Shown here: piece by piece, positions 1-64,000 of the stretch
How positions within the stretch are numbered: position 1 is the stretch's first letter
Layout: every line of letters starts with the position of its first letter
From: Trueperaceae bacterium
GTDB taxonomy: Bacteria > Deinococcota > Deinococci > Deinococcales > Trueperaceae
Length of the DNA stretch: 64,000 nucleotides
Assembly: GCA_020354625.1 (NCBI GenBank)
Contig: CP070651.1
Location: forward strand, 1,561,519-1,625,518
Direction: 5' to 3'
Notes under the pieces: model-generated
Told to the model about the DNA's origin: nothing
The model's input: the letters and a program-made list of their open reading frames with translations, nothing else
Database searches by the model: none
Program-made: the position numbers and the translations under genes

Positions 1-123
1 AACGTATCCTTCGACGAGCTCGCATGTGCCAAGACCGGCGGGCAAAAGCTGAGGCCTTCAAAACGAGAGATAACCGTACCGAAAGCTGGTTTGGATCAGG
101 GTAGTGTTGGAGTCGGCCCTGTG
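1..123. other. Left edge without a recognised gene
   Basis: The 123 bp downstream of the ABC ATPase stop contain no ORF or hairpin that I can support. Confidence 0.5.
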
Positions 124-861
124 TCAGAGCCCCGCGAAACGCTCGATCGTCGTTCTGATCCCGGGGTCACTCGTCCGGCTCTGACCACAGATCGTGCCGT
201 CGCGTAGGAAGACGATGCGATCAGCACAGAGGGCGGCATGGGGGTCGTGTGTAACCATGATGACCGTCCACTGCTCTTCTCGGACACCCCTTTGCAGGAT
301 TTCGAGCACGAGAGCACCCGAACGACTATCCAGGTTACCGGTCGGTTCGTCCGCGAGGATGACGGCGGGACGGTTGATGAGAGCTCGAGCCAGCGCGACC
401 CGTTGGCGTTCTCCTCCTGAGAGTTGCCGCGGCCGGTGTCCCAGCCTCTCGTGAATGCCGAGCCTTCGGGCCAAGTTCCCAAGACGCTTTTCTCCTTCGC
501 TTCTCTGCTTATTGATTTCGGCTGGCAGCAAGATGTTTTCTGCAGCACTCAGGTTGGGGATGAGTTCAAAGCTTTGAAATACGAAGCCGAGTTTCTCTCT
601 GCGAAGTATGGTCAAAGTGTCGTCATCGAGCTGATGCGTCTGCTGACCATCCAGAACAACCTCGCCGTGATCGGGTGCGTCCAAGAGCCCCAGTAGGTGT
701 AAGAGGGTGCTCTTTCCGCTGCCACTTGGACCCATCACGGCAAGGAACTCGCCCCTTTGAACTTCGAGATCCACGTTTGCCAGTGCTTGAACCGTGACCT
801 CGCCAAAAGGGTAGCTCTTAGATAGGCCGGTGGCCCTGAGGGGAATATCGTCAATTTTCAT
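124..861 (-). CDS. ABC transporter ATP-binding protein, LolD/MacB type
   Basis: This 245-residue ATPase powers the FtsX-type permease encoded 3 nt upstream. Visible motifs are Walker A GPSGSGKST (residues 44-52), Q-loop FVFQ (93-96), signature LSGGE (147-151), Walker B ILADEP with GNLD after it (168-178) and the H-loop THD (204-206). The length and the ADEPTGNLD wording fit the LolD/MacB/FtsE group of exporters that move lipids, lipoproteins or peptides from the inner membrane rather than importers. It is the last gene of a minus-strand operon that begins with a sphingoid-base synthase, so a lipid substrate is a reasonable inference, but a peptide or drug substrate cannot be excluded. Family call is secure; substrate is not. 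Confidence 0.93.
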   Translation of the reverse strand: MKIDDIPLRATGLSKSYPFGEVTVQALANVDLEVQRGEFLAVMGPSGSGKSTLLHLLGLLDAPDHGEVVLDGQQTHQLDDDTLTILRREKLGFVFQSFELIPNLSAAENILLPAEINKQRSEGEKRLGNLARRLGIHERLGHRPRQLSGGERQRVALARALINRPAVILADEPTGNLDSRSGALVLEILQRGVREEQWTVIMVTHDPHAALCADRIVFLRDGTICGQSRTSDPGIRTTIERFAGL

Positions 862-864
862 ACG

Positions 865-3423
865 CTACTCTCCCAGTCCGAGTGCGGTAATCGGTGCGAG
901 CCTGGCGGCACGACGTGCCGGTACCGTGGCTGCGAACACGCCGATCAGGGGAGCACCGGCTAGGGACAACAGCGCTAGGTACCAGGGGTAGACCGCTTCT
1001 AGTGGAAACCCGGTGAGCGCGCTCGCACCAACGGTGATGGTTTTCGCCAGTAAGAATCCACAAGCGGTTCCGAGGACGCAGCCGATGATAGTGACTACGA
1101 TGCTCTCGGTGATGATCAGCAAGCTCACCCCCCGTCGTTTTAGGCCTAGCGCCCGTAACACCGCAATCTCTTTTTTGCGTTCTGATAGATTCATTCCGAG
1201 CGTATTTGTCACCCCGAGGGCTGCGATCAGCACCGTGAGCAATAATAGGCCGTTGGTGGTCGCAAAGGTCTGCCGCGTCAGTTTGACGATCCGCTCCCGG
1301 TAGCTCTGGTTGAGGCTGATATCGAGGTGGAGATTGGGAAACGCCGACGATAATTCTCTTTTGATCGAATTAGGATCCTCTCCCTCGGCGACTGTTGCCA
1401 CGAAGAGATCGGGGGTGCCACCGCCGAAGCGTGGTAGTTCATCGAGGCTGCCGATCAACGCTTCGCCACCACCAGTAAAATCGACGATGACACCGGAGAT
1501 TTCAAACGGTTCGAAGCCGTTGTCTGTTCGCAATTCTACCTGAGAACCCCGTTCGAGATCGAATCGCTCCCGCATCGTGTTACCAGCTAGAAGCCTCTCT
1601 CCCTCCGTCAAGGCACGATGGCCCGAAGAATGATCTCCCTGTCCAGGGAGATATTGAAACTTTCCGAATCCTGTTTGTGGGTCGAATCTGGCTGGATCGA
1701 CGAGTACCAAGCTAATACTTTTTCCCCGGGCGAATGCTTCGCTGCGAAAACGGACGACGCGTACGGCTACTCCGCTCATCGCCTCGATTGCTGGTAATGC
1801 ATCCCGCGCCTGTTTCTCGAACCCGTGAGGGAAGTTTACCGGCGCCGTAATGAACAGGTCACCAACGATTGTGGTGTCGATCCAGGTTTTGATCGAGGCG
1901 TTGATGCCGGCGACCATAGCCCCGACACCGATAATGAGTCCCATCGAAACGGTCACGATCCCGATGGCAACCCCGTTGCGGGAAGCATTTCGAACCGTGA
2001 AATTGATGCCTATTCGTCCTGAAACTCCAAGAAGCCTGACTATCACGGGGCTAAGGATCAAAAGCGCCGGTCTGAGTAGATAGGGTGCGCTAAGACTGAT
2101 TCCGGCGAAGAAACCACCCAGTGCGGCTGCGCTACCGACGAGAGCCCACAAACCCGTCCACGGGAGGATGCCAAAGAGCGTTGCCAGACCGAGTAACCAT
2201 AGACCCAAGGGGCTAGGAGGATGGGTCGAAGATAGGTGCGTCGCCTGATTCGAAGCGAGCAGTGGTGTGGTTTGGGAGGCCTTACTCGCCGGCAAGACAC
2301 CAGCGAGCAGAGAGATGAGGACGCCGCTTACGCTTGCAACGGCAACGCTTCGTAGAGGAATGACCAGAGTACGCATCTCGAAACCGAGGCTCCAGGCGTT
2401 CACTCTGGTGATGGTGTATGCCAGTCCAGTACCCAATAGCAGTCCCAAGGCGAGACCGAGGAGGCTGACGACTGCAGCATCATACAGTGCGAGTCTTCGC
2501 ACCTCTTTGCGCGTCAAGCAGATGGTTCTGAGAAGGGCATATTCCCGGGTTCGCTCGACGACCGTTGCAGCAAAGGTGTTGTAAGCGATAAACCCCGCAA
2601 CGGCCAGGAGAATCACCGCGAGGATGGTTAGTCCCGATTGCAGTGTCTCCACGATCCCGGTAGCGATATTGCCGCTGATGGCTGGGAAAGTGACCACAAA
2701 GTCCGGTTCGAGAAGTTCTCCGAGTCGCTGCTGAACCTGGCTGACAACTGCTTCCGATGTCGTGTGCACTTCCAGATAGGAAGCCCGATCCTCTAAGTGG
2801 AGACCCTTTTGTAGATCGTGCAGATGGACGATGCCGATCCTGCCGCCGTTTGTCGAGGCGTAGCCATATCCGTCGTCGAGGGTCGCAGTAACTGTGAAGC
2901 TCAACTCGCCAACGTGGGTTGCAAAGCGCACAGCTGTGCCGAGCTCGAGATCCCTCAGATCCGCAAAGCCGACCGGTACCGCGATACCGTACGAACCAGC
3001 TGCAGGTAGCGTTCCCTCGACAACGCGGATGGGCACGGTCTTCGATGTCAGGCGTCCGGATAGTTCGAACCCCGTATCCACCCCTGGTAGGAGGGAGGTC
3101 GGAGCGCGACCGAGGTCGCGGCTCGGTTCGGCCCGGAAGTTGAGTACCGGTACCACCTCTTGCAGATCGGCGCTCCCGCTCGCCAGCGCCAAAGCGTCGC
3201 GGTAGGCAAATACAGCACGTTGCCCAGAGCCAGGAAGGACGAGCAGATCAGAGCTTCCGGCTGCTGCCTTCAATGAGCTCCGTAGGTTGGCCTCGACATT
3301 GTCTCCGATCGAGAGCGTGGCCAACACAGCGGCGATTCCGAGTCCCACACCGATGGCCGTGGTGAGGCTGCGCCAGGGATGGCGGAGGACGTTGCGCAGT
3401 GCGAAAAGTATCAGCACATCCAC
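865..3423 (-). CDS. ABC transporter permease with two FtsX domains
   Basis: An 852-residue integral membrane protein of the two-FtsX-domain (SalY/ADOP-like) type. It has an N-terminal TM helix (about residues 15-40), a large extracytoplasmic domain, a block of TM helices near 265-400, further TM segments near 400-500, a second large external domain and a final three-helix FtsX block (about 725-850). I chose GTG at 3423, preceded by a GGAG ribosome site in minus orientation. Its stop lies 3 nt before the ATPase start, so the two form one exporter. Unlike importers there is no substrate-binding protein nearby. Upstream operon genes are a flippase-like protein and a putative sphingolipid pathway. 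Substrate inferred only from context. Confidence 0.9.
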   Translation of the reverse strand: MDVLILFALRNVLRHPWRSLTTAIGVGLGIAAVLATLSIGDNVEANLRSSLKAAAGSSDLLVLPGSGQRAVFAYRDALALASGSADLQEVVPVLNFRAEPSRDLGRAPTSLLPGVDTGFELSGRLTSKTVPIRVVEGTLPAAGSYGIAVPVGFADLRDLELGTAVRFATHVGELSFTVTATLDDGYGYASTNGGRIGIVHLHDLQKGLHLEDRASYLEVHTTSEAVVSQVQQRLGELLEPDFVVTFPAISGNIATGIVETLQSGLTILAVILLAVAGFIAYNTFAATVVERTREYALLRTICLTRKEVRRLALYDAAVVSLLGLALGLLLGTGLAYTITRVNAWSLGFEMRTLVIPLRSVAVASVSGVLISLLAGVLPASKASQTTPLLASNQATHLSSTHPPSPLGLWLLGLATLFGILPWTGLWALVGSAAALGGFFAGISLSAPYLLRPALLILSPVIVRLLGVSGRIGINFTVRNASRNGVAIGIVTVSMGLIIGVGAMVAGINASIKTWIDTTIVGDLFITAPVNFPHGFEKQARDALPAIEAMSGVAVRVVRFRSEAFARGKSISLVLVDPARFDPQTGFGKFQYLPGQGDHSSGHRALTEGERLLAGNTMRERFDLERGSQVELRTDNGFEPFEISGVIVDFTGGGEALIGSLDELPRFGGGTPDLFVATVAEGEDPNSIKRELSSAFPNLHLDISLNQSYRERIVKLTRQTFATTNGLLLLTVLIAALGVTNTLGMNLSERKKEIAVLRALGLKRRGVSLLIITESIVVTIIGCVLGTACGFLLAKTITVGASALTGFPLEAVYPWYLALLSLAGAPLIGVFAATVPARRAARLAPITALGLGE

Positions 3424-3472
3424 GATCTCCAGTGTAACGATGACGACCTAAAAAAGACTCCGTTTTAGGCTG

Positions 3473-4501
3473 CTATTGGCGGTTCTTACTGCTGTTGGCA
3501 AATGATCTGGTTTCAGATCTGCTCTTGGTTGTGCTCAAAATGGCGAAGCCTCCGATAAGGGGCCCGAGCAGAAAATAGGAGTAGTGATTGAAAAAGCGCC
3601 AAAGAATAACGCTCGTTGCAAGGAGATTTGCCGCCAATTCCCCTTTGAGTGCATAACTGATCGTGGCTTCGTGATATCCGCTTGCGCCCGGTGTCGGTAC
3701 CAAGAAGGCGAAGGAGTGGATGATGATCTGCAACGCGAGGACGACCGACTGGGTAATGGTCACGCCGAGGGCTAATAGAACGATGTTGAGAACCATGTAG
3801 AAACAGAGTCGAGCAGTGCCTGAGATTAGGTGGAACACCAGGTGCCAAGAGAGCGACTCTTCGGCGAACTTTTCACTAGCCAGCTCCAAGTTTTGAAGGA
3901 ACAACTGGCTCCGGCCACGTAACCGCTGAAAGATCCTCAAATTGAAGATTCGCTTTAGCAGTCTGATTGCCAAGCTGAAACGGAACACGAGGAGATAGCT
4001 GCCTAAAAGAGCCAATCCCGACAAGGTGAAGATCAGGGTTGAGAGGTAAGGGATGGGCAGGGACATGCCCGACACTTTGAGGATCACGAGCGAGGCTGGC
4101 AGCGCCCAAGCGAAAAAAGCCATGTCACCGACCACGTACATGACGGATATGGCGGCGGCATTTTCAGGCGAGACGCCAAATCGCATGAGGATCAGTGCCA
4201 GACCCAACGAGTTTCCACCTCCGGCCGGGGTGAGCACGGCGCTAAAAACGCCGACGACATGGGTTTGAATGGCTTGCCAGAGATTCAAACGTGATCCGGT
4301 GCAGCGAGCAAGGAGGACTGTGCGGTAGCCGGCTAAAAACCACCACGCCAGGATGGTAAGAGGTGCAAGCAGGAATAGTTGGACATCGACGTGCTTGATG
4401 GCAGATACGATCTCCTGCGTGAAGAGATTTGGTGTGACCAGGTAGAGACTACCCACTCCCAAGGCTAATGAGACGAGTAGGACCTGCCCGAAGCGGAGCA
4501 C
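3473..4501 (-). CDS. LPG_synthase_TM (UPF0104) flippase-like membrane protein
   Basis: A 342-residue polytopic protein with about eight hydrophobic segments. The family fingerprints are a TPAGGG stretch (about residues 92-97) and a VPTPGASGYHEA stretch (about 267-278), both typical of the lysylphosphatidylglycerol-synthase transmembrane domain and AglD/YbhN-like proteins, which translocate or modify lipids. The C-terminal synthase domain of MprF is absent, so it should not be called an LPG synthase. The start is GTG at 4501. It lies 43 nt after the GNAT gene and 49 nt before the FtsX permease in one operon. A role in flipping a sphingolipid or a polyprenyl-linked sugar is inferred; neither is shown by the sequence. 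Confidence 0.82.
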   Translation of the reverse strand: MLRFGQVLLVSLALGVGSLYLVTPNLFTQEIVSAIKHVDVQLFLLAPLTILAWWFLAGYRTVLLARCTGSRLNLWQAIQTHVVGVFSAVLTPAGGGNSLGLALILMRFGVSPENAAAISVMYVVGDMAFFAWALPASLVILKVSGMSLPIPYLSTLIFTLSGLALLGSYLLVFRFSLAIRLLKRIFNLRIFQRLRGRSQLFLQNLELASEKFAEESLSWHLVFHLISGTARLCFYMVLNIVLLALGVTITQSVVLALQIIIHSFAFLVPTPGASGYHEATISYALKGELAANLLATSVILWRFFNHYSYFLLGPLIGGFAILSTTKSRSETRSFANSSKNRQ

Positions 4502-4544
4502 GATTCAACCCCCAGATCGTGAGTGAGTCGGAGTGTGAGTCCGG

Positions 4545-5666
4545 TCATGTGAGAGCCAGCGGTTTCTGATAGAGCCGGTAGGTTTTGTAGAGGGTCGCTA
4601 CTTCGCTGGCCTCGATGGCTCTATTCATCGAAGTGTTATCTTCGAGAATCCAACTGCACTCACCGGCGCGAATCCCACGCTCTTTCGCCCTGCGACTTAC
4701 TTCGTCCATAAGCACGAGCTCGAGGCCTTTATTGCGGAATTCTGGCAACACTCCGAGCACCGCTAGTCTGGCACGGTCGATGGTCTTTTTGCGATTGAGG
4801 AGATGGAAGATGCCGAATGGGAACAGCCTGCCGTTGAACCGTATCAATACTTGGTTGATGTCTGGAATGGTCAGGCAAAGACCGGCGAGGTCCCCGTCTA
4901 CCTCGACGAACAGAACGAGTTCGGGATCTACGATGAGCTTCAAGTCTTTGGCCATGTGTTCGAACTCTTTGTCGGTATATTTTACAAAGCCCCAATTCTT
5001 TTCCCAGACCGAGTTATAGAAGGTTTTGAGGATGTCGATCTCGCGTCGGAAGTTGCGCATGTCGGCTGGGCGAATCAGAGGTTTGTAGCGTTCTTTGACT
5101 CGCTTGGCGAGTCGTAAAAGTCGATCGGTAGGCCCCTTGGCCACGTCGAAGTGCCAGGCAAACAGATCCTTGACCTTCTGGTAGCCGGCAGATTCGACAA
5201 ACGCTGGGTATTCGGGTGGATTTTGAGGCATCATGACGTATGGAGGGGTATCGAAGCCATCGATTTGAAACCCGGCTCCGTCATTCATACTCGGGTTGGT
5301 CGGTCCCCTGACTGCCTGCCGCCCTAGCGAAACGGCTTCCTTCTCAACCGTCGCCAAGAGCTGGTGGGCGCACGCTTCATCTTCCGCTTCGAAAAAGCCG
5401 AAAAAGAGGAGGTTGTCGTTGTGCGTTCGGTTGTGGTTGTCATCATCGATCGCGGCGATGCGCCCTACTACCTCTCCTGCTCTAATCGCGAGATATTGGC
5501 TGATGCGTGCATGTTCGAAAAACGGATTCCGTTTGGGGTCGAATTTCTCCCTTTCACCCATGACGAGCGGTGGAACCCACACATCGAGCCCCCTGTACTT
5601 TCGGTACGGGTACTCGATGAACCGTTTCTGGTCGCGGCGGGACGCCACCTTTTGCACGGTGACCAT
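4545..5666 (-). CDS. GNAT-fold protein of the YghO family, candidate bacterial ceramide synthase
   Basis: This 373-residue protein belongs to the YghO-like group: an N-terminal YPxRKYRG / VPP segment (residues 20-35), a central VRGPTNPSMND motif (about 119-129), and a C-terminal acyl-CoA N-acyltransferase (GNAT) region with FRNKGLE and the final ECSWILEDN segment (about 310-350). As I recall the literature, a GNAT-family protein of this type acts as bacterial ceramide synthase (bCerS) in Caulobacter, joining an acyl-CoA to a sphingoid base. The gene starts 7 nt after the stop of a serine-palmitoyltransferase-like gene, the arrangement expected for that role. Function is therefore a context-based inference; the domain assignment is strong. 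The ceramide reductase and dedicated acyl carrier protein are not in this window. Confidence 0.78.
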   Translation of the reverse strand: MVTVQKVASRRDQKRFIEYPYRKYRGLDVWVPPLVMGEREKFDPKRNPFFEHARISQYLAIRAGEVVGRIAAIDDDNHNRTHNDNLLFFGFFEAEDEACAHQLLATVEKEAVSLGRQAVRGPTNPSMNDGAGFQIDGFDTPPYVMMPQNPPEYPAFVESAGYQKVKDLFAWHFDVAKGPTDRLLRLAKRVKERYKPLIRPADMRNFRREIDILKTFYNSVWEKNWGFVKYTDKEFEHMAKDLKLIVDPELVLFVEVDGDLAGLCLTIPDINQVLIRFNGRLFPFGIFHLLNRKKTIDRARLAVLGVLPEFRNKGLELVLMDEVSRRAKERGIRAGECSWILEDNTSMNRAIEASEVATLYKTYRLYQKPLALT

Positions 5667-5673
5667 GTCCGGA

Positions 5674-6945
5674 TCAGCTAATCACGTCAAGCTGCTTGCC
5701 GACCGATTCAAAGGCGTCTAGGAGTCGGTCGAGTTGCTCCGGTGTATGGTTGGCGTTTACGCTGGTCCGGATGATGGCGCGACCAGCTGGTACGCTCGGC
5801 GAAATAGCTGGCGTGGTGAAAACGCCCTCTTCCCAGAGACCTTTCCAGAACATCCCTGTTAGAATCTCTGGTCCGATGAGAACCGGCACGATTGGACTTT
5901 CCGAACCGAGTGTGTCGAAGCCGAGATTCTTGAGACCTTGCTGCAGGATGTCGACATTTTGCCAAAGACGCGCTTGATGCTCTGGCTCGGTCTCCATAAT
6001 CTCTAGGGCTTTCAGGGTAGTTGCCACCTGCATGGCGGGTAGGGCGGCTGTGAAGATGAAAGGACGGGCGTGGTTCTTGACGTAATGTACGATCTTTCGA
6101 TCACCGGCAAGGAATCCGCCTACGCTCGCAAAAGATTTCGAAAAGGTGCCGACGATGAGATCGACCTGTTCGGTCAATCCGTAGTGATCGGAGGTGCCCC
6201 GACCGTTTTCCCCCAACACTCCTGTGCTGTGGGCATCGTCAACAACGAGTCTGGCATTGTACCGCTTAGCGATTTCGAGTAGGCCCGGGAGCTTGGCGAT
6301 ATGGCCGCTCATGGAAAAGATGCCATCGGTGACGATCATCCTTCCACCCGGCTTATCGAGATCTTTTCTGAGTGCCTGTTCGAGACTTTCGAGATCGCTG
6401 TGTTCGTACTTGCGAAGGGTAGCGAACGACAATCGGGCGCCGTCGTATAGGCTGGCGTGGTTTTCCCGGTCGTAATAGATGATGTCGCGCCTACCGGCAA
6501 GGGCGCTGACTACTGATAGGCAACCTAAGTAGCCTGCACTGAAGGTAAGAGCGGATTCCTTGCCGAGAAACTTGGCAAGGCTTTCTTCGAGCTTTTCGTG
6601 AAGCGTCAATGTCCCGGTCAGAAAACGTGAACCTGTACAGCTGGTCGAGAAGCTGTCGAGAGCCTTTCTAGCCGCTTCTTTGAGGCGTGGATCTTGTGTG
6701 AGGCCGAGGTAGTCGTTCGACCCTGTGATGACCATCTCTCTGCCGTCGACGCTGACTGTGCCCCCATATTGTGCCTCGATCGCCTTGAAATACGGGTAGA
6801 TGCCGGCAGCCTCCGCCTCTTCTGCCAGGGTGAACTTATGGGCTTTGGCGAAGATGTCAGCCGTTTTGACTTCGGGCATATCGACGAAGCCAACCATATC
6901 TTCGCCGGCTGCTGTCTGTTTCATACTTTTGGCAGAGTCTGACAA
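5674..6945 (-). CDS. Alpha-oxoamine synthase, serine palmitoyltransferase-like
   Basis: A PLP enzyme condensing an amino acid with an acyl thioester. With the TTG start at 6945 it has 423 residues. Motifs are NDYLGL (77-82), SCTGSRFLTGT (102-112), the His of NHASLYDG (163), DDAHSTG (236-242) and the PLP-lysine block GTFSKSFASVGG with Lys270. The GTFSKSFAS wording is that of serine palmitoyltransferases; glycine C-acetyltransferase and KAPA synthases usually have a GTLGKA/G type block. I chose TTG because GGAGGA (6950-6955) sits 4 nt ahead; an internal ATG at 6924 is the alternative. The longer frame to 7209 would overlap the divergent gene and has no support. It is the first gene of the five-gene operon. 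Confidence is high for the family, moderate for the serine/palmitoyl specificity. Confidence 0.83.
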   Translation of the reverse strand: MSDSAKSMKQTAAGEDMVGFVDMPEVKTADIFAKAHKFTLAEEAEAAGIYPYFKAIEAQYGGTVSVDGREMVITGSNDYLGLTQDPRLKEAARKALDSFSTSCTGSRFLTGTLTLHEKLEESLAKFLGKESALTFSAGYLGCLSVVSALAGRRDIIYYDRENHASLYDGARLSFATLRKYEHSDLESLEQALRKDLDKPGGRMIVTDGIFSMSGHIAKLPGLLEIAKRYNARLVVDDAHSTGVLGENGRGTSDHYGLTEQVDLIVGTFSKSFASVGGFLAGDRKIVHYVKNHARPFIFTAALPAMQVATTLKALEIMETEPEHQARLWQNVDILQQGLKNLGFDTLGSESPIVPVLIGPEILTGMFWKGLWEEGVFTTPAISPSVPAGRAIIRTSVNANHTPEQLDRLLDAFESVGKQLDVIS

Positions 6946-6949
6946 GCGT

Positions 6950-6955
6950 TCCTCC
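6950..6955 (-). promoter_or_regulatory. Ribosome binding site deciding the SPT-like start
   Basis: GGAGGA in minus orientation lies 4 nt before TTG at 6945 and 25 nt before the first in-frame ATG at 6924. This favours the TTG start of the serine-palmitoyltransferase-like gene, although the spacing is at the short end of the usual range. Confidence 0.5.
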
Positions 6956-7131
6956 AATATGAGTCGGGAAAAAACAATGCCGGTACTATAACACGGGTTA
7001 ACGACAGCAGGGTTGTGCCGGCTGGTCGGGGAGGCAGTGTTTTGGATGATCTCTATTTTACGGAGTTCTGGCGACCCTATAGAGTACACTGAAGACTTGA
7101 TGAACCCTACCGTCAGTTGGAAGGGGCAGGG

Positions 7132-7662
7132 GTGATTTTTAGCACCCCCCACACACTTACACGCCCTGCAACGGCAGCCGATGCCGAACTTGTGCACACG
7201 TTGTACCACGGGACTCCAGGGTATTTTGAGATCATCTCCATACCGATCCCAACCCTTTCTGAGGTCAAAACGGAGTTGGCCACTGCTGTTGATGATGCCA
7301 GGCGGTTTACCGAACTCGTTTTATTACCTCCCAAGTTACAGTTTCCGTGGTCCTCGGAAGCGTTGCTCGATCCCTTGTCTGGTCGTCCCGTTGCGGGGTA
7401 TCTCGATTACAAGATCGATTACCCTCTGTCTGGGGATGCCACGGTCAACCTGCTCCTTATCCATAGCGCGGTACAGAACATGGGTGTTGGTCGGCGCTGT
7501 GTACTCGATTTAGAATCTCGGTTGCGGGATAAAGCTAAACGCGTGCTGGCAAGTATTTACGGTCAGAACACGAGGGCGGAGCGTTTTTGGCGCTCTCTCG
7601 GATATCAGTTTGCGATCGATGCCAAACCTGTGCTCGATTGGTACGCCAAGTCGCTGACCTAA
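7132..7662 (+). CDS. GNAT family N-acetyltransferase
   Basis: A 176-residue acetyltransferase if it starts at GTG 7132, where GGAAGGGGCAGGG just upstream can serve as ribosome site; a TTG at 7117 would add five residues. The acetyl-CoA binding motif is visible as a Q-N-M-G-V-G-R-R loop in the second half, followed by a helix (VLDLESRLRDK) and the NTRAERFWRSLGY segment that closes the GNAT fold. The substrate is unknown. It is divergent from the sphingolipid-like operon and convergent with the DegT-type aminotransferase, with only about 40 nt before that gene's stop and no clear terminator there. A TACACT hexamer at 7085-7090 may be its -10 element. Confidence 0.8.
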   Translation: MIFSTPHTLTRPATAADAELVHTLYHGTPGYFEIISIPIPTLSEVKTELATAVDDARRFTELVLLPPKLQFPWSSEALLDPLSGRPVAGYLDYKIDYPLSGDATVNLLLIHSAVQNMGVGRRCVLDLESRLRDKAKRVLASIYGQNTRAERFWRSLGYQFAIDAKPVLDWYAKSLT

Positions 7663-7701
7663 AAATGGGGGGCGGAGTTACCGATGGCTCTTGATCGCAG
7701 G

Positions 7702-8886
7702 TCAGTTGTGCATTCGAGTAGCCTCGATTGCTCTGTGGAGCGTCTCAGCCACCCGGTCTTGCTCGTCTGTTTCGAGATAGGGACTGATGGGGAGGCTCAA
7801 CACCTCTGTTGTCAGTTTCCAGCTCACCTCTAGTGATCCGACGGACTTACCGTTGGGGGTCAGGGTATCGAGCGTACATGGATAGTAGACTTGGGTGCTG
7901 ATATTCGCTTCGTCGAGCGTGCCTCTCAAGGCGTCTCTTATTTCCGAGGGAACTCGAATCGTGTATTGGTGATAGACATGCCCCAGGACGTCTCTCGGGA
8001 GGGTAGCTTCGAGTCCGTCGAGTAGGGTCTTGTACCTTGCCGCCTTTTCGCGCCGGAGCCGGTTCCACCCTTCGAGATAGGGCAACTTGACGCGCAAAAT
8101 CGCTGCCTGGATGGCATCCAACCGAGAATTGTAGCCCAACATCTGATGGTGGTATCGCTCGCTCTCTCCGTGATTTCTCAACTGCCGAGCCATTTTCGCT
8201 ATGTCATCACTATCAGTCGTAAGTAGCCCACCATCACCATAGGCACCCAGATTCTTGGTCGGGTAGAGAGAAAATGCGGCCACGTCGCCGAGAGAACCCA
8301 CCCGTTTGCCGATCAGCCGTTCTCTTATACTGTTTGGATAGCTCACTTCAAGGTCAGTGCCGTCTCCTGTGTAGGTTGCGCCGATGGCCTGGGCACAGTC
8401 CTCGATGATCAAAAGATCGTGTTTTTGCGCCACAGCGGTGATCGCTGCCATTGCTGCAGGGTGTCCAAAAAGATGTACGGGTAGGACCGCCCGGGTTCTT
8501 TCATTGATGGCTGCTTCGATGCGATGATGATCGATATTGAACGTGTCCTCTTCGACATCGACGAAGACGGGATGAGCTCCGAGGATCGAGATCGCTTCTG
8601 CGGTGGCAAAAAAACTGAACGCGGTGGTGATTACTTCGTCCCCAGCACCTATGCCGAGGGTCCGGAGCGCGATGACGAGCGCGTCGGTGCCAGAGTTCAG
8701 GCCGACGGCGTGTCGGACGCCGAGATAAGCGGCGACCTCCTCTTCGAAGGCATCGACTTCTCGGCTCAAGATAAAGCTTCCTGAACGCAACACGCGCTGT
8801 ACGGCTTCGTTGATCTCACCCCATAAGGTTTCGGTCTCACGTGCAAGGTCGAGCATGGTGACCGAACTGTTGTGAATTTCAGCCAT
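7702..8886 (-). CDS. DegT/DnrJ/EryC1/StrS family aminotransferase
   Basis: A 394-residue PLP enzyme of the sugar-aminotransferase family, which converts nucleotide-bound keto-sugars to amino-sugars for surface polysaccharides or glycolipids. The motifs are GLNSGTDAL (62-70), PVHLFGHPA (136-144), EDCAQAIGA (162-170) and the PLP site SLYPTKNLGAYGDGG with Lys211. ATG at 8886 has an AGGA ribosome site upstream in minus orientation. A longer open frame to 9081 exists only because it reads the antisense of the SAM riboswitch, so it is rejected. No nucleotide-sugar genes lie next to it; it is transcribed alone. An amino-sugar headgroup for the nearby putative sphingolipid is a speculative link. Confidence 0.9.
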   Translation of the reverse strand: MAEIHNSSVTMLDLARETETLWGEINEAVQRVLRSGSFILSREVDAFEEEVAAYLGVRHAVGLNSGTDALVIALRTLGIGAGDEVITTAFSFFATAEAISILGAHPVFVDVEEDTFNIDHHRIEAAINERTRAVLPVHLFGHPAAMAAITAVAQKHDLLIIEDCAQAIGATYTGDGTDLEVSYPNSIRERLIGKRVGSLGDVAAFSLYPTKNLGAYGDGGLLTTDSDDIAKMARQLRNHGESERYHHQMLGYNSRLDAIQAAILRVKLPYLEGWNRLRREKAARYKTLLDGLEATLPRDVLGHVYHQYTIRVPSEIRDALRGTLDEANISTQVYYPCTLDTLTPNGKSVGSLEVSWKLTTEVLSLPISPYLETDEQDRVAETLHRAIEATRMHN

Positions 8887-8969
8887 GATGTCCTTTCTCC
8901 TAGGCGAGCTCGTGCTCCGGGGTAACTTCGACCTACCCCTCAAACCTCGCCGGGAACACCATGCAGACC

Positions 8970-8998
8970 TTGCACCCAAAGCAGAGGTATGTTTTACT
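8970..8998 (+). promoter_or_regulatory. Possible promoter for the SAM-riboswitch leader
   Basis: TTGCAC (8970-8975), a 17-nt spacer and TTTACT (8993-8998) would place transcription start about 35-40 nt ahead of the riboswitch aptamer. The -10 is weak, so this is a tentative assignment. It overlaps the leader of the divergent aminotransferase gene. Confidence 0.35.
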
Positions 8999-9040
8999 CT
9001 AATGCTATCACCTCTGATCGGTGATCCACTCAACGGAGTG

Positions 9041-9166
9041 GCCTTTATCGAGAGCGGTTGAGGGAACTGGCCCGCAGACACCGCAGCAACCAGCCTCCAT
9101 TTAGGTGGGTGCTAACTCCAGCCGGCAACAGAGCTACGATAGTCCGTATGCCGGAAAGATAGAGGC
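9041..9166 (+). promoter_or_regulatory. SAM-I (S-box) riboswitch aptamer
   Basis: The 5' strand GCCTTTATC (9041-9049) pairs over nine positions with GATAGAGGC (9158-9166) to make P1. Inside are the conserved pieces of the S-box in order: AGAGCGG, TGAGGGAaCTGGCCC, a CAGCAACC-like stretch equivalent to GGCAACC, GGTGGGTGCTAACTCC and the terminal GGAAAGATAG. It lies upstream of and in the same orientation as metY-metX, the expected targets. About 250 nt separate the aptamer from the metY start. Two hairpins follow (GAGGC/GCCTC at 9162-9175 and CGTTCGA/TCGAACG near 9272-9293), but neither has a clean U-tract, so termination versus translational control is unresolved. Confidence 0.88.
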
Positions 9167-9417
9167 GATTGCCTCGTCATCAGCTCGTCCGGTGCGAGCT
9201 TCATTGTAAGGAGGCGCTGAGAGTGCGACCCGGCAGTTTGATTCCACCACGAAACGAACCGTCTTTTTTTCGTTCGATGCGAATGTCGAACGCGGCCTAG
9301 CCCCGATCTTTATGGGGGTGTGTAGGCTGCATCGCTTGGGGTGTTGGCCGGCGTGAGAGTTTCACTGAGATGACGGTCGGATTTCAACGAATTTTTGGTA
9401 TGTAGAGGAGGAAAAAG
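9167..9417 (+). other. Long metY leader between riboswitch and start codon
   Basis: The 250 nt contain no credible gene. I see two or three small hairpins, including a perfect 7-bp stem CGTTCGA/TCGAACG and GCTCG/CGAGC near 9188-9204, plus a run of eight or so T residues inside one of them. These may be the expression platform. An AGGAGG ribosome site lies about 10 nt before the metY ATG. Confidence 0.5.
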
Positions 9418-10710
9418 ATGCCAGATATGGCTGATGAATGGGGATTTGATACCTTACAACTGCACGCTGGCCAGGAAGAATCCGATCCTGCCAGTGGGGC
9501 TCGAGCCGTACCTATTTACGCTACGAGCAGCTACGTCTTCGAAGGAGCCGACCATGCTGCCGCTGTTTTTGCGGGTGAGGTAGAGGGCAATCAGTACGGG
9601 CGTATGCACAATCCGACGGTGCAGGTGTTTGCCGAGCGTCTGGCCGCTCTCGAAGGGGCAAAAAGAGGCTTGGCGCTCAGCTCTGGCCAAGCAGCCACCA
9701 CCACTACGATGCTGGCTCTTGCTCGGCCTGGCGGGCACCTGATCGTATCCAAAGAACTCTTCGGAGGCACCTTTAGCGTAACAAGGCGCCTATTGGAACC
9801 GTGGGGTTGTCGTGTAAGTGCAGTTGCTGCCGACCCTGAAGCGATTGCCGCCGCGATGACTCCAGAGACGGTCGGTGTGTGGGTTGAGACGATCGCCAAC
9901 CCTAGTGGAACGGTCCCGGATCTCGCTGCCATTGCACGGGTGACGCGTGCCAACAACGTGCCCTTTCTGGTAGACAACACGTGGGGGTGTGCGGGATATC
10001 TATGCAGACCGATCGATCACGGTGCAGATATCGTCGTGCACTCTGCGACAAAGTGGATCGGTGGCCACGGCACCTTCGTCGGCGGGGCGATTCTAGATGC
10101 CGGCACGTTTATGTGGCCTGAAGAGCGGTTTCCGGCCTTTCACCAACGGGATCAGAAGGGGAGAACGTACGTTTCAAGAGCGGGTTCGCTTGCCTTCAGC
10201 GTACGGGCGTTTGAGTTGGGCCTTTTCACCATGGGTATGACGCTTTCCCCTTACGCCGCCTTTCTCGGCTTGCAAGGGTTGGAGACGCTATCGCTGCGTG
10301 TCCAGCGTTCTTGTGACAGTGCTGCCGAGTTAGCACGCTGGTTCGAGCAGCGTGGCGAGATCAAAACGGTCCTCTATCCGGGATTGGAGGTCCATCCTTC
10401 GCATACGGTCGCCAGTAAGATGCTCACCAACGGGTATGGGGCTGTGTTCTGTTTCGAGACCCACGAATCCGGGGCTGCAAAGGCATTTCTCGACAACACC
10501 CGTTTGGCCTCGCATCTCGCCAACATCGGTGATGCCAAGACCGTGATCATCAACCCCTGGACCACGACCCACGCCAGTATGCCAGAGTCCGAGCGCCTTG
10601 CTGCCGGAGTGACTCCAAATCTGGTTCGGGTCAGCGTTGGACTAGAGCGTGTGGACGATCTCAAGCGCGACTTTGCCCAAGCCTTGGAGACCGTGAACAT
10701 CTCCTCATGA
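9418..10710 (+). CDS. metY: O-acetylhomoserine sulfhydrylase
   Basis: A 430-residue Cys/Met-metabolism PLP enzyme that makes homocysteine from O-acetylhomoserine and sulfide. The sequence has NQYGRMHNPT (58-67), the SSGQAA block (88-93), VETIANPSG (156-164), LVDNT (184-188) and the PLP site HSATKWIGGHG with Lys212. The extra length over cystathionine gamma-synthase (about 380) and the adjacent acetyltransferase favour MetY over MetB. AGGAGG precedes the ATG. A SAM-I riboswitch sits in the leader, so repression by S-adenosylmethionine is expected. Its stop overlaps the next start as ATGA. Confidence 0.93.
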   Translation: MPDMADEWGFDTLQLHAGQEESDPASGARAVPIYATSSYVFEGADHAAAVFAGEVEGNQYGRMHNPTVQVFAERLAALEGAKRGLALSSGQAATTTTMLALARPGGHLIVSKELFGGTFSVTRRLLEPWGCRVSAVAADPEAIAAAMTPETVGVWVETIANPSGTVPDLAAIARVTRANNVPFLVDNTWGCAGYLCRPIDHGADIVVHSATKWIGGHGTFVGGAILDAGTFMWPEERFPAFHQRDQKGRTYVSRAGSLAFSVRAFELGLFTMGMTLSPYAAFLGLQGLETLSLRVQRSCDSAAELARWFEQRGEIKTVLYPGLEVHPSHTVASKMLTNGYGAVFCFETHESGAAKAFLDNTRLASHLANIGDAKTVIINPWTTTHASMPESERLAAGVTPNLVRVSVGLERVDDLKRDFAQALETVNISS

Positions 10711-11885
10711 TTCGTACCCTTGTCCACGAAACTTGGGGTGATCATGCCGCCCTGCTCGCTCGCAGCGAACAGACGACGGCTGGTAGCGTTGGACAGGTCG
10801 AGTCGCGACTCATCGATGTCGCCACGTTTAACGATCCTCTGGTTCTCGAGTACGGTGGTCAGCTCCAACACGTGGCGATCGCCTATGAGACCTACGGTGA
10901 GCTAAACACCGCTAGAGACAATGCCATACTCGTCTGTCACGCTCTTACTGGGTCTGCTCATGCGGCCGGGTATCATCACCGCAAGGAGGTGCCCGGGTGG
11001 TGGGATCCTCTGATCGGTCCGGGAAAGGCGATCGACACCGACCGCTATTTCGTGATCTCGAGCAACGTGTTGGGTGGCTGTTACGGAAGTACTGGACCTT
11101 CTAGCATCAACCCGAGCACCGGCCGGTCTTACGGGATCGACTTCCCGCGTTACACCGTCCGTGATATGGTCACGGCTCAACAGAGACTGATCGATGCGCT
11201 AGGGGTCCGGTCGCTCAAGACCGTTATCGGTGGAAGCATGGGGGGGATGCAGGTGCTCGAGTGGGCTGCGCTCTATCCGGAGCTCGTGCGGAGCATCGTT
11301 CCGATCGCCATAGGAACGAAGCATTCTGCCTGGGCGATCGGTTTGAACGAGGTTGCGCGGCGCGCCATCACCAGTGATCCGGCCTGGCAGAGTGGGAGGT
11401 ATCCTCTCGGGAAACAACCCGAGACGGGTCTCGGGTTAGCCCGTGCGATCGCCATGCTCTCTTACCGTAGTTTCGACTCGTTCGAGTCGAAATTCGGCCG
11501 CGATCGTGCAACGGAAGCCGATTCCACGGACCTTCTGAGCGTTAGCTTCGAGATCGAATCGTACCTCTCGTATCAAGGGGTCAAGTTAGTCAAGCGGTTC
11601 GACGCCAACACCTACCTCTTCATCACCAAGGCAATGGATGACTTCGATCTCGGTGAAGGTCGGACACGGATCCGCGAGGTTCTGGCTGCCATGACGATGC
11701 CCGCCTTGGTAATGGGGATCAGTAGCGATGTACTCTATCCTGAGGTCGAGCAGAGACAACTCGCTGAACAACTCCCGGCGGGGAGCTACGTACGTATCAA
11801 TTCTCCTCACGGGCACGATGCATTCTTGATCGAGTTCCCGCAAGTTTCTGCTCACCTGCGCCGGTTTTTGGAGGCGACCGCCTAG
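10707..11885 (+). CDS. metX: Homoserine O-acetyltransferase
   Basis: A 392-residue alpha/beta-hydrolase fold acyltransferase that activates homoserine as O-acetyl-L-homoserine, the substrate of the preceding gene. Seen are the oxyanion segment CHALTGSAH (77-85), the nucleophile elbow GGSMGGM with Ser177, an Asp in SSDVLYP and a His in PHGHDAF near the C-terminus, completing the triad. Start and stop overlap metY by 4 nt (ATGA), so translation is coupled and both lie under the riboswitch. Some members of this family use succinyl-CoA; I cannot determine the acyl donor from reading alone, but pairing with MetY supports acetyl. Confidence 0.93.
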
Positions 11886-11891
11886 CGCCCT

Positions 11892-13424
11892 TCAGGCGGC
11901 GTCCTCGCTCTCTGGGGTCGCTCCCGCCATTAGTAAGCCGAGCTTCTCAGCTGTGGCGTCTGCCTGTTCCAGCTCACCCGTAATCCGCCCCTCATACATC
12001 ACTAAAATGCGATCTGATAAACTCATGATCTCATTTAGATCTGCTGAAACGAGCAGTACAGCGATGCCCAGATCGCGAGCCCGCACGATCTGTTGATGGA
12101 TGAACTCGATGGCACCGATGTCGACGCCTCGTGTGGGTTGCGCTAAAAGGAGTACCTCGGTGTGGCGTTCGAGTTCCCTTGCCACCACGAGTTTCTGGGC
12201 ATTTCCGCCCGAGAAACGTGCGGCGAGAAGCGAGGTCGAGGGTGGGCGGATATCGTAGGCGTCCACTACCTCTTTTGCGTGGGCCTCGATCTGTTGTTGT
12301 TGCAAGAATCCGAACCGACTGCTAAATGGTGGCTGGTGATAATCGCCTAGGATGCAGTTCATAGCTGCGGTAAAGGTCGGAATAAGGCCGCGTTCGTTAC
12401 GATCTTCGGGTACGTGGCTTAGTCCGCTCTCGCGTCTTTGCCTTGAACTGGCTTGGGTTATATCTGTACCCGACATAAGGATCTGCCCACTTTCTACTTG
12501 CAGCAGTCCAGCGAGGCATTCGACCAGCTCGGATTGCCCATTACCCTCGATCCCGGCGATGCCTAGAATCTCACCTGCTCGTACTTTGAAAGAGACACTC
12601 TCGACAACTCTTTTCCCCTTGGCTTCGTGTCGAACGCTGAGCTCGCGAACCTCGAGCTTGACCCCCTGGGGACTCGCAGGCGTCTTATCGACGTGCAAGA
12701 TCACTTCGCGTCCGACCATGTAATTAGCGAGCTGGCGCTGGTCGGTGTCGGTCTGGGCCACCGTGATAATCATCTTTCCGTCTCTCATGACGCTGATTCT
12801 GTCGGAGATCTCCATGACTTCCTCGAGCTTATGCGAGATGAAGATAACAGTGTTGCCCTGGTCGGCGAAGTCGCGAAGGAACCGGAAAAGACCTCGGGTT
12901 TCCTGAGGGGTCAACACCGCAGTCGGCTCGTCCATGATGAGGATGCGAGCCTCACGATAAAGCGTTTTGAGAATCTCCACCTGCTGTTCTTGTCCAACGG
13001 GTAGATCCTCGATCTTGGCTTGAGGGGAGATATCGAAGCCGAATTGTTCGATCAACCGGCTTGTCTTTTGTCGGGCGCTACGGTAATCGATGCTGGGGCC
13101 GTTGGTGGGTTCGGCGCCCAACACGATGTTGTCAGTAACCGTGAGAGGTTCGACCAACATGAAATGTTGATGCACCATGCCGATGCCGAGCCCGATGGCA
13201 TCTTTGGCGGAGGTGATCGAAACACGCTGTCCGTTGACCTCGATAAAGCCGGCATCGGCGGGTTGTAGCCCGTAGAGGATCTTCATCAGGGTACTTTTTC
13301 CGGCGCCGTTTTCACCGATCAGGGCGTGTATCTCACCCCACTCGACCTCGAAGTCGACCCGGTCGTTGGCCAGCACCAGCGGAAATCGTTTGACGATTCC
13401 CGTCATCTTTACAGCTGTGCTCAT
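11892..13424 (-). CDS. Double-domain ABC ATPase, BMP/nucleoside type
   Basis: A 510-residue protein with two ABC cassettes, like RbsA/MglA and most like the YufO/NupO group that serves BMP-family nucleoside or lipoprotein receptors. The first Walker A is GENGAGKST (37-45); [14 protein letters not shown] follows the Q-loop, typical of the BMP group. The second cassette has the degenerate Walker [10 protein letters not shown] and the signature FSGGNAQK. The start at 13424 lies 7 nt behind a TGCTATACT extended -10, with no Shine-Dalgarno, so the mRNA should be leaderless. The usual permease pair and receptor are not adjacent and must be elsewhere. It converges on metX with a 6-nt gap. Substrate is an inference. 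Confidence 0.88.
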
Positions 13425-13431
13425 GGGAGAG

Positions 13432-13440
13432 AGTATAGCA
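13432..13440 (-). promoter_or_regulatory. Extended -10 promoter, leaderless ABC ATPase gene
   Basis: In minus orientation the sequence reads TGCTATACT, and the ATG follows after only 7 nt. No ribosome site fits between. This is the layout of leaderless genes in Deinococcus-type genomes. Confidence 0.6.
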
Positions 13441-13527
13441 GCCTGGGACGACCAGTGGGACGTGCATTTGAGAGGAGAGAATGGGCGCTTTTTCGCTACG
13501 CAGAACCCCACCGCGTTGCCGAACTCG

Positions 13528-13536
13528 TGATATACT
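13528..13536 (+). promoter_or_regulatory. Extended -10 promoter of ssrA
   Basis: TGATATACT ends 10 nt before the mature tmRNA 5' end. There is no convincing -35 at 17 nt, consistent with an extended -10 promoter that fires very close to the mature RNA end. Confidence 0.6.
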
Positions 13537-13546
13537 GAAGCCGCGT

Positions 13547-13905
13547 GGGGGCGACACGGCTTCGACGAAGCTCGCCGAATGCCTGGTTGCGCGTCGCGGA
13601 CGCAGATGGCCGCGTTACCAATCTGCAACGCCAATAACTGGCAACGATAACTTCGCTTTGGCTGCTTAACCGTAGCCAACGTCCTCTAGAAGCCCCGCTT
13701 GTGGCTCGCTAGTCGGACGTTCTAAAACAAGCTAGCTGAAGGCCTTGCTCGCCGGGCTGATGCGAAAACCTAAGGGCGTGTAAGCTTGAAACTTGAGGCT
13801 GGTCGCCGCGCCTGTTTCGAGCCGACAATCTAAGAGGTGACTACGCGCGTAGACGCCGGTTTGAGGGAGTTTCGGACGCGGGTTCGACTCCCGCCGCCTC
13901 CACCA
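13547..13905 (+). ncRNA. ssrA: Transfer-messenger RNA (tmRNA)
   Basis: A 359-nt one-piece tmRNA that rescues stalled ribosomes. The 5' GGGGGCG (13547-13553) pairs with CGCCTCC (13895-13901) as the acceptor stem; discriminator A and encoded CCA close the gene at 13905. GACACGGCTTCGAC follows the 5' stem and GGTTCGACTCCCGCC forms the T-arm, both diagnostic. The tag frame ends GNDNFALAA then TAA, near 13642-13668. The tag end resembles that of Deinococcus. The 3' flank has a rho-independent terminator. Confidence 0.95.
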
Positions 13906-13917
13906 GTTCGCGCTTCG

Positions 13918-13949
13918 CCCCAGTCGCATACGCGGCTGGGGGGTTGTTT
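13918..13949 (+). terminator. Rho-independent terminator of ssrA
   Basis: CCCCAGTCGC (13918-13927) pairs with GCGGCTGGGG (13932-13941) around an ATAC loop, with one G-U pair, and is followed by GGTTGTTT. Confidence 0.8.
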
Positions 13950-13992
13950 CCTTCGCTCGTTGATGTGCGACAGAAGGTGTTGTTTCGGCTTT

Positions 13993-14021
13993 TTGCGTTG
14001 CATCTGTCAGCGTGTTACACT
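13993..14021 (+). promoter_or_regulatory. Promoter of the MalK-like gene
   Basis: TTGCGT (13993-13998), 17-nt spacer, TACACT (14016-14021). It lies 42 nt before the GTG start and just past the tmRNA terminator, so the ATPase gene has its own promoter. Confidence 0.6.
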
Positions 14022-14063
14022 CGTGCGAGAACGCGACGAAAATACTCCGAGGAGGATCAGCGA

Positions 14064-15161
14064 GTGGCAGAGGTAGTTTTGGAGCATGTGTACAAGAGGT
14101 TTGGGAGTGTCACGGCCGTTCAGGACTTCAATCTTCAAATCGATGACGAAGAGTTCATGGTGTTTGTCGGTCCCTCAGGTTGTGGCAAGACCACCACGCT
14201 CAGGATGATTGCCGGTCTCGAAGAGATCACCGAAGGAACCTGTGCGATAGGAGACCGGGTGGTGAACGATGTTCCGCCCAAGGATCGCGACATCGCCATG
14301 GTCTTTCAGAACTATGCTCTGTACCCGCATATGAACGTCCACCAGAATATGTCGTTCGGGCTCCGGCTTCGCAAGACGCCGAAGGACGAGATCGAACGGC
14401 GGGTGAGGGAGGCCGCCCAGATTCTTCAGATCGAACATCTACTCGATCGCCGGCCGCGTGAGCTCTCAGGGGGGCAACGCCAGCGTGTGGCTTTGGGTCG
14501 CGCCATCGTACGAGAGCCTAAGGTCTTTTTGATGGATGAACCGCTCTCGAACCTCGATGCCAAGCTTCGTGTGGAGATGCGGGCGTCGATCAGCAAACTG
14601 CACCGTAGGCTCGGGGTGACGACCATCTACGTAACTCACGACCAGGTAGAAGCTATGACGATGGGAACCCGTATCGTGGTCATGAAAGACGGGCTTATCC
14701 AACAAGTGGATAGCCCCATCAACCTCTATGACAAGCCGAAGAACCGTTTTGTTGCGGGTTTCATCGGCTCGCCAGCCATGAACTTCATGGTCGGTACCGT
14801 CGAGGGTGATCGAATCAAGAGTGGTCAGTTCGATGTCAAGACAGACGAGTTGCTTAGCCAGAAGCTGCAGGGTTACAACGGCAAAAAAGTCTACCTTGGG
14901 ATTCGCCCTGAAAACATTGGGCTCGAAGGATACACCACTATTCCTGAGCGCGATAACGTGATCCAAGCGAACGTCGATGTCGTCGAGCCGTTGGGGGCTG
15001 AGACGCATCTCATCGCCAGCGTTGATGGTGAGGCGAGCATTGTGGCGCGTGTCGATCCACACGCCGAGGTGCGTGCGGGTGATAAAGTCAAGCTCTTTGC
15101 GGATGTGAAGTTCTTGCACGCCTTCGATCTCGATACCGAGGTCAACTTGCGCTTCAGCTGA
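14064..15161 (+). CDS. MalK/UgpC-type sugar ABC transporter ATPase
   Basis: A 365-residue importer ATPase. GTG at 14064 is preceded by GAGGAGGA (14049-14056). Walker A is GPSGCGKTTT (36-45), then FQNYALYPHM, the signature LSGGQRQRVALGRA, Walker B VFLMDEPLSNLDAKLR and the H-loop VTHDQVEAMT. The C-terminal third is the OB-fold/TOBE regulatory domain of the MalK group, with LGIRPENIG. There are no permease or binding-protein genes beside it, so it is an orphan ATPase; such proteins can serve several sugar importers, as MsiK does in Streptomyces. The polyol importer at 36.7-39.8 kb in this window lacks an ATPase and is a plausible client. Confidence 0.93.
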   Translation: MAEVVLEHVYKRFGSVTAVQDFNLQIDDEEFMVFVGPSGCGKTTTLRMIAGLEEITEGTCAIGDRVVNDVPPKDRDIAMVFQNYALYPHMNVHQNMSFGLRLRKTPKDEIERRVREAAQILQIEHLLDRRPRELSGGQRQRVALGRAIVREPKVFLMDEPLSNLDAKLRVEMRASISKLHRRLGVTTIYVTHDQVEAMTMGTRIVVMKDGLIQQVDSPINLYDKPKNRFVAGFIGSPAMNFMVGTVEGDRIKSGQFDVKTDELLSQKLQGYNGKKVYLGIRPENIGLEGYTTIPERDNVIQANVDVVEPLGAETHLIASVDGEASIVARVDPHAEVRAGDKVKLFADVKFLHAFDLDTEVNLRFS

Positions 15162-15180
15162 ACTTTTCGCGTGCGAAGAG

Positions 15181-15216
15181 ACAACCCGCCTGGGCACCTG
15201 GGCGGGTTGTTGTTTT
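15181..15216 (+). terminator. Rho-independent terminator after the MalK-like gene
   Basis: ACAACCCGCC (15181-15190) and GGCGGGTTGT (15201-15210) form a perfect 10-bp stem around TGGGCACCTG, followed by TGTTTT. Confidence 0.85.
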
Positions 15217-15239
15217 GATCGGCTGGCACGTAGACTGAA

Positions 15240-17159
15240 GTGGCGATGGTACTGGCGGCGCTCTACCGTGTTTCTAAATACTTCGGCGAAATGCCCGTGT
15301 TGCAAGGCGCAACGCTAGAGCTGCGTACGGCGACACGAACTGCTCTTATCGGTCGAAACGGTGCAGGAAAGACGACGATCTTGCGCTTGCTGAGCGGTCG
15401 AGAGGTCACCGACGATGGGGAGACGTTTCTGCGTCAGGGTACAACCGTCGGGATTCTTCAACAAGATCCACGTTTTGTCGACAGTGATACGGTGCTCGAC
15501 CTCGCCAACGATTCTTTTGTGGAGCTCGAGCGTCTAGAGTCGAAGCTCGAGGTGCTCGAGGCCCAGGGTTTGGAGGATCCCGGTCGGTTCGCCAGCTGGG
15601 AGGTGTTGCACGAAACATTTGAGCGTCGAGGCGGATACCAGCGCCGTGCACGCCGTGATGCGGTTTTGCACGCGCTCGCCTTTAGGGGTCGAGAAGAGCA
15701 GAAGATCTCCTCCCTTTCTGGTGGTGAGAAGACCCGTCTGGGACTCGCTTGCCTGCTAATGAGACAGCCGGACGTTCTACTGTTGGATGAGCCGACCAAC
15801 CACCTCGATTTGGAGATGCGGGGTTGGTTGGAAGGATACTTGAGTCGGTATCCCGGTGCGGCGCTGATCGTCTCTCACGACCGGCTCTTTCTCGACCGTT
15901 CCTGTGAACATACAGCTGAAATTGCTCGTGCCACCCTAAGAACATTCAAGGGGACGCCGAGCGCATATCGCGAGGCGCGTAAAGAGCAGCTTCGCATCGA
16001 TGCCGTAACGAGAACGAATCAGCAAAAGGAGTACGCTCGTTTGGAGGCGGCAGCGGCTCAGATGAAGAAGTGGGCGCGTCAGAATGCGAAACTGCATCGG
16101 CGAGCGAAGGCGATGGAGAGACGTCTCGAGCGCTTCGCTGCCGATATGCTACCCGAGCCTGAAAGAGGAGAGCGGACGACGAGATTCCAGTTTCCCTGTG
16201 AGGAGAGCGGAGAGCTTGTCTTACAGGCAGAACACCTCAGCAAAAGCTTCGAACACACCCTGTTCGAGGATGTCAATGTCATGGTGAGGAGAGGGGAACG
16301 GATCGGCCTGGTCGGTCCGAACGGGGCTGGGAAGACGACCTTCTTAAGGCTTATGCTCGGGGAGGATCCGAGTGATGATCCGCGGGCAAGACTGCAGTTT
16401 GGTGCCAAGGTTCGAGTCGGCTACTACGATCAACAGTTGGCCGGGGTCGATCCGGAGAAAACCTTGATCGAAGAGCTCATCCGATTGGTCGGAGACATTG
16501 AGGCGCATAACCTCTTGGGTCACTTCCTATTTCCTTTTGAGGCTCAATACAAGAGGATTGCCGACCTCTCCGGCGGCGAGCGGGCTCGGCTTGCGCTCTT
16601 GAAACTCACCCTCGGACACTACAACTTTCTGCTCCTCGACGAACCGACCAACCACCTCGATGTAGAGATGATCGAGGCGACGGAGAGTGCGCTCGCTTCC
16701 TACCGAGGGACGCTACTGGTCGTTTCGCACGACCGGAGCTTTATCGAGAAGACGTGTCGACTGATCTGGGACCTTCGTGATGGGAAGCTCAGGCGTTATC
16801 CTGGGGGCTGGGAATATTATCAACGGAAGCGGCAAGATGAGGTGGCTACGCGGGAAGTCGCTCGCGGCCAAAAGGAGAAACGGGACCTGTCGGAATCGGC
16901 TGTAACCGAGGTGAAGGGTCCTTCGAAGTGGCAGCTTGAGCGTACGATCGAGGCACTCGAACAGCAAATCACTGCCTTGGAAGAGGAGCTCGATGATCTC
17001 GCAGCCACGCTTTCAGATCCGGTTGGGCTCCCCTCGCATGAGATTTCTGCCCTCGCCAAACAGCACGATAAGCTCCAAGGAGAGGCGGCAGAACTCTTAT
17101 CGAAATGGGAAGAGGCGTCCGAAGCGCTGATGGTGGGTAAAGGGAGGAAGCAATCATGA
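15240..17159 (+). CDS. ABC-F family ATPase (Uup/EttA-like)
   Basis: A soluble 639-residue protein with two ABC cassettes and no membrane segments, hence ABC-F, acting on the ribosome rather than in transport. Walker A motifs are GRNGAGKTT (about 37-45) and GPNGAGKTT (about 358-366); both cassettes have LSGGE signatures and LLLDEPTNHLD. A charged linker (about 245-300) joins them, and the last 90 residues form a coiled coil, as in Uup. GTG at 15240 or ATG at 15246 may be the start; TAGACT at 15231-15236 sits close enough that the mRNA could be nearly leaderless. The stop overlaps the next ORF by ATGA. Antibiotic resistance versus housekeeping role cannot be decided. Confidence 0.92.
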   Translation: MAMVLAALYRVSKYFGEMPVLQGATLELRTATRTALIGRNGAGKTTILRLLSGREVTDDGETFLRQGTTVGILQQDPRFVDSDTVLDLANDSFVELERLESKLEVLEAQGLEDPGRFASWEVLHETFERRGGYQRRARRDAVLHALAFRGREEQKISSLSGGEKTRLGLACLLMRQPDVLLLDEPTNHLDLEMRGWLEGYLSRYPGAALIVSHDRLFLDRSCEHTAEIARATLRTFKGTPSAYREARKEQLRIDAVTRTNQQKEYARLEAAAAQMKKWARQNAKLHRRAKAMERRLERFAADMLPEPERGERTTRFQFPCEESGELVLQAEHLSKSFEHTLFEDVNVMVRRGERIGLVGPNGAGKTTFLRLMLGEDPSDDPRARLQFGAKVRVGYYDQQLAGVDPEKTLIEELIRLVGDIEAHNLLGHFLFPFEAQYKRIADLSGGERARLALLKLTLGHYNFLLLDEPTNHLDVEMIEATESALASYRGTLLVVSHDRSFIEKTCRLIWDLRDGKLRRYPGGWEYYQRKRQDEVATREVARGQKEKRDLSESAVTEVKGPSKWQLERTIEALEQQITALEEELDDLAATLSDPVGLPSHEISALAKQHDKLQGEAAELLSKWEEASEALMVGKGRKQS

Positions 17160-17914
17160 AACGTGTGAGGTATACGAGTTTTGATGGAGATCACTGGGGA
17201 GAGCTCGATGGTGGCGAGATCCACCAGCTGACGGGTCTGCTCGGTTCACCGACTGGTGTTACCACCTATCTTAGCGACGTCACCCTTCTCCCTCCTTGTC
17301 AACCCAGAACCATTATCTGTGTGGGCAAAAACTATGCCAAACACATCTCTGAGATGGGTGGCAGTAGCGCGAACCTACCAGCAGAACCCGGTCTCTTTTT
17401 AAAGACCGTTACGACTCTGCGGGGACCAGGTGACTCCGTGCCCTATCCCGCTTGGACCAACGAGCTTCACTATGAAGGTGAGTTGGCGGTGGTCATAGCA
17501 CGCACGATGCGCAACGTCGAGCCCGAAGACGCCTTGAGTTATGTGCTCGGCTACACGTGTGCGTGCGATGTGACTGCACGGGATAAACAGAGGAGCGACT
17601 TGCAGTGGGTTCGTGGCAAATCAGCCGATGGCTTCTGTCCGGTCGGTCCCTGGCTGGAGACCGATCTCGATCCTAGCAGCTTGGCGATCCAGTCGAGAGT
17701 AAACGGTGAATTGCGCCAAGACGGAAACACACGTGACATGATCTTCTCGGTGCCGGTCATTCTTTCCTACATCAGTAGCTTTATGACGCTCGGGCCGGGA
17801 GATCTGGTGCTGACAGGTACACCTGAGGGTGTAGGGTCGCTTCACGTAGGGGATGCGGTCGAGATTACCGTGGAGGGCGTCGGCACGCTCCAGGTGGATG
17901 TTGTCCAGGGATGA
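17156..17914 (+). CDS. Fumarylacetoacetate hydrolase family protein
   Basis: A 252-residue FAH-fold protein. The family core is visible: CVGKNYAKHISEM, then the metal-binding LHYEGELAVV, a CDVTARDKQ segment and GTPEGVG near the end. The family includes acylpyruvate hydrolases, oxaloacetate decarboxylases and hydratases/isomerases of aromatic meta-cleavage. No aromatic degradation genes surround it; it is translationally coupled to an ABC-F ATPase before it and a metallo-hydrolase after it (4-nt overlaps on both sides). A FahD1-like acylpyruvase or oxaloacetate decarboxylase is the more probable role. Confidence 0.9.
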   Translation: MKRVRYTSFDGDHWGELDGGEIHQLTGLLGSPTGVTTYLSDVTLLPPCQPRTIICVGKNYAKHISEMGGSSANLPAEPGLFLKTVTTLRGPGDSVPYPAWTNELHYEGELAVVIARTMRNVEPEDALSYVLGYTCACDVTARDKQRSDLQWVRGKSADGFCPVGPWLETDLDPSSLAIQSRVNGELRQDGNTRDMIFSVPVILSYISSFMTLGPGDLVLTGTPEGVGSLHVGDAVEITVEGVGTLQVDVVQG

Positions 17915-18879
17915 GCACGAGGAACGGAGTGAACTACGCACCCCCAATAGATTTGGGGGGCGTGGTTCTTCTCGATACGCATCATGAAGGCTACGATCGA
18001 ACGATCGGCGCCTTTCTTGTGCCCCTTGAGGGAGGCGCGTTCTTCTTGGTTGAGACAGGGCCTGGCAGCACCTTGTCGCGGCTTAGGGAAGGGATTCGGA
18101 CGGCTGGTTTCGAGCTCGACGGTCTGCAGAAGATCTTTGTGACCCACATCCACCTCGATCATGCCGGAGCTGCTGGCCAGCTTTCGCGAGAAACGGGCGC
18201 TGTAGTGGTGGTGCATCGACGTGGGGCACCACATCTCGTCGACCCCAGCCGTCTCCTTGCGAGCGCGGGCAGGCTTTACGGGGACGCCATGGGCCGTCTT
18301 TGGGGTGACGTCGTACCCGTTTTGGAGGAGAGGATTGAAATCGTGGAAGGTGGTGAGACGCTTACGGTCGACAACCGTACGTTGCGGGTCTTGTATACGC
18401 CGGGACACGCCTCACATCACGTCTGTTTTCTCTTAGATGACGGTAGTCTCTTCACCGGTGATGCGGCGGCTATCCGTCTACCCGGTTCTGAAGTCATCCG
18501 GCCGGCCGTACCACCGCCGGAGATCGACTTAGAGCTTTGGGAGATGTCGATCGATGCAATGAGGGCGGTGGGGGCTGAGCGACTGATGTTAACCCACTTC
18601 GGTGAGGTGACTGAGGTCGATTCTCATCTCGCAACCGTTCCTAGGAAGAATCGTCACTGGGCTGAAGAGGTTCTCAATGGACTGCACGCGGGTGATTCTC
18701 AGGAAGTGCTCGAAGCACGAATCGTGGCTCTTAGCCGGAACGAACTCGTCAAAGGGGGAGCTCTTGGGGATGTCATCGCCCGGCACGCTGTTTCGAGCGA
18801 TGCACGCCTTACCGTTATGGGGCTCACGCGATATTGGAGAAAGCACCATCCTGAACGCATCGAGGAGTCGACGCCCTGA
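17911..18879 (+). CDS. MBL-fold metallo-hydrolase, glyoxalase II-like
   Basis: A 322-residue metallo-beta-lactamase-fold enzyme. The zinc ligands are visible in HIHLDHAG (about residues 74-81), in the PGHASHH segment and in the terminal LTHFGE. The protein is longer than typical glyoxalase II, and the C-terminal 80 residues form a helical extension. It probably hydrolyses a thioester or ester. Coupled by ATGA overlap to the FAH-family gene, so both may treat products of one small-molecule clearing pathway, which I cannot name. Confidence 0.88.
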   Translation: MSTRNGVNYAPPIDLGGVVLLDTHHEGYDRTIGAFLVPLEGGAFFLVETGPGSTLSRLREGIRTAGFELDGLQKIFVTHIHLDHAGAAGQLSRETGAVVVVHRRGAPHLVDPSRLLASAGRLYGDAMGRLWGDVVPVLEERIEIVEGGETLTVDNRTLRVLYTPGHASHHVCFLLDDGSLFTGDAAAIRLPGSEVIRPAVPPPEIDLELWEMSIDAMRAVGAERLMLTHFGEVTEVDSHLATVPRKNRHWAEEVLNGLHAGDSQEVLEARIVALSRNELVKGGALGDVIARHAVSSDARLTVMGLTRYWRKHHPERIEESTP

Positions 18880-18917
18880 TCGTTTTCACTGAACTCTATC
18901 CGGTTCTATAGCCGAGG

Positions 18918-18923
18918 TACACT
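18918..18923 (+). promoter_or_regulatory. TACACT -10 of a leaderless gene
   Basis: TACACT ends 6 nt before the ATG at 18930 and no Shine-Dalgarno lies between them. A third case (20534) has the same spacing. Confidence 0.5.
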
Positions 18924-18929
18924 ACACGT

Positions 18930-19874
18930 ATGCTCGAGGACTTCGATCGTATCGTGGAAGAAGACAAGGGTGGCTTCTTGACACGACTGGCGGCCTTACC
19001 CCACTCTTATGCGGGTCCAGACGGTGTTCAGCCGGGCCCATATGCGCTGGAAGCGTTCGGTGAGGCAAAAGCGATGTCGGGCATCCTGAGCAGTTGGGTC
19101 GATCGTGGCGATGTAGGCCGATCTACGCAGTTCGTGCTTGCAGGTGGTTTGGCTGGCGACAACCTAGAGCCGCTCGTAGAGGCAGCCGTTTCGGAAGGGG
19201 CCAACGTGGTAGTGGTGGGTGATGCCGGGGATGACGCGAATTATGTCGTGCCCCTCGATTCGCTCAGCCTCTACAGCTACTTCCACTACCTCGGTTATGC
19301 CACCGGTCATGGGGCAGCGGTGCGAGAGGTAGACGACGCCATGCAGCTCATGTGCGATCGTTTGCGTCCAGAGGAACCGACAGATGTAAATCCAGCCAAG
19401 ATGCTCGCTTGGACGCTTTGGAATCGCGTCCCACTTCTACTTACCAGTCGTCAGAGCAGCGCCCTACAACCGCTGGTCCAACAGGTGTTTGCTCGTGTCG
19501 GAAAGTCCCTGGCGATCCCAGCGGGTGATCACCCGCTGCTCGTGGTTGCAGGGGCCTTCGAGGGTCGCCACGCACTCGGCGACGATGTAGTCGGTTTGGT
19601 ATTGGGTGAAGGTGATCGTGAGCTTGAGGTGGTGGGGGAGATGCTGGAGACGCGCATCGCTCAACTCGAGCAGATGGATGGGGATGTTCTTTTGGGTATC
19701 CGGCTGCAAGATAGAGTCGCCAACTTCATGTTGACGTGGTATCTCAGCCTCTGGGTGGCTGCCTACTTGGCACTACTCCACCATCACGATCCTGGTAACG
19801 ATGACCTCTACCTTTCCGCTGCGGGTGCGGTCGAGGGGAGAATGCACCCGTTGCGAAGAAGCGGCGACCGATAA
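18930..19874 (+). CDS. Degenerate SIS/PGI-PMI-like protein
   Basis: A 314-residue protein resembling archaeal-type bifunctional phosphoglucose/phosphomannose isomerases. The C-terminal part, with LQDRVANFMLTWYLSLWVAAYLALL and a following HDP segment, matches the bact-PGI_C end of that family. The N-terminal half keeps a Rossmann-like SIS outline (VLAGGLAGDNLEP; NVVVVGD) but lacks the serine-rich phosphosugar loop (SYSGNTEE type), so catalysis is doubtful. It probably binds a sugar phosphate or has become a structural or regulatory paralogue. A TACACT -10 lies 6 nt ahead of the ATG. Confidence 0.55.
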   Translation: MLEDFDRIVEEDKGGFLTRLAALPHSYAGPDGVQPGPYALEAFGEAKAMSGILSSWVDRGDVGRSTQFVLAGGLAGDNLEPLVEAAVSEGANVVVVGDAGDDANYVVPLDSLSLYSYFHYLGYATGHGAAVREVDDAMQLMCDRLRPEEPTDVNPAKMLAWTLWNRVPLLLTSRQSSALQPLVQQVFARVGKSLAIPAGDHPLLVVAGAFEGRHALGDDVVGLVLGEGDRELEVVGEMLETRIAQLEQMDGDVLLGIRLQDRVANFMLTWYLSLWVAAYLALLHHHDPGNDDLYLSAAGAVEGRMHPLRRSGDR

Positions 19875-19880
19875 ACGAGT

Positions 19881-20447
19881 ATGCGAATGCTTCTTACTCT
19901 AGAACTCGCCCTTCTGCTCCTGGCACTGTTGGGGCTCGGCGTGTGGGGGATCTTTTCAGGGGTGAGGGCGAATCGGAGACGCGGCTCTTCGGCTATCACT
20001 GCCAAGCAGCTCAGCGGACTTGCACAACCCTATCGCAATCTGATGGGCGAGATTCTACAGGCTCATAACGATGTGCTGCGACAGCTCAAGAGCGCTCCGC
20101 CTACCTTGCGCCGAGATCTCGAGAGCCTGTCGCGACGGGTCGATCAGCTCATCCGGCGCGCCTTGCCTAGAGCTGAACAGGGGACCAAGCTCACATCTTT
20201 TCTGCTCGACCTCTCTCCAGACGAGGCGGAGTACGCTAGCATGCGGCGAGCTGCTGGGCAGATTGAAGTCGAGCTCGAGCAGTTTTTGACGATGATGAAG
20301 GCGATACGGGGGAAGGTATATCAGATACTCACCGATGCCGCGTCGCTTACCCAAGATACGTATCTCAAGCGCGATCTCGAGGATGCACTCATCGACGTAG
20401 CTGCTTTGGAGGAGGCGTTTAGCGCTACCAAGGTGGAACTCCCGTAG
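19881..20447 (+). CDS. Small membrane-anchored helical protein, unknown function
   Basis: A 188-residue protein. One hydrophobic helix at residues 5-25 is followed by a basic stop-transfer stretch (ANRRR) and then about 150 residues of predicted amphipathic helix (heptad-like LESLSRRVDQLIRRAL; EVELEQFLTMM). The topology suggests a cytoplasmic helical domain anchored in the membrane. It starts 6 nt after the PGI-like gene and is presumably cotranscribed. I do not recognise the family. Confidence 0.6.
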   Translation: MRMLLTLELALLLLALLGLGVWGIFSGVRANRRRGSSAITAKQLSGLAQPYRNLMGEILQAHNDVLRQLKSAPPTLRRDLESLSRRVDQLIRRALPRAEQGTKLTSFLLDLSPDEAEYASMRRAAGQIEVELEQFLTMMKAIRGKVYQILTDAASLTQDTYLKRDLEDALIDVAALEEAFSATKVELP

Positions 20448-20533
20448 GTACATCGCAGGCCTATGGCATTAGTAACGCCATCTCTCCTTCGAGAATGTGG
20501 AAAGTGTTAAACGCGAACCGGTCTCGCCTACGT

Positions 20534-20539
20534 TAGATT
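20534..20539 (+). promoter_or_regulatory. TAGATT -10 of a leaderless lipoprotein gene
   Basis: TAGATT ends 6 nt before ATG at 20546 and there is no purine-rich ribosome site in the gap. Confidence 0.45.
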
Positions 20540-20545
20540 GGGCCT

Positions 20546-21241
20546 ATGCGTGCATTTTCCAGCTATATTTTCGTCACACTTGTGTTGGTGCTGGCGGCGT
20601 GTGTACCGAGTGTCGAGTCGGAGCGTGTTGCAGTAGAGCAACTTTCGCAGCCCATCAGCTACTATCCACACGAAACGGGTGCGGTTTGGAATTATCTGCC
20701 GGACAGTGCCAGGCTCGATGAATTGCCTCTGGTACAGCGCGTCGATGGTCCCACGATCGTCGACGGGGAGGTATGGATTTCGTGGCAACTCGAAGGCAGA
20801 GGTCTCGATGTACGCTCTTTTAGACAATATCGGGTAGAGGGTGTCTTTCTCAAACGCGAGGTGAGGCCTGGAACGGAAATCAATTTCGACCCTCCGATTC
20901 ACGAGTTCCCCAGCTCAGATGCCTTGCGTGTCGGGGCAACCTGGGCGGGGAAAACGACGGCGCATCTGTTCTATCCGCAGGCTTCCCCTGAACACCAGCG
21001 TGAGAGCTTGATGATCGAGTACCGCTACACCGTGGTCGACCGTCGAACGGTGTCTCTCGTTGCAGGCGATTTCGAGGTCTTCGTCGTCAACTTTGTGACG
21101 CGTACCTTCGATGACGAAGGCGGTGTGCTCGAGGAGTTTACCCAAGAGAGCTGGTTCTCTCCCTACGTGGGCGAAGTAAAAAACGAGAACGGCTTCTTTC
21201 TGATCGACACGAACTTCCTCAATCTCCTTGCCAGCAATTGA
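20546..21241 (+). CDS. Predicted lipoprotein, unknown function
   Basis: A 231-residue exported protein. The signal peptide has a lipobox LAAC at residues 17-20, so it should be lipidated at Cys20 and anchored to a membrane. The remainder is beta-rich and reminiscent of secreted proteins with a recurrent TWxY-like strand pattern; it contains FVVNFVTRTFDD and ends ESWFSPYVGEVK, a pattern common in conserved hypothetical exported proteins. TAGATT lies 6 nt before the ATG with no ribosome site, a leaderless arrangement. Confidence 0.7.
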   Translation: MRAFSSYIFVTLVLVLAACVPSVESERVAVEQLSQPISYYPHETGAVWNYLPDSARLDELPLVQRVDGPTIVDGEVWISWQLEGRGLDVRSFRQYRVEGVFLKREVRPGTEINFDPPIHEFPSSDALRVGATWAGKTTAHLFYPQASPEHQRESLMIEYRYTVVDRRTVSLVAGDFEVFVVNFVTRTFDDEGGVLEEFTQESWFSPYVGEVKNENGFFLIDTNFLNLLASN

Positions 21242-21289
21242 TCTCTCGAAAGACCGCGACCAGAACTACGGACTCCAACGGCTGTGCTC

Positions 21290-21298
21290 TGGTACACT
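21290..21298 (+). promoter_or_regulatory. Extended -10 promoter of dxs
   Basis: TGGTACACT (TGn plus TACACT at 21293-21298) lies 39 nt before the dxs ATG. A GGGAGGAG ribosome site at 21317-21324 follows, so this gene has a normal leader. Confidence 0.55.
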
Positions 21299-21337
21299 CG
21301 TTTAAGGTGTGTACTTGGGAGGAGACCGTCAAGAGAT

Positions 21338-23221
21338 ATGAGATTCCTTGAATCCATTACCTCACCTGCTGATCTAAGAAATATTCCACGGGAAAGACTT
21401 TCCGAGTTCGCTGGAGAGCTCCGCGACGAGATCGTTCGGGTGTGTTCGCTCAGTGGTGGCCATCTGGCCTCCAGCCTCGGTGCCGTCGAACTCACCGTCG
21501 CGCTGCACTATCTCTTCGACTCGACAACGGACCGGATCATCTGGGATGTCGGCCATCAGACCTACGGTCATAAGATTCTCACCGGTCGCAGGAACCTCAT
21601 GGAGACGATTCGAAAACCGGGCGGCCTCGCCGGGTTTACGGCCACCAGCGAATCACAACACGACGCCCTCACGGTAGGTCACGCTAGTACCAGCTTGGCG
21701 GCAGCCCTCGGTATGGCCTTGTCGCGAGAGGCCAGAGGGGCTCCGTATCACATCGTGGCCGTGATCGGCGATGGTGCGCTGACGGGTGGCATGGCGCTCG
21801 CCGCACTCAACCAGATCGGTCATGCCGACGTAAAGCTCACCATCGTTTTAAACGACAACGAGATGTCGATCAGCGAAAACGTCGGCGCCCTGAATCACTA
21901 CCTCAGCACCTTACAGGTACAGCCCTGGTTCCAGCGTGCCGAGAAGAGCGGTAAAGAGGCCCTACGGGGCATTTGGAAACCGCTCGCCGAGTATGGAAGC
22001 CGCGCCAAGAAAGCTGCTAGAGGGTTTTTTGACCCGGCGAGTACCAACCCGTTTCACGCGATGGGTGTTCGCTACGTCGGGCCGATCGACGGGCATGACG
22101 TGCAACAACTCCTATACTATTTAGAGCACGTCAAGGATCTCGACGGCCCCACCATGCTTCATATCGTGACCAAAAAGGGCAAAGGCTATCAGATCGCCGA
22201 GTCTGATCCCATCACCTGGCATGGCGCCTCGAAGTTCGACCCAGAGAACCCTGTCTTTGCGGGTAAGCCCTATCAATGGTCGGACGCCTTCGGTGACGCA
22301 GCTATCGAGTTGGCGAGTCGCGATGACCGCGTTTGGGTGATTACTCCAGCGATGCGTGAGGGTAGCGGTCTGGTTGAATACAGCAAGCGGCATCCTGAGC
22401 GTTACATCGATGTTGGCATCGCCGAAGATGTGGCTGTGACTGTCGGCGCCGGCTTGGCCCTACGGGATGAAAAGCCGATCGTGGCGATCTACAGCACCTT
22501 TTTGCAGCGAGGATACGATCAGGTGATCCACGATGTCTGCATCGAGAACCTCGATGTCGTCTTCGCGATCGATCGTGCCGGTCTGGTGGGCGGGGATGGT
22601 GCAACCCATCAAGGCATATACGATCTCGCGTACCTGAGGGCGCTTCCTAATATGTCTGTGGCGATGCCCAAAGATACATCGGAGATGCAGGGCATGTTGA
22701 AAGCGGCGCTCCGTCTCGGGGGTCCAAAAGCCATTCGCTGGCCTCGTGGTAGTACAGAACCGTCACAAGCTCAGGATTACGATGCCTGGCCAGCGATTGA
22801 ATGGGGCACGTGGGAACTCCTCAAAGATGGCAAAGACGCCTTTGTGCTGGCGCTCGGTCCCACGCTCGCTTATGCGCTGGAAGCGACTCGTGGCAACGAC
22901 AGAGTGGGGGTTGTGAACGCCCGGTTTGTAAAGCCGATCGATCGAGAGCTTCTCGTGGAGCTTGCTGCGCGTTCGAAGCTGCTCATCACCACCGAAGACC
23001 ACGCGTTACACGGTGGGCTCGGCACCGCTGTGGCTGAGACATTGGCCGATTTAGACCAGTCGGTCCGACTCATTCGCTTGGGTATTCCTGATGAGCCGGT
23101 GCCTCACGGTGATCCCAATGCGCAACACGAAGCGTTCGGCTATGGACCAACGGGTATCAAACAGATATTGGCCGAGTTCGGCATGGAGAAGTTGACACCG
23201 CTTGCGGAAGCGTCTGACTGA
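21338..23221 (+). CDS. dxs: 1-deoxy-D-xylulose-5-phosphate synthase
   Basis: A 627-residue thiamine-diphosphate transketolase-like enzyme, first step of the MEP isoprenoid pathway (pyruvate plus glyceraldehyde-3-phosphate). Motifs are SGGHLASSLG (about 37-46), WDVGHQTYGHK, the ThDP-binding GDGALTGGMALAALN and NDNEMSIS, then the pyrimidine domain YSTFLQRGYDQ and DRAGLVGGDGATHQG. The ATG at 21338 begins MRFLES; an open frame 18 codons longer lacks a ribosome site. The gene supplies carotenoid and quinone precursors. Confidence 0.95.
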   Translation: MRFLESITSPADLRNIPRERLSEFAGELRDEIVRVCSLSGGHLASSLGAVELTVALHYLFDSTTDRIIWDVGHQTYGHKILTGRRNLMETIRKPGGLAGFTATSESQHDALTVGHASTSLAAALGMALSREARGAPYHIVAVIGDGALTGGMALAALNQIGHADVKLTIVLNDNEMSISENVGALNHYLSTLQVQPWFQRAEKSGKEALRGIWKPLAEYGSRAKKAARGFFDPASTNPFHAMGVRYVGPIDGHDVQQLLYYLEHVKDLDGPTMLHIVTKKGKGYQIAESDPITWHGASKFDPENPVFAGKPYQWSDAFGDAAIELASRDDRVWVITPAMREGSGLVEYSKRHPERYIDVGIAEDVAVTVGAGLALRDEKPIVAIYSTFLQRGYDQVIHDVCIENLDVVFAIDRAGLVGGDGATHQGIYDLAYLRALPNMSVAMPKDTSEMQGMLKAALRLGGPKAIRWPRGSTEPSQAQDYDAWPAIEWGTWELLKDGKDAFVLALGPTLAYALEATRGNDRVGVVNARFVKPIDRELLVELAARSKLLITTEDHALHGGLGTAVAETLADLDQSVRLIRLGIPDEPVPHGDPNAQHEAFGYGPTGIKQILAEFGMEKLTPLAEASD

Positions 23222-23300
23222 GGCATCTGCTCGCTCTTACGGTAACCACCATCTCTTCTTCGGGTACAGCTCCTAACAGGACCGCACTGCGTGAGAGGCG

Positions 23301-23330
23301 TTGACACGGTCTTTCGTCCTCGGGTATCAT
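23301..23330 (+). promoter_or_regulatory. Promoter of tRNA-Phe
   Basis: Consensus TTGACA (23301-23306), 18-nt spacer, TATCAT (23325-23330). Transcription would start about 85 nt before the mature tRNA. Confidence 0.7.
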
Positions 23331-23421
23331 GCCTTTCGCTTAGCCTCCCGGTGCCGGGTTGTTCTCGCTCCCCTGTTGTAGCGTGGAACCGTGCGAGACA
23401 GCGTCGGTGTCAGTAAGCCGT

Positions 23422-23497
23422 GGCCAGATAGCTCAGTCGGTAGAGCATGCGACTGAAAATCGCAGTGTCGGCAGTTCGATTCTGCCTCTGGCCACCA
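23422..23497 (+). tRNA. tRNA-Phe (anticodon GAA)
   Basis: Acceptor GGCCAGA pairs with TCTGGCC; the D-arm is GCTC..GAGC, the anticodon stem TGCGA/TCGCA carries the loop CTGAAAA (anticodon GAA), and the T-arm is GGCAGTTCGATTCTGCC. The CCA end is encoded (23495-23497). Confidence 0.97.
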
Positions 23498-23520
23498 CAA
23501 GATAGGCGTCACTGACGCGA

Positions 23521-23557
23521 GAACGACCCCGTAAACAGCGGGGTCGGTTCTGTTCTG
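23521..23557 (+). terminator. Hairpin terminator after tRNA-Phe
   Basis: GACCCCG (23525-23531) and CGGGGTC (23539-23545) form a stem that extends through GAAC/GGTTC, followed by CTGTTCTG, a poor T-tract. Confidence 0.6.
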
Positions 23558-23573
23558 AGAGCCTGGGTCGACG

Positions 23574-24146
23574 TTATCCTCCGCGCTGCAACACGATGCG
23601 CCACTCCGAGGCACCCAGCTTGTCGAGTTGCAGCACGCTGTGACCGGCGTTTTCAGCCCAGCGGGTGATGTTGTCGAGCGCCAGTGGGTAGTCGATCAGC
23701 ACCTCGAACGTGTCACCGGCTGCCAGCTTTTCGATGGCGCCTTTGGCCTCGAACAGGGGGTAGGGGCAGATCTCACCCCGCACATCCAGGCTCTGTGTGT
23801 ATTCGTTGCGGTAACAGGTGCCGCTCGAGCAGCCTCCCGCCAGTACTATGCCCATCCCAAACAAAACACCTCCCAGAATATTGGCCGGCCACCAGAAGGG
23901 CGGCACCGTGGTCGGTAAGAGTTCGAGGCTGCTGAGGGTGGTGACTCCGACCATCTGAACGGCGACCGCCAGTGCCCAGGCGCGAAAGGGCGTGCTGTCA
24001 CGAATCAGCAAGATATCCCGAAACCCGGTGTTGGTGCAGAAACGTCCTCGCTGCCAGGCTCCCATGCCGGCAGATGCCAGCAACAGAAGGGCCAGCAGCG
24101 CTTCGACGCCGAGCGCAAAATGGCGGCTAGAGGGTTGAGCGTTCAA
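23574..24146 (-). CDS. YedE-like N-terminal half fused to a TusA-like domain
   Basis: A 190-residue protein. The first 110 residues match the N-terminal half of YeeE/YedE sulfur-transport membrane proteins, with GRFCTNTGFRD and the hallmark GGCSSGTCYR at about residues 104-113. Directly after it, the frame becomes a TusA/SirA domain: LDVRGEICPYPLFEAK with its catalytic Cys-Pro-x-Pro. YedE proteins normally continue for some 200 further residues, and TusA is usually a separate 75-80 residue protein starting just before this point. The junction NEYTQS looks like a deletion scar uniting two genes in frame. The start is TTG at 24146. Possibly functional as a small sulfur carrier, but the transporter part is incomplete. 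Confidence 0.65.
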   Translation of the reverse strand: MNAQPSSRHFALGVEALLALLLLASAGMGAWQRGRFCTNTGFRDILLIRDSTPFRAWALAVAVQMVGVTTLSSLELLPTTVPPFWWPANILGGVLFGMGIVLAGGCSSGTCYRNEYTQSLDVRGEICPYPLFEAKGAIEKLAAGDTFEVLIDYPLALDNITRWAENAGHSVLQLDKLGASEWRIVLQRGG

Positions 24147-24603
24147 GTTCGACCCTTACACTTGGCCGCAACAACGGTCGGGGCAGTCGGGGGTGAACAC
24201 GCGGCCCGATGCCAGCGCCTGGCTGAGGGGCTGATGTAAGCTCGGTGTAGTTTTGGCTCGAGCCGGTCGGAACCTCGGCGATCTGTTCACCCGTGGACAG
24301 GCGGAAGGCATTGACAGCGTTGTTGGGTCCTGCGGGTAGGCCGGTCCAAATCACATCGCGCTCGAAATCCCAGCGCGTGGCCGGAAAGGAGTAACTCGAC
24401 GGCAGAGCCAAGGTCGCCACCACCTGCAGGTTGTTCGGTTCGATCAAGCTGACGCTTGGCAGGACGCCCGCATTCGCGTCGCCTGCGTTCGAGACGATGA
24501 TGAGTTCCTGTGAGGTTTGGTTCGCAAGACCCCAACGGAGTTGGCCCAAAGCAGCGGCACCAAGCGCAGTGACCGAAAGCTTCAGAAAGGTACGTCGTCT
24601 CAT
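24127..24603 (-). pseudogene. Tat-exported beta-propeller protein, internally deleted
   Basis: The N-terminus has a twin-arginine signal (MRRRTFLKLS then a hydrophobic run) followed by about 100 residues of a YncE/YVTN-like propeller. Only 158 codons remain, where about 350 are expected. Near 24226 the frame changes character to an improbable Pro/Arg-rich tail. In the neighbouring frame, the same bases read ALASGRVFTPDCPDRCCGQV then stop at 24156, a natural-looking C-terminus placed 9 nt before the next gene. The gene thus seems to have lost its middle, with the 3' part out of frame. It sits between a rhodanese and YedE-TusA gene of a sulfur module. Probably not functional. Confidence 0.6.
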
Positions 24604-24619
24604 CGAATCTGTCTCCTCA

Positions 24620-25456
24620 TTAATCGGTTGAAGCGATGGGGGTTTCGTCGAGATTACCCCATTCGGCCCACGAGGCTAAGTAGAGGCGAGGCTTGGGGTG
24701 TCCCAGGGCTTTGAGAACGGCGTAGGTGTGAGCTGCCCGAACACCGCTCTGGCAGTAGGTCGCAACCTCCGTTGCCTCCATGAAGGCGGCAAGTCGTGTG
24801 CGCAGGCGCTCAGTGGCGTGCAGGCGCAAGTCGCTACCGAGAAGATCGTCCCAGGGCAAGAGCTGGGCTCCGGGGATATGTCCTCCCCTCTTCGCGGCCA
24901 CATCTTCACCGCGATACTCTTCTGCACTCCGCGTATCGAGCAGCACCAGGTTTGGATCCTCGAGCCGGGCCGAGAGCTCGGTGAGTTCGATGACGGCTGC
25001 GGGATCGAAAGTCGGCTTGAAGGGCTCCTCGATCGTTACCGGTGTGGGCGTCTCGTTGCCGACCGGCAACCCGGCCGCGTGCCATGCCTCGATCCCTCCG
25101 TCGAGCAGGTAAACGGCAGGGTGTCCGTAGGCTTGAAGCGTCCACCAAACGTGAGCAGCGTCCGCTCCCCCTTTTGCGCCGTAGATCACGATCGGCTCTC
25201 TGCCGATGCCGAGGTGCGTCAGCTTCTGTTCGAGCTGATCTTCAGCGATCAAGTGTCGAATGCCTGACCGGAGTGGATTGAGATCACGCGCCGGTAAATT
25301 TGCCGCCCCTGGGAGATGCTCTTGCTGGTAGGCGCGCTCGGTTCGCGCATCGACGATCTTTAGAGTCGTAGATGGTTCTGATAACGCCTGTAGCTCAGTT
25401 ACAGTAAGAAAAGGGGGGAGAGCAACGCGGCAGATGATTGTTCCTCCTGGTAACAA
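24620..25456 (-). CDS. Two-domain thiosulfate sulfurtransferase (rhodanese)
   Basis: A tandem rhodanese of about 270 residues that would transfer sulfane sulfur. The second domain has the active loop YCQSGVRAAHT with the catalytic Cys; the first domain has a degenerate loop (IYGAKGG, no Cys), the normal pattern for this family. Start is uncertain: TTG at 25456 opens the frame, but an AGGAGG (25443-25448) lies downstream of it, and no ATG/GTG/TTG follows at proper distance, only ATC codons at 25438 and 25435. A promoter TAGACA-18-TATACT lies upstream. It heads an operon with the propeller and YedE-TusA genes, giving a coherent sulfur-handling module. Confidence 0.87.
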   Translation of the reverse strand: MLPGGTIICRVALPPFLTVTELQALSEPSTTLKIVDARTERAYQQEHLPGAANLPARDLNPLRSGIRHLIAEDQLEQKLTHLGIGREPIVIYGAKGGADAAHVWWTLQAYGHPAVYLLDGGIEAWHAAGLPVGNETPTPVTIEEPFKPTFDPAAVIELTELSARLEDPNLVLLDTRSAEEYRGEDVAAKRGGHIPGAQLLPWDDLLGSDLRLHATERLRTRLAAFMEATEVATYCQSGVRAAHTYAVLKALGHPKPRLYLASWAEWGNLDETPIASTD

Positions 25457-25480
25457 CTCGTCGTTCGATAATTACAGGCC

Positions 25481-25510
25481 AGTATAGGGATTGTCGACAT
25501 ACTTTGTCTA
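25481..25510 (-). promoter_or_regulatory. Promoter of the sulfur-module operon
   Basis: In minus orientation TAGACA (25505-25510), an 18-nt spacer and TATACT (25481-25486). Transcription would begin near 25475, about 20 nt before the TTG codon at 25456. Confidence 0.6.
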
Positions 25511-25643
25511 GAATACCCCAGAGAATCACGTGTAAGGATCCTGTGAGTGCCTGCGTCGTATTGTCGCATCAGGCAACCTTACCTTCCTCCCACTCAAGGT
25601 ATTGCCTCATCGCCTGTCTCGAAGATAGGCACCCATCCCACCT

Positions 25644-25676
25644 GAGCCTACCCAGTAAAATGCACTTGGTAGGCTC
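25644..25676 (-). terminator. Inverted repeat downstream of the M20 amidohydrolase
   Basis: GAGCCTACC (25644-25652) and GGTAGGCTC (25668-25676) form a perfect 9-bp stem with a 15-nt loop. It lies 26 nt past the stop of the PFOR operon and is probably its terminator, though no T-run follows in minus orientation. Confidence 0.5.
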
Positions 25677-25701
25677 AACCATGCTTATTTTCATCGCGGA
25701 G

Positions 25702-26922
25702 CTATCGTAAGAACTCGAGCACACCGCGGCACAGAACCTCTAGGGCAAGCGGAAGGGCCGCTTCGTCGATGTCGAATTCGGGGTGGTGATGAGGTTTGTC
25801 GATGCCGGTTGCTCCGTTTCTCGCACCTACATGAAAAAACGTTCCTGGGGCGGCCTTTAGCCAAAGCGCCATGTCCTCGCCCGCCATAAACGGGTCGGGT
25901 TCGACTACTTGCGTAATTCCTGCAACGCCTGCAGCGACGTTTCTGAGACGTGGTGTGGTGCTTTCGTCATTGAAGACTGCGGGAAGTCCCATAAACCAAT
26001 CGCTTTCGAGTGTGGTTCGCAGGGATGCGCAAACACCGGTAGCCACCTCGGTAATCCGCTGCCTCAGTCGGGTCCGGGTGTTCTCTTCGAGGGTCCTTAC
26101 CGTACCTTTGAGTTCGACTGTTTTCGGGATGATGTTGTAGGCCGTGCCACCTCGAATCGAGGTAACGCTGATGACCGCTCGATCGTTGGGATCTATTTCG
26201 CGTGCGACCAGCGCTTGAAGGGTTGTAACGATTTGGGCAGCAGCGAGAACAGGGTCGATCACTTCGTGCGGTTTGGCTGCGTGTCCACCACGCCCGTGGA
26301 CGAGAAGTCGAAAGTTGTCCCCTCCGGCCATCGCCGGTCCGCTGCGAGCAGCAACGGTTCCGGTCGGAAAGGTACTGCTGAGATGAAGCCCGATCGCGTG
26401 ATCTACCGACAGTCCCTCAAGCGCTCCATCCTTGAGCATCGCCTCGGCACCCTTGCCGAGCTCTTCCGCGGGTTGGAAGACGAATACGATTTTGCCTTCC
26501 AGCTCATCTTTTGTTCTCGTCAGTAGGTTTGCGGCTGTGAGCAGGACGGCGGTGTGTCCATCGTGTCCACACGCGTGCATCTTCCCGGCAATGGTAGACC
26601 GGTAGGGGCTGTCTCGCTCTTCTTGGATCGGCAAGGCGTCCATATCGGCCCTGGCCAGTACGGTTTTGCCGGCCCGGCCGCTATCGAGTATGGCCACCAC
26701 CCCGGTTCCTCCGACACTGGTACGTACCGCGAGGTTCAACTGCTTGAGATGAGTCGCGACGATGCCAGCGGTGCGAAGCTCTTCGAAGCCGAGTTCCGGG
26801 TGCTGGTGAAAGTCTCGCCGCAAGGCGATAAGCTCGTTTGTCAAGGCAGCTACTGAACGGCTGATATGGTCCATATTCAACATAGAGCGTACGTTGGCTG
26901 ACCGGAACTCGGCAACCTCCAA
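25702..26922 (-). CDS. M20 family amidohydrolase (N-acyl-amino acid/hippurate type)
   Basis: A metal-dependent amidohydrolase of up to 406 residues. It has the metal site MHACGHDGHTA, the catalytic PAEELGKGA, the lid-domain GRGGHAAKPHEVIDP and the terminal HHPEFDID. The family removes acyl groups from N-acyl amino acids, indole conjugates or hippurate. A TTG at 26922 directly follows the preceding stop; ATG codons at 26883 or 26874 are the alternatives, the latter giving MDHISRS and fitting usual family length. Third gene of the operon after PFOR and the DHODH-like protein; the metabolic link is not obvious. Confidence 0.9.
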   Translation of the reverse strand: MEVAEFRSANVRSMLNMDHISRSVAALTNELIALRRDFHQHPELGFEELRTAGIVATHLKQLNLAVRTSVGGTGVVAILDSGRAGKTVLARADMDALPIQEERDSPYRSTIAGKMHACGHDGHTAVLLTAANLLTRTKDELEGKIVFVFQPAEELGKGAEAMLKDGALEGLSVDHAIGLHLSSTFPTGTVAARSGPAMAGGDNFRLLVHGRGGHAAKPHEVIDPVLAAAQIVTTLQALVAREIDPNDRAVISVTSIRGGTAYNIIPKTVELKGTVRTLEENTRTRLRQRITEVATGVCASLRTTLESDWFMGLPAVFNDESTTPRLRNVAAGVAGITQVVEPDPFMAGEDMALWLKAAPGTFFHVGARNGATGIDKPHHHPEFDIDEAALPLALEVLCRGVLEFLR

Positions 26923-27936
26923 CTACCCCAAGCTACCCGTTGGATCCGGTCGCCACGATTGTAGAACTTTCATGTAGTTGGCCCGCTCGAACGACTCGGG
27001 ATTTTCAACCGAAATCTGGCTCATGCTTCCGGTAAGTTGCTCCACCGACTCGTACTCGTGCTCTTCCAACCAATCAGTCATCTGCGCTAGGACGTCGTGG
27101 ATTCTCCCCAGACCGTGTGCGAGCAGTTCGGACGCCATCATGGTGACAGAGGCACCAGCCATGAGTCCTTTGAGGACGTCCAAATGCGAATGGATCCCGC
27201 TGGTGATCGCGAAATCGACAGGGATGCGACCGTACAAAATGGCGACCCACCTGAGTGGCAGGCGGAGTTCGTGCGAATCGCTCAACACCAGGTGGGGGAC
27301 GACATCCAAGGTTTCCAGATCGAAATCAGGCTGGTAGAAGCGATTGAACAGAACCAGTCCGTCTGCTCCCGACCGTTCAAATTGAAGGGCCATATGAGCG
27401 GTCGAACTAAAGAATGGGCTTACCTTGACGGCGAGCGGTATCTTGACGGCTTGGCGAACATTGCGTACGACGTTGAGGTAGAGTTCTTCGACCTGAGAAC
27501 CGCTCACGCTCTGATCGGTAGGAATGTGGTAGATATTGAGTTCCAGCGCGTCTGCCCCTGCCTCTTCGATAAGCTTGGCATAATGGGTCCAACCTCCCGG
27601 TGAGCTGCCATTCAGACTCCCGATCACAGGTATATCCACGCTCGACTTGGCGTTTCGGATCAGGTCCAAGTATCCTTCAGGCCCCACATTGTAGTCTTGC
27701 GCTTCAGGGAAGTAGTCGAGTGCTTCCGCAAAACTCTCGGTGCCATAGCTGAGATAGTGGTCGAGGGCGCGGCTCTCCTGCTCGATCTGCTCTTCGAAGA
27801 GCGAGTGAACGACGACACACGGTGCCCCTGCATCCTCGAGCCGGCGGATGCCGGCGAGGTCGTAGGTAAGAGGTGACGCCGAGGGAACGATGGGATGTTT
27901 GAGCTTAAAACCGAGATAACGAGTCTCGAGGTTCAT
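26923..27936 (-). CDS. Dihydroorotate dehydrogenase-like flavoprotein
   Basis: A 337-residue TIM-barrel protein of the PyrD/PreA superfamily that is commonly found beside PFOR. It keeps barrel and FMN features such as [22 protein letters not shown] and the phosphate-site TSGIHS. The class-1 DHODH signature with the catalytic Cys (NxSCPN) is replaced here by NIYHIPTD, so it is unlikely to oxidise dihydroorotate. ATG at 27936 overlaps the PFOR stop (ATGA). An electron-transfer role coupled to ferredoxin chemistry is my inference. Confidence 0.83.
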
Positions 27937-30900
27937 GCGCGTCCTCCCTCTGTCGGAGCGGCCTCTTGTGCCATTCTCTGATACCGTTGCCAGCGAGCCG
28001 AAATTGCCTTTTGGGCCTCTGTGAACAACGCTTCGGCCTCGTGGGGATTGGTCTGTAGCAACATACGGTAGCGGTTTTCGTTGAGCGCGTATTCCTTGAA
28101 GGGGATTTTGGGAGGTCGTGAATCGAGTTGAAACGGGTTCTCGCCAACCAGGTTGCGCCGGGGATCGAATCGGAAGAGAGGCCAATAGGCAGAAGTGGTT
28201 GCGAGTTTTTGTTGCTCCATCCCTTTGGCCATATTGATGCCGTGTGCGATGCAGTGGCTGTAGGCGATGATCAGCGAGGGGCCGTCGAACGACTCCGCTT
28301 CGAGAAAAGCCCGTACGGTGTGTGTGTCGTTGGCTCCCATCGCGACTTGTGCCACGTACACGTTGCCGTACTCGCTCGCGATCATTCCGAGGTCTTTTTT
28401 CGGGGTCTTCTTCCCACCAGCTGCAAACTTGGCCACGGCTGCGAGCGAGGTCGCCTTCGAAGCCTGACCGCCTGTGTTGGAGTACACCTCGGTATCGAGA
28501 ACCAAGATGTTCACGTTCCTCCCGCTCGCCAACACGTGATCGAGGCCACCGAAACCGATGTCATAGGCCCAGCCATCACCACCCACGATCCAGACCGATT
28601 TCTTCACGAGTACGTCTGCGAGTGAATAGAGGTCTCTGGCGGCGAGGTCTTCCAGGTTGTGAAGTTGCTTTTTGAGCATCTCGACTCTCGTTCGTTGTGA
28701 GGCGATACCCGCTTCGTCTGATTGATCTGCGCCGAGCAACTCTGCAGCGAGATGCGCGTTTACGGGAGCTTCGAGATGTCGTCGCTCGCCGAGATCGGAG
28801 GTCAACGAATCGTCTTGCACGTCACTCGAGAGTCTTCTTAGGAGCTCACGTGCATGGTCGATCTGCTTGTCGAGCGTGAGGCGCATTCCCATTCCGAACT
28901 CGGCATTGTCTTCGAAAAGGGAATTGCTCCAAGCAGGTCCCCGGCCTTGCCGGTTGGTCGTCCACGGCGTAGTCGGCAGGTTCCCACCGTAGATCGAGGA
29001 GCAGCCGGTGGCGTTGGCGATGATCGTGCGGTCTCCATAGAGCTGGCTGAGAAGTTTGAGGTAGGGTGTCTCGCCACACCCCGCGCAAGCCCCGGAAAAC
29101 TCGAACAGGGGCTCGAGTAGCTGAATATTTTTCACGTTATTGAATTTGAGATGATCGACGCGTGGGTATTCGTCGAGCTCCAAAAAGAAATCCCAGTGGC
29201 GTTTTCCTATCTCGCGGTGCTCGAGTTGGGGCTCCATGTTGATCGCCTTGCGTCCTACTTGGCGCTTGTCTTTGGCAGGACACACCTCGACGCAGAGCGC
29301 GCAACCCGTGCAGTCCTCTACGGCTACTTGTAGCGTGTACGCTTTGCCATCGAGTTCTTTCCAACGCGCTGGTGCGCTCAAGAATCCTTCAGGAGCCTGG
29401 TTCAGCACCTCTGTGTCGCTGATCTTTGCCCGAATTACTGCATGGGGGCAGACGAGCACGCACTTGCCACACTGGATACAGATCTCAGGATCCCATAGGG
29501 GTATTTCTGTGGCGATGTTGCGTTTCTCCCAGCGAGTCGTCCCGGTTGGGTAGGTTCCATCTACCGGTAGGGCGCTTACCGGGAGCTCGTCGCCCGCACC
29601 AGCCAGCATGGGAGCCGTGACGTTACGTACGAACTCAGGTGCTTCGTTCGGAACGATCTCTCGCCTCGTTCTACCTCCACTTACTTGAGAGGGTATGGCC
29701 ACTTCTTCGAGGTGGGTCAAGGCCGAATCTACTGCCGCAAAGTTCATGCGCACGACGGTTTCGCCGCGCCGGCTATACGTTTTTCGGATCGCATCTTTGA
29801 TCTTGAGGATCGCTTCCTTTTGGGGCAAGACTCCGCTGATGGCGAAGAAACAGGTCTGCATGACGGTATTGATTCGGCCCGTCATACCAGCTTCTTTGGC
29901 GACCTTGTTCGCGTCGATCGTGTACAAGCGGAGGTTATTGGAAATGATCTGTTCTTGCACTTCTCGGGGTAGCTGGTCCCACACCTCCTCAGCCAGATAA
30001 GGTGTGTTGAGAAGGAGTGTGGCACCCACCTTCGCGTTGGCGAGAACGTCGAAACGCTCGAGGAAGCCGAACTGGTGGATAGCGACGAAGTTCGCCTCTT
30101 TGATCAGATAACTGCTGCGGATGGGTTCGGGGCCGAAACGGAGATGGGAAATCGTTCTCGCCCCCGCCTTCTTCGAATCGTACACAAAGTACCCCTGAGC
30201 GTGAAAATCTGTCTCCTCACCGATGATCTTGATGGAGTTCTTGTTGGCGCCGACGGTCCCATCTGATCCGAGTCCCCAGAAGACAGCCCGTGTAACCGAG
30301 TCGGCTTCGATGTCTAACGTCGGGTCGAAGTCGAGGCTGCTACCGCTCAAGTCGTCTTCGATCCCGATGGTGAAGTGATTTTTGGGCACCTCTTTCTCCA
30401 TCTCGTCGAAGAGGGCGATCGCCATGGCCGGATTGAACTCCTTTGAGGAGAGGCCGTAGCGCCCACCGATCACCTTCGGGTGTGTGCTGAAAGGTGCCAG
30501 CCCGTTCGACATCCCCTCAGAAATGGCTGTCACCACGTCTTGGTAGAGGGGTTCCCCGGCGCTTCCCGGCTCTTTGGTTCGGTCTAGCACTGTAACGACT
30601 CGTGTCGTAGCGGGCAGAACACTCAAAAAGTGATCGACGGAGAACGGTCTATAGAGCCTTACCTTGACCAGCCCGACCTTTTGTCCTCGATCGGTGAGGT
30701 GGCGAACCGTCTCTTCGGCTGTTTCGGCCCCCGATCCCATGAGCACGATCACCCGTTCGGCATCTTCGGCTCCGATGTATTCGAAGAGACGATACGAACG
30801 ACCCACCAACGTCGCGAACTTATCCATCGTCTTCTGGACGATGGAAGGCACCTGCGAGTAATAGGGGGTCACCGTCTCTCTGGCTTGGAAGTAGACATCT

Positions 30901-31565
30901 GGATTCTGTGCTGTCCCGCGCACTACGGGACGGTCGGGAGTCAGTGCGCGCCCCCGGTGCGCTCTCACCAATTCGTCGTCGATCATTGCTCGAATATCGG
31001 AGGTGAGCAAGCGTTCGATCTTCGCGACCTCGTGTGAGGTGCGAAAGCCGTCCATAATGTGCAAGAAGGGGACTCTGCTCTCGAGCGTGCTGGCCTGAGC
31101 GATCAGTGCGAAGTCTTGGGCTTCCTGGACCGAATTGGCGAAAAGCATCGCAAAGCCCGTGGCTCGCGTGGCCATGACATCGCTGTGGTCACCGAAGATC
31201 GATAGGGCTTGTGCAGCCACTGATCTAGCTGCGATGTGAAACACCGTGCTCGTAAGCTCACCCGCGATCTTATACATGTTGGGGAGCATGAGCAAGAGAC
31301 CCTGGCTAGCCGTAAAGGTCGTGGTGAGAGCGCCGGCTTGCAGTGCACCGTGAACGGCGCCGGCAGCCCCTCCCTCAGACTGCATTTCTTGAACGAGTGG
31401 CACCGTTCCCCAAATGTTCGTATCCTGCCGGGCACTCCAAAGATCGGCAAACTCGCCCATAGGGGAGGAGGGGGTGATCGGATAGATCGCGATCACCTCG
31501 TTTATCTTGTGCGCCACGTACGCCACCGCTTCATTTCCATCGACGGTTACGTAGGGTCGTGCCAT
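27933..31565 (-). CDS. nifJ: Pyruvate:ferredoxin (flavodoxin) oxidoreductase, single chain
   Basis: A full-length 1210-residue fused PFOR that decarboxylates pyruvate to acetyl-CoA with reduction of ferredoxin or flavodoxin. Order seen: N-terminal pyrimidine domain ([11 protein letters not shown]), the PEG/CoA region, gamma domain ([15 protein letters not shown]), EKR linker, two 4Fe-4S clusters ([12 protein letters not shown] and [12 protein letters not shown]), a third cluster site beginning CAGCGETPY, and the ThDP-binding [21 protein letters not shown] ribosome site precedes the ATG. The enzyme is oxygen-sensitive in most hosts, implying anaerobic or micro-oxic growth, or a protected variant. 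Heads the operon with the DHODH-like gene. Confidence 0.97.
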
Positions 31566-31621
31566 GTGTGATACCTCCTCATGGGGCGAGCTTCAGAGCA
31601 CTTGTCGTCAAAGACCTTGAA

Positions 31622-31778
31622 AGGTGATGGGTGATGAGTAATGAGTCATGGGTGCTGCGAGCTTCGCGCCTGAGCCCGTCTCATTCGAGTGGTTGCATCT
31701 TTGGAGGATAACGAGTGCATTGCGCATTACCACTTCTCCTCTGCTTCACTCATCACTCATTACTGTTTACTCATCACC
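31622..31778. repeat. Imperfect inverted repeat, GGTGATG/ATGAGT type
   Basis: About 32 bp at 31622-31653 matches the reverse complement of 31747-31778 at 26 positions. The arms are built of TGATGAGTAATGAG-like units and enclose about 93 bp. It lies in the PFOR promoter region. Such ATTACTCATCAC units recur as intergenic repeats in several bacterial genomes; function unknown. Confidence 0.6.
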
Positions 31779-31896
31779 TCATTCGGTCTTATCGAGACAA
31801 CTTCTCCGAACGTAGCCAAAGTTGGTGTTTACCTCCTTTGGAGTGACTTAACGTAAGGAGCTCTCTTGCAGCTTAGATGCTTAGCCGAGTGCGTTT

Positions 31897-32080
31897 TGTC
31901 AGCGAAACTCCGACATGAACTGTGGGACACTTGCTGACGAATTTCTCCGTAGCAAATGCATTTGTTGATTCGCTGATACGCCTTGAAAAGGCTGTGTCTC
32001 TGCGTCAGAATCCACTCTGAGCCAGAAGCGATACCTGAACACGCCCGGCGATACGAAGCCGTGTCGGAGTTTTCCTGACA
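31897..32080. mobile_element. MITE-like element with 19-bp terminal inverted repeats
   Basis: TGTCAGCGAAACTCCGACA (31897-31915) and the reverse complement of 32062-32080 agree at 17 of 19 bases. The 184-bp element has no transposase; the open frames inside are not protein-like. No obvious target duplication flanks it. TGTCAG-type ends are usual for several IS families, so a non-autonomous transposon remnant is likely. Confidence 0.5.
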
Positions 32081-32158
32081 CACTTCTATTCGGGTTCCGT
32101 TAGCGTTGGTTTATAGGCTCGTCGTAGAGCTGAATGAGGCAGGTTAAGGAGACCACCG

Positions 32159-34891
32159 ATGGCAGAAAAATGGGTTTATCTCTTCCACGAACTCGATCAA
32201 GCAGAGCGTCACGCCGGTAGCTGGGATAATGTACGCGCACTCCTTGGGGGCAAGGGCGCCAACTTGGCAGATATGACGCGGCTAGACGTACCGGTGCCAC
32301 CGGGCTTTACCGTAACCACGAAAGCCTGCAACGCCTACCTCGATGCCGGGGAGACTTTCCCAGACGATCTATGGAATCAGGAGCTTGCGGCCCTGCGTTC
32401 TATCGAGGAGATGACCGGAAAGAAATTCGGCTCAGCTGAGCAACCACTCTTGGTTTCGTGTCGCTCGGGCGCAAAGTTCTCGATGCCGGGGATGATGGAT
32501 ACCATCCTTAATATCGGTCTAAACGATACCGTGGCCGAAGGGCTGGTTCGCCTCACTGAGGATCCACGCTTTGTCTACGACTCTTACCGTCGGCTCGTGC
32601 AGATGTTTGGCAGCGTAGTGCTAAATGTGCCAGATGAGGTCTTCGAGGCCGTGATTTCAGCGCGTCGTCGCCTCGCAGGTGTAGAGATCGACGCCGAACT
32701 CAGTGCCGATGATTGGAAGATGGTGACGAGCAGATTTAAAGAGATCGTCCATACCTATACCCAACAGGCCTTCCCCGATGACCCTTACGAACAGCTCCGG
32801 TTGGCGACGGAGGCTGTGTTCAAATCGTGGAACGGCAAACGGGCGTTCGATTATCGCAACGCCGCGGGCATCTCGCACGACCTTGGGACCGCGGTCAACA
32901 TCCAGACGATGGTATTTGGAAATATGGGGGAAGACTGTGCCACCGGTGTTGCCATGTCGCGCAACGCCTCTACTGGTGATCCGGCGCTCGAGGGCGATTA
33001 CCTCCGTAATGCCCAGGGCGAGGATGTGGTTGCCGGAATCCGTCTGACTCAAACGCTCGATGATCTGGCAGCTGCGATGCCGGAGATCTACCGACAGTTC
33101 GAGGAGATTGCGAAGCGTCTGGAGCGGCACTATCGCAACATGCAGGATATGGAGTTCACCATCGAGCACGGAAAGCTCTGGATTCTGCAGACGCGTGACG
33201 GAAAGCGAACGGCTCAAGCAGAAGTTCGCATTGCCGTGGATATGGCTGAAGAGGGTCTCATCAGTCGCGAGGTGGCGGTGGCGAGGGTCAAGCCGGAACA
33301 GGTCGACTTCTTCTTGCATCCCCAACTCGAGACGAAGGCGAGAGCGGCTGCGCGGCTGATCGCACGCGGCTTGAATGTTTCTCCGGGTGCAGCCGTAGGT
33401 AAGGTGGCACTCGATGCCGATACTGCTGAAATGTGGGCCAAGGAGGGCAAACAAGCGGTAATCATGGTCCGGCCCGAAACAAAGCCGGATGACGTGCACG
33501 GTATGCTCGCTTCCGAAGGAATTCTGACCAGCAAGGGAGGGCGCACCAGCCACGCGGCTCTGGTAGCCAGGCAGTTCGGGAAACCGGCGGTCGTAGGGGT
33601 TGCAGAACTCGACATCGATCTCGATACTCGTGAGGTTCGGGTGGCCGATTTGGTTATCAAGGAAGGAGAGATCCTTTCGCTCGACGGTACGCTTGGTGAG
33701 GTCTATCTCGGCGCTGTCAAGACGATCGTGCCAGATATCAGCAACCCTTACTTGAACATGCTTCTCACCTGGGCTGACGAGTTTCGAACGCTAGGTGTCA
33801 GGGCTAACGCCGACTACCCCGAAGACGCCGAACGGGCTAGATCGTACGGTGCCGAGGGTCTCGGTTTGGTCCGTACCGAGCATATGTTCTTCGAGGTCGA
33901 TCGCTTACCTTTGGTACAAGAAATGATCATGGCAAAGACACCCACCGAGCGCGTTTCTGCGATCGAAAAACTCCTACCCCTCCAACGAAAAGACTTTGAG
34001 GGCCTGTTCCGTGCCATGGACGGTTTACCGGTTATCATCCGCCTTCTCGACCCGCCATTACACGAGTTCTTACCCTCCTATGAAGAGCTCATTAGGGATC
34101 TGGCAGATCTGAAAGTGCGCTTGCAGCACTACCAGACCATGCGAGATATCGACGTTGCTTTGGATGAAATACGCACCAAAGAGAGTTACTTGGAGCGTGT
34201 GAACGCCCTTCGCGAGGTCAACCCGATGTTAGGGACGAGGGGTGTGCGCCTCGGCCTTCTGATTCCCGAACTTTCCAAAATGCAGGTCCAGGCGATCTTC
34301 GAAGCGGCCATTCTCTGCGCACGGGAAGGGGTCAGCGTACATCCAGAAGTAATGATACCGCTCGTCGGCCACGTGAATGAGTTGCGTGAGCAGAAAGAGA
34401 TACTCCAACAGATCGCCAGAGATCTGATGGACGAGGCTGGAATCAAGGTTCCCTACCAGTTTGGAACCATGATCGAAATCCCACGGGGTGCACTGACCGC
34501 AGACGAGCTGGCCCAAGAAGCAGAGTTCTTCTCGTTCGGAACAAATGACTTGACGCAGACGACATTCGGCATATCTAGGGATGATGCCGAAGTCGGCTTC
34601 TTGATCGACTATCTGGAACGAGGTATCTTACCGGAAAACCCGTTCGCCACCCTCGACCAAGCCGGCGTTGGGAGCCTCCTAAAAACGGGGACCCTCTTGG
34701 GGCGCAAAACGCGGCCGGGTCTCGAAGTCGGAATCTGCGGTGAGCATGGAGGAGATCCACCGACGATCACTTTTTGTCATCAGATCGGTCTGGATTACAT
34801 TAGTTGCTCACCCTTCCGCGTTCCGGTTGCTCGCTTGGCAGCGGCACATGCCGCCCTTGCAGCAAAGAGCCACGAGGAGACGCCGGCTTAA
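32159..34891 (+). CDS. ppdK: Pyruvate, phosphate dikinase
   Basis: A 910-residue enzyme interconverting pyruvate, ATP and phosphate with phosphoenolpyruvate, AMP and pyrophosphate. The order is N-terminal ATP-grasp (KGGKGANLADM and SCRSGAKFSMPGMMDT), the swivelling His domain (KGGRTSHAALVARQFGKPAVVG, phospho-His in TSHAA) and the C-terminal PEP barrel (GLVRTEHMFF, LDPPLHEFLP, FSFGTNDLTQ, CGEHGGDP). The start has AAGGAGA 8 nt upstream. Divergent from PFOR, it fits a pyruvate/PEP node used for gluconeogenesis or pyrophosphate-based glycolysis. Confidence 0.97.
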   Translation: MAEKWVYLFHELDQAERHAGSWDNVRALLGGKGANLADMTRLDVPVPPGFTVTTKACNAYLDAGETFPDDLWNQELAALRSIEEMTGKKFGSAEQPLLVSCRSGAKFSMPGMMDTILNIGLNDTVAEGLVRLTEDPRFVYDSYRRLVQMFGSVVLNVPDEVFEAVISARRRLAGVEIDAELSADDWKMVTSRFKEIVHTYTQQAFPDDPYEQLRLATEAVFKSWNGKRAFDYRNAAGISHDLGTAVNIQTMVFGNMGEDCATGVAMSRNASTGDPALEGDYLRNAQGEDVVAGIRLTQTLDDLAAAMPEIYRQFEEIAKRLERHYRNMQDMEFTIEHGKLWILQTRDGKRTAQAEVRIAVDMAEEGLISREVAVARVKPEQVDFFLHPQLETKARAAARLIARGLNVSPGAAVGKVALDADTAEMWAKEGKQAVIMVRPETKPDDVHGMLASEGILTSKGGRTSHAALVARQFGKPAVVGVAELDIDLDTREVRVADLVIKEGEILSLDGTLGEVYLGAVKTIVPDISNPYLNMLLTWADEFRTLGVRANADYPEDAERARSYGAEGLGLVRTEHMFFEVDRLPLVQEMIMAKTPTERVSAIEKLLPLQRKDFEGLFRAMDGLPVIIRLLDPPLHEFLPSYEELIRDLADLKVRLQHYQTMRDIDVALDEIRTKESYLERVNALREVNPMLGTRGVRLGLLIPELSKMQVQAIFEAAILCAREGVSVHPEVMIPLVGHVNELREQKEILQQIARDLMDEAGIKVPYQFGTMIEIPRGALTADELAQEAEFFSFGTNDLTQTTFGISRDDAEVGFLIDYLERGILPENPFATLDQAGVGSLLKTGTLLGRKTRPGLEVGICGEHGGDPPTITFCHQIGLDYISCSPFRVPVARLAAAHAALAAKSHEETPA

Positions 34892-35032
34892 AAAGCGAGC
34901 GTTCCCAGCTACGTGAGTCATGACGTGAGAGGAGCTGACATGTCCGGAAAAATCTGACAGATCTTGTGGGAGCTCTGCGGATGAGAGTGGTGCGCTCCAT
35001 GGCGTAGGCTGTGCCTTAAGGAGGGCCACAAG

Positions 35033-35542
35033 ATGTATAGGCGTCTTCTGGTTCCGATCGATGGTAGCCCTTGTAGTGCTCGCGCCGTCCGTCACGCCTT
35101 GGAGTTGGCCAGGGCGGTAGGAGCAGAGGTTGCCTTTCTCCATGCCCTCGATGATCCGAAGAGTGTCGTCTACACCATGTCTGAAAGCGCTTCCTACCTA
35201 CCTCAGCTCTATTCGGATCAGAAGAGGGGTGCGGTGGACGCTCTCAACCGCGCACAGGAGCTGGCGCTACAGGCAAATGTACGGGCCAGGACCGTATTGA
35301 TCGAACATACCGATCCGGTAGAGGCCATCTGTCAGGCAGAAAAAGATTTCGACCTGATCGTGATGGCGACCCACGGCCGTAACGGCATCAGTCGTTGGCT
35401 GTTCGGTTCTGTGGCCGAAGGGGCGCTTCGAGTCTCGTCGAAACCCTGCCTCATGGTCCATTGCAGCCACGGGCGTGATGAGCTTGTTTCGAATGCTGAA
35501 CACGGTCTTTTGAGAGAGGAGAGTGGGCATGCCAATGCTTAA
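35033..35542 (+). CDS. Universal stress protein, UspA family
   Basis: A 169-residue UspA-fold protein. It has the N-terminal LVPIDGSPCSARAVRHALELA, the central DLIVMATHGRNGI and the nucleotide-loop GSVAEGALRVSSKPCLMVH (G-2x-G-9x-G-type), so it likely binds ATP. It begins about 140 nt after ppdK and overlaps the second usp gene by 14 nt. Such pairs respond to starvation or redox stress. Confidence 0.92.
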   Translation: MYRRLLVPIDGSPCSARAVRHALELARAVGAEVAFLHALDDPKSVVYTMSESASYLPQLYSDQKRGAVDALNRAQELALQANVRARTVLIEHTDPVEAICQAEKDFDLIVMATHGRNGISRWLFGSVAEGALRVSSKPCLMVHCSHGRDELVSNAEHGLLREESGHANA

Positions 35543-36116
35543 CGTGGTCATTCCCTTGGATGGATCAGCGTTCAGCCGTGCTGTCCTCAGTCACGTAAAA
35601 ACGACCCTCTTTGCCGAGCATCACATTCTCAATCTGCTCCAAGTCGCCACTCTCCCAGAGGAGATGGTCGAGAGTGAGTGCTACCCGAGCTCCCTCGATG
35701 GCTGGGCGACGTTACAGCGTTGGGGTGAGGAGTTGATACGTCCCACGGATGACCGTAGCATGGCTAGGGCTGGCTACCATTTAGCGGTGCAAAAGGAATT
35801 GAAGGCAGAGCTGATCGATCATCTCGGGAACGCCAAGGAGTTGCTCGAGTCGTGGGGGTTTCATGTGAACGTTTCGGTCCGCTTCGGAGACCCCTGCCAA
35901 GAGATCGTCGAGTTTGTTGAGAGTGAAGGAATGGACCTTATCATGATGGCGACACATGGCCGTTCTAGTCTCGGGCGTGTATTTCTTGGCAGTGTGGCGG
36001 AAGCTGTTCTCCGCAAGGTTAATATTCCCGTCGTGATGCTCCGCCCCATCATGGAACTTGCGGAGGAGGCTTTACCCCTCAAGAGTCTGATCAACACACC
36101 GGTGCCTGGCGGTTGA
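35529..36116 (+). CDS. Universal stress protein, UspA family (second)
   Basis: A 195-residue UspA protein beginning MPMLNVVIPLDGSAFS. I prefer ATG 35529, 7 nt after GAGGAGA, over GTG 35523. The C-terminal half keeps MDLIMMATHGRSSLGRVFLGSVAEAVLRK, the ATP-binding loop. An insert of about 40 residues after the first strand makes it longer than the partner. The 14-nt overlap with the first usp gene implies translational coupling and possibly a heterodimer. Confidence 0.9.
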   Translation: MPMLNVVIPLDGSAFSRAVLSHVKTTLFAEHHILNLLQVATLPEEMVESECYPSSLDGWATLQRWGEELIRPTDDRSMARAGYHLAVQKELKAELIDHLGNAKELLESWGFHVNVSVRFGDPCQEIVEFVESEGMDLIMMATHGRSSLGRVFLGSVAEAVLRKVNIPVVMLRPIMELAEEALPLKSLINTPVPGG

Positions 36117-36200
36117 TAGACAGGCTTCTGGTTCGCTGCGTCCGCACAAGTGAGTGAAAAGCCGATGGAGCCTGCCACTGGGTGAGCACTACATTTGCAC

Positions 36201-36229
36201 TGGTCAAACGGCTGCATTCGCCGTATACT
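36201..36229 (+). promoter_or_regulatory. Promoter of tRNA-Thr
   Basis: TATACT (36224-36229) with a weak TGGTCA (36201-36206) at 17-nt spacing; TTGCAC a few bases further upstream is an alternative with too long a spacer. The mature tRNA begins 44 nt after the -10. Confidence 0.5.
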
Positions 36230-36273
36230 ATCTTCGGCTCGGCAGCTAGCCCGTATTGCCTAGACGCCATCTT

Positions 36274-36348
36274 GCCAATGTAGCTCAGAGGTAGAGCAAT
36301 CGATTCGTAATCGATAGGTCGTCGGTTCAAATCCGACCATTGGCTCCA
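36274..36348 (+). tRNA. tRNA-Thr (anticodon CGT)
   Basis: Acceptor GCCAATG pairs with CATTGGC, D-arm GCTC..GAGC, anticodon stem ATCGA/TCGAT with loop TTCGTAA (anticodon CGT), T-arm GTCGGTTCAAATCCGAC, discriminator T and encoded CCA. Confidence 0.96.
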
Positions 36349-36684
36349 AAGAAAATGTGCTCTAGGCACTATTTTGAGGTAGTAGGGAGTGATACCTTTC
36401 ACCCTGGGTTCTCATTGGTGCGCCCGGAGAAGCAGAAATTGCTCTGCTGCTCATGGCCTCTTCCGCTAACACCAAAGCGAGTTTTGACGAAAATCGGCTC
36501 GGATTGCTCTCTGGTATACTTACCGTGACAGTTCAATTGATTGCCAAGACCACTGTAGATTGTTGCGAGAGGGGGGGTGATACACTCGACAGATTTATAA
36601 GACTGACGTGTCAAGAGGCGAGTTCGATTACTTATGGCCTTCTGACAGTGCACGTACGTCGACCAACGTAGTTAAGGAGAAATT
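36349..36684 (+). other. Leader and promoters of the polyol ABC operon
   Basis: No gene is credible here. Two extended -10 elements are visible: TGGTATACT at 36512-36520 and TGATACACT at 36578-36586, either of which could drive the importer operon. AAGGAG lies just before the binding-protein ATG. Confidence 0.6.
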
Positions 36685-37998
36685 ATGAAGATCGTAGGCA
36701 AATTTTTGGCCGTACTTTTTACGCTGAGCATTGTTGCCATTTCGGCAGCTCAAGGCACTGAGCTTACCATCGCAACCGTCAACAATTCGGACATGATAAT
36801 CATGCAAGAATTGTCAAGTCAGTGGGAAGCTGAAACAGGCAACAAGCTAAACTGGCTCATACTCGAAGAGAATGTTTTGCGCCAGCGCGTGACCACTGAC
36901 ATCAGTACCGGAGGTGGTCAGTTCGACATTATTACCATCGGTGCGTACGAAACACCGCTCTGGGGTAAGTTGGGCTGGCTGAACTCGCTTGATGACTTCG
37001 GCGATGACTACGCCTATGAGGATCTCTTCCCGAGCGTAAGAAATGGTCTGTCTGTCGATGGCAGCCTCTACTCTGCGCCATTCTACGCAGAAAGCTCGTT
37101 TACCTTTTACCGTCACGATCTTTTCGAGGCTGCCGGTCTGACCATGCCAGATCAGCCCAGCTACGATCAGATTCTAGAGTTTGCCAAGGTGCTGCACGAT
37201 CCCGCGAACGAACTTTATGGGGTATGCCTGCGTGGTAAGGCAGGTTGGGGCGAGAACATGGCTTACGTCTCAACGCTGGTCAATACCTTCGGTGGACGCT
37301 GGTTCGATGAAGACTGGAACCCTCAGCTCGATTCGCCCGAGTGGAATGCGGCGCTCAGCTACTACGTAGATCTTCTTACCAACTACGGTCCTCCGGGTGC
37401 CAGCTCGAACGGTCACAACGAAAACCGTGCGCTTTTTGCCAGTGGCAATTGTGCCATGTGGGTTGATGCTACGTCAGCCGCCGGATACATTTTTAATCCT
37501 GATGAAAGCACCGTAGCCGATAAGACCAGCTTTGCTGAAGCTCCTATCGCGTCATGTCCTAGAGGTTCTGGTTGGTTCTGGGCTTGGGCCTTAGGCATCC
37601 CATCGAGCTCCCAAAAGGTCGATGCCGCGAAGAGCTTTATCGAATGGGCTACTTCTCAAGAGTACGTCGATCTCGTTGGAGAGAGTAAAGGTTGGGTGGC
37701 AGCACCTCCGGGTACTCGCCTGTCAACGTATGCAAAATCAGACTATGTGGAAGCGGCACCGTTTGCTGGATTCACCGAGTCATCCATTGTTGCAGCCGAT
37801 CCAGCGAATGCAACCTGTCAGGCTGTGCCTTACACGGGTGTTCAATTTGTCGCTATTCCCGAGTTCCAGGCGATCGGCACTTCCGTGGGTCAGACTGTAG
37901 CTGCTATGGTCTCTGGACAGCTAACGGTTGAAGAGGGATTGGCATCTGCACAAGAAGCAACCGTAAACACAATGAAGCAAGCCGGTTACATTAGGTAG
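36685..37998 (+). CDS. Sorbitol/mannitol-type ABC substrate-binding protein
   Basis: A 437-residue exported binding protein with a Sec signal peptide ending near residue 22 (ISAAQG). ELTIATVNNSDMI, the EENVLRQRVTTDIS block and GGQFDIITIGAYE are closely reminiscent of SmoE/MtlE polyol receptors, so a sugar alcohol or related sugar is the likely ligand. Aromatic residues (GSGWFWAWALG) could line the pocket. A strong terminator follows, so it should be made in excess over the two permeases encoded next. Confidence 0.9.
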   Translation: MKIVGKFLAVLFTLSIVAISAAQGTELTIATVNNSDMIIMQELSSQWEAETGNKLNWLILEENVLRQRVTTDISTGGGQFDIITIGAYETPLWGKLGWLNSLDDFGDDYAYEDLFPSVRNGLSVDGSLYSAPFYAESSFTFYRHDLFEAAGLTMPDQPSYDQILEFAKVLHDPANELYGVCLRGKAGWGENMAYVSTLVNTFGGRWFDEDWNPQLDSPEWNAALSYYVDLLTNYGPPGASSNGHNENRALFASGNCAMWVDATSAAGYIFNPDESTVADKTSFAEAPIASCPRGSGWFWAWALGIPSSSQKVDAAKSFIEWATSQEYVDLVGESKGWVAAPPGTRLSTYAKSDYVEAAPFAGFTESSIVAADPANATCQAVPYTGVQFVAIPEFQAIGTSVGQTVAAMVSGQLTVEEGLASAQEATVNTMKQAGYIR

Positions 37999-38019
37999 CG
38001 TCTGGACATTCGTTGATTC

Positions 38020-38052
38020 TTGGTGGGTCTGATTTGGCCCACCAATTTTTTT
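38020..38052 (+). terminator. Terminator/attenuator between binding protein and permeases
   Basis: TTGGTGGG (38020-38027) and CCCACCAA (38038-38045) form the stem, followed by seven or more T residues. It is located inside the operon, so partial read-through would give the usual excess of binding protein. Confidence 0.85.
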
Positions 38053-38071
38053 GTTTTATATTCTACGTATT

Positions 38072-38959
38072 ATGGCTCGGTCTGGTAACAACCGGAAAAG
38101 ACGCCCCTCGGGCACCCTGGTACTCATAGCCCCCTCGGTCATAAGCCTCCTCATCTGGATGCTTGTGCCCCTCGCTATGACCCTCTGGTTTTCTTTTCGG
38201 CGTTTCAACCTGATCAACCCCTTCATCACAGGGTTTGCGGGTTTCGATAACTACCGCTTCTTGCTCCAAGACCCGGCACTCCTCACTTCGTTGATCAATA
38301 CGGTGGTTCTGGTCGGATCGGTGCTCGCCATCACGGTGGGTGCGGGCATCTTGCTTGCCATCTTGTTCGACCAGCCTTTCTGGGGGCAATCGATCGCGAG
38401 ATTATTGGTAATTGCCCCTTTCTTTGTCATGCCAACCGTCAGCGCCTTGATTTGGAAGAACATGCTCATGCACCCCGTCAACGGTGTATTTGCTTATTTG
38501 GCGAAGTTGGTCGGAGCGAATGCAATCGACTGGTTTGGTGACGTCCCCATGCTGTCGGTTGTGATCATCGTGGCTTGGCAATGGATACCCTTTGCCACAC
38601 TGATTCTCCTCACTGCTATTCAGTCTTTGAGCCAGGATCAGAAAGAAGCTGCACATATCGATGGCGCAGGCCCATTAATGATGTTCTTTGCCATCATCCT
38701 TCCGCACTTGCAGCGCGCGATCAGCGTTGTCATCATGATTGAAGCCATCTTCTTTTTGAGCCTGTTTGCTGAGATATTTGTGACGACTTCAGGTGGGCCA
38801 GGGCTTGCTACGACCAACCTCGCCTGGCTGATCTACCTGCGGGCACTTCTCGAGTTCAATATCGGTGGGGCTTCGGCTGCCGGCATTTTTGCCATCATCC
38901 TGGCCAATATCGTCGCGATCTTCCTGATCCGCACCGTTGCCAGAAACCTGGAGACCTGA
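38072..38959 (+). CDS. Polyol/sugar ABC transporter permease 1 (MalF type)
   Basis: A 295-residue permease with six TM segments. The cytoplasmic EAA loop is KEAAHIDGAGPLMMFFAIILP (about residues 200-220). ATG at 38072 begins MARSGNNRKRR, a basic N-terminus typical of the family; a TTG 21 nt earlier would lie in the terminator's T-run. It lacks a Shine-Dalgarno; TATATT lies 9 nt upstream and may be a separate near-leaderless promoter. Works with the next gene. Confidence 0.9.
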   Translation: MARSGNNRKRRPSGTLVLIAPSVISLLIWMLVPLAMTLWFSFRRFNLINPFITGFAGFDNYRFLLQDPALLTSLINTVVLVGSVLAITVGAGILLAILFDQPFWGQSIARLLVIAPFFVMPTVSALIWKNMLMHPVNGVFAYLAKLVGANAIDWFGDVPMLSVVIIVAWQWIPFATLILLTAIQSLSQDQKEAAHIDGAGPLMMFFAIILPHLQRAISVVIMIEAIFFLSLFAEIFVTTSGGPGLATTNLAWLIYLRALLEFNIGGASAAGIFAIILANIVAIFLIRTVARNLET

Positions 38960-39781
38960 ATGCAACTGAAACGACGGCAAAAGTTGATTATGACAGTTCT
39001 TGGGTGGTCAATTGCTCTCCTGATGTTTTTCCCCATCTTTTGGATGTTTCTGACCTCGTTAAAAACAGAGATTGAAGCTGTTGCGACGCCCCCCTCGCTC
39101 TTTTTTCAGGCCACGTTCGATAACTTCAGGGTCGTTCAAGCGCGTGCTGATTATCTTAGTTTCGCCACCAACAGCATCATTATCTCCATTGGGTCGACGC
39201 TACTGGCCATGCTGTTTGCGGTCCCAGCGGCGTATGTGATGGCCTTTTTTCCTGATAAGCGTACCAGAGGCACCCTGCTCTGGATGCTATCGACAAAGAT
39301 GCTGCCACCTGTGGGTGTGTTGGTGCCCATCTATTTGCTTTTTCGCAATTTGGGTCTGATCGATACCCACATAGGCTTGATCATCATCTATATGCTGATG
39401 AATCTCCCGATCTTGGTCTGGATGCTCTTTACCTTTTTCAAAGACATACCGAACGACATTTTGGAAGCGAGTCGAATCGATGGTGCGGGACGGCTAGGTG
39501 AACTTATTTATCTACTGATTCCACTCGCCCTGCCGGGGATCGCCTCCACCTCATTGTTATCGATCATTCTCGCTTGGAATGAAGCGTTTTGGAGTCTTAA
39601 TTTGACCACATTCAAAGCGGCTCCATTGACAGCTTTCATCGCTTCCTTTTCGGCGCCTGAAGGACTTTTCTGGGCAAAGCTCTCGGCCGCATCGAGCCTT
39701 GCCATCGCACCCATTCTCGTGCTCGGTTGGTTTAGCCAGAAACAGTTGGTGAGAGGGCTGACGTTTGGCGCCGTAAAATAG
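38960..39781 (+). CDS. Polyol/sugar ABC transporter permease 2 (MalG type)
   Basis: A 273-residue permease with six TM helices. Its EAA motif is LEASRIDGAGRLGELIYLLIP (about residues 168-188). The ATG immediately follows the stop of permease 1. No ATPase gene follows; the operon closes with a hairpin about 50 nt downstream. An ATPase must come from elsewhere, and the orphan MalK-like protein at 14.1-15.2 kb is a candidate. Confidence 0.92.
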   Translation: MQLKRRQKLIMTVLGWSIALLMFFPIFWMFLTSLKTEIEAVATPPSLFFQATFDNFRVVQARADYLSFATNSIIISIGSTLLAMLFAVPAAYVMAFFPDKRTRGTLLWMLSTKMLPPVGVLVPIYLLFRNLGLIDTHIGLIIIYMLMNLPILVWMLFTFFKDIPNDILEASRIDGAGRLGELIYLLIPLALPGIASTSLLSIILAWNEAFWSLNLTTFKAAPLTAFIASFSAPEGLFWAKLSAASSLAIAPILVLGWFSQKQLVRGLTFGAVK

Positions 39782-39834
39782 GCAGAAAATACCGTCGACT
39801 TCAAGAACGTGTGTCTCAGACGCGGAAAACGTGA

Positions 39835-39870
39835 GGTGGGGAAGTACTCGTTCCCCACCGGATCTGTTTT
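39835..39870 (+). terminator. Terminator of the polyol importer operon
   Basis: GGTGGGGAA (39835-39843) pairs perfectly with TTCCCCACC (39851-39859) around GTACTCG, followed by GGATCTGTTTTG. Confidence 0.75.
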
Positions 39871-40506
39871 GTGCCAAGAGATGTGTGTTCTGTGCCAACC
39901 CTTTCATGTAGGGGACAATTGTCCCTGGCAAAAGTGGCTCTTGGTTCTGCACGATAACGCACAAGTAGGAATTGCGTGGACGCTTCTACCGTACGGGCAG
40001 TCCACAGAGAGTTCCGAGGTGCCGATCGTGCAAAGGGTTTGTGACAGCCACAGGATGATCCGCGCTCTTTTATCTCGGTTTGACGCGACCGTTGGGGGCC
40101 GTGAGTGATCACCGCTGGGGCATCCAAGCTCGCTGTGCTTCACAAGCCCTCTCTCTCTTCGGCGCCACGAAGTACCGTGCAATCAGGCGTTCTCCGCGAT
40201 GGCCAGAACCAGTACCGGTCAGCTGCGCATGGTCGAGATCGGGGCAAGGCACCTTGTAAAAATACCCGTCAGCTAGCAGGGTTTCAGCACGTCGAGACTG
40301 TCGGTTTCCTTATATTGAAGCTCATCTGCGACCAGAGCAACTACCCGCTGCACGCAATGTTACCGGTGGACCTTGTCGTTCGCAGAAAGGCGCCGGTGGG
40401 CCGGGTCCGGGCCAAGGAGTACGGAGGTGAGAAGGTCTTGGGGGCATAACCCCCTTCACGAGACGAACACGTGAGCCTAGCCATTCCCTACGTGAGGAGA
40501 TATAAC
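39871..40506. other. Gene-free 636-bp stretch
   Basis: Two plus-strand open frames of 99 and 114 codons end or begin here, but neither has a ribosome site, a family I recognise or protein-like composition. A GTGGACGC...GGGGGC pattern and the phrase LVLHDNAQVGIAWTLLPYG in one frame hint faintly at a decayed transposase, which I cannot support further. The end holds the ribosome site for the following gene (GAGGAGA). Confidence 0.5.
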
Positions 40507-41883
40507 ATGTCAGCAATCCGTAGCAAGAGGTGGGTTCTCATCATCGCTGCTGTCGTGTTGGCGGCGTTGATTCCGCTGGCAGTTGCTCAGGACGACTGGG
40601 CAACTTCCGAGTCTGTTCGTGGTGGCCTGCATCTGGTCGCGAACTTCGACTCGAGCGGCGACGACGCCTGGGACGTTGCGGCGCACCCTCTGGTGTACTT
40701 CTCCAGTGAAAGCCACGAGACCCAGAACCCGGCATTGGGCGAGGGCGGTTTCGCAGGCTTCCATATCATCGACGCCTACAGCAAGGAGGTCGTCGCCTGG
40801 GGGCACTACTCGCTCGGTGGTGAGGTCGAGCGCGGGCCGCACGGGGTGGGGATCTCGCCGGATGGCAAGTGGGCCTACGTCGGCTGGGCCGAGTCGATCG
40901 ACGGAGAGCGGAAGGGCCTGATCGGTATCGTCAATGTCAGGACCATGAAGCTCGACAAGGTTCTGATGCAGGAAAGCTACTACCAAGGCACCATGCGCAG
41001 CCAGCGAGTGCACCACATCCAATCGTTCCTCGACAGCCAGGGTCGTCCCCGCGTGATTGTCCAGTGGGGTTTCGGTGCAGATGGCGGGCCGCACCACATC
41101 CTCGATCCCAGCGACGACAACCGGGTCGTGCGCGCCATCACCTACGACGACGTGCACCCGATGGGCCACCCCTTCACCACGCCGTCGCCCGACGGCCGCT
41201 ACATCTACATCTCGATGGCTACGCCGGAGATTCGCGAATCTCCCTTCCACGCTGCGGGTATTGCCAAGCTCGACCTCGATACCGGTGACGTCATCGTCAT
41301 TCCGCACGTGGGCAACCACCCGATCGGTATTACCCACACCGCCGATGGGCACTTCACCTACGTGATCGACGGTCACAACAGTCACGTCTACAAGATCGAC
41401 AACGAGATCAACGAGATCGTCGGTCACACCAGCGCAGGCGTGGCGGGACCCTACGGCATCGCCCTCAATTGGGATGAGAGCCGCATCTTCACCATCGGCA
41501 AGGGCGAAGGCAGCCACAACCGCGGTGGAGTGGTGGGCGTCATCGACACCCGCATCTTCCGGCCCGACCGCAGCTTCAACCAGCCGATCGTCCTCGGCGG
41601 CTCGGCCTCGAGCATCGACCACGCCATCTTGCACCCCGATCCCGACGTCAACGAGCTGTGGATCAGCAACATGCGGGGTTGGGAAACGATCGTCCTCAAC
41701 CTCGACACGCTGGTTCCGACCGACCACATCCCCACTCCCAATGGCGGCGACACCCACTCGGGCGGCTTCGTCCGCTACAATGCGGACTGGAGCGGCGAAC
41801 TGCTTTGCGATATGGGCGGTCCCAAGTCTGAAAGCGTCCGCACCGTCATCCGTTCGTTCTCCACCCTTGATCCAGGCCAGTAA
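40507..41883 (+). CDS. Exported YVTN/YncE-like beta-propeller protein
   Basis: A 458-residue secreted protein. The signal peptide ends about residue 28 (LAVAQDDW). Blades are recognisable from repeated GPHGVGISPDGKWAYV, TPSPDGRYIYISM and GPYGIALNWDESRIF segments, so about six or seven blades. It is rich in histidine (HHIQ, HPMGHPF, HNSHVYK), which may bind metal or haem; it recalls the d1 domain of nitrite reductase relatives, but no haem-binding motif is demonstrable. ATG 40507 follows GAGGAGA. Next to a cytochrome c/cupredoxin gene, so an extracytoplasmic redox partnership is inferred. Confidence 0.75.
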   Translation: MSAIRSKRWVLIIAAVVLAALIPLAVAQDDWATSESVRGGLHLVANFDSSGDDAWDVAAHPLVYFSSESHETQNPALGEGGFAGFHIIDAYSKEVVAWGHYSLGGEVERGPHGVGISPDGKWAYVGWAESIDGERKGLIGIVNVRTMKLDKVLMQESYYQGTMRSQRVHHIQSFLDSQGRPRVIVQWGFGADGGPHHILDPSDDNRVVRAITYDDVHPMGHPFTTPSPDGRYIYISMATPEIRESPFHAAGIAKLDLDTGDVIVIPHVGNHPIGITHTADGHFTYVIDGHNSHVYKIDNEINEIVGHTSAGVAGPYGIALNWDESRIFTIGKGEGSHNRGGVVGVIDTRIFRPDRSFNQPIVLGGSASSIDHAILHPDPDVNELWISNMRGWETIVLNLDTLVPTDHIPTPNGGDTHSGGFVRYNADWSGELLCDMGGPKSESVRTVIRSFSTLDPGQ

Positions 41884-41928
41884 GCCTACACGGAGTGCGC
41901 CTGGTACCCCCCGGTGGGTGTGGGTGCG

Positions 41929-41937
41929 CTCTATACT
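41929..41937 (+). promoter_or_regulatory. -10 element before the cytochrome c gene
   Basis: TATACT at 41932-41937 lies about 45 nt before the ATG at 41983, in the 100-bp gap after the propeller gene. It has no strong -35. Confidence 0.4.
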
Positions 41938-41982
41938 ACACGAAGGATGGAAGTCGACATCTAAAGGAAGATTCAAGGAGAA

Positions 41983-42774
41983 ATGAAGACGACGAGAATC
42001 AGAGCAGGGTTGGTGGCGAGCGTTCTTTTGGGGGCGCTATCCTTCTTGGGTGTCACCTTCGGACAAGATGGCGATCTCACAGCGGGGAGACGAATCTATC
42101 TTGAAACCGCTGGTGGTGTCGGCTGTGCCTACTGCCACGGCGTCGACGGACGCGGCGAAGGAACCGCCGGACTGGATGCGCCCAACATCGTCGGCGCCCA
42201 GATGTCAGCGATCCGTTCCTCGCTCGCAGGCGGCGTCCCGATCATGGGTTTCATCAAGCTCAACGAACGCGAACTCGCCGCCGTCGCCGCCTATGTACGG
42301 CAGCTGGCCGGGTCGGAGTCGGAGGCACTACCCGCAGCACCCGTCGTGCCTTCTAGCGTTATCACCGTCAACGTTGAGATCACGGAGGATGGCTTCCGGC
42401 CTCCTTCCATCTCGATCCCGGTCGGGCAGATGGTGCAGCTGGTTGTTCGCAACCGAACGATGGAAGAGCACCACTACCGTATTGTGGGCCTGGTACCCAA
42501 GAATCTGCTCTGGATCGCCGATCCACCTACAGAACGCCTCGAAGGCGTCAGCGATGACGACCACGAAGCCCATCATGCCACCGACTTTGTGGCCTGGCGT
42601 GCACCATCCCCGAGCGGCATTCAACCGACGGGAGACGAAGTGCACGCCTGGACCCACATCTATTCTCCGGGAGGCGGCAAGGACGTGGTCCTCTTCGCTG
42701 CCACCAATACAGGTACCTTCCAGGTTGTCGACCCGCGGAATCCGGAGTTTCAGGGGAATGTGACGGTCTATTAG
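41983..42774 (+). CDS. Cytochrome c fused to a cupredoxin-like domain
   Basis: A 263-residue exported protein. After a signal peptide ending near residue 27 comes a class-I cytochrome c domain with CAYCH (Cys48, Cys51, His52) and a probable Met88 axial ligand in PIMGF. Residues 125-263 form a cupredoxin-like barrel (VITVNVEITEDGFRPP; MEEHHYRIVGL). In copper proteins the last loop carries Cys, His and Met, but here that loop reads FAATNTGTFQVVDPRNPEF, so the type-1 copper site seems absent. An acidic-histidine insert (DDDHEAHHATD) lies between. Function as an electron carrier or sensor is inferred. Confidence 0.8.
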   Translation: MKTTRIRAGLVASVLLGALSFLGVTFGQDGDLTAGRRIYLETAGGVGCAYCHGVDGRGEGTAGLDAPNIVGAQMSAIRSSLAGGVPIMGFIKLNERELAAVAAYVRQLAGSESEALPAAPVVPSSVITVNVEITEDGFRPPSISIPVGQMVQLVVRNRTMEEHHYRIVGLVPKNLLWIADPPTERLEGVSDDDHEAHHATDFVAWRAPSPSGIQPTGDEVHAWTHIYSPGGGKDVVLFAATNTGTFQVVDPRNPEFQGNVTVY

Positions 42775-42880
42775 GCACGGTCTGGCTTTGCTGTGCGCAC
42801 GATCCTCAGGTTGGAGTCGAGCGGCTTAGATTTATCGATTATCATAGGCAGTTTCGGTAACTGTCGCTAGCCTGGAGGGT

Positions 42881-43924
42881 ATGCGAAATATCTCTACTAC
42901 TATCGTCAGCCTTTTTCTTTGCCTGTCTCTCCTCGGTTTTGTCAACGCTCAGACCATCGTCTTGAGCCCCAAAGGGATCGTGGTCAACCCCTTGCCGGAG
43001 TTCGAGGTCGAAGTGTTTTTGGACAAAGATCCCTCCGGCGAGGCGTCACCCAGTTATCAGCTCGGTGAGCCTGTTCGGATCGGCGTCCACGCCTCCGAGG
43101 CGAGCTACGTCTATCTCTACGACGTCAAGCCTGATGGCACCATCACCCAGATCCTGCCAAACCGCTTTGACGCCTTCGGTGCCAACAACTTCCTCGCTGC
43201 TGGGGAAACGAAGTACTTCCCGCCCCAAGGTGCGCGGTACAGCTTCACCATCGACGGACCGGGCGGGCTTTCCAAAGTGATCGCCGTCGCCAGCAAGCAG
43301 CAGCTCGACACCACCCAGCTCGCCCGCTTCGATGGCGAGGTTGGCTTCGCCAGCAGCAGCATCGGTGAGCTCGGTTTCGGGGCGGCGCTGAGCATCGTGG
43401 TCGAGCCGGTTCCGCAAGCCGAGTGGGTGACCGACACCGCGCTCTATCTGGTGGGCAGCGCTCAGCAGATCCCCGTTTACGGCACCATCCGTATTGTTTC
43501 GCAGCCGTCTGGGGCGCAAGCGTATGTCGATGGTCAGTTCGTCGGCTACACCCCGCTCGACTTCGGCATCGAATCGGGTGTGCATAGCGTTGTTACCGAA
43601 CTAGAGGGATTTTCCTCCTACCAAACATCAGTCGAAGTGAACGGTAACCAGACGGTGAACATCAACGCCGTGCTTTTGGCTGAAACGCGGATGGGGACCG
43701 TGCGTTTCGAGACGCAGCCGCACGGCGCAGAAGTTTTTTTGAATGGAGACTATATCGGGACGACCCCGTTAGAGGTGTCGGTGGCTGTAGGCGAACACCG
43801 GGCTCAGTTCAAGCGAAACGGATTCCGGAAAAGCGATGTTGAGTTGATGGTCGGTTCTGGTACCTATCAGACCGTGGTGGTCGATCTCAGGCCGAAAGGG
43901 AGGGGACACGACGACGACGATTGA
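42881..43924 (+). CDS. Exported DUF4384/PEGA-domain protein
   Basis: A 347-residue secreted protein with a signal peptide ending near residue 23. Residues 45-190 look like a DUF4384 domain: the SYVYLYDVKPDGTITQILPN segment and the GYSFTIDGP-like strand. Two PEGA repeats follow, at about 205-268 (GTIRIVSQPSGAQAYVDGQ) and 272-340 (GTVRFETQPHGAEVFLNGD), ending in an acidic tail. PEGA domains are common in S-layer and envelope proteins, suggesting cell-surface structure. It is about 105 nt after the cytochrome gene. Confidence 0.8.
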   Translation: MRNISTTIVSLFLCLSLLGFVNAQTIVLSPKGIVVNPLPEFEVEVFLDKDPSGEASPSYQLGEPVRIGVHASEASYVYLYDVKPDGTITQILPNRFDAFGANNFLAAGETKYFPPQGARYSFTIDGPGGLSKVIAVASKQQLDTTQLARFDGEVGFASSSIGELGFGAALSIVVEPVPQAEWVTDTALYLVGSAQQIPVYGTIRIVSQPSGAQAYVDGQFVGYTPLDFGIESGVHSVVTELEGFSSYQTSVEVNGNQTVNINAVLLAETRMGTVRFETQPHGAEVFLNGDYIGTTPLEVSVAVGEHRAQFKRNGFRKSDVELMVGSGTYQTVVVDLRPKGRGHDDDD

Positions 43925-43945
43925 GCGCTGCTAGTCACGTATTCG

Positions 43946-44019
43946 CCCGAGGTCGCAACCTCGGGTGGGCTTCGAAAAATCGGCTTGCTGCGACAGTGGA
44001 TACTGTCGCAGCTTTGTCT
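43946..44019 (+). terminator. Two hairpins ending the PEGA gene transcript
   Basis: CCCGAGGT/ACCTCGGG (43946-43965, CGCA loop) is followed by the stronger GCTGCGACAG/CTGTCGCAGC (43987-44012, TGGATA loop) with TTTGTCT after it. Confidence 0.8.
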
Positions 44020-44024
44020 CGGCG

Positions 44025-44033
44025 TGATATAGT
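44025..44033 (+). promoter_or_regulatory. Extended -10 promoter of the catabolic cluster
   Basis: TGATATAGT lies immediately after the terminator and about 100 nt before the GTG start of the first binding-protein gene. Confidence 0.55.
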
Positions 44034-44132
44034 CCCAAACAACGGACTCATATCGTGGGAGGCTACCAGAAGAGTGAGTTGCCTCCACGCGTCGGACGAT
44101 AGGTCTCCATACACCTTTTAGGGAGGTACGAA

Positions 44133-45965
44133 GTGAAGATCCTTAGCGTGAAACTCTGGCAAAATGTAGTGGTGGCGGTTCTGATCGCTGTCCTTTTTGG
44201 GATGGTGTCCGCGCAGCCGTTGGTTCGCGAGGCGCGTTACGGTGGCGGAACTGCCGAGGCGCAGCAAGGTGGCACGTTGGTGCTCGGCACCGTGGACTTG
44301 CCGACCACCTTCAACCCCTTTACGGCCAGGATCCTGTCCGACGCCTTTCGTATCAACATCTTGTTGCCGGCGCTGGTGGCTTTCAATGGGGCCAATCTGA
44401 GCTACGGTTGCTATGTGTGTTCGGATTTCGAAATTTCAGACGACGGTACTGCGGTGACGTACACGCTTCGTGAGGGCGTGCTTTGGTCTGACGGCGAGCC
44501 ACTGACAGCAGAGGACATCATGTTCTCGATCGAGCTCCACGCCAACCCTGACATCAACTCCCGCAACATCTCGAAGTTCGCGCTCGGTGGACAACCTGTC
44601 GTCTGGGAGCAACTCGATGAGAACACCCTCGTGCAGCGGATGCCGCAAGTCGACGCCGCCGCGCTCGATCTCGCCAACTTCCCGATCGTTCCCGAGCACG
44701 TTTTCAGGCCGGTCTTCGAGGCCGATGGCGCGGCTGGGGTCCAGGAGATCTGGAACGTCAACACTGATCCGAGCGAGTTGGTCGCCGCTGGGCCGTTCAA
44801 GGTAAAAGAGTTCCGCATCAACGAAGAGCTGGTGTTGGAGAGAAACCCCAACTATTTCGTTCAGGACGAAGCCGGAACCCAGCTCCCTTACTTGAATGAA
44901 ATCCGGGTCAAGACCGGAGCCGATTCCAACGCCCTCTTGGCGCTGTTCTTGGCGGGAGAGCTCGATCTATTCCAGGCCGAGCTGATCGACGAGGTCGTGG
45001 GAATTCGCGATGCCATCGATGCCGGCCGTGTCGACGCCGTGTTGCTTCCCAATGCGGCCTTTACGGCGGTGACCTCGACCGTGCACCCCAACTTCCAGAA
45101 CCAGGATCCCTTCTTGACCGAACTCTTCCGGGATGTACGCTTCCGGCGGGCGATTTCGCACCTCATCGACCGGGAATCGATCATCGAGCTTGCGCTCGGT
45201 GGCCTCGGTACGCCGCTCCACGGTCCCTTCAGCTCGGGCAACACGCGTTTTTACAACGAGGATGCGTTTGTAGAGGGCGAATCCAAATTCTCGTTCGACC
45301 CCGAAGCGGCCGCCGCACTCTTGGCGGAGCTCGGCTTCAGCGAGCGTAATGCCGACGGTCTGTTGGTGAATTCTGAAGGGCGGACCATCAGCTTCAACAT
45401 CCTCGGAAACGCCTCGGAGCCGGTGCAGCGTGTGGCCGGCCAGATCGTTTCGGAAGATATGGGCGCGGCGGGTTTGGACGTGACCATCACCATCGCCGAC
45501 ACCGGTAGTGTGGTGGCGCCTGCGATGCGCAACTTCGATGAGGATGGCAACCGGACCTTCGACTTCATGTTTACCAACTTCGGCGGGGTGGCCGATCCAC
45601 CGACACGGCGCAACCTCTACGTCCTCGACGGGCGCGCGCGACTGTGGAACCTGCCGCTTCCGGGAGAGTCTGCACCTCAGCGGGTCGAGCCGTTCGAAGT
45701 CGAGCTCGCCGATCTGGCCAACAAGGCGCTGGCCACCTTCGATGAAGCGGAGCGCCGTGAGATCTATACCGAGTTCCAGCGCATGGCAGGGGCGAACTTG
45801 CCACTCATCTACATGTACACCCAGGGCCTCAACTTCGCTCGCTCCAACCGCGTGGGCAACACGCAGGATCAGCTCGAGGACCCGATCTCGTCGTTCGAAG
45901 GGAGTCAGAACGGCTTCTTCGGCCAGATCATCAACTTCATCGACAGCGTGTATATCCGGCAGTAG
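44133..45965 (+). CDS. Peptide/nickel-type ABC substrate-binding protein (family 5), first
   Basis: A 610-residue solute receptor. GTG at 44133 is preceded by AGGGAGG. The signal peptide ends near residue 27 (MVSAQ). Family 5 landmarks are YTLREGVLWSDGEPLTAEDIMFS, DVRFRRAISHLIDRESII and the C-terminal MYTQGLNF. Ligands of this family include di- and oligopeptides, opines and plant-derived amides. There is no permease immediately after it; the permease pair at 53.8-56.0 kb is a likely partner because the other receptor here has a pair adjacent. A hairpin follows the stop. Confidence 0.9.
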   Translation: MKILSVKLWQNVVVAVLIAVLFGMVSAQPLVREARYGGGTAEAQQGGTLVLGTVDLPTTFNPFTARILSDAFRINILLPALVAFNGANLSYGCYVCSDFEISDDGTAVTYTLREGVLWSDGEPLTAEDIMFSIELHANPDINSRNISKFALGGQPVVWEQLDENTLVQRMPQVDAAALDLANFPIVPEHVFRPVFEADGAAGVQEIWNVNTDPSELVAAGPFKVKEFRINEELVLERNPNYFVQDEAGTQLPYLNEIRVKTGADSNALLALFLAGELDLFQAELIDEVVGIRDAIDAGRVDAVLLPNAAFTAVTSTVHPNFQNQDPFLTELFRDVRFRRAISHLIDRESIIELALGGLGTPLHGPFSSGNTRFYNEDAFVEGESKFSFDPEAAAALLAELGFSERNADGLLVNSEGRTISFNILGNASEPVQRVAGQIVSEDMGAAGLDVTITIADTGSVVAPAMRNFDEDGNRTFDFMFTNFGGVADPPTRRNLYVLDGRARLWNLPLPGESAPQRVEPFEVELADLANKALATFDEAERREIYTEFQRMAGANLPLIYMYTQGLNFARSNRVGNTQDQLEDPISSFEGSQNGFFGQIINFIDSVYIRQ

Positions 45966-45980
45966 GCACGCGAGGTGTTG

Positions 45981-46008
45981 GGGTGTGGAGGGCTAGCCCT
46001 CCACACCC
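45981..46008 (+). terminator. Strong hairpin after the first receptor gene
   Basis: GGGTGTGGAGGG (45981-45992) and CCCTCCACACCC (45997-46008) make a perfect 12-bp stem with a CTAG loop. There is no T-run, so it may stabilise the receptor mRNA rather than stop transcription fully. Confidence 0.6.
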
Positions 46009-46043
46009 TGGTATTAGACGTTCAGACGGAGTTTTCGGTATGC

Positions 46044-46826
46044 ATGGGGGTACAGGAGACGGTGTGGCTTGAAGGCAAAGTGGCTGTGGTAACCGGCGCT
46101 GCATCGGGTATCGGACGTGCCACGGCAGAGCGTTTTGCTCAAGAGGGGGCGAAGGTGGTCCTCGGCGATGTAGATCACGCTTTGGGAGAAGGGGTCGCCT
46201 CCGGAATCAGGGCGCTCGGTTATGAGGCCCAGTTCGTCAAGACCGATGTCAGCGTGGAGTCTGACGTCGCCGCGTTGATCGAGACAGCGGAGCACAGTTA
46301 TGGGAGACTCGACACCATCTTCAACAACGCGGGGATCGAGCAGCCCGTAACCCCATCCGACCAAGTGAGCGCGGAGCTCTTCGACCGCGTGATCGGTATC
46401 AATCTCAAGGGTACCTTCTATGGCTGCAAGCACGCCATCGGGGCGCTGAGGCGGAGTGGTGGTGGCACCATCGTCAACAACAGCTCGGTCAGCGCCTTCG
46501 CCAACGTGGGTGGGAACGTGTCGTATGCTGCCTCCAAGGGGGCGGTAATGTCGCTTACCCGCGTCCTCGCCCTCGAGCTCGCAGCGGAGAACATTCGCGT
46601 CAATGCCATCTGCCCAGGTGTCATCGACACCTCGATGAACCGAAGAAACCTCGACCGCTCGAGCGACAAACCAGCGGTTGAGAAGCGCTGGATGGCGGCG
46701 ACCCCCCTCGGCCGGATGGGACCCCCGGAGGAGGTTGCTCAGACGGTGCTCTATTTGGCGTCGAGTATGTCGTCGTTTACCACCGGTATCGGCCTCTTGA
46801 TCGACGGCGGCCGGGTGGCGACCTGA
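46044..46826 (+). CDS. Short-chain dehydrogenase/reductase 1
   Basis: A 260-residue classical SDR oxidoreductase. It has the NAD(P) motif TGAASGIG, the NNAG segment, the catalytic Ser/Tyr/Lys of NNSSVSAF and SYAASKG, and PG followed by the substrate-loop. Asp in LGDVDH suggests NAD(H) preference. ATG 46044 gives MGVQET; the GTG at 46062 has AGGAG at only 3 nt, so it is less likely. Overlaps the next gene by one base (TGATG). Confidence 0.85.
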   Translation: MGVQETVWLEGKVAVVTGAASGIGRATAERFAQEGAKVVLGDVDHALGEGVASGIRALGYEAQFVKTDVSVESDVAALIETAEHSYGRLDTIFNNAGIEQPVTPSDQVSAELFDRVIGINLKGTFYGCKHAIGALRRSGGGTIVNNSSVSAFANVGGNVSYAASKGAVMSLTRVLALELAAENIRVNAICPGVIDTSMNRRNLDRSSDKPAVEKRWMAATPLGRMGPPEEVAQTVLYLASSMSSFTTGIGLLIDGGRVAT

Positions 46827-47569
46827 TGGGGCGCCTCGACGGTAAGGTGGCGATCGTTACGGGTGCGGCCCGCGGTATTGGCCGTGCCGTGGCACGCCGC
46901 TTTGCGGAGGAGGGGGCGATCGTCTTCGGGGCTGACGTGGTCGCCGACGAACTCGAGCACGAGATACAACGCCTCCAGGAGCGTGGGTACCGAGCGGAAG
47001 CCGTACCGACGAACGTGGCCTCGGCTGAAGAGGCCCAGGCGCTCGTGGATCGGGTGTTGGCTGAAACCTCGAAGGTAGACATCCTCGCCAACATCGCCGG
47101 TATCATCGTGGAAAAGTTCATTGAAGATACTGCGGTGGAGGAGTGGGACCGGCTCTTGGCCGTCAACTTGCGGGGGCCGTTTCTGTTGTGTAGGGCGGTG
47201 GCTCCCTCGATGAAGGCAGCCGGCAAGGGTGCCATCATCAACGTGTCGAGCCGTGCCGGCGTCCTCGGCTTTGCTACCGAGACCGCCTACTGTGCCTCCA
47301 AGTTCGGCATCGAAGGGTTGAGCCGGGCGCTTGCGGATGAACTCGGCCCGCACGGGATCGCCGTCAACTCGATCACCCCAGGTGTGCCGACACACACCTC
47401 GATGAGCGAGCAGACCTACGGCCCCGAGCAGCGCAAGATTTGGCGGGATCCGGAGGTGATCACTCCGGCGTTCGTCCAGCTGGCCTTGCAAGTCCCCAGC
47501 GGGATTCACAACCAGTATGTCAACGCCTTCGAGCTATCCGAGAGGCTTCGGGCCGAGGGGTGGCGATGA
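46826..47569 (+). CDS. Short-chain dehydrogenase/reductase 2
   Basis: A 247-residue SDR with TGAARGIG, the NIAG segment, the active Ser of NVSSRAG and TAYCASKFG. An Asp in FGADVV again suggests NAD(H). It shares the operon with SDR 1, and the two differ enough (about a third identical by eye) to act on different steps or to form a heteromer. The last 30 residues diverge from the common SDR end and are probably the substrate lid. Confidence 0.88.
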   Translation: MGRLDGKVAIVTGAARGIGRAVARRFAEEGAIVFGADVVADELEHEIQRLQERGYRAEAVPTNVASAEEAQALVDRVLAETSKVDILANIAGIIVEKFIEDTAVEEWDRLLAVNLRGPFLLCRAVAPSMKAAGKGAIINVSSRAGVLGFATETAYCASKFGIEGLSRALADELGPHGIAVNSITPGVPTHTSMSEQTYGPEQRKIWRDPEVITPAFVQLALQVPSGIHNQYVNAFELSERLRAEGWR

Positions 47570-47615
47570 TGGGTGGCCTGGCGACGGTAGGCCGGCTTTC
47601 AGCAAAGGGGACGAA

Positions 47616-48839
47616 ATGCAACTCTTTCTAGTCGACAAGCTCATCGACGGCACCGGCGGGGAGCCGCTCGAGCAAGCGGCCGTGGTGGTAGACGGCGGTC
47701 GCATCACCACAGTGGGCAGGCAAGCCGACATCGGTGTCCCTGAGGGTGCCGAGATCCGACGCGGTGCCACCCTGATTCCCGGTATGGTCGATGTTCACGT
47801 GCACCTCGCCTACAGCGGCATAGCCCACAAGCGTGCGTTTCGGGCCGAGGCTGTCGATATGGCCTATCCGCTGATGGCCTTGCGGGCAGCAGCCCACGCA
47901 CGAGACACGTTGAGGGCGGGGTTCACGTCTGTACGCGATCTCAACGCTCCGGGAGGGATCATCATCGATCTTCGCGATGCGGTGAACGCCGGTTACGTGC
48001 CAGGGCCGAGGATCAAGGCCTGCGGCTTGGGTTTGAGCGTGACCGGCGGTCATATGGATCAGCCCGGTTGGGGCGATCACGTCGTGCTCGATGCGATGAC
48101 TTGTGTTTGCAACGGCCCCGAGGGCTTTCGTAGGGGGGTGCGGGAGCAGGTCAAGCGGGGTGCAGATCTCATCAAGATCAACGTCTGCGTCAGTTCGGTT
48201 CGCGACCTCGCCGCACCGTACCAACAAGAGATGACCGACGAAGAGATCCAAGCCGCCTGCCAAGAAGCGCACATGCTGGGACGTACCGTCTCGGCGCATA
48301 CCTCCGGCGGGCCTGCCATCGCCACCGCGGTGCGGGCTGGGCTCGACACGGTCGAACACGGCCACTGGATCGACGAAGAGACAGCCGACCTGATGGCCGA
48401 ACGGGGAACCACGTACGTGCCTACTCTGCTGGTCAACGAGCGGAACTTCGACTTTTCGAAAGAGGAGATGGGCGCCACCGATGCCAGCTGGCGCTGGCTC
48501 GAGCTGTCGCGAGAGGCCAAGTGGGAGAGTTTGGATCGTGTGAGAAAGGCCGGTGTCAAGGTCGCAGTAGGGACCGATGCCGGGTTCATGTTGCCGCACG
48601 GTAAGATGAACGCGATCGAGATCGAGTTGCTGGTCCGTGGCGGTTACACCCCGCTCGAGGCTGTTATGGCCGCGACCAAGACCGGCGCCGAGGCGTTGGA
48701 TCTCGAGGGGGTCGGCACGATTGAAGCAGGCAAGCTGGCCGACCTGGTACTCGTTGACGGCGATCCACTTCTAGATATCAAGGTATTACAGGAGGCGTCA
48801 AAACTGCGCGTTTTCAAGGATGGAACGGAGGTGACTTGA
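47616..48839 (+). CDS. Imidazolonepropionase-like amidohydrolase
   Basis: A 407-residue metal-dependent amidohydrolase. ATG 47616 lies after AAAGGGG. The metal site is VDVHVHLA (about residues 56-63), followed by the bridging lysine KINVCVS (about 189), SAHTSG, VEHGHW and the catalytic Asp of VGTDAGF. This subgroup includes prolidases of the Sgx9260/Cc2672 type, which cleave N-acyl or N-terminal dipeptides, and hydantoin-type enzymes. It sits between two SDRs and the second receptor. Confidence 0.87.
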   Translation: MQLFLVDKLIDGTGGEPLEQAAVVVDGGRITTVGRQADIGVPEGAEIRRGATLIPGMVDVHVHLAYSGIAHKRAFRAEAVDMAYPLMALRAAAHARDTLRAGFTSVRDLNAPGGIIIDLRDAVNAGYVPGPRIKACGLGLSVTGGHMDQPGWGDHVVLDAMTCVCNGPEGFRRGVREQVKRGADLIKINVCVSSVRDLAAPYQQEMTDEEIQAACQEAHMLGRTVSAHTSGGPAIATAVRAGLDTVEHGHWIDEETADLMAERGTTYVPTLLVNERNFDFSKEEMGATDASWRWLELSREAKWESLDRVRKAGVKVAVGTDAGFMLPHGKMNAIEIELLVRGGYTPLEAVMAATKTGAEALDLEGVGTIEAGKLADLVLVDGDPLLDIKVLQEASKLRVFKDGTEVT

Positions 48840-48883
48840 AGTTCGGACCGCCACGGAAGTGTAAGCTACAGAAGGAGGAAATG

Positions 48884-50464
48884 ATGAATCTACGCTCGAT
48901 GGTATTGGTTCTAGTCGGTTTGATGTTTGTGACTGGGGCGTTCGCCCAAGACGGTCTCACCGTCATCTGGGGTGAAGACCGCGCCGATCACGCGACCCTC
49001 GACCCGCGGGTAACGCAGTCGCGGCACGAAGAACAGATGATTTTGCAGATCTTCGACCAGCTGATCGCCCAAGATGAAAACGGTAATATATTCCCCGGCC
49101 TGGCTGAGTCGTGGGAGGTGTCGGATGATGGCCTCTCCTGGACCTTCAATCTCCGTCGGGATGTGACCTTCCACGACGGTACACCCTTTACGGCCGAGGC
49201 GGTCAAGTTTACCTTCGATTCCATTCAGGACCCCGAACTCGGCTCCCAGGGAGCCATCGATATCTTGGGTCCCTACGACTCGACCGTGGTGCTCAATGAG
49301 TTCACCGCTCGCGTCAACTTCAGGCGCCCCTATGCCTCGGCGTTGACTGCCTTTACCGAGACCGAGTTGTCGATCGTGAGCCCCACTGCCGTTCGCGAGC
49401 TCGGTAACGACGGCTTCGCCCGCAACCCGGTCGGTACTGGCCCGTTCAAGTTCGTCGAATGGGAAGCGGGGCTCCGCGTGGTGCTCGACCGCAACGAAGA
49501 CTACAACTGGGCCCCAGAGTTTTACAATAACGAAGGCCCATCCCAGGTGGAACGGGTCATCTTGCGCTTCATCCCCGACGCGAGTACCCGCGTGGCAGCG
49601 CTCGAAGCGGGTGAGATCAATATCGCCGACCTCATCACCCCACTCGACCTGCTGAACTTCGAATCCAGCGACAGATTCGTGGGACAGGCCGCCAACGTTG
49701 CCGGCTTGCCCTTCAGTATCATGTTCAACACCACCCGTGGCCCCTTCCAAGACATCCGGGTGCGCCAGGCATTCATGCACGCCGTGAACCGCCCGGTGTT
49801 AGCCGAAAACCTCTTCTTCGGCTTCGCTGACGCCGCCTACGGCCCCTTGAGCGCTTCCACGCCGAGCTACTGGGCGGGTGTCGAGGAGCTTTACGGTTAC
49901 AACCCCGAGGGCGCGATGGCGCTGCTCGAGGAAGCCGGCTGGGTCGATACGGACGGCGATGGCATTCGTGAGAAAGATGGCGAGGAGCTGTCGCTCTTCT
50001 TCCCGGTTTTGCTCGAGCCGGATACCGCGGTGGCCGTGCAAGGTGAAGTTGCCAAGGTCGGCTTCGATCTCAAAGTAGAAAATGTGCTCAAGGCCCGCCA
50101 GGATGAACTCATCTTCGCAAACGACTACGACCTCCTGGTGATCCGTTGGGTCTCCAACGATCCAGGCGTGTTGATCATCCCCTTCCATACCCGTAACATC
50201 CCTGCGCCAGGCAAATTTGCGTTCAACTGGGCCCGCTGGAGTGATCCTACCCTCGACCAGCTGCTCGAAGACGCCGAAGCTGCTACCTCTCCTGACGAGC
50301 GTACCCAGCTCTACGAAGAGATTCAGACGATGATCATGGACGCCGCCATCTTCTTCGCGCTGCACAACCAAGTCCAGATGATCGGCCACACTTCGGAGAT
50401 GTCCGGATTCCGGTTCGCTCCGGGGAACTGGCAAGTACGCTTCTACGACGTATCGGCGAACTAA
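48884..50464 (+). CDS. Peptide/nickel-type ABC substrate-binding protein (family 5), second
   Basis: A 526-residue receptor. Two ATG codons in tandem follow AAGGAGG; ATG 48884 has the better 5-nt spacing. The signal peptide ends near residue 21 (GAFAQ). SWTFNLRRDVTFHDGTPFTAEAVKFTFD and DIRVRQAFMHAVNRPVLA are the family-5 landmarks. It differs from the first receptor over most of its length and is followed by a hairpin and a DppB/DppC-type permease pair, its evident partner. Confidence 0.92.
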   Translation: MNLRSMVLVLVGLMFVTGAFAQDGLTVIWGEDRADHATLDPRVTQSRHEEQMILQIFDQLIAQDENGNIFPGLAESWEVSDDGLSWTFNLRRDVTFHDGTPFTAEAVKFTFDSIQDPELGSQGAIDILGPYDSTVVLNEFTARVNFRRPYASALTAFTETELSIVSPTAVRELGNDGFARNPVGTGPFKFVEWEAGLRVVLDRNEDYNWAPEFYNNEGPSQVERVILRFIPDASTRVAALEAGEINIADLITPLDLLNFESSDRFVGQAANVAGLPFSIMFNTTRGPFQDIRVRQAFMHAVNRPVLAENLFFGFADAAYGPLSASTPSYWAGVEELYGYNPEGAMALLEEAGWVDTDGDGIREKDGEELSLFFPVLLEPDTAVAVQGEVAKVGFDLKVENVLKARQDELIFANDYDLLVIRWVSNDPGVLIIPFHTRNIPAPGKFAFNWARWSDPTLDQLLEDAEAATSPDERTQLYEEIQTMIMDAAIFFALHNQVQMIGHTSEMSGFRFAPGNWQVRFYDVSAN

Positions 50465-50474
50465 GCCTGTTTCT

Positions 50475-50504
50475 AGAGGGTCTCCCTATCTGGGGAGACC
50501 CTCT
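50475..50504 (+). terminator. Hairpin after the second receptor gene
   Basis: AGAGGGTCTCCC and GGGAGACCCTCT form a perfect 12-bp stem with a TATCTG loop; TTCCTC follows. Probably partial, raising receptor over permease levels. Confidence 0.75.
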
Positions 50505-50611
50505 TCCTCATAAAGCCAGGATGAATGGGGAGTGTCTATTAGGCTGTTCGTAGCCCTCTCGTTTCATCTCCTTGTCACTATCATTCAACCCTTAGGGTTC
50601 GAGGAACCGCG

Positions 50612-51541
50612 ATGCTTCGCTATTTAATTCGGCGCGTGATCGGTGTGATCCCGGTGTTGTTCATCTCCTGGAGCTTGATTTTTTTCGTGCTGCAGCTCAC
50701 GCCTGGGGATCCGGTGAACCTGATGCTCGCCGGGCGCCCAGCCTCTGAGGAGGTGCGCGAGAACACCAGAAGGTTGCTCGGCTTGGATAAGCCGGTTCAT
50801 GTTCGCTACATCAACTTCCTGTGGAAGGCGGTACGTGGAGATCTCGGCGATTCCTATCGGACACGCCAGCCGGTCATTACTGAGATCTCTGCCCAGCTCA
50901 GGCCGACACTCGAACTGGCGGCCGGCGGGCTGGTCATCGGCCTCTTGTTTGGGGTGTCCTTGGGTGTCTTGTCGGGGATCCGGCCCAACTCCTGGTGGGA
51001 CACCGGGGCGATGGTGTTTGCGCTGGCCGGTATCTCGATGCCGAGTTTCTGGAGCGCCATGCTCCTTATCTTCTTTTTTGGACTCAAATTGGGCTGGTTT
51101 CCGATCGTGGGTGAAGGACTTCCCGCGCTGGTGATGCCGGCCTTTACCACCGGTTTTTTCTTGGTCGGGAACCTCGCCCGCCTGATCCGCTCGAGCATCC
51201 TGGAAGTGATGACCGAAGACTATATTCGCACCGGTAGAGCCAAAGGCCTTGGCCACTGGAAGGTCGTGTTCAAGCACGCGCTCCGCAACGCTATGATCCC
51301 TCCCGTGACCCTGCTGGGGGTGCAGTTCGCGCTGCTGATCGGCGGGGCCGTGATTACCGAAACCGTCTTCGCCCGCCCGGGTCTCGGCCGGCTTCTGGTC
51401 ACCTCGGTGCTAAACAAGGACTTCCCCATGGTGCAGGCGCTCGTCGTCTATACCACCAGCGCCTATATCATGCTCAATCTGATCGTCGACGTGCTCTATA
51501 GCGTTATCGATCCGCGGATCCGTGATGCGAGGTCGGTATGA
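50612..51541 (+). CDS. ABC transporter permease, DppB type
   Basis: A 309-residue permease with six TM segments. The first helix starts at MLRYLIRRVIGVIPVL; the EAA-type loop includes YIRTGRAKGLGHWKVVFKHALRNA, the usual BPD_transp_1 signature of the peptide group. The stop overlaps the next gene by 4 nt. Confidence 0.93.
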   Translation: MLRYLIRRVIGVIPVLFISWSLIFFVLQLTPGDPVNLMLAGRPASEEVRENTRRLLGLDKPVHVRYINFLWKAVRGDLGDSYRTRQPVITEISAQLRPTLELAAGGLVIGLLFGVSLGVLSGIRPNSWWDTGAMVFALAGISMPSFWSAMLLIFFFGLKLGWFPIVGEGLPALVMPAFTTGFFLVGNLARLIRSSILEVMTEDYIRTGRAKGLGHWKVVFKHALRNAMIPPVTLLGVQFALLIGGAVITETVFARPGLGRLLVTSVLNKDFPMVQALVVYTTSAYIMLNLIVDVLYSVIDPRIRDARSV

Positions 51542-52425
51542 GCGTCGAGCTGGTCCAACAGACGGGGGTTTCATCCGCCAAGCCGAGGTGGCGTAAGGTC
51601 GTCCGTCAGCTGGTGATGAACCCCGGCGCTTTTATCGGCGCCCTCATCTTACTGGTTCTCGTCTTCGGTGCGCTTTTCGCACCTTGGATCGCTCCTTATG
51701 ACTGGAATGAACAGTGGGTCGGACCGCGCTTGGCCCCCCCCAGCACCGACCACTTTTTTGGAACCGACCGCTTCGGTCGCGACGTCTTTTCGCGCATGAT
51801 CTACGGGGGGCGCTTCTCGCTGTCGGTGGGCATTGCCACGGTCCTGTTCTCGATGATCATCGGCAGCCTCTTCGGGGTCTTTATCGGCTATACAGGTGGC
51901 CGGGTAGACCATTTCGGGGTTATGGCAATCGATGTGATGCTAGGCTTTCCCCCGATCGTGCTGGCCATCCTCATCGTGGCGGTATTAGGCGTGGGCTTAC
52001 CCAATGTGGTGGTGGCCGTCGGCATAGCCGGTATCCCGCGCTTCGCCCGGGTGGTAAGAGGGGCGACGCTCGCCATCAAGGCGCGCCCTTTCGTCGAGGC
52101 GACCCAAGCGATCGGAGCCGGTCACTTCAGGGTGATGGTCTGGCACCTCATCCCGAACGTGCTGCCGACCATCACGGTCTTGGCAACCCTAAACCTGGCG
52201 GGTGCTATCATCTCGACCGCCTCGTTGTCGTTTCTAGGGCTCGGTGCGCAACCGCCCACGCCGGAGTGGGGCGCCATGCTCTATCAGAGCCGGGAGTTCT
52301 ACCGCTTTGCACCGTGGAACATGATCTTCCCAGGCTTGGCCCTCTTTCTATCGGTCATGTCGGTCAACTTGATGGGTGACCGGCTCAGCGAAGTTCTCGA
52401 CCCACGCGTCTCGAAGGGACACTGA
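51538..52425 (+). CDS. ABC transporter permease, DppC type
   Basis: A 295-residue permease, with the FGTDRFGRDVFSRMIYGGR entry motif of the DppC group and the EAA loop FVEATQAIGAGHFRVMVWHLIPN. It pairs with the preceding permease; no DppD/DppF ATPases are near. Its stop is 3 nt before the M20 start. Confidence 0.93.
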   Translation: MSVELVQQTGVSSAKPRWRKVVRQLVMNPGAFIGALILLVLVFGALFAPWIAPYDWNEQWVGPRLAPPSTDHFFGTDRFGRDVFSRMIYGGRFSLSVGIATVLFSMIIGSLFGVFIGYTGGRVDHFGVMAIDVMLGFPPIVLAILIVAVLGVGLPNVVVAVGIAGIPRFARVVRGATLAIKARPFVEATQAIGAGHFRVMVWHLIPNVLPTITVLATLNLAGAIISTASLSFLGLGAQPPTPEWGAMLYQSREFYRFAPWNMIFPGLALFLSVMSVNLMGDRLSEVLDPRVSKGH

Positions 52426-52428
52426 GGC

Positions 52429-53790
52429 TTGCAAACGGTACTCGATTTCATCAGAACTCACCGAGACGAAGCGGTGCGCGACCTGCAGACCTTGCTCCGC
52501 CAGCCGAGTATTTCGGCTCAGAAGGTGGGGCTCGAGGATTGTGCCCGGCTCCTCAAAGATCAGATGGTACGTGACGGCATCGCCGACACGCAGATCCTGC
52601 CCACTGACGGGGGTCCGGAGGTGGTGGTCGGGCGGCTTCTCAACCCAGACGCAAAGCACACCTTGCTCTGTTACGGCCACTACGATGTACAGCCACCCGA
52701 ACCCATCGAAGCCTGGGATTCAGACCCCTTCGCAGCAGAGATTCGCAACGGGGTGATCTATGCACGGGGGGCTACCGACAACAAGAGTGGCTGCCTGGCC
52801 TTCGTCAAGGCGGCCAAGGCCTTCATGGCAGTCCGTGGGGCCCCTCCCGTCAACTTGGTGTTCTTGTTCGAAGGGGAGGAGGAGGTGGGCAGCCCCCACC
52901 TCGAGGATTTCGTGCTCAAGCATCACGACCTGCTCCGTTGCGATGCGTCGATCGGGTTGGATGGGGGGGTGCACCGGACCTCACTAAAGCCCGAGGTGCA
53001 GCTCGGCATCAAGGCGATCCTCTACGTAGAGTTGCGGGTACGGGGGCTCAAGACGGATATCTGGTCCGGGCGCGCCCAGACGGTGAAGAGCCCGGTGTGG
53101 CGGCTTATTCAAGCGCTCGCCGGCATCTTCGATCCCGATAGCGGTCAGGTACTGATCGACGGTTGGTACGACGACTGGCTCGAGCCCGAAGAAGACGATG
53201 TACGCTTTCTCCATGACGAGGCTCGTACGTTCGATATGGAGGCATACCGGCAGCAGTTGGGTGCCACCCATCTCAGTACGAGCGACCCGATCGAGCTTTT
53301 GAAGCGCGCCCACTACGGTGCCAGCGCCAACATCTGTGGCATCCAAGCGGGCTACACCGGATCTGGCGGCAAGACCATCGTACCTGCCGAGGCGATGGCC
53401 AAGCTCGATTTTCGTTGTCCACCCCGGCTCGAGCCGGAAAGGCAACTCGAGAAGTTGCGTAGTCACCTGTTGCAGCGTGGCTTTGACGACATCGAGCTAA
53501 CCGTTCACACCGCGAGGAAGAACCCTTACAAGGTGTCGAGCCGCGAAGCGATCAGCCGGGCGACCTTTCGCGCTGCCGAGCGGGTCTTCGGGACCCAGCC
53601 CGTGGTGTACGGCGTTTCGATCCAAGGGATCATCATGCTCCATATCCCTCACCCTGCGGTTCTTTCGGGGTTCGGAGCGCCCGAGAACAACCTGCATGCC
53701 CCCAATGAGAACATGCCTGTCGACCGGTATATCCAGGGGATCGAGTACGCTGCGACCATCATGGAAGAGTACGCTTCAGAGGTGGAGTAG
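52429..53790 (+). CDS. M20 family dipeptidase/carboxypeptidase
   Basis: A 453-residue zinc peptidase starting at TTG 52429 after a CTGAGG sequence. The metal site is GHYDVQP with the following D in GATDNKSG, the catalytic FEGEEEVGS, the lid, and IPHPAVLSGFGAPENNLHAPNEN at the C-terminus. The family removes dipeptides or N-acyl dipeptides. It is placed between the two permease pairs, consistent with intracellular hydrolysis of an imported substrate. Confidence 0.91.
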   Translation: MQTVLDFIRTHRDEAVRDLQTLLRQPSISAQKVGLEDCARLLKDQMVRDGIADTQILPTDGGPEVVVGRLLNPDAKHTLLCYGHYDVQPPEPIEAWDSDPFAAEIRNGVIYARGATDNKSGCLAFVKAAKAFMAVRGAPPVNLVFLFEGEEEVGSPHLEDFVLKHHDLLRCDASIGLDGGVHRTSLKPEVQLGIKAILYVELRVRGLKTDIWSGRAQTVKSPVWRLIQALAGIFDPDSGQVLIDGWYDDWLEPEEDDVRFLHDEARTFDMEAYRQQLGATHLSTSDPIELLKRAHYGASANICGIQAGYTGSGGKTIVPAEAMAKLDFRCPPRLEPERQLEKLRSHLLQRGFDDIELTVHTARKNPYKVSSREAISRATFRAAERVFGTQPVVYGVSIQGIIMLHIPHPAVLSGFGAPENNLHAPNENMPVDRYIQGIEYAATIMEEYASEVE

Positions 53791-53799
53791 TAGTCCCCC

Positions 53800-54858
53800 A
53801 TGACGTTTGGCTACCTCGTTCGAAGGGTGCTACAGATGATCCCTACCTTCATAGGGGCGACCCTGCTGGCATTTCTCATCATCCAGGCGGCCCCAGGAGA
53901 TTTCACCGATAGGTTTATCTTGGAGCCGAACATGGACGCGGCACAGCTCGAGCGGATGGAAGCGCGGTTCGGTCTCGACAAACCGGTGCCCCTTCAGTAC
54001 CTCAACTGGATGTGGAGCCTCCTTCGCTTCGGGTATCTCGGCGAGTCGTTTAGCTACCGGGCGCCCGTCAATGTGGTGATCATTCCACTGATTTGGAACA
54101 GCATGTCACTGGTGTTGGTTTCGCTCTTTCTGACCTATCTGCTCACCATCCCAATCGCGGTGATATCAGCTGTGCGCCAGTACTCGTTCCTCGATAAAGC
54201 CGTAACGTTCTTATCGTTTTTCGGTCTGGCGATTCCCAACTTCTTTTTTATCTTGGTGTTGATCGTCGGCGTGTTGATGCTCCAGCCTGTATTGCGGGAT
54301 CTGGGGGCAGGTGACTCGATCTTTGGGGCGCTCATAAGGCCCCTTAGCTACGACCTCGAACGGGGGCTCTTGTTTCCCGTCGGAGGCATGCGTACCAGTC
54401 AGATCTACGACCAACTTACGGTGTGGGGCAAGCTTCAGGACCGCTTTTGGCATCTCGTGCTCCCGGTGTTGGTCGTCACCACCGCCTCGCTCGCCTCACT
54501 GGTACGGGTGTTGCGTGGTCAGATGTTGGAGTTTTTGCGAGCTGACTTCGTGCGCACGGCTCGGGCCAAGGGTTTGGCCGAGAGCACGGTCACTTACAAG
54601 CATGCGCTACGTAACGCTCTGAATCCGCTGATCTCGAGCACGGGCGCGATCTTACCCGAACTTGTCGGAGGGGCGGGGTTGGTCGAGTTCGTGGTGCGTT
54701 GGCCGGGGATTACACCTGCGTTTGTGGCGGCTATCGCCGCTCAAGATATCTATATCATTATGGGACTGCTCACGTTGTCGGCGGTCCTTCTCATGATTGG
54801 AAACCTGCTCGCCGACGTGCTGTTGGTCACCGTGGACCCGAGGATTCGCTACAGCTGA
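53800..54858 (+). CDS. ABC transporter permease, DppB type (second pair)
   Basis: A 352-residue permease, longer than the first DppB by some 43 residues, with an extra periplasmic loop around residues 160-200 (VLMLQPVLRDLGAGDSIFG to SQIYDQLTVWG). The EAA region is FVRTARAKGLAESTVTYKHALRNALN. Its stop overlaps the following start by one base (TGATG). Confidence 0.92.
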   Translation: MTFGYLVRRVLQMIPTFIGATLLAFLIIQAAPGDFTDRFILEPNMDAAQLERMEARFGLDKPVPLQYLNWMWSLLRFGYLGESFSYRAPVNVVIIPLIWNSMSLVLVSLFLTYLLTIPIAVISAVRQYSFLDKAVTFLSFFGLAIPNFFFILVLIVGVLMLQPVLRDLGAGDSIFGALIRPLSYDLERGLLFPVGGMRTSQIYDQLTVWGKLQDRFWHLVLPVLVVTTASLASLVRVLRGQMLEFLRADFVRTARAKGLAESTVTYKHALRNALNPLISSTGAILPELVGGAGLVEFVVRWPGITPAFVAAIAAQDIYIIMGLLTLSAVLLMIGNLLADVLLVTVDPRIRYS

Positions 54859-56042
54859 TGGCCGAGTTTGCTCCCAGGAAACGAGTGGTTCGCCGTGATA
54901 GCCAAGCCATGTCGCAGTGGGCCGTCGCCTGGCAGCAGTTTCGCAAGCACCGCCTGGCGATGTTCAGCCTCTACGCGCTGGTCGTGTTTTATCTGCTCGC
55001 CCTTTTTGCAGACACGATCGCGCCGTACGGCGAGGCGCAGTCGTTCCGCCGCGGAGCGGAGAACCGAAGCTTTGCACCCCCCACCCGCATCTACTGGCGC
55101 GACGCTGAGACCGGGCGGCTTAGCTGGCCCTTCGTCTACCCGGTTTCGGCCTCGCGTGACCTGAGGACGCTGCGGCTGGTCTATACAGAAGATCGCACCC
55201 AAGCCTACCCGGTACGTCTATTTGTACGTGGTCACAGCTACGTCCCCCCACCCTTGACACTCGTCCCGCCTCAGATCCGCAAGCGCTTACAGCTGAACTG
55301 GGAGACGGATCGGCATCTCTTCGGCGTCGAGTTCCCCGCCACGATCTACCTCTGGGGTGCGGACCAGTTTGGCCGCGACGTGTTTGGCCGCATTCTGTTC
55401 GGGGCGCGAATCAGTCTGACGATCGGGATCTTCGCTTCGCTGATCTCTTTGAGCCTGGGCCTCGTACTCGGTGGGCTTTCGGGCTACTACGGTGGAGTGT
55501 TGGACGATGCCCTCATGCGGTTTGTCGAGGTTTTGGCCACCATCCCGAGCCTCTTTTTGCTGCTCGCGCTTCGCGCGCTTTTTCCGCTCGATGTCAACCC
55601 CAGCACGGTCTTTCTCATCGTGATCACTATCCTCGGTTTTATCCGTTGGGGGCCGATCGCGCGGGTGGTTCGTGGCTTGGCGCTGTCGCTTCGCGAAGAG
55701 GAGTTCGTACAGGCTGCCAGGGCGCTCGGTGGCAGCGATGCCCGCATCCTCTTGCGCCACCTCTTGCCAGGGACGGCTGCCTATGCCATCGTGGCTTTTA
55801 GCTTGCTCATTCCCGGTTTCATTTTGACCGAGGCTGGGCTCAGTTTTCTCGGTCTCGGCATCAACGAGCCCGCTTCGAGTTGGGGGTTGATGTTGGCGGT
55901 AGCGCAGGAGGGAGGGATTCAGACCTTTACCAGTAGGCCTTGGATGCTGTTGCCGGGGCTTTTTATCTTTGTGACGGTGCTCGCTTTCAACTTTGTTGGT
56001 GACGGCTTGCGTGATGCTCTAGATCCGAAGCTGCGTACGTAA
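54858..56042 (+). CDS. ABC transporter permease, DppC type (second pair) with large insert
   Basis: A 394-residue permease. Between TM1 (about residues 33-52) and the usual GADQFGRDVFGR entry motif (about 172-183) lies a soluble insert of some 115 residues beginning YGEAQSFRRGAENRSFAPPTR, far larger than in typical DppC and like that of YejE/microcin-C-type systems. It may contact the first receptor. The EAA loop is FVQAARALGGSDARILLRHLLP. An open frame 53 codons longer reads through the previous gene and is rejected. Confidence 0.9.
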   Translation: MAEFAPRKRVVRRDSQAMSQWAVAWQQFRKHRLAMFSLYALVVFYLLALFADTIAPYGEAQSFRRGAENRSFAPPTRIYWRDAETGRLSWPFVYPVSASRDLRTLRLVYTEDRTQAYPVRLFVRGHSYVPPPLTLVPPQIRKRLQLNWETDRHLFGVEFPATIYLWGADQFGRDVFGRILFGARISLTIGIFASLISLSLGLVLGGLSGYYGGVLDDALMRFVEVLATIPSLFLLLALRALFPLDVNPSTVFLIVITILGFIRWGPIARVVRGLALSLREEEFVQAARALGGSDARILLRHLLPGTAAYAIVAFSLLIPGFILTEAGLSFLGLGINEPASSWGLMLAVAQEGGIQTFTSRPWMLLPGLFIFVTVLAFNFVGDGLRDALDPKLRT

Positions 56043-56096
56043 CTTCGGGATGTGACCGTGAGCCGACCGGCTTGAAAGGGGCCGAAAGGAGTAGGG

Positions 56097-56564
56097 ATGT
56101 CAGAAGAAGTGAGAGCGATCAAGCATATGGCGTTTGCTGTTCGAGATGCCAGGGCCGCACTCGAATCGTACCAGCGGTTCTTAGGTGTTCCCGAGGACAC
56201 CGAAATCCATGAGTATCAGGGTTCGCGTAACCGCGTAGCCCTTTTCGACCTCGGCGGCGTCGAGTACCAACTCTGTGAGTCGATGGATCCCGACGGACGT
56301 TTTGCTACCTGGATCAATGAGCATGGCGAGGGTCTTCACCACATCTGTTACGAGGTTGAAGATATCGATGCGGCGCTCGAGCACGCTGTGAAAAGTGGCG
56401 CTGCCCTTCGTGAGTGCAAGGCCTGCAAGATTACGGGTAGCCACCCACACCCCGAAGGATTCGTGGCCTTTCTCGACAACGATGCTGCAGGGATCGAGAT
56501 CGAGTTTATGCAGGTGTATACCCCCGAGGAGCTCAAAGAGTACGAGAGCGTCAAAGGCATCTGA
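56097..56564 (+). CDS. VOC family protein, methylmalonyl-CoA epimerase/glyoxalase-like
   Basis: A 155-residue vicinal-oxygen-chelate protein. The metal ligands are visible as His in KHMAFAV, Glu in VEYQLCE (or the following Glu), His in GLHHICYEV and Glu in IEIEFMQV. Sequence layout is that of methylmalonyl-CoA epimerase, but this cluster has no mutase or carboxylase gene, so it may act on another 2-oxo or CoA ester. An AAAGGAG site precedes the ATG. One-base overlap with the next gene. Confidence 0.88.
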   Translation: MSEEVRAIKHMAFAVRDARAALESYQRFLGVPEDTEIHEYQGSRNRVALFDLGGVEYQLCESMDPDGRFATWINEHGEGLHHICYEVEDIDAALEHAVKSGAALRECKACKITGSHPHPEGFVAFLDNDAAGIEIEFMQVYTPEELKEYESVKGI

Positions 56565-57310
56565 TGGCTCTGGCGGTCAGTCTTGCCGAGCGTGCCTTAA
56601 GGCTCGTCTCGACGGTTGAGGGTTCAGAGGAAGAGGGCGATTTTGGAGCCATCGATTCGAAGGTCCGCCTTGCTGTGATCGCTGCTCTGGAACGGGGTGA
56701 GACGCACTATACGGACCGTCCCGGTATCTTGCCGCTCCGTCAGCAGGTCGCTTCCTCGCTGGAGCGCACCTACGGGGTTCACTACGATCCCAAGACCTCG
56801 GTCACCATCACTTGTGGTGCCACCGAGGCGCGCTTCGTCGCCATTCAACAACTCCTTGCAGACGGCGACGTGCTCTTATGTTTGAGCGGCCGAGAGCGCG
56901 TCGCTGCAGCCGTAAGCCTACGCGGTGCGACGTGTAGAGAAGTCGATGCCTCTTCCTATGATGAGGTGCTCGTCGATGACAGGGTGAAGGTCCTCTATCT
57001 AACGCCGGAGGATGTCACCCCAGACGTATCCGATACCTGGCTGGAACGGGCTGGCCGGGAGGGCTGGTGGCTTATTGTGGAAACCGATGAAGTCGGTGGG
57101 GGGGTACATCCTGGAACCGAGCCGAGGCTTACCGATCGTACGGTAAGTGTGGGCGGAGTCGGTGAGGATCACGGCCTCAAGAGTTGGCGGGTCGGTTATC
57201 TGGCGAGTCCGAACATGAGGGCGGGCGAGCTGCGAAGCTTTAAACAAGCGCTCACCATCTGCACGACCAATCTGTCGCAATGGGCCGCGCTGGCACTGAT
57301 GGAGGAGTGA
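56564..57310 (+). CDS. Truncated, PLP-lysine-less class I/II aminotransferase paralogue
   Basis: A 248-residue protein clearly derived from fold-type I aminotransferases, as in THYTDRPGILPLRQQVASS and SWRVGYLASP. It stops just after the large domain, so the C-terminal small domain is absent. Aligned by eye with the following gene, SVGGVGEDHGLKSWRVGY matches TLSGFSKAYAMTGFRVGY, so the Schiff-base lysine (Lys233 there) is Glu201 here, and the NPTG motif is replaced by EDVTPDV. The ETDEVGG segment keeps the DE pair. Catalysis is therefore unlikely. The frame is clean and coupled to both neighbours, so it may be a regulatory or structural subunit of the next enzyme. Confidence 0.75.
   Translation: MALAVSLAERALRLVSTVEGSEEEGDFGAIDSKVRLAVIAALERGETHYTDRPGILPLRQQVASSLERTYGVHYDPKTSVTITCGATEARFVAIQQLLADGDVLLCLSGRERVAAAVSLRGATCREVDASSYDEVLVDDRVKVLYLTPEDVTPDVSDTWLERAGREGWWLIVETDEVGGGVHPGTEPRLTDRTVSVGGVGEDHGLKSWRVGYLASPNMRAGELRSFKQALTICTTNLSQWAALALMEE
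57301..57306 (+). promoter_or_regulatory. Ribosome site fixing the aminotransferase start
   Basis: GGAGGA ends 6 nt before GTG 57313. It overlaps the end of the previous gene and supports the GTG start, not the longer open frame from 57280. Confidence 0.6.
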
Positions 57311-57312
57311 CG

Positions 57313-58485
57313 GTGAGTTCCCTCGCTGAAATCAGAGAGATGAGTGGAACCGAGCTCCGTTACGCGCTGATGGACCTGGCCAAGGAGGTCCCGGACGCGA
57401 TTGCACTCGGTCGTGGCGATCCGGATCTCGATACCCCTGCAGAGATCGTCTCGGCTGTCAAGAAGGCCCTTCGGACGGGGCGGAACAGGCTCATGCCCGC
57501 TGCTGGGATGCCCGAGTTGCGGGAGGCGATTGCCGCGAAGGCCGTGCCGGATCACAACTTGCACGTTTCGAGTGATCAGGTAATGGTGACAGCCGGTGGG
57601 CAAGAGGGCCTCTTTCTGATCATCAGTGCTCTCATAGATCCGGGTGACGAGATCCTGGTTCCTGATCCGCGTTATACCTCTTACGATCAGGCCATCGAGT
57701 ACGCTGGTGGCGTCGCGGTGTCGGTTCCAACCTACCCTGAAGACGCCTTCGATGTCCGGCCGGAAGAGGTTGAAAAGCGTATAGGCCCCAAGACCAAAGC
57801 CCTGCTCTTGGTAACGCCTAGCAATCCGACCGGTGGTATCGTTACACGGAAAAATGCCGAGGCCTTGGCCGAACTGGCAGTAAAGCACAATTTCGTGGTG
57901 ATCTCCGATGAGATCTACGGGAAGTTTGTCTATCCACCCTTTGAACACGTCTCGATCGGGTCGATGCCGGGTATGTCGGATCGTACCATCACCTTGAGCG
58001 GTTTCTCCAAAGCGTACGCTATGACCGGCTTTCGGGTCGGCTACATCATCGCCCCCGAGGATGCGATCGAGGCGATGACGTCGATTAAGACCGTTACCAC
58101 CGGTCCGGTAGCCACGGTGAGTCAAGAGGCGGCTTTGGCAGCGGCGACGGGCTCGGAGGCTTGTATCGACGAGTTCCGTGAGATCTATCTCGGGCGCAGA
58201 TCTCTACTCGCGGAGGGGCTCAGCGCCATGGGGTTTCGCTATGGGGAGCCGCGTGGTGGGTTCTTCTTCTGGACGGACAGCTCGAGTACCGGGATGCGCG
58301 CGCTCGAACTGAGCTATCTGTTTCTTAAGGAAGCGAGGGTGCTTATCTTCCCTGGTACCGCTTTTGGGGATAGGTGGAGTGATTACCTCCGGATCACCAT
58401 GCTTCAACCCGACGAGGTGCTCAAAGAGGCTTTAGCCCGGATGTCACCAGTAGTAGCCCGTTACCGGGGCAGCAGCCGTGGCTGA
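57313..58485 (+). CDS. Class I/II pyridoxal-phosphate aminotransferase
   Basis: A 390-residue aspartate-aminotransferase-like enzyme. It has AGGQEGL (95-101), the SNPTGG motif (170-175), SDEIYGK (198-204) and SGFSKAYAMTGFRVGY with Lys233. The substrate might be an amino acid released from the imported compound. The preceding gene is its degenerate paralogue, and the following M20 gene overlaps it by 8 nt, so all three are translated together. Confidence 0.92.
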   Translation: MSSLAEIREMSGTELRYALMDLAKEVPDAIALGRGDPDLDTPAEIVSAVKKALRTGRNRLMPAAGMPELREAIAAKAVPDHNLHVSSDQVMVTAGGQEGLFLIISALIDPGDEILVPDPRYTSYDQAIEYAGGVAVSVPTYPEDAFDVRPEEVEKRIGPKTKALLLVTPSNPTGGIVTRKNAEALAELAVKHNFVVISDEIYGKFVYPPFEHVSIGSMPGMSDRTITLSGFSKAYAMTGFRVGYIIAPEDAIEAMTSIKTVTTGPVATVSQEAALAAATGSEACIDEFREIYLGRRSLLAEGLSAMGFRYGEPRGGFFFWTDSSSTGMRALELSYLFLKEARVLIFPGTAFGDRWSDYLRITMLQPDEVLKEALARMSPVVARYRGSSRG

Positions 58486-59635
58486 GTCGGCACTCGAGCA
58501 ACTCTTAAGGGATCTGGTCCGGATCCCCTCGCCCAATCCCCCGGGGGATTGCCGCGACATCGCCCGCTATATCGCTTCATGGCTCGACGTTCCGGGCGTC
58601 GAGATTCGTACCCTGCACCCCCCCGAAAAGGTGATGGCTGAGAGTGTCATCGCTACTCTCGGTGATGGGAGTCCGCCGGTGATCATGTTGCATGCCCATA
58701 TCGATACCGTGCCGGTGGCGGCGGATGAGGCGGAGCGCTGGTCGCGTAACCCTTTCGAACCGTGGGTGGCCGATGAGGCGATCTACGGTAAGGGGAGCGT
58801 CGACGATAAGGGCGTACTCGCGGCGATGATGATGGCGTTTCGCGATCTGGCGCAAGAGGCGGGTGCCCTGGCCGGTACCGTCGTGCTGGTCGGTGCAGCC
58901 GAGGAAGAGACCGGTGGTCAGCTCGGAACGCGCTGGTTGGCCGAATCCGGGCATCTGCCCCCGTGTGATTTCATCGTTGTAGGGGAGCAGACGGCGAACC
59001 GGGTGGCCGTCGCCCACAAGGGCGTATTGCGGGCTACCGTACGCACGCGGGGACGTTCGGTCCACGCGACCAACCCCGATCGAGGGGTCAATGCAATTAC
59101 CGCCATGGCCAAGCTGGTATCTGCCTTGGAGGTTTATCATCGTGAATTGAGGGGGCGCAAGCATCCTCTCGTCGGCAATCCGAGTTGCAATGTCGGCACC
59201 ATTCAGGGGGGTAGCACCGCCAATGCTGTGCCCGATACGTGTGAAGTTCGTTTGGACCGGAGGATGGTTCCGCGCGAGGATCCAGATGTCGTCAAAGAAG
59301 AGCTCGAAGCGGTCGTGCGCAGCGTCGATGTCTCACCTGCTACGGCGGAGATTGGTGAGTTTCTCGTGTCGAGCTGGTTTGAATCCGACCTTGCGACGCC
59401 GCTCGGACAGACCTTTCTTCGTCTAGCCGGGGAAGTGGGAGAGGCCGGACCGGTCGGATATCTGCCGGGGAGTGACGCCAAGCACCTCATGGGAGTCGCG
59501 CGTGGGGATATGGTGGTGTTCGGACCGGGTAGTTACGAGGAGGCTCATGCGGCGGATGAACACGTGAGCTTGCCCGAACTTAGAGACTGTCAAGGGGTCC
59601 TATCACGCTTTCTGAAGGTGGTGCTATCGGCCTGA
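58478..59635 (+). CDS. M20 family peptidase, ArgE/DapE/CPG2-like
   Basis: A 385-residue zinc peptidase with GTG start at 58478. The metal ligands lie in LHAHIDTVP and KGSVDDKG; the catalytic EEETGG follows. The dimerisation domain contains RTRGRSVHATNPDRG, and EEAHAADEHVS supplies the C-terminal His ligand. The family deacylates N-acyl amino acids or succinyl-diaminopimelate. Its overlap with the aminotransferase suggests sequential action on the same intermediate. Confidence 0.92.
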   Translation: MAESALEQLLRDLVRIPSPNPPGDCRDIARYIASWLDVPGVEIRTLHPPEKVMAESVIATLGDGSPPVIMLHAHIDTVPVAADEAERWSRNPFEPWVADEAIYGKGSVDDKGVLAAMMMAFRDLAQEAGALAGTVVLVGAAEEETGGQLGTRWLAESGHLPPCDFIVVGEQTANRVAVAHKGVLRATVRTRGRSVHATNPDRGVNAITAMAKLVSALEVYHRELRGRKHPLVGNPSCNVGTIQGGSTANAVPDTCEVRLDRRMVPREDPDVVKEELEAVVRSVDVSPATAEIGEFLVSSWFESDLATPLGQTFLRLAGEVGEAGPVGYLPGSDAKHLMGVARGDMVVFGPGSYEEAHAADEHVSLPELRDCQGVLSRFLKVVLSA

Positions 59636-59717
59636 AAGTCTTTACGATGTCTTGCCAACCTCAGCAGTATTTCGAGGAGCCGTTTTCCCTGAGCAGGCGG
59701 TCGCTGGAGAGGGTGTA

Positions 59718-60452
59718 ATGGATAACGATTTGAAGATGAGTCTCGACGGGATGGTTGTGGTGGTGAGTGGTGCCAGTCACGGCCTGGGTAAGAGTATCGC
59801 CCAGCAACTGGCGACGTTTGGGGCCGATCTGGTGCTGTTGGCTCGTGACCGGGGTCGCCTCGAACAGGTTGCCGATGAACTTTCCGGCGCACGAGGTGAG
59901 ATCTTGCTGCTACCCTGCGACGTCTCTGTAAGCGAGCAAGTTGCGTCTGCAGCCGAACGAATCCGTGCCTGGCGTGGTAAGGTCGATGTGCTCGTTAATA
60001 ACGCTGGGATTCCCGCGCCTCGCACGATGGAAGAGACCACTTTCGAAGACTGGAACTCGGTATTGGGAGTGAATCTTTCGGGTGTGTTCTACCTTACGCG
60101 TGGCCTCTGGGATCAGCTAAAGGCGGGTGGGGCCGGATACGTCATCACCGTGTCTGGGACCGCCGGTTTGCGCGGAGGTGGTAGCCCCGCCTACGGTGCC
60201 ACGAAGTTCGGTCTGACCGGGCTCACCCGGTCCTTCGCGGTGGCAGGTGCCGAGCACGGTATCCGGGTGACCACGCTCTACCCAGGCTCCATGGATACCG
60301 GTTGGCGGGGATCGCAGATCGGCGTGACTCCGCGGTCTGAATCGATGGATCCGGATGAGGTGGCCCGTTACGTGGCGTATCTGGTGCGTACCCCGAAAGA
60401 GTTCGTCGTAAACGAAGCGATCTTGAACCCTTCTTCTGCCCCCTGGCAGTGA
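59718..60452 (+). CDS. Short-chain dehydrogenase/reductase 3
   Basis: A 244-residue SDR. It has SGASHGLGKSIA (NADP-type pattern, since Arg in LLARDR follows the second strand), NNAG, the catalytic TVSGTAG and PAYGATKFG. ATG 59718 has a GGAGAGGG site upstream. It differs from the two SDRs at 46-47.6 kb, which look NAD-dependent. Confidence 0.87.
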   Translation: MDNDLKMSLDGMVVVVSGASHGLGKSIAQQLATFGADLVLLARDRGRLEQVADELSGARGEILLLPCDVSVSEQVASAAERIRAWRGKVDVLVNNAGIPAPRTMEETTFEDWNSVLGVNLSGVFYLTRGLWDQLKAGGAGYVITVSGTAGLRGGGSPAYGATKFGLTGLTRSFAVAGAEHGIRVTTLYPGSMDTGWRGSQIGVTPRSESMDPDEVARYVAYLVRTPKEFVVNEAILNPSSAPWQ

Positions 60453-60505
60453 GGGTACGGGGCGGCGCCCGGTTGTGTGCGCCCCCATATTGAGAGGAGA
60501 GGACG

Positions 60506-61513
60506 ATGCCCGAAGCGATAACGATCGGCAATATTACCGTTCAGCCTGGAGAAACGAAGCGGGGTGGAATCCCAATCGGCAAGGATATGGTTGGTCTTGA
60601 GCGCTTCATCCCCATCACCGTCATTCATGGGGCGGAGGAAGGGCCCGTACTGTGGCTCAATGGGGCAACGCACGGAGACGAGCCCGAAGGCCCGTTCTCG
60701 ATCTTATTGGCCATCAAGGATCTGGATGCCGCCAGCCTCAAGGGGACGGTCGTTGCGGTTCCGGTGATGAATGTGGGTGCCTTTACTGCGGGCACTCGGG
60801 GTGATCCGCTCGACACCTTCTCGCACGATATGAACCGCATCTACCCGGGTAAGCCAGATGGCTATCCTACCGAGCGTGTGGCCTATGCTCACTGGCAGGC
60901 GATGAAGGAGAGCTGCGACCTCCAGATCAATATTCACTCCGGCGGTGAGCACTCGTATTTGGCGCACATGATCTTCGCTGCTGATAACCCTGTCAGCCAA
61001 GAGCTCGCAGCTGCCATGGGACCCAATTGGACCTTGGTCTTCAAAAGTGGAACGGGTAGCGGGAATCCGAGCTCGGCGATCGCGGGCCTCGGCAAAGGTG
61101 GGGTCACGGTGGAGCTCGGTGGCAATTGCCGCTTGCTCACAAGCGACTTCCACCGCATCGCTGGGGACTTGGCCACCGGCTACCGAAACGTCATGCGGCA
61201 TTACGGGATGATCGAAGGCCAGGCCGAATACGCCTCGAGCTGGCGTCAGGGGTACCAGATCGCCCTGCTCGCTCCAGCAACGGGCATGTTCGTCGGCAAT
61301 CCCGAGTTGGCTTTTGAAGAGCCGTTGGCCAGCGGGACCTTGCTCGGAACGGTTTACGATCTCTACGGTGACGTTGCAGCCGAGGTGCGCGCGCCACAAG
61401 AAGGTGTGGTCTTCGGTCTTCGCTCGAGGGCGTCGGTACTCGAGGGTCAGTGGTGTTGTTTCTTCGGTGTGGTCGAGCAGGTTGTAGACGACCTCATTCC
61501 GGGGCGCGGGTGA
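60506..61513 (+). CDS. AstE/aspartoacylase-like deacylase (M14 superfamily)
   Basis: A 335-residue zinc deacylase. The metal motif H-x2-E is seen in GATHGDEPEG, and the third ligand His in INIHSGGEH. The NRIYPGKP segment and VELGGNCRL resemble AstE and N-acyl-amino-acid deacylases. It would cleave an N-acyl bond of an amino-acid-like substrate. GAGAGGAGAG precedes the ATG; it is followed by the dihydroorotase-like gene at 1 nt. Confidence 0.88.
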   Translation: MPEAITIGNITVQPGETKRGGIPIGKDMVGLERFIPITVIHGAEEGPVLWLNGATHGDEPEGPFSILLAIKDLDAASLKGTVVAVPVMNVGAFTAGTRGDPLDTFSHDMNRIYPGKPDGYPTERVAYAHWQAMKESCDLQINIHSGGEHSYLAHMIFAADNPVSQELAAAMGPNWTLVFKSGTGSGNPSSAIAGLGKGGVTVELGGNCRLLTSDFHRIAGDLATGYRNVMRHYGMIEGQAEYASSWRQGYQIALLAPATGMFVGNPELAFEEPLASGTLLGTVYDLYGDVAAEVRAPQEGVVFGLRSRASVLEGQWCCFFGVVEQVVDDLIPGRG

Positions 61514-61514
61514 G

Positions 61515-62897
61515 GTGAGCGTGTTCGATAGTCTCATCCGAGATGGCACAGTGCTGACTCCGGATGGCCCTAGAGCGTTGGATGTCGCCTTGGCGGGTGG
61601 GCGCATCGCCGGGTTGTTCGCTCCGGGCGCCGAGGTGGAATCGGTGGAGACGATCGATGCGCGTGACCGTTTCGTGCTGCCGGGCGCCATCGATATCCAC
61701 TTCCACGTCAGGGCACCAGCCTATCCGGAGAGGGGAACGGTCGCTTCGGAAACCAGAGCGGCAGCTGCGGGTGGGGTGACGACGGTCTTCGAGATGCCGA
61801 TCTCCAAACCGTGTTGCGCCACCCCGGAGGTGTTTCGGTCGAGACGTGACCTGTTTGCCGCCGAAGCGTATGTCGACTTTGCGCTCTACGGCGCACCGGG
61901 AACGCTGCGCCAAAATGATGTGTTCGGTATGGTCCAAGAGGGAGCGATCGGCTTCAAGATCTTCATGACAGAAGCTCCCAAGGGACGTGATGACGAGTTC
62001 ATCGGCCTCTGTCTCCCTGACGAAGGGTCGTTGCTCGAAGCGCTCGAGCTCGTCGCGCAGACAGGTCTCGTCACCGCGGTTCACGCCGAGAGCAGTCCAC
62101 TTTTGAAGCACCTCTCAGAGAAACTGATCGCGACGGGACGGAACGACCCTGCTACCCACGGCGAGTCTCGTCCGCCGGTGGTAGAGGCGCTCGCGATCGC
62201 CAAGCTCCTGACCCTGAACGAAACCGTCGGTGCGCCCGTGCACATCGCTCACGTGACCTCGCGCCATGCGCTCGCAGCCCTGAGCTCGTTCGCAGCCGCC
62301 GGCATGGACGTAACGGGAGAGACCTGCCCGCAGTATCTCTTTTTCACCCAAGAGGCGCTCGAGCGCCACGGCTCCTATGCCAAGATCAACCCTCCCTTGA
62401 GAACCGAAGACGATCAGGAGGCGCTTTGGGAGGCCCTTCGTGATGGGACGCTGCTCAGCGTCACCACCGATCACTCCCCTTTTACGGTGGATGAGAAGGA
62501 GAAGGCGCGAACCGATATCTGGGCGGCGCCGCCGGGGGCGCCAGGCGTCGAGGAGTTGGTACCCGGTATGCTCCATGCTGCGGCGACCGGTCGCCTAAGC
62601 CTGGAGCGAGCGGTCGATCTCCTTAGCACCAACGGAGCGAAGCGTTTTGGACTCTACCCCAAAAAAGGAGCTGGGTTGGTGGGTGCCGATGCCGATCTCA
62701 TAATCGCCGATCTAGAGGCAACGACGACGATTCGCAAGGCAGAACTCTTTACCATGGCCCGTGAATGCGACTACCTATACGACGGCATGACCTTTCAGGG
62801 CAAGGTCGAAAGGACGATTTTGGGTGGCCGCACCGTGTTTGTCGATGGTGAGGTTACCGGTGAACCGGGTTGGGGATCGTTCGTGCGGCCCTTGTAA
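61515..62897 (+). CDS. Dihydroorotase/allantoinase-like cyclic amidohydrolase
   Basis: A 460-residue amidohydrolase from the hydantoinase/dihydroorotase/allantoinase group. It has DIHFHVRAP, the carboxylated lysine in GFKIFMTEAP, VHAESS, HIAHVTSR and TTDHSPFT, which is the full metal set. The AGGVTTVFEMP segment and the DHSPFT end resemble allantoinase more than dihydroorotase. Hydantoin or lactam substrates fit a cluster of acylamino and amide hydrolases. GTG 61515 follows the previous stop at once. Confidence 0.9.
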   Translation: MSVFDSLIRDGTVLTPDGPRALDVALAGGRIAGLFAPGAEVESVETIDARDRFVLPGAIDIHFHVRAPAYPERGTVASETRAAAAGGVTTVFEMPISKPCCATPEVFRSRRDLFAAEAYVDFALYGAPGTLRQNDVFGMVQEGAIGFKIFMTEAPKGRDDEFIGLCLPDEGSLLEALELVAQTGLVTAVHAESSPLLKHLSEKLIATGRNDPATHGESRPPVVEALAIAKLLTLNETVGAPVHIAHVTSRHALAALSSFAAAGMDVTGETCPQYLFFTQEALERHGSYAKINPPLRTEDDQEALWEALRDGTLLSVTTDHSPFTVDEKEKARTDIWAAPPGAPGVEELVPGMLHAAATGRLSLERAVDLLSTNGAKRFGLYPKKGAGLVGADADLIIADLEATTTIRKAELFTMARECDYLYDGMTFQGKVERTILGGRTVFVDGEVTGEPGWGSFVRPL

Positions 62898-62940
62898 GTC
62901 GATCGCCAATCCAGCTTGGGCTGACCCGATGGCGCACGGT

Positions 62941-62969
62941 TTGCCTCGCGTGTCGACTTCATGTAATAT
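62941..62969 (+). promoter_or_regulatory. Promoter of the aldo/keto reductase gene
   Basis: TTGCCT (62941-62946), 17-nt spacer, TAATAT (62964-62969), 71 nt before the ATG. The gene can therefore be transcribed apart from the cluster. Confidence 0.6.
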
Positions 62970-63040
62970 ATCACGTACTATCTTACACAGGTGGTGCCGG
63001 ACCTCTTTCCGGCCAAGAAGACTGCTGAGAGGGAGATGGG

Positions 63041-64000
63041 ATGGAGTATCGAACCTTAGGTGGCACCGGGGTCAAGATCGCCCCTTTGGCTCTTGGGACA
63101 GCTAATTTTGCCGATCCAACGCCAGAAGACGAAGCTGGGCGGATCGTCGACGCCGCTATCGAGGCCGGCATCAACCTCATCGATACGGCCGACGCCTACG
63201 CAGCCGGTGAAAGCGAGCGGTTCTTGGGGAAGGCGCTCAAGCGAAACGGGATGCGAGAGCGCGTGTTGGTTGCCACCAAGGCGCACTATCCGACAGGGGC
63301 GGGGCCGAACGATCAGGGAAATACCCGCTTGCACCTCATCAAGGCTTGTCAGGCGTCTTTATCACGTTTGCAGGTCGATACCATCGATCTCTACCAACTG
63401 CACAGGCACGATCCGAACACGCCCGTAGAGGAGACGCTCGCTGCCCTAACCGATCTTGTCCGGTGGGGAATGGTGCGCTACATCGGTTGTTCGACCCACC
63501 CGGCTTGGCGGGTACAGCAAGCCCTGATGGTGAGCGAGCTCAAGGGTTATGTGCGCTTTGTCAGCGAACAACCGCCTTATAATTTGCTGGATCGCCGTAT
63601 CGAGAACGAGCTCGTACCTCTGTGCCAGGAAAACGGTTTGGGGCTCATGCCCTGGTCACCGATGGCCATGGGGATCTTGGCTGGTCGCTACTCTGAGCAG
63701 GATGGTTTCCCCGCGCAGTCGAGGGCAGCGCTGCGTGGGGGCATCTATGCCGACCGCGTCACGCCGCGAGGGATCGCCGTCGGAGACGCTTTTGTGAAGC
63801 TCGCGGCTGAGGTGGGTATTTCGGCGGCGCAGCTCGCCAACCTCTGGGTCAAGGACCAACCGGGCATTACCGCCCCGCTGATCGGTCCCAGAACCGTTGA
63901 ACAACTCGAGCACCTTCTCCCGGTACTCGAGATGACACTCGATCCCGAGGTGGCCGAGGCGTGTGATGTGTTGGTGCCTCCGGGTAGTGTGGTGGCCAAC
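63041..64000 (+). CDS. Aldo/keto reductase (partial, runs off the window)
   Basis: An open frame of 320 codons with no stop before the window end. It begins [19 protein letters not shown], and shows the AKR tetrad in [23 protein letters not shown] and LYQLHRHD, then the cofactor segment [11 protein letters not shown] and [11 protein letters not shown]. The full protein is probably 325-345 residues, so only a short tail is missing. It has a GGGAGA site upstream and its own promoter. The substrate, likely a small aldehyde or keto sugar, is unknown. Confidence 0.92.

Follow-up and report, generated by a model that had tools for sequence, protein, structure and literature searches.

In Caulobacter, Spt and the bacterial ceramide synthase (bCerS) are cytoplasmic, and deletion of cerR causes oxidised ceramide to build up (PMC11087976). 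The ceramide/phosphosphingolipid region of Caulobacter crescentus, CC_1152-CC_1168 (PMC11324152), has the serine palmitoyltransferase (SPT) and bCerS homologues in common with the Trueperaceae locus described here, and in both cases genes for a putative flippase and for lipid transport are close by. The CerR-type SDR of this region is shared by relatives of our locus but is absent from the locus itself. The Trueperaceae clusters also lack the dedicated ACP, acyl-ACP synthetase, ceramide kinase and LptC2/F2/G2 of Caulobacter and instead carry GT28, CPBP, LPG_TM and FtsX/ATPase genes. Adjacent SPT and bCerS genes are likewise found in the SPT-bCerS-CerR clusters of Myxococcus, Ignavibacteria, Gemmatimonadota, Planctomycetota and others, but there the reductase lies alongside, whereas our locus has none. 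The yghO product of the E. coli cluster (L068) is homologous to our bCerS over its full length; genes for an SPT-like enzyme, an ACP, an epimerase and a fatty acyl-AMP ligase run in the opposite direction to yghO, and LptF/LptG homologues are near.

The nearest named relatives are encoded in the same order on plasmid 1 of Rubrobacter radiotolerans RSPS-4 (L067:10707-14074), with identities of 68% for SPT and 60-61% over the full length for bCerS. A second-type reductase directly follows bCerS on this plasmid, and then an LTA-synthase/sulfatase-family protein. The plasmid SPT nests within the Trueperaceae enzymes in our tree, and a Rubrobacter MAG carries a bCerS (57%) and an SDR. These comparisons suggest that the ceramide genes were likely transferred to the plasmid of the Gram-positive Rubrobacter. 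Type I-D CRISPR genes adjoin SPT-bCerS-SDR on plasmid 1.

A putative five-gene operon in a Trueperaceae genome

The window analysed here is a stretch of 64,000 nucleotides (1561519-1625518) in a single-contig genome of 4,285,982 bases (4.29 Mb; 97.6% complete). The first-pass annotation had called the genome Deinococcota-like, which agrees with its membership of the family Trueperaceae; the host bacterium is a relative of Truepera radiovictrix, a cultured, radiation-resistant species. That annotation had also described five minus-strand genes separated by gaps of 7, 43, 49 and 3 nt, and all of these open reading frames were confirmed in place. No terminator-like site was found between the five genes on their own strand, and a sigma-70 promoter scan gave no site above chance. 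Upstream of the SPT gene lies a divergent GNAT gene (window 7117-7662), which is conserved in this position, with 54-66% identity, in at least seven relatives. We consider the locus to be probably a shortened Trueperaceae cluster of the ceramide or glycosphingolipid type, whose gene identities, tree placements, gene order and missing genes are observed directly and for which we infer the chemical steps and substrates.

The second gene (4545..5666, minus strand) encodes an acyltransferase of the YghO/bCerS family, of the bacterial ceramide synthase type (373 aa). Its AlphaFold model (pLDDT 90) has a tandem GNAT fold, and the Foldseek matches of the model are tandem GNATs. Over its full length the protein shares 36% identity with E. 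coli YghO and 37% with the Roseomonas homologue, and it shares 36-45% over the whole length with YghO-family proteins that are encoded together with SPT and CerR. Among 85,000 species genomes scanned, at least 587 relatives were found, and the neighbours of the best 80 loci were examined. Among these 80, an SPT homologue was nearby in 48 and a CerR-type SDR in 45, while GT28/CPBP was found in none and a weak LPG_TM match in one. The gene had been annotated as a YghO/GNAT protein resembling ceramide synthase; it is indeed a full-length YghO/bCerS homologue, of a family paired with SPT across phyla, and N-acylation of a long-chain base is its predicted function. Members of the YghO family may also act on other amines. 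The host genome has two distant YghO/bCerS-like GNAT paralogues beside DUF3419/BtaA-like genes (L044:6602-9641, G000:C1 near 2852500, and L045:5291-10485, near 3640100), and one of the two DUF3419 genes is fused to a phospholipid methyltransferase domain. These paralogues may N-acylate a homoserine-type lipid.

Gene order in related Trueperaceae

At least 18 other Trueperaceae loci have bCerS immediately after SPT on the same strand, a recurrence indicating that the arrangement did not arise by chance. The gene order in the relatives, T. radiovictrix included, is SPT, bCerS, CPBP, CerR-like SDR, GT28, LPG_TM, FtsX and ATPase. The series from SPT to the glycosyltransferase is present in 13 related species, most of which have LPG_TM and FtsX downstream. 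The CPBP gene encodes a CPBP/Rce1-like membrane protein of 240 residues, and the glycosyltransferase is GT28/MGDG-synthase-like. A CerR-like reductase was found in 16 relatives. The closest curated models of this epimerase-family SDR are the 2-alkyl-3-oxoalkanoate reductase OleD (a beta-keto reductase) and HpnA, which suits a 3-oxo substrate, and the protein can be aligned with the cluster-encoded SDRs of E. coli, Streptomyces and Rubrobacter. An SDR of a second type comes straight after bCerS in genus g4, as in Rubrobacter. Neither the window operon nor the clusters of the relatives have a dedicated ACP or acyl-ACP synthetase gene beside SPT.

The CerR-like SDR, GT28 and FtsX genes also occur together at G084:C11:272163-276893 and G086:C187:4998-9737, in two genomes where no SPT of the SPT clade was found; given this, the three genes may have a role for another lipid too. 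In several Trueperaceae, antisense genes are situated between LPG_TM and FtsX (L063:14757-17755, with similar positions in L057 and L059). They encode an Epimerase-adh_short fusion protein (613 aa) and a GT4 glycosyltransferase, which are possibly further sphingolipid-modifying enzymes.

The flippase-like protein and the ABC transporter

The third gene of the operon (3473..4501, minus strand) encodes an LPG_synthase_TM (LPG_TM), flippase-like membrane protein of 342 aa, which matches PF03706/TIGR00374 with 66 bits against cut-offs of 33 and 43; its match to the GlcN-PG flippase is weak. Of 111 genomes, 23 have LPG_TM, and SPT is also present in 21 of these (Fisher p ~3e-15, relatedness ignored); no LPG_TM homologue was found on plasmids. 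This co-occurrence makes LPG_TM a good candidate flippase for the lipid. The last two genes encode an FtsX/MacB-type ABC permease (865..3423, minus strand; 852 aa; PF02687, PF12704), with about 10 TM segments by hydropathy, and its partner ATPase (124..861, minus strand; 245 aa; PF00005). The ATPase is MacB/LolD-like, scoring 219-225 bits with the MacB and LolD models, under their cut-offs. FtsX was found in 39 genomes, counted like LPG_TM by reading tables; about 19 of them have no SPT, and FtsX is absent from the SPT-bearing family f3.

All three genes had been proposed to serve lipid translocation. The tracking of SPT by LPG_TM speaks for its part in this proposal, whereas the distribution of FtsX/ATPase makes dedicated export doubtful. 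The first-pass annotation suggested a dedicated exporter that delivers the lipid to the outer membrane; such a role would agree with the arrangement of 11 of the 13 full clusters, where FtsX lies downstream and is co-oriented. We nevertheless regard it as rather unlikely, because about 19 genomes carry the pair without SPT, and the f3 genomes have SPT without FtsX; moreover, antisense genes part FtsX from LPG_TM in some species. Judged by its distribution, the FtsX/ATPase pair is more probably an envelope transporter of general use in the Trueperaceae. In T. radiovictrix, an MMPL-family transporter gene directly follows the ATPase gene (L218:2518-4779); similar genes lie close to the cluster in L056 and L051, whereas the window genome has none there.

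Three genes absent from the bCerS/LPG_TM junction

The CPBP, CerR-like SDR and GT28 genes, which 13 related species carry between bCerS and LPG_TM, are absent from the 43-nt junction of the window operon (4502..4544, minus strand), the putative gene-loss site according to gene-order comparison. Searches of the host genome with the Trueperaceae-type reductase, a mixed profile, a home-made CerR profile and the Epimerase-SDR fusion of the relatives found no CerR orthologue; the hits were all generic sugar SDRs or classical SDRs. The top host SDR on the CerR profile is dTDP-glucose dehydratase-like and scored 126 bits, against 206-312 for true members. No orthologue of the glycosyltransferase was found in the host genome either, where a distant GT28 paralogue reached 100 bits versus mostly 300-668 for cluster members, and none of CPBP, in a search without a positive control of its own. 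Because the sisters in the SPT tree, G100 and G110, keep CPBP, SDR and GT, loss in the window lineage is the simplest reading.

The ceramide reductase had been expected elsewhere in the genome. This expectation did not hold up: the relatives carry the reductase inside the operon, and its orthologue was not found in the single-contig host genome. The host genome does have many classical SDRs, and an unrelated enzyme may thus carry out the reduction; Bacteroides has a KDSR of another kind (PMC11087976). The operon could also be a decaying remnant in an organism that no longer makes finished sphingolipids, since three genes including the reductase gene are gone, yet kept by the sister lineages. 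We find this improbable: the five remaining frames are intact and near those of the relatives, and ketone reduction is open to many generic SDRs.

The PLP enzyme and its substrate

The first gene of the operon (5674..6945, minus strand; 423 aa) has a TTG start at 6945 with GGAGG upstream and encodes the predicted SPT, the sole match of its kind in the host genome at E <= 1e-20. Its best solved relatives in the PDB are Sphingobacterium SPT (383 bits), a Thermus KBL/BioF enzyme (320 bits) and Sphingomonas SPT (272 bits). Among the NCBIfam models, the Bacteroidetes-type SPT model SerpalmtaseCFB ranks first with 458 bits, not reaching its cut-off of 640; SerpalmtaseBetaP gave 378 bits, under its cut-off of 500, and the BioF and KBL models 370-375 bits. 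Because these models are lineage equivalogs, the scores below cut-off weaken the equivalog label but not the clade placement. In a maximum-likelihood tree of 91 sequences, the window enzyme falls in a clade of 81 rows (support 98/96, bootstrap not fully settled) together with the Sphingomonas, Sphingobacterium and Bacteroides SPTs, and is sister to the enzymes of G100 and G110 (99/94). E. coli KBL and BioF, Thermus KBL and, on a long branch, the cysteate acyltransferase CFAT lie outside this clade. The remaining Deinococcota alpha-oxoamine synthases in the tree group with Thermus KBL. The window enzyme has the PLP motif GTFSKS, which is characteristic of SPT (PMC10196870); KBL, BioF and CFAT differ at those residues. 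It also keeps the active-site residues Asn52, Gly80, Ser81, His138, His213 and Lys244, the catalytic lysine among them, and KBL differs at 80 and 81. The annotation of the gene as SPT-like is thus upheld by the phylogeny, which places the enzyme with the SPTs and apart from KBL and BioF, and by the agreement of the motif. The enzyme belongs to the SPT clade and is a predicted SPT; its amino-acid and acyl specificity lies beyond what sequence can tell.

The product might be a 1-deoxy or other amino-acid-derived analogue, with an alanine, glycine or cysteate head, and not a true sphinganine lipid. Sphingobacterium SPT also takes L-Ala and Gly, although less efficiently (PMC10196870), and sediments are rich in 1-deoxyceramides and sulfonoceramides (PMC12619533). 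However, the serine contacts N52, G80, S81 and H138 are retained in the window SPT, and the cysteate enzyme lies outside the SPT clade, on which ground we reject the identification as a cysteate acyltransferase. A79 is replaced by T, a residue also present in the enzymes of the Roseomonas and E. coli clusters. We therefore give such an analogue little weight. That the enzyme is simply an alpha-oxoamine synthase of the KBL or BioF kind in a cluster unrelated to sphingolipids, as its scores with the BioF and KBL models and the Thermus enzyme might suggest, is refuted on sequence to the point of being very improbable, since the tree and GTFSKS, G80 and S81 match SPT, the other Deinococcota enzymes fall with Thermus KBL, and bCerS directly adjoins SPT in 18 related loci. 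Genus g4 has, close to its SPT cluster but on the other strand, a second alpha-oxoamine synthase gene (L053:6908-8059), whose product groups with E. coli KBL in the tree.

Predicted pathway and its significance

As a shortened ceramide cluster, the operon would act as follows. SPT would condense L-serine with a fatty acyl thioester to 3-oxo-sphinganine, which the tandem-GNAT bCerS would N-acylate to 3-oxo-ceramide. In most relatives, the CerR-like SDR would then reduce the 3-oxo group, the GT28/MGDG-synthase-like enzyme would add a sugar, and LPG_TM would flip the resulting lipid to the other side of the inner membrane. For the window organism, either an unrelated SDR would carry out the reduction or the lipid would remain 3-oxo-ceramide. 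FtsX/ATPase, as a general envelope exporter, might or might not have this lipid among its substrates.

To our knowledge, 3-oxo-ceramide in Caulobacter is known solely as an intermediate that accumulates on cerR deletion. A bolder and doubtful reading is that the Trueperaceae possess a self-contained glycosphingolipid module of new architecture (SPT, bCerS, CPBP, reductase, GT28 and LPG_TM), pared down in the window organism so that unreduced, unglycosylated 3-oxo-ceramide would be its final membrane lipid.

The Black Sea has yielded SPT-like genes from 38 phyla, and reports overall cover about 40 (PMC11334938); Deinococcota is not named in the main text of that report, and our literature search found no paper that mentions sphingolipids in either Truepera or Deinococcota. 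The Trueperaceae cluster is a variant of a known pathway and extends the published trend of 38-40 phyla rather than breaking ground. Deinococcota is a phylum with an unusual envelope. If our reading is true, sphingolipid synthesis would be widespread in the Trueperaceae, and the glycosyltransferase and the flippase would be new candidates for glycosphingolipid assembly outside the Proteobacteria. Because T. radiovictrix, a cultured type strain, carries the fuller cluster, the prediction is open to checking in live cells.

Follow-up and report, generated by a model that had tools for sequence, protein, structure and literature searches.

A pseudo-aminotransferase lacking the PLP lysine and small domain, encoded with a catalytic aminotransferase and probably forming one enzyme with it

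The window, a 64,000-nucleotide stretch of Trueperaceae DNA, contains a short gene whose product resembles an aminotransferase but lacks the lysine that binds PLP, and this gene directly precedes that of a complete aminotransferase. What might an aminotransferase without its catalytic lysine contribute beside an intact copy? The gene order over positions 56097-58485 is a VOC/glyoxalase-fold gene, the short gene and the complete class I aminotransferase gene, all on the forward strand (Table 1).

The short gene and its neighbours

The reading frame of the short gene is intact and its product has the large-domain fold and the homology of class I/II aminotransferases. The Pfam Aminotran_1_2 family is matched over residues 37-128, and the AlphaFold model built on a 38-row alignment (pLDDT 86.4, pTM 0.84) contains the PLP fold with its seven strands. 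In a structural alignment (Z 24.7, rmsd 2.5, 237 residues aligned) residues 1-248 of the model match T. thermophilus AspAT (1gck) from residue 1 to residue 281, so the protein lacks the C-terminal small domain altogether. Consistent with this, the column of the C-terminal Arg is empty in all 38 short proteins, which are 233-248 aa long. The position of the PLP lysine, seven residues before Trp208, is occupied by Glu201; the window protein also lacks the Asn of the NPTG motif and the C-terminal Arg, and in one alignment of the short proteins the PLP Lys and the NPTG Asn are found in 0/38. Thus Pfam, the structural alignment and the residue alignment agree with the preliminary description of the protein as the large domain of a fold-type I aminotransferase without PLP lysine, NPTG motif and small domain. 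Similarity-based annotation would mislabel such a gene as an aminotransferase, which the protein cannot be on its own.

The start of the short gene lies within the stop of the upstream VOC gene, so that the two overlap by 1 nt (TGATG). On the downstream side, the most likely start of the catalytic gene is GTG 57307, which gives a 4-nt GTGA overlap with the short gene, as in 34/37 relatives. GTG 57313 is a possible alternative with a better-placed GGAGGAG and would leave a 2-nt gap, and the mechanical first ATG is at 57280. Of the overlaps of 1-2 nt with both neighbours proposed earlier, the upstream one is therefore as described, while the downstream one depends on the start chosen. The product of the downstream gene matches Pfam PF00155 at 235.9 bits and, as had been noted, is a complete paralogue with Lys, NPTG, DEIY and the C-terminal Arg.

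Table 1. Features of the locus, in window positions unless a locus handle precedes them
Feature	Position	Strand	Basis or remark
VOC/glyoxalase-fold protein	56097..56564	+	coupled upstream via TGATG; homologue in 29/37 short-gene loci, some contigs ending close by
Pseudo-aminotransferase subunit, 248 aa, N-arm and large domain only	56564..57310	+	fold and residues; 37 orthologues
Residues 44-59 RGETHYTDRPGILPLR, loop with Tyr49 (Tyr70 of AspAT)	56693..56740	+	13/16 positions invariant, 38 sequences
Glu201 codon at the PLP-lysine site	57164..57166	+	Lys absent in 38/38 short proteins
Residues 217-243, last large-domain helix/loop (KQALTICTTNLSQW)	57212..57292	+	12/27 positions invariant
Catalytic aminotransferase subunit, 392 aa from GTG 57307	57307..58485	+	GTG 57313 is an alternative start
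Leu62 codon of the catalytic subunit, place of Tyr70 in homodimeric enzymes	57490..57492	+	HMMER alignment to P. horikoshii ArAT
PLP lysine codon of the catalytic subunit	58009..58011	+	Lys in 37/37
Hairpin-like repeats	L050:1930-2000, L050:2600-2740, L054:7960-8035, L055:8595-8730, L057:2615-2790, L072:7960-8035

Distribution and selection

A scan with one genome per species retrieved 43 loci, of which 37 have a short gene of 233-246 aa followed by an intact aminotransferase partner. The 4-nt overlap between the two is found in 34 of these, and in the remaining three (L050, L055 and L057) the genes are 104-145 nt apart. Of the other six loci, four (L073, L074, L077, L079) are ordinary aminotransferases, one (L075) is a full-length relative and one (L071) is cut by a contig end. 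Short-gene loci come from Trueperaceae, Chloroflexi/Anaerolineae, Microvirga and one Acidobacteriaceae MAG, which, judging from the organism names, presumably represent at least four phyla. In every one of the 37 loci the lysine-less paralogue is encoded and conserved beside the catalytic copy, and because the lengths and residues that these proteins share are common to 37 orthologous loci, they are far beyond chance. The whole triplet of VOC, short and aminotransferase genes recurs at six loci in five further genomes of the family, where identity to the window is 43-51% for the short protein, 69-72% for the aminotransferase and 66-77% for the VOC protein. Among 111 genomes of the class, all six with a complete catalytic orthologue (E below 1e-200) of the window's branch, here termed clade A, also carry the short gene; a partial catalytic orthologue at a contig end (G020) was left aside. 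Some genome counts from other scans are lower bounds, with at most 4-11 candidates scored per genome. No relative was found on viral contigs, and the Microvirga short protein had no match among plasmids. A G+C-rich hairpin-like repeat is present in frame within the N-arm of three pseudo-subunit genes (L050, L054, L072) and also between both genes in three Chloroflexi loci (L050, L055, L057).

The short gene is under purifying selection. For 39 close pairs out of 703, its dN/dS has a median of 0.21 (range 0.14-0.42), compared with a median of 0.09 (range 0.04-0.20) for the catalytic partner in the same pairs, so that the short gene changes at about double its partner's rate. These values describe the relatives, since in every comparison of the window gene itself with them dS is either saturated or no lower than 1.57. 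Together, the 37 orthologous pairs, their tight coupling and the selection on the short gene bear out the earlier view that this is not simple decay. The 37 orthologues and the dN/dS values also rule out a recent truncation or pseudogene: full-length relatives exist only as deep-branching intermediates.

Complementary active-site residues

Tyr70 of AspAT reaches over from the neighbouring subunit into the active site. Tyr70 has been described as recognising the PLP phosphate and being located at the interface with the adjacent subunit (PMC6715241). Residues were counted in one alignment of 38 pseudo-subunit and 37 catalytic rows, in which the L040 partner, cut by a contig end, was left out. 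Lys, the NPTG Asn, Asp222, Tyr225, Arg266 and Arg386 (the C-terminal Arg) are each present in 37/37 catalytic partners. At the Tyr70 site, by contrast, Tyr is found in 38/38 short proteins versus 0/37 catalytic partners, which have Leu (14), Pro (9), Ala (8), Val (4), Thr (1) or Glu (1) instead; the loss in the partners is inherited, so 0/37 does not stand for 37 independent events. The catalytic subunit, with Leu62 in the window, thus has no equivalent of Tyr70 to donate to another protomer. Among ordinary aminotransferases Tyr occupies this site in 22/23. The set includes the pseudo-subunit of L075, which has Tyr (L092), and the exception, which is a catalytic partner from the related clade B described below (L008); leaving both out gives 21/21. 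Exclusion also of L073, L074, L077 and L079, fetched with a biased pattern that contains HYTD, gives 17/17, the remaining 17 having been retrieved because they resemble pseudo-subunits or catalytic relatives and then selected on a Lys motif.

Conservation within the short protein has a similar focus. Of its 37 invariant positions, 13 are in residues 44-59, the loop with Tyr49, and 12 in residues 217-243, which we take by homology to face the active site of the partner, whereas the former lysine loop (residues 185-205) has 0/21. The chance of at least 25/37 invariant positions falling within 43/248 is 3e-14, for segments that were chosen from the AspAT structure and named after the alignment had been inspected.

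A Tyr lost in the partner and kept in the short protein suggests that the latter is needed for catalysis, as one half of a composite active site. We consider it probable (roughly 0.7) that both genes encode a single enzyme with the class I aminotransferase fold: an obligate alpha-beta heterodimer whose subunits share one composite active site. Pseudo-subunit and partner probably work only as a mixed pair. In this heterodimer the catalytic subunit would bind PLP through its Lys as a Schiff base, while the pseudo-subunit would take the place of the second protomer and lend residues across the dimer interface, above all Tyr49 as a ligand of the PLP phosphate and the KQ..T.C.T..SQW segment. A homodimer of the catalytic subunit should be poor because its own Tyr is lost. 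With the pseudo-subunit's own site destroyed and its small domain discarded, one active site per dimer would be left. Several observations count against the heterodimer: clade A pseudo-subunits keep residues of the old PLP pocket, namely the phosphate-loop Gly (38/38), Asp or Glu222 (38/38) and Arg266 (37/38), none of which would be needed by a protein that only donates trans residues; the short gene evolves faster than its partner; and Tyr is kept in two of seven clade B partners.

The retained pocket residues are also what would be expected if the short protein paired with the catalytic one mainly as a sensor, its old pocket binding PLP, phosphate or a metabolite non-covalently and tuning the partner. 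They would make such a ligand possible, and 6/18 positions of the TITCG-EAR segment are invariant. Nevertheless, Lys, the NPTG Asn, Tyr225 and the entire small domain are gone from the pseudo-subunits, the lysine loop is not only variable but shortened in many Chloroflexi, the four aligned pseudo-subunits from clade B no longer have Arg266, and the loss of Tyr in the partner is left unexplained, so that we regard a chiefly regulatory subunit as unlikely. Less likely still is a scaffold or assembly subunit with no active-site role, which would stabilise the catalytic subunit or dock the nearby VOC protein, dehydrogenase or hydrolase. Such a subunit would suit the coupling to the upstream VOC gene in Trueperaceae, the partly kept gene neighbourhood and the face that the model leaves exposed where the small domain is missing, but conservation is highest in the segments expected, from known structures, at the active site of the partner rather than on the surface exposed by loss of the domain. 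The preliminary description had suggested a regulatory or scaffold subunit. That the protein is a subunit of the neighbouring enzyme is most likely correct; a regulatory or scaffold role is too weak a description, given that the partner lost the trans Tyr and the short protein kept it, although the pseudo-subunit may also have a regulatory role in addition to completing the active site.

Ancestry, gene neighbourhood and known systems

Pairs with less reduced upstream copies exist. In L075 this copy is full-length with lysine, NPTG and small domain, and the partner has Met at the Tyr site. A C-terminal part is also kept in the upstream copy of L103, which has 395 aa and His in place of Lys, and in that of L104, with 364-373 aa and, in a hand alignment, Ala in place of Lys; at the Tyr site their partners have Ile and Val, respectively. 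Clade B pseudo-subunits, of about 355-374 aa, have a degenerate small domain and no lysine; this clade was found in 4/7 genomes examined, plus G002, G003 and the window's own genome. The last carries its clade B pair outside the window (G000:C1:2374413-2376703; L109:6414-8704), with proteins of 374 and 389 aa, an ATGA overlap and, further on, genes for an Ldh_2 dehydrogenase and a prolyl-oligopeptidase-family protein. The Tyr site of clade B partners has Pro (L096, L110, L111), Val (L097) or Ala (L098), and Tyr in L099 and L109. With Tyr kept in 2/7, its loss is unnecessary for pairing there; clade A shows full complementarity, clade B only a partial one.

In a tree of 75 rows and 238 large-domain columns, for which 17 of the clade A pairs were used, all catalytic partners (17 from clade A, seven from clade B and three from the intermediates) group on one branch (support 96), and the 20 ordinary aminotransferases included fall outside it. 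The pseudo-subunits of clade A (99) and clade B (98) each form one branch, and the two are joined at 85; those of the intermediates are long branches that are poorly placed. In both the pseudo-subunit and the catalytic subtree of clade A the window groups with Trueperaceae, Microvirga and the Acidobacteriaceae MAG, and the subtrees differ in the attachment of L047 and L076.

Related pairs can thus be arranged in a series from a full-length copy with Lys (L075), through full-length copies without Lys (L103, L104) and a degenerate small domain (clade B), to loss of the domain. This series resembles stepwise decay, and the short gene does evolve faster than its partner, but a duplicated aminotransferase in the course of being lost is very improbable, given that 38 sequences representing several phyla agree in length and invariant motifs, that dN/dS is 0.14-0.42 and that no broken copy was met among the 37. 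Returning to the heterodimer, we lean, judging from sequences, towards a new group of obligate heterodimeric aminotransferases which would have arisen by one duplication and the stepwise reduction of one protomer (Lys lost, small domain eroded, then deleted) to a half-enzyme that only completes the site of its partner, perhaps with a new ligand site in the old PLP pocket; two separate branches of this group would be present in the window genome.

Genes found around the pairs encode a peptide-type ABC transporter, M20 and M24 hydrolases, an AstE-like hydrolase and a dihydropyrimidinase-like hydrolase, and an Ldh_2 dehydrogenase adjoins both clade A (L047, L060) and clade B (L109) pairs. Just upstream in the window, positions 47517-53790 hold genes in the same direction for an amidohydrolase, a family 5 solute-binding protein, a permease and an M20 peptidase, a long catabolic-looking island. 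In one Anaerolineae pair locus a DUF4438 protein, a possible pathway member, is encoded directly upstream of the VOC gene (L047:5558-6436). The neighbouring transporter, hydrolases, dehydrogenase and VOC genes suggest catabolism of an amino-acid derivative and nothing more specific; this compound might be taken up by the peptide-type ABC transporter and then catabolised via the pair.

If the heterodimer is real, then in this enzyme, whose dead half is shorn of a whole domain, the cis and trans active-site residues would be naturally separated, and each step of the reduction would be represented by living intermediates. The contribution of the second active site and of the mobile small domain in these dimers would become testable, as would the route from homodimers to asymmetric enzymes.

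Among known enzymes, class I aminotransferases of subgroup I-gamma are alike in fold, large domain and the tyrosine loop at the dimer interface, and two of them, T. thermophilus AspAT and P. horikoshii ArAT, are among the best matches for both proteins. Fold-type I aminotransferases are typically homodimers or homotetramers according to a review (PMC9309667), whereas in the window pair one protomer is catalytically dead and without a domain. The best NCBIfam model for both window proteins is that of the guanitoxin cyclodehydratase GntC (NF041364), and neither passes its cut-off of 415 (catalytic subunit 317.5 bits, short protein 79.1). In glycine decarboxylase GcvPA/GcvPB, a bacterial fold-type I heterodimer, PLP is bound in one subunit only; PLP family and reaction are different, and domains are kept in both subunits. 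The nearest parallel, with the same logic, is serine palmitoyltransferase LCB1/LCB2, a eukaryotic membrane enzyme of the alpha-oxoamine synthase family, which differs in having no domain deletion: LCB1 is full length. There, according to PMC3794620, a catalytic subunit is paired with a paralogue that lacks the lysine, a single active site has been proposed, and the pseudo-subunit holds residues predicted to act in catalysis. SPT, KBL and ALAS appeared neither in the 41 sequence matches of the short protein nor in the fold matches listed, both being ranked lists. The open literature, with most subscription journals outside the search, yielded no heterodimeric aminotransferase or pseudo-aminotransferase pair. 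Hence the logic of pairing a pseudo-subunit with a catalytic one is known in fold-type I enzymes, while its use by an aminotransferase and the removal of a whole domain are, as far as our searches show, new.
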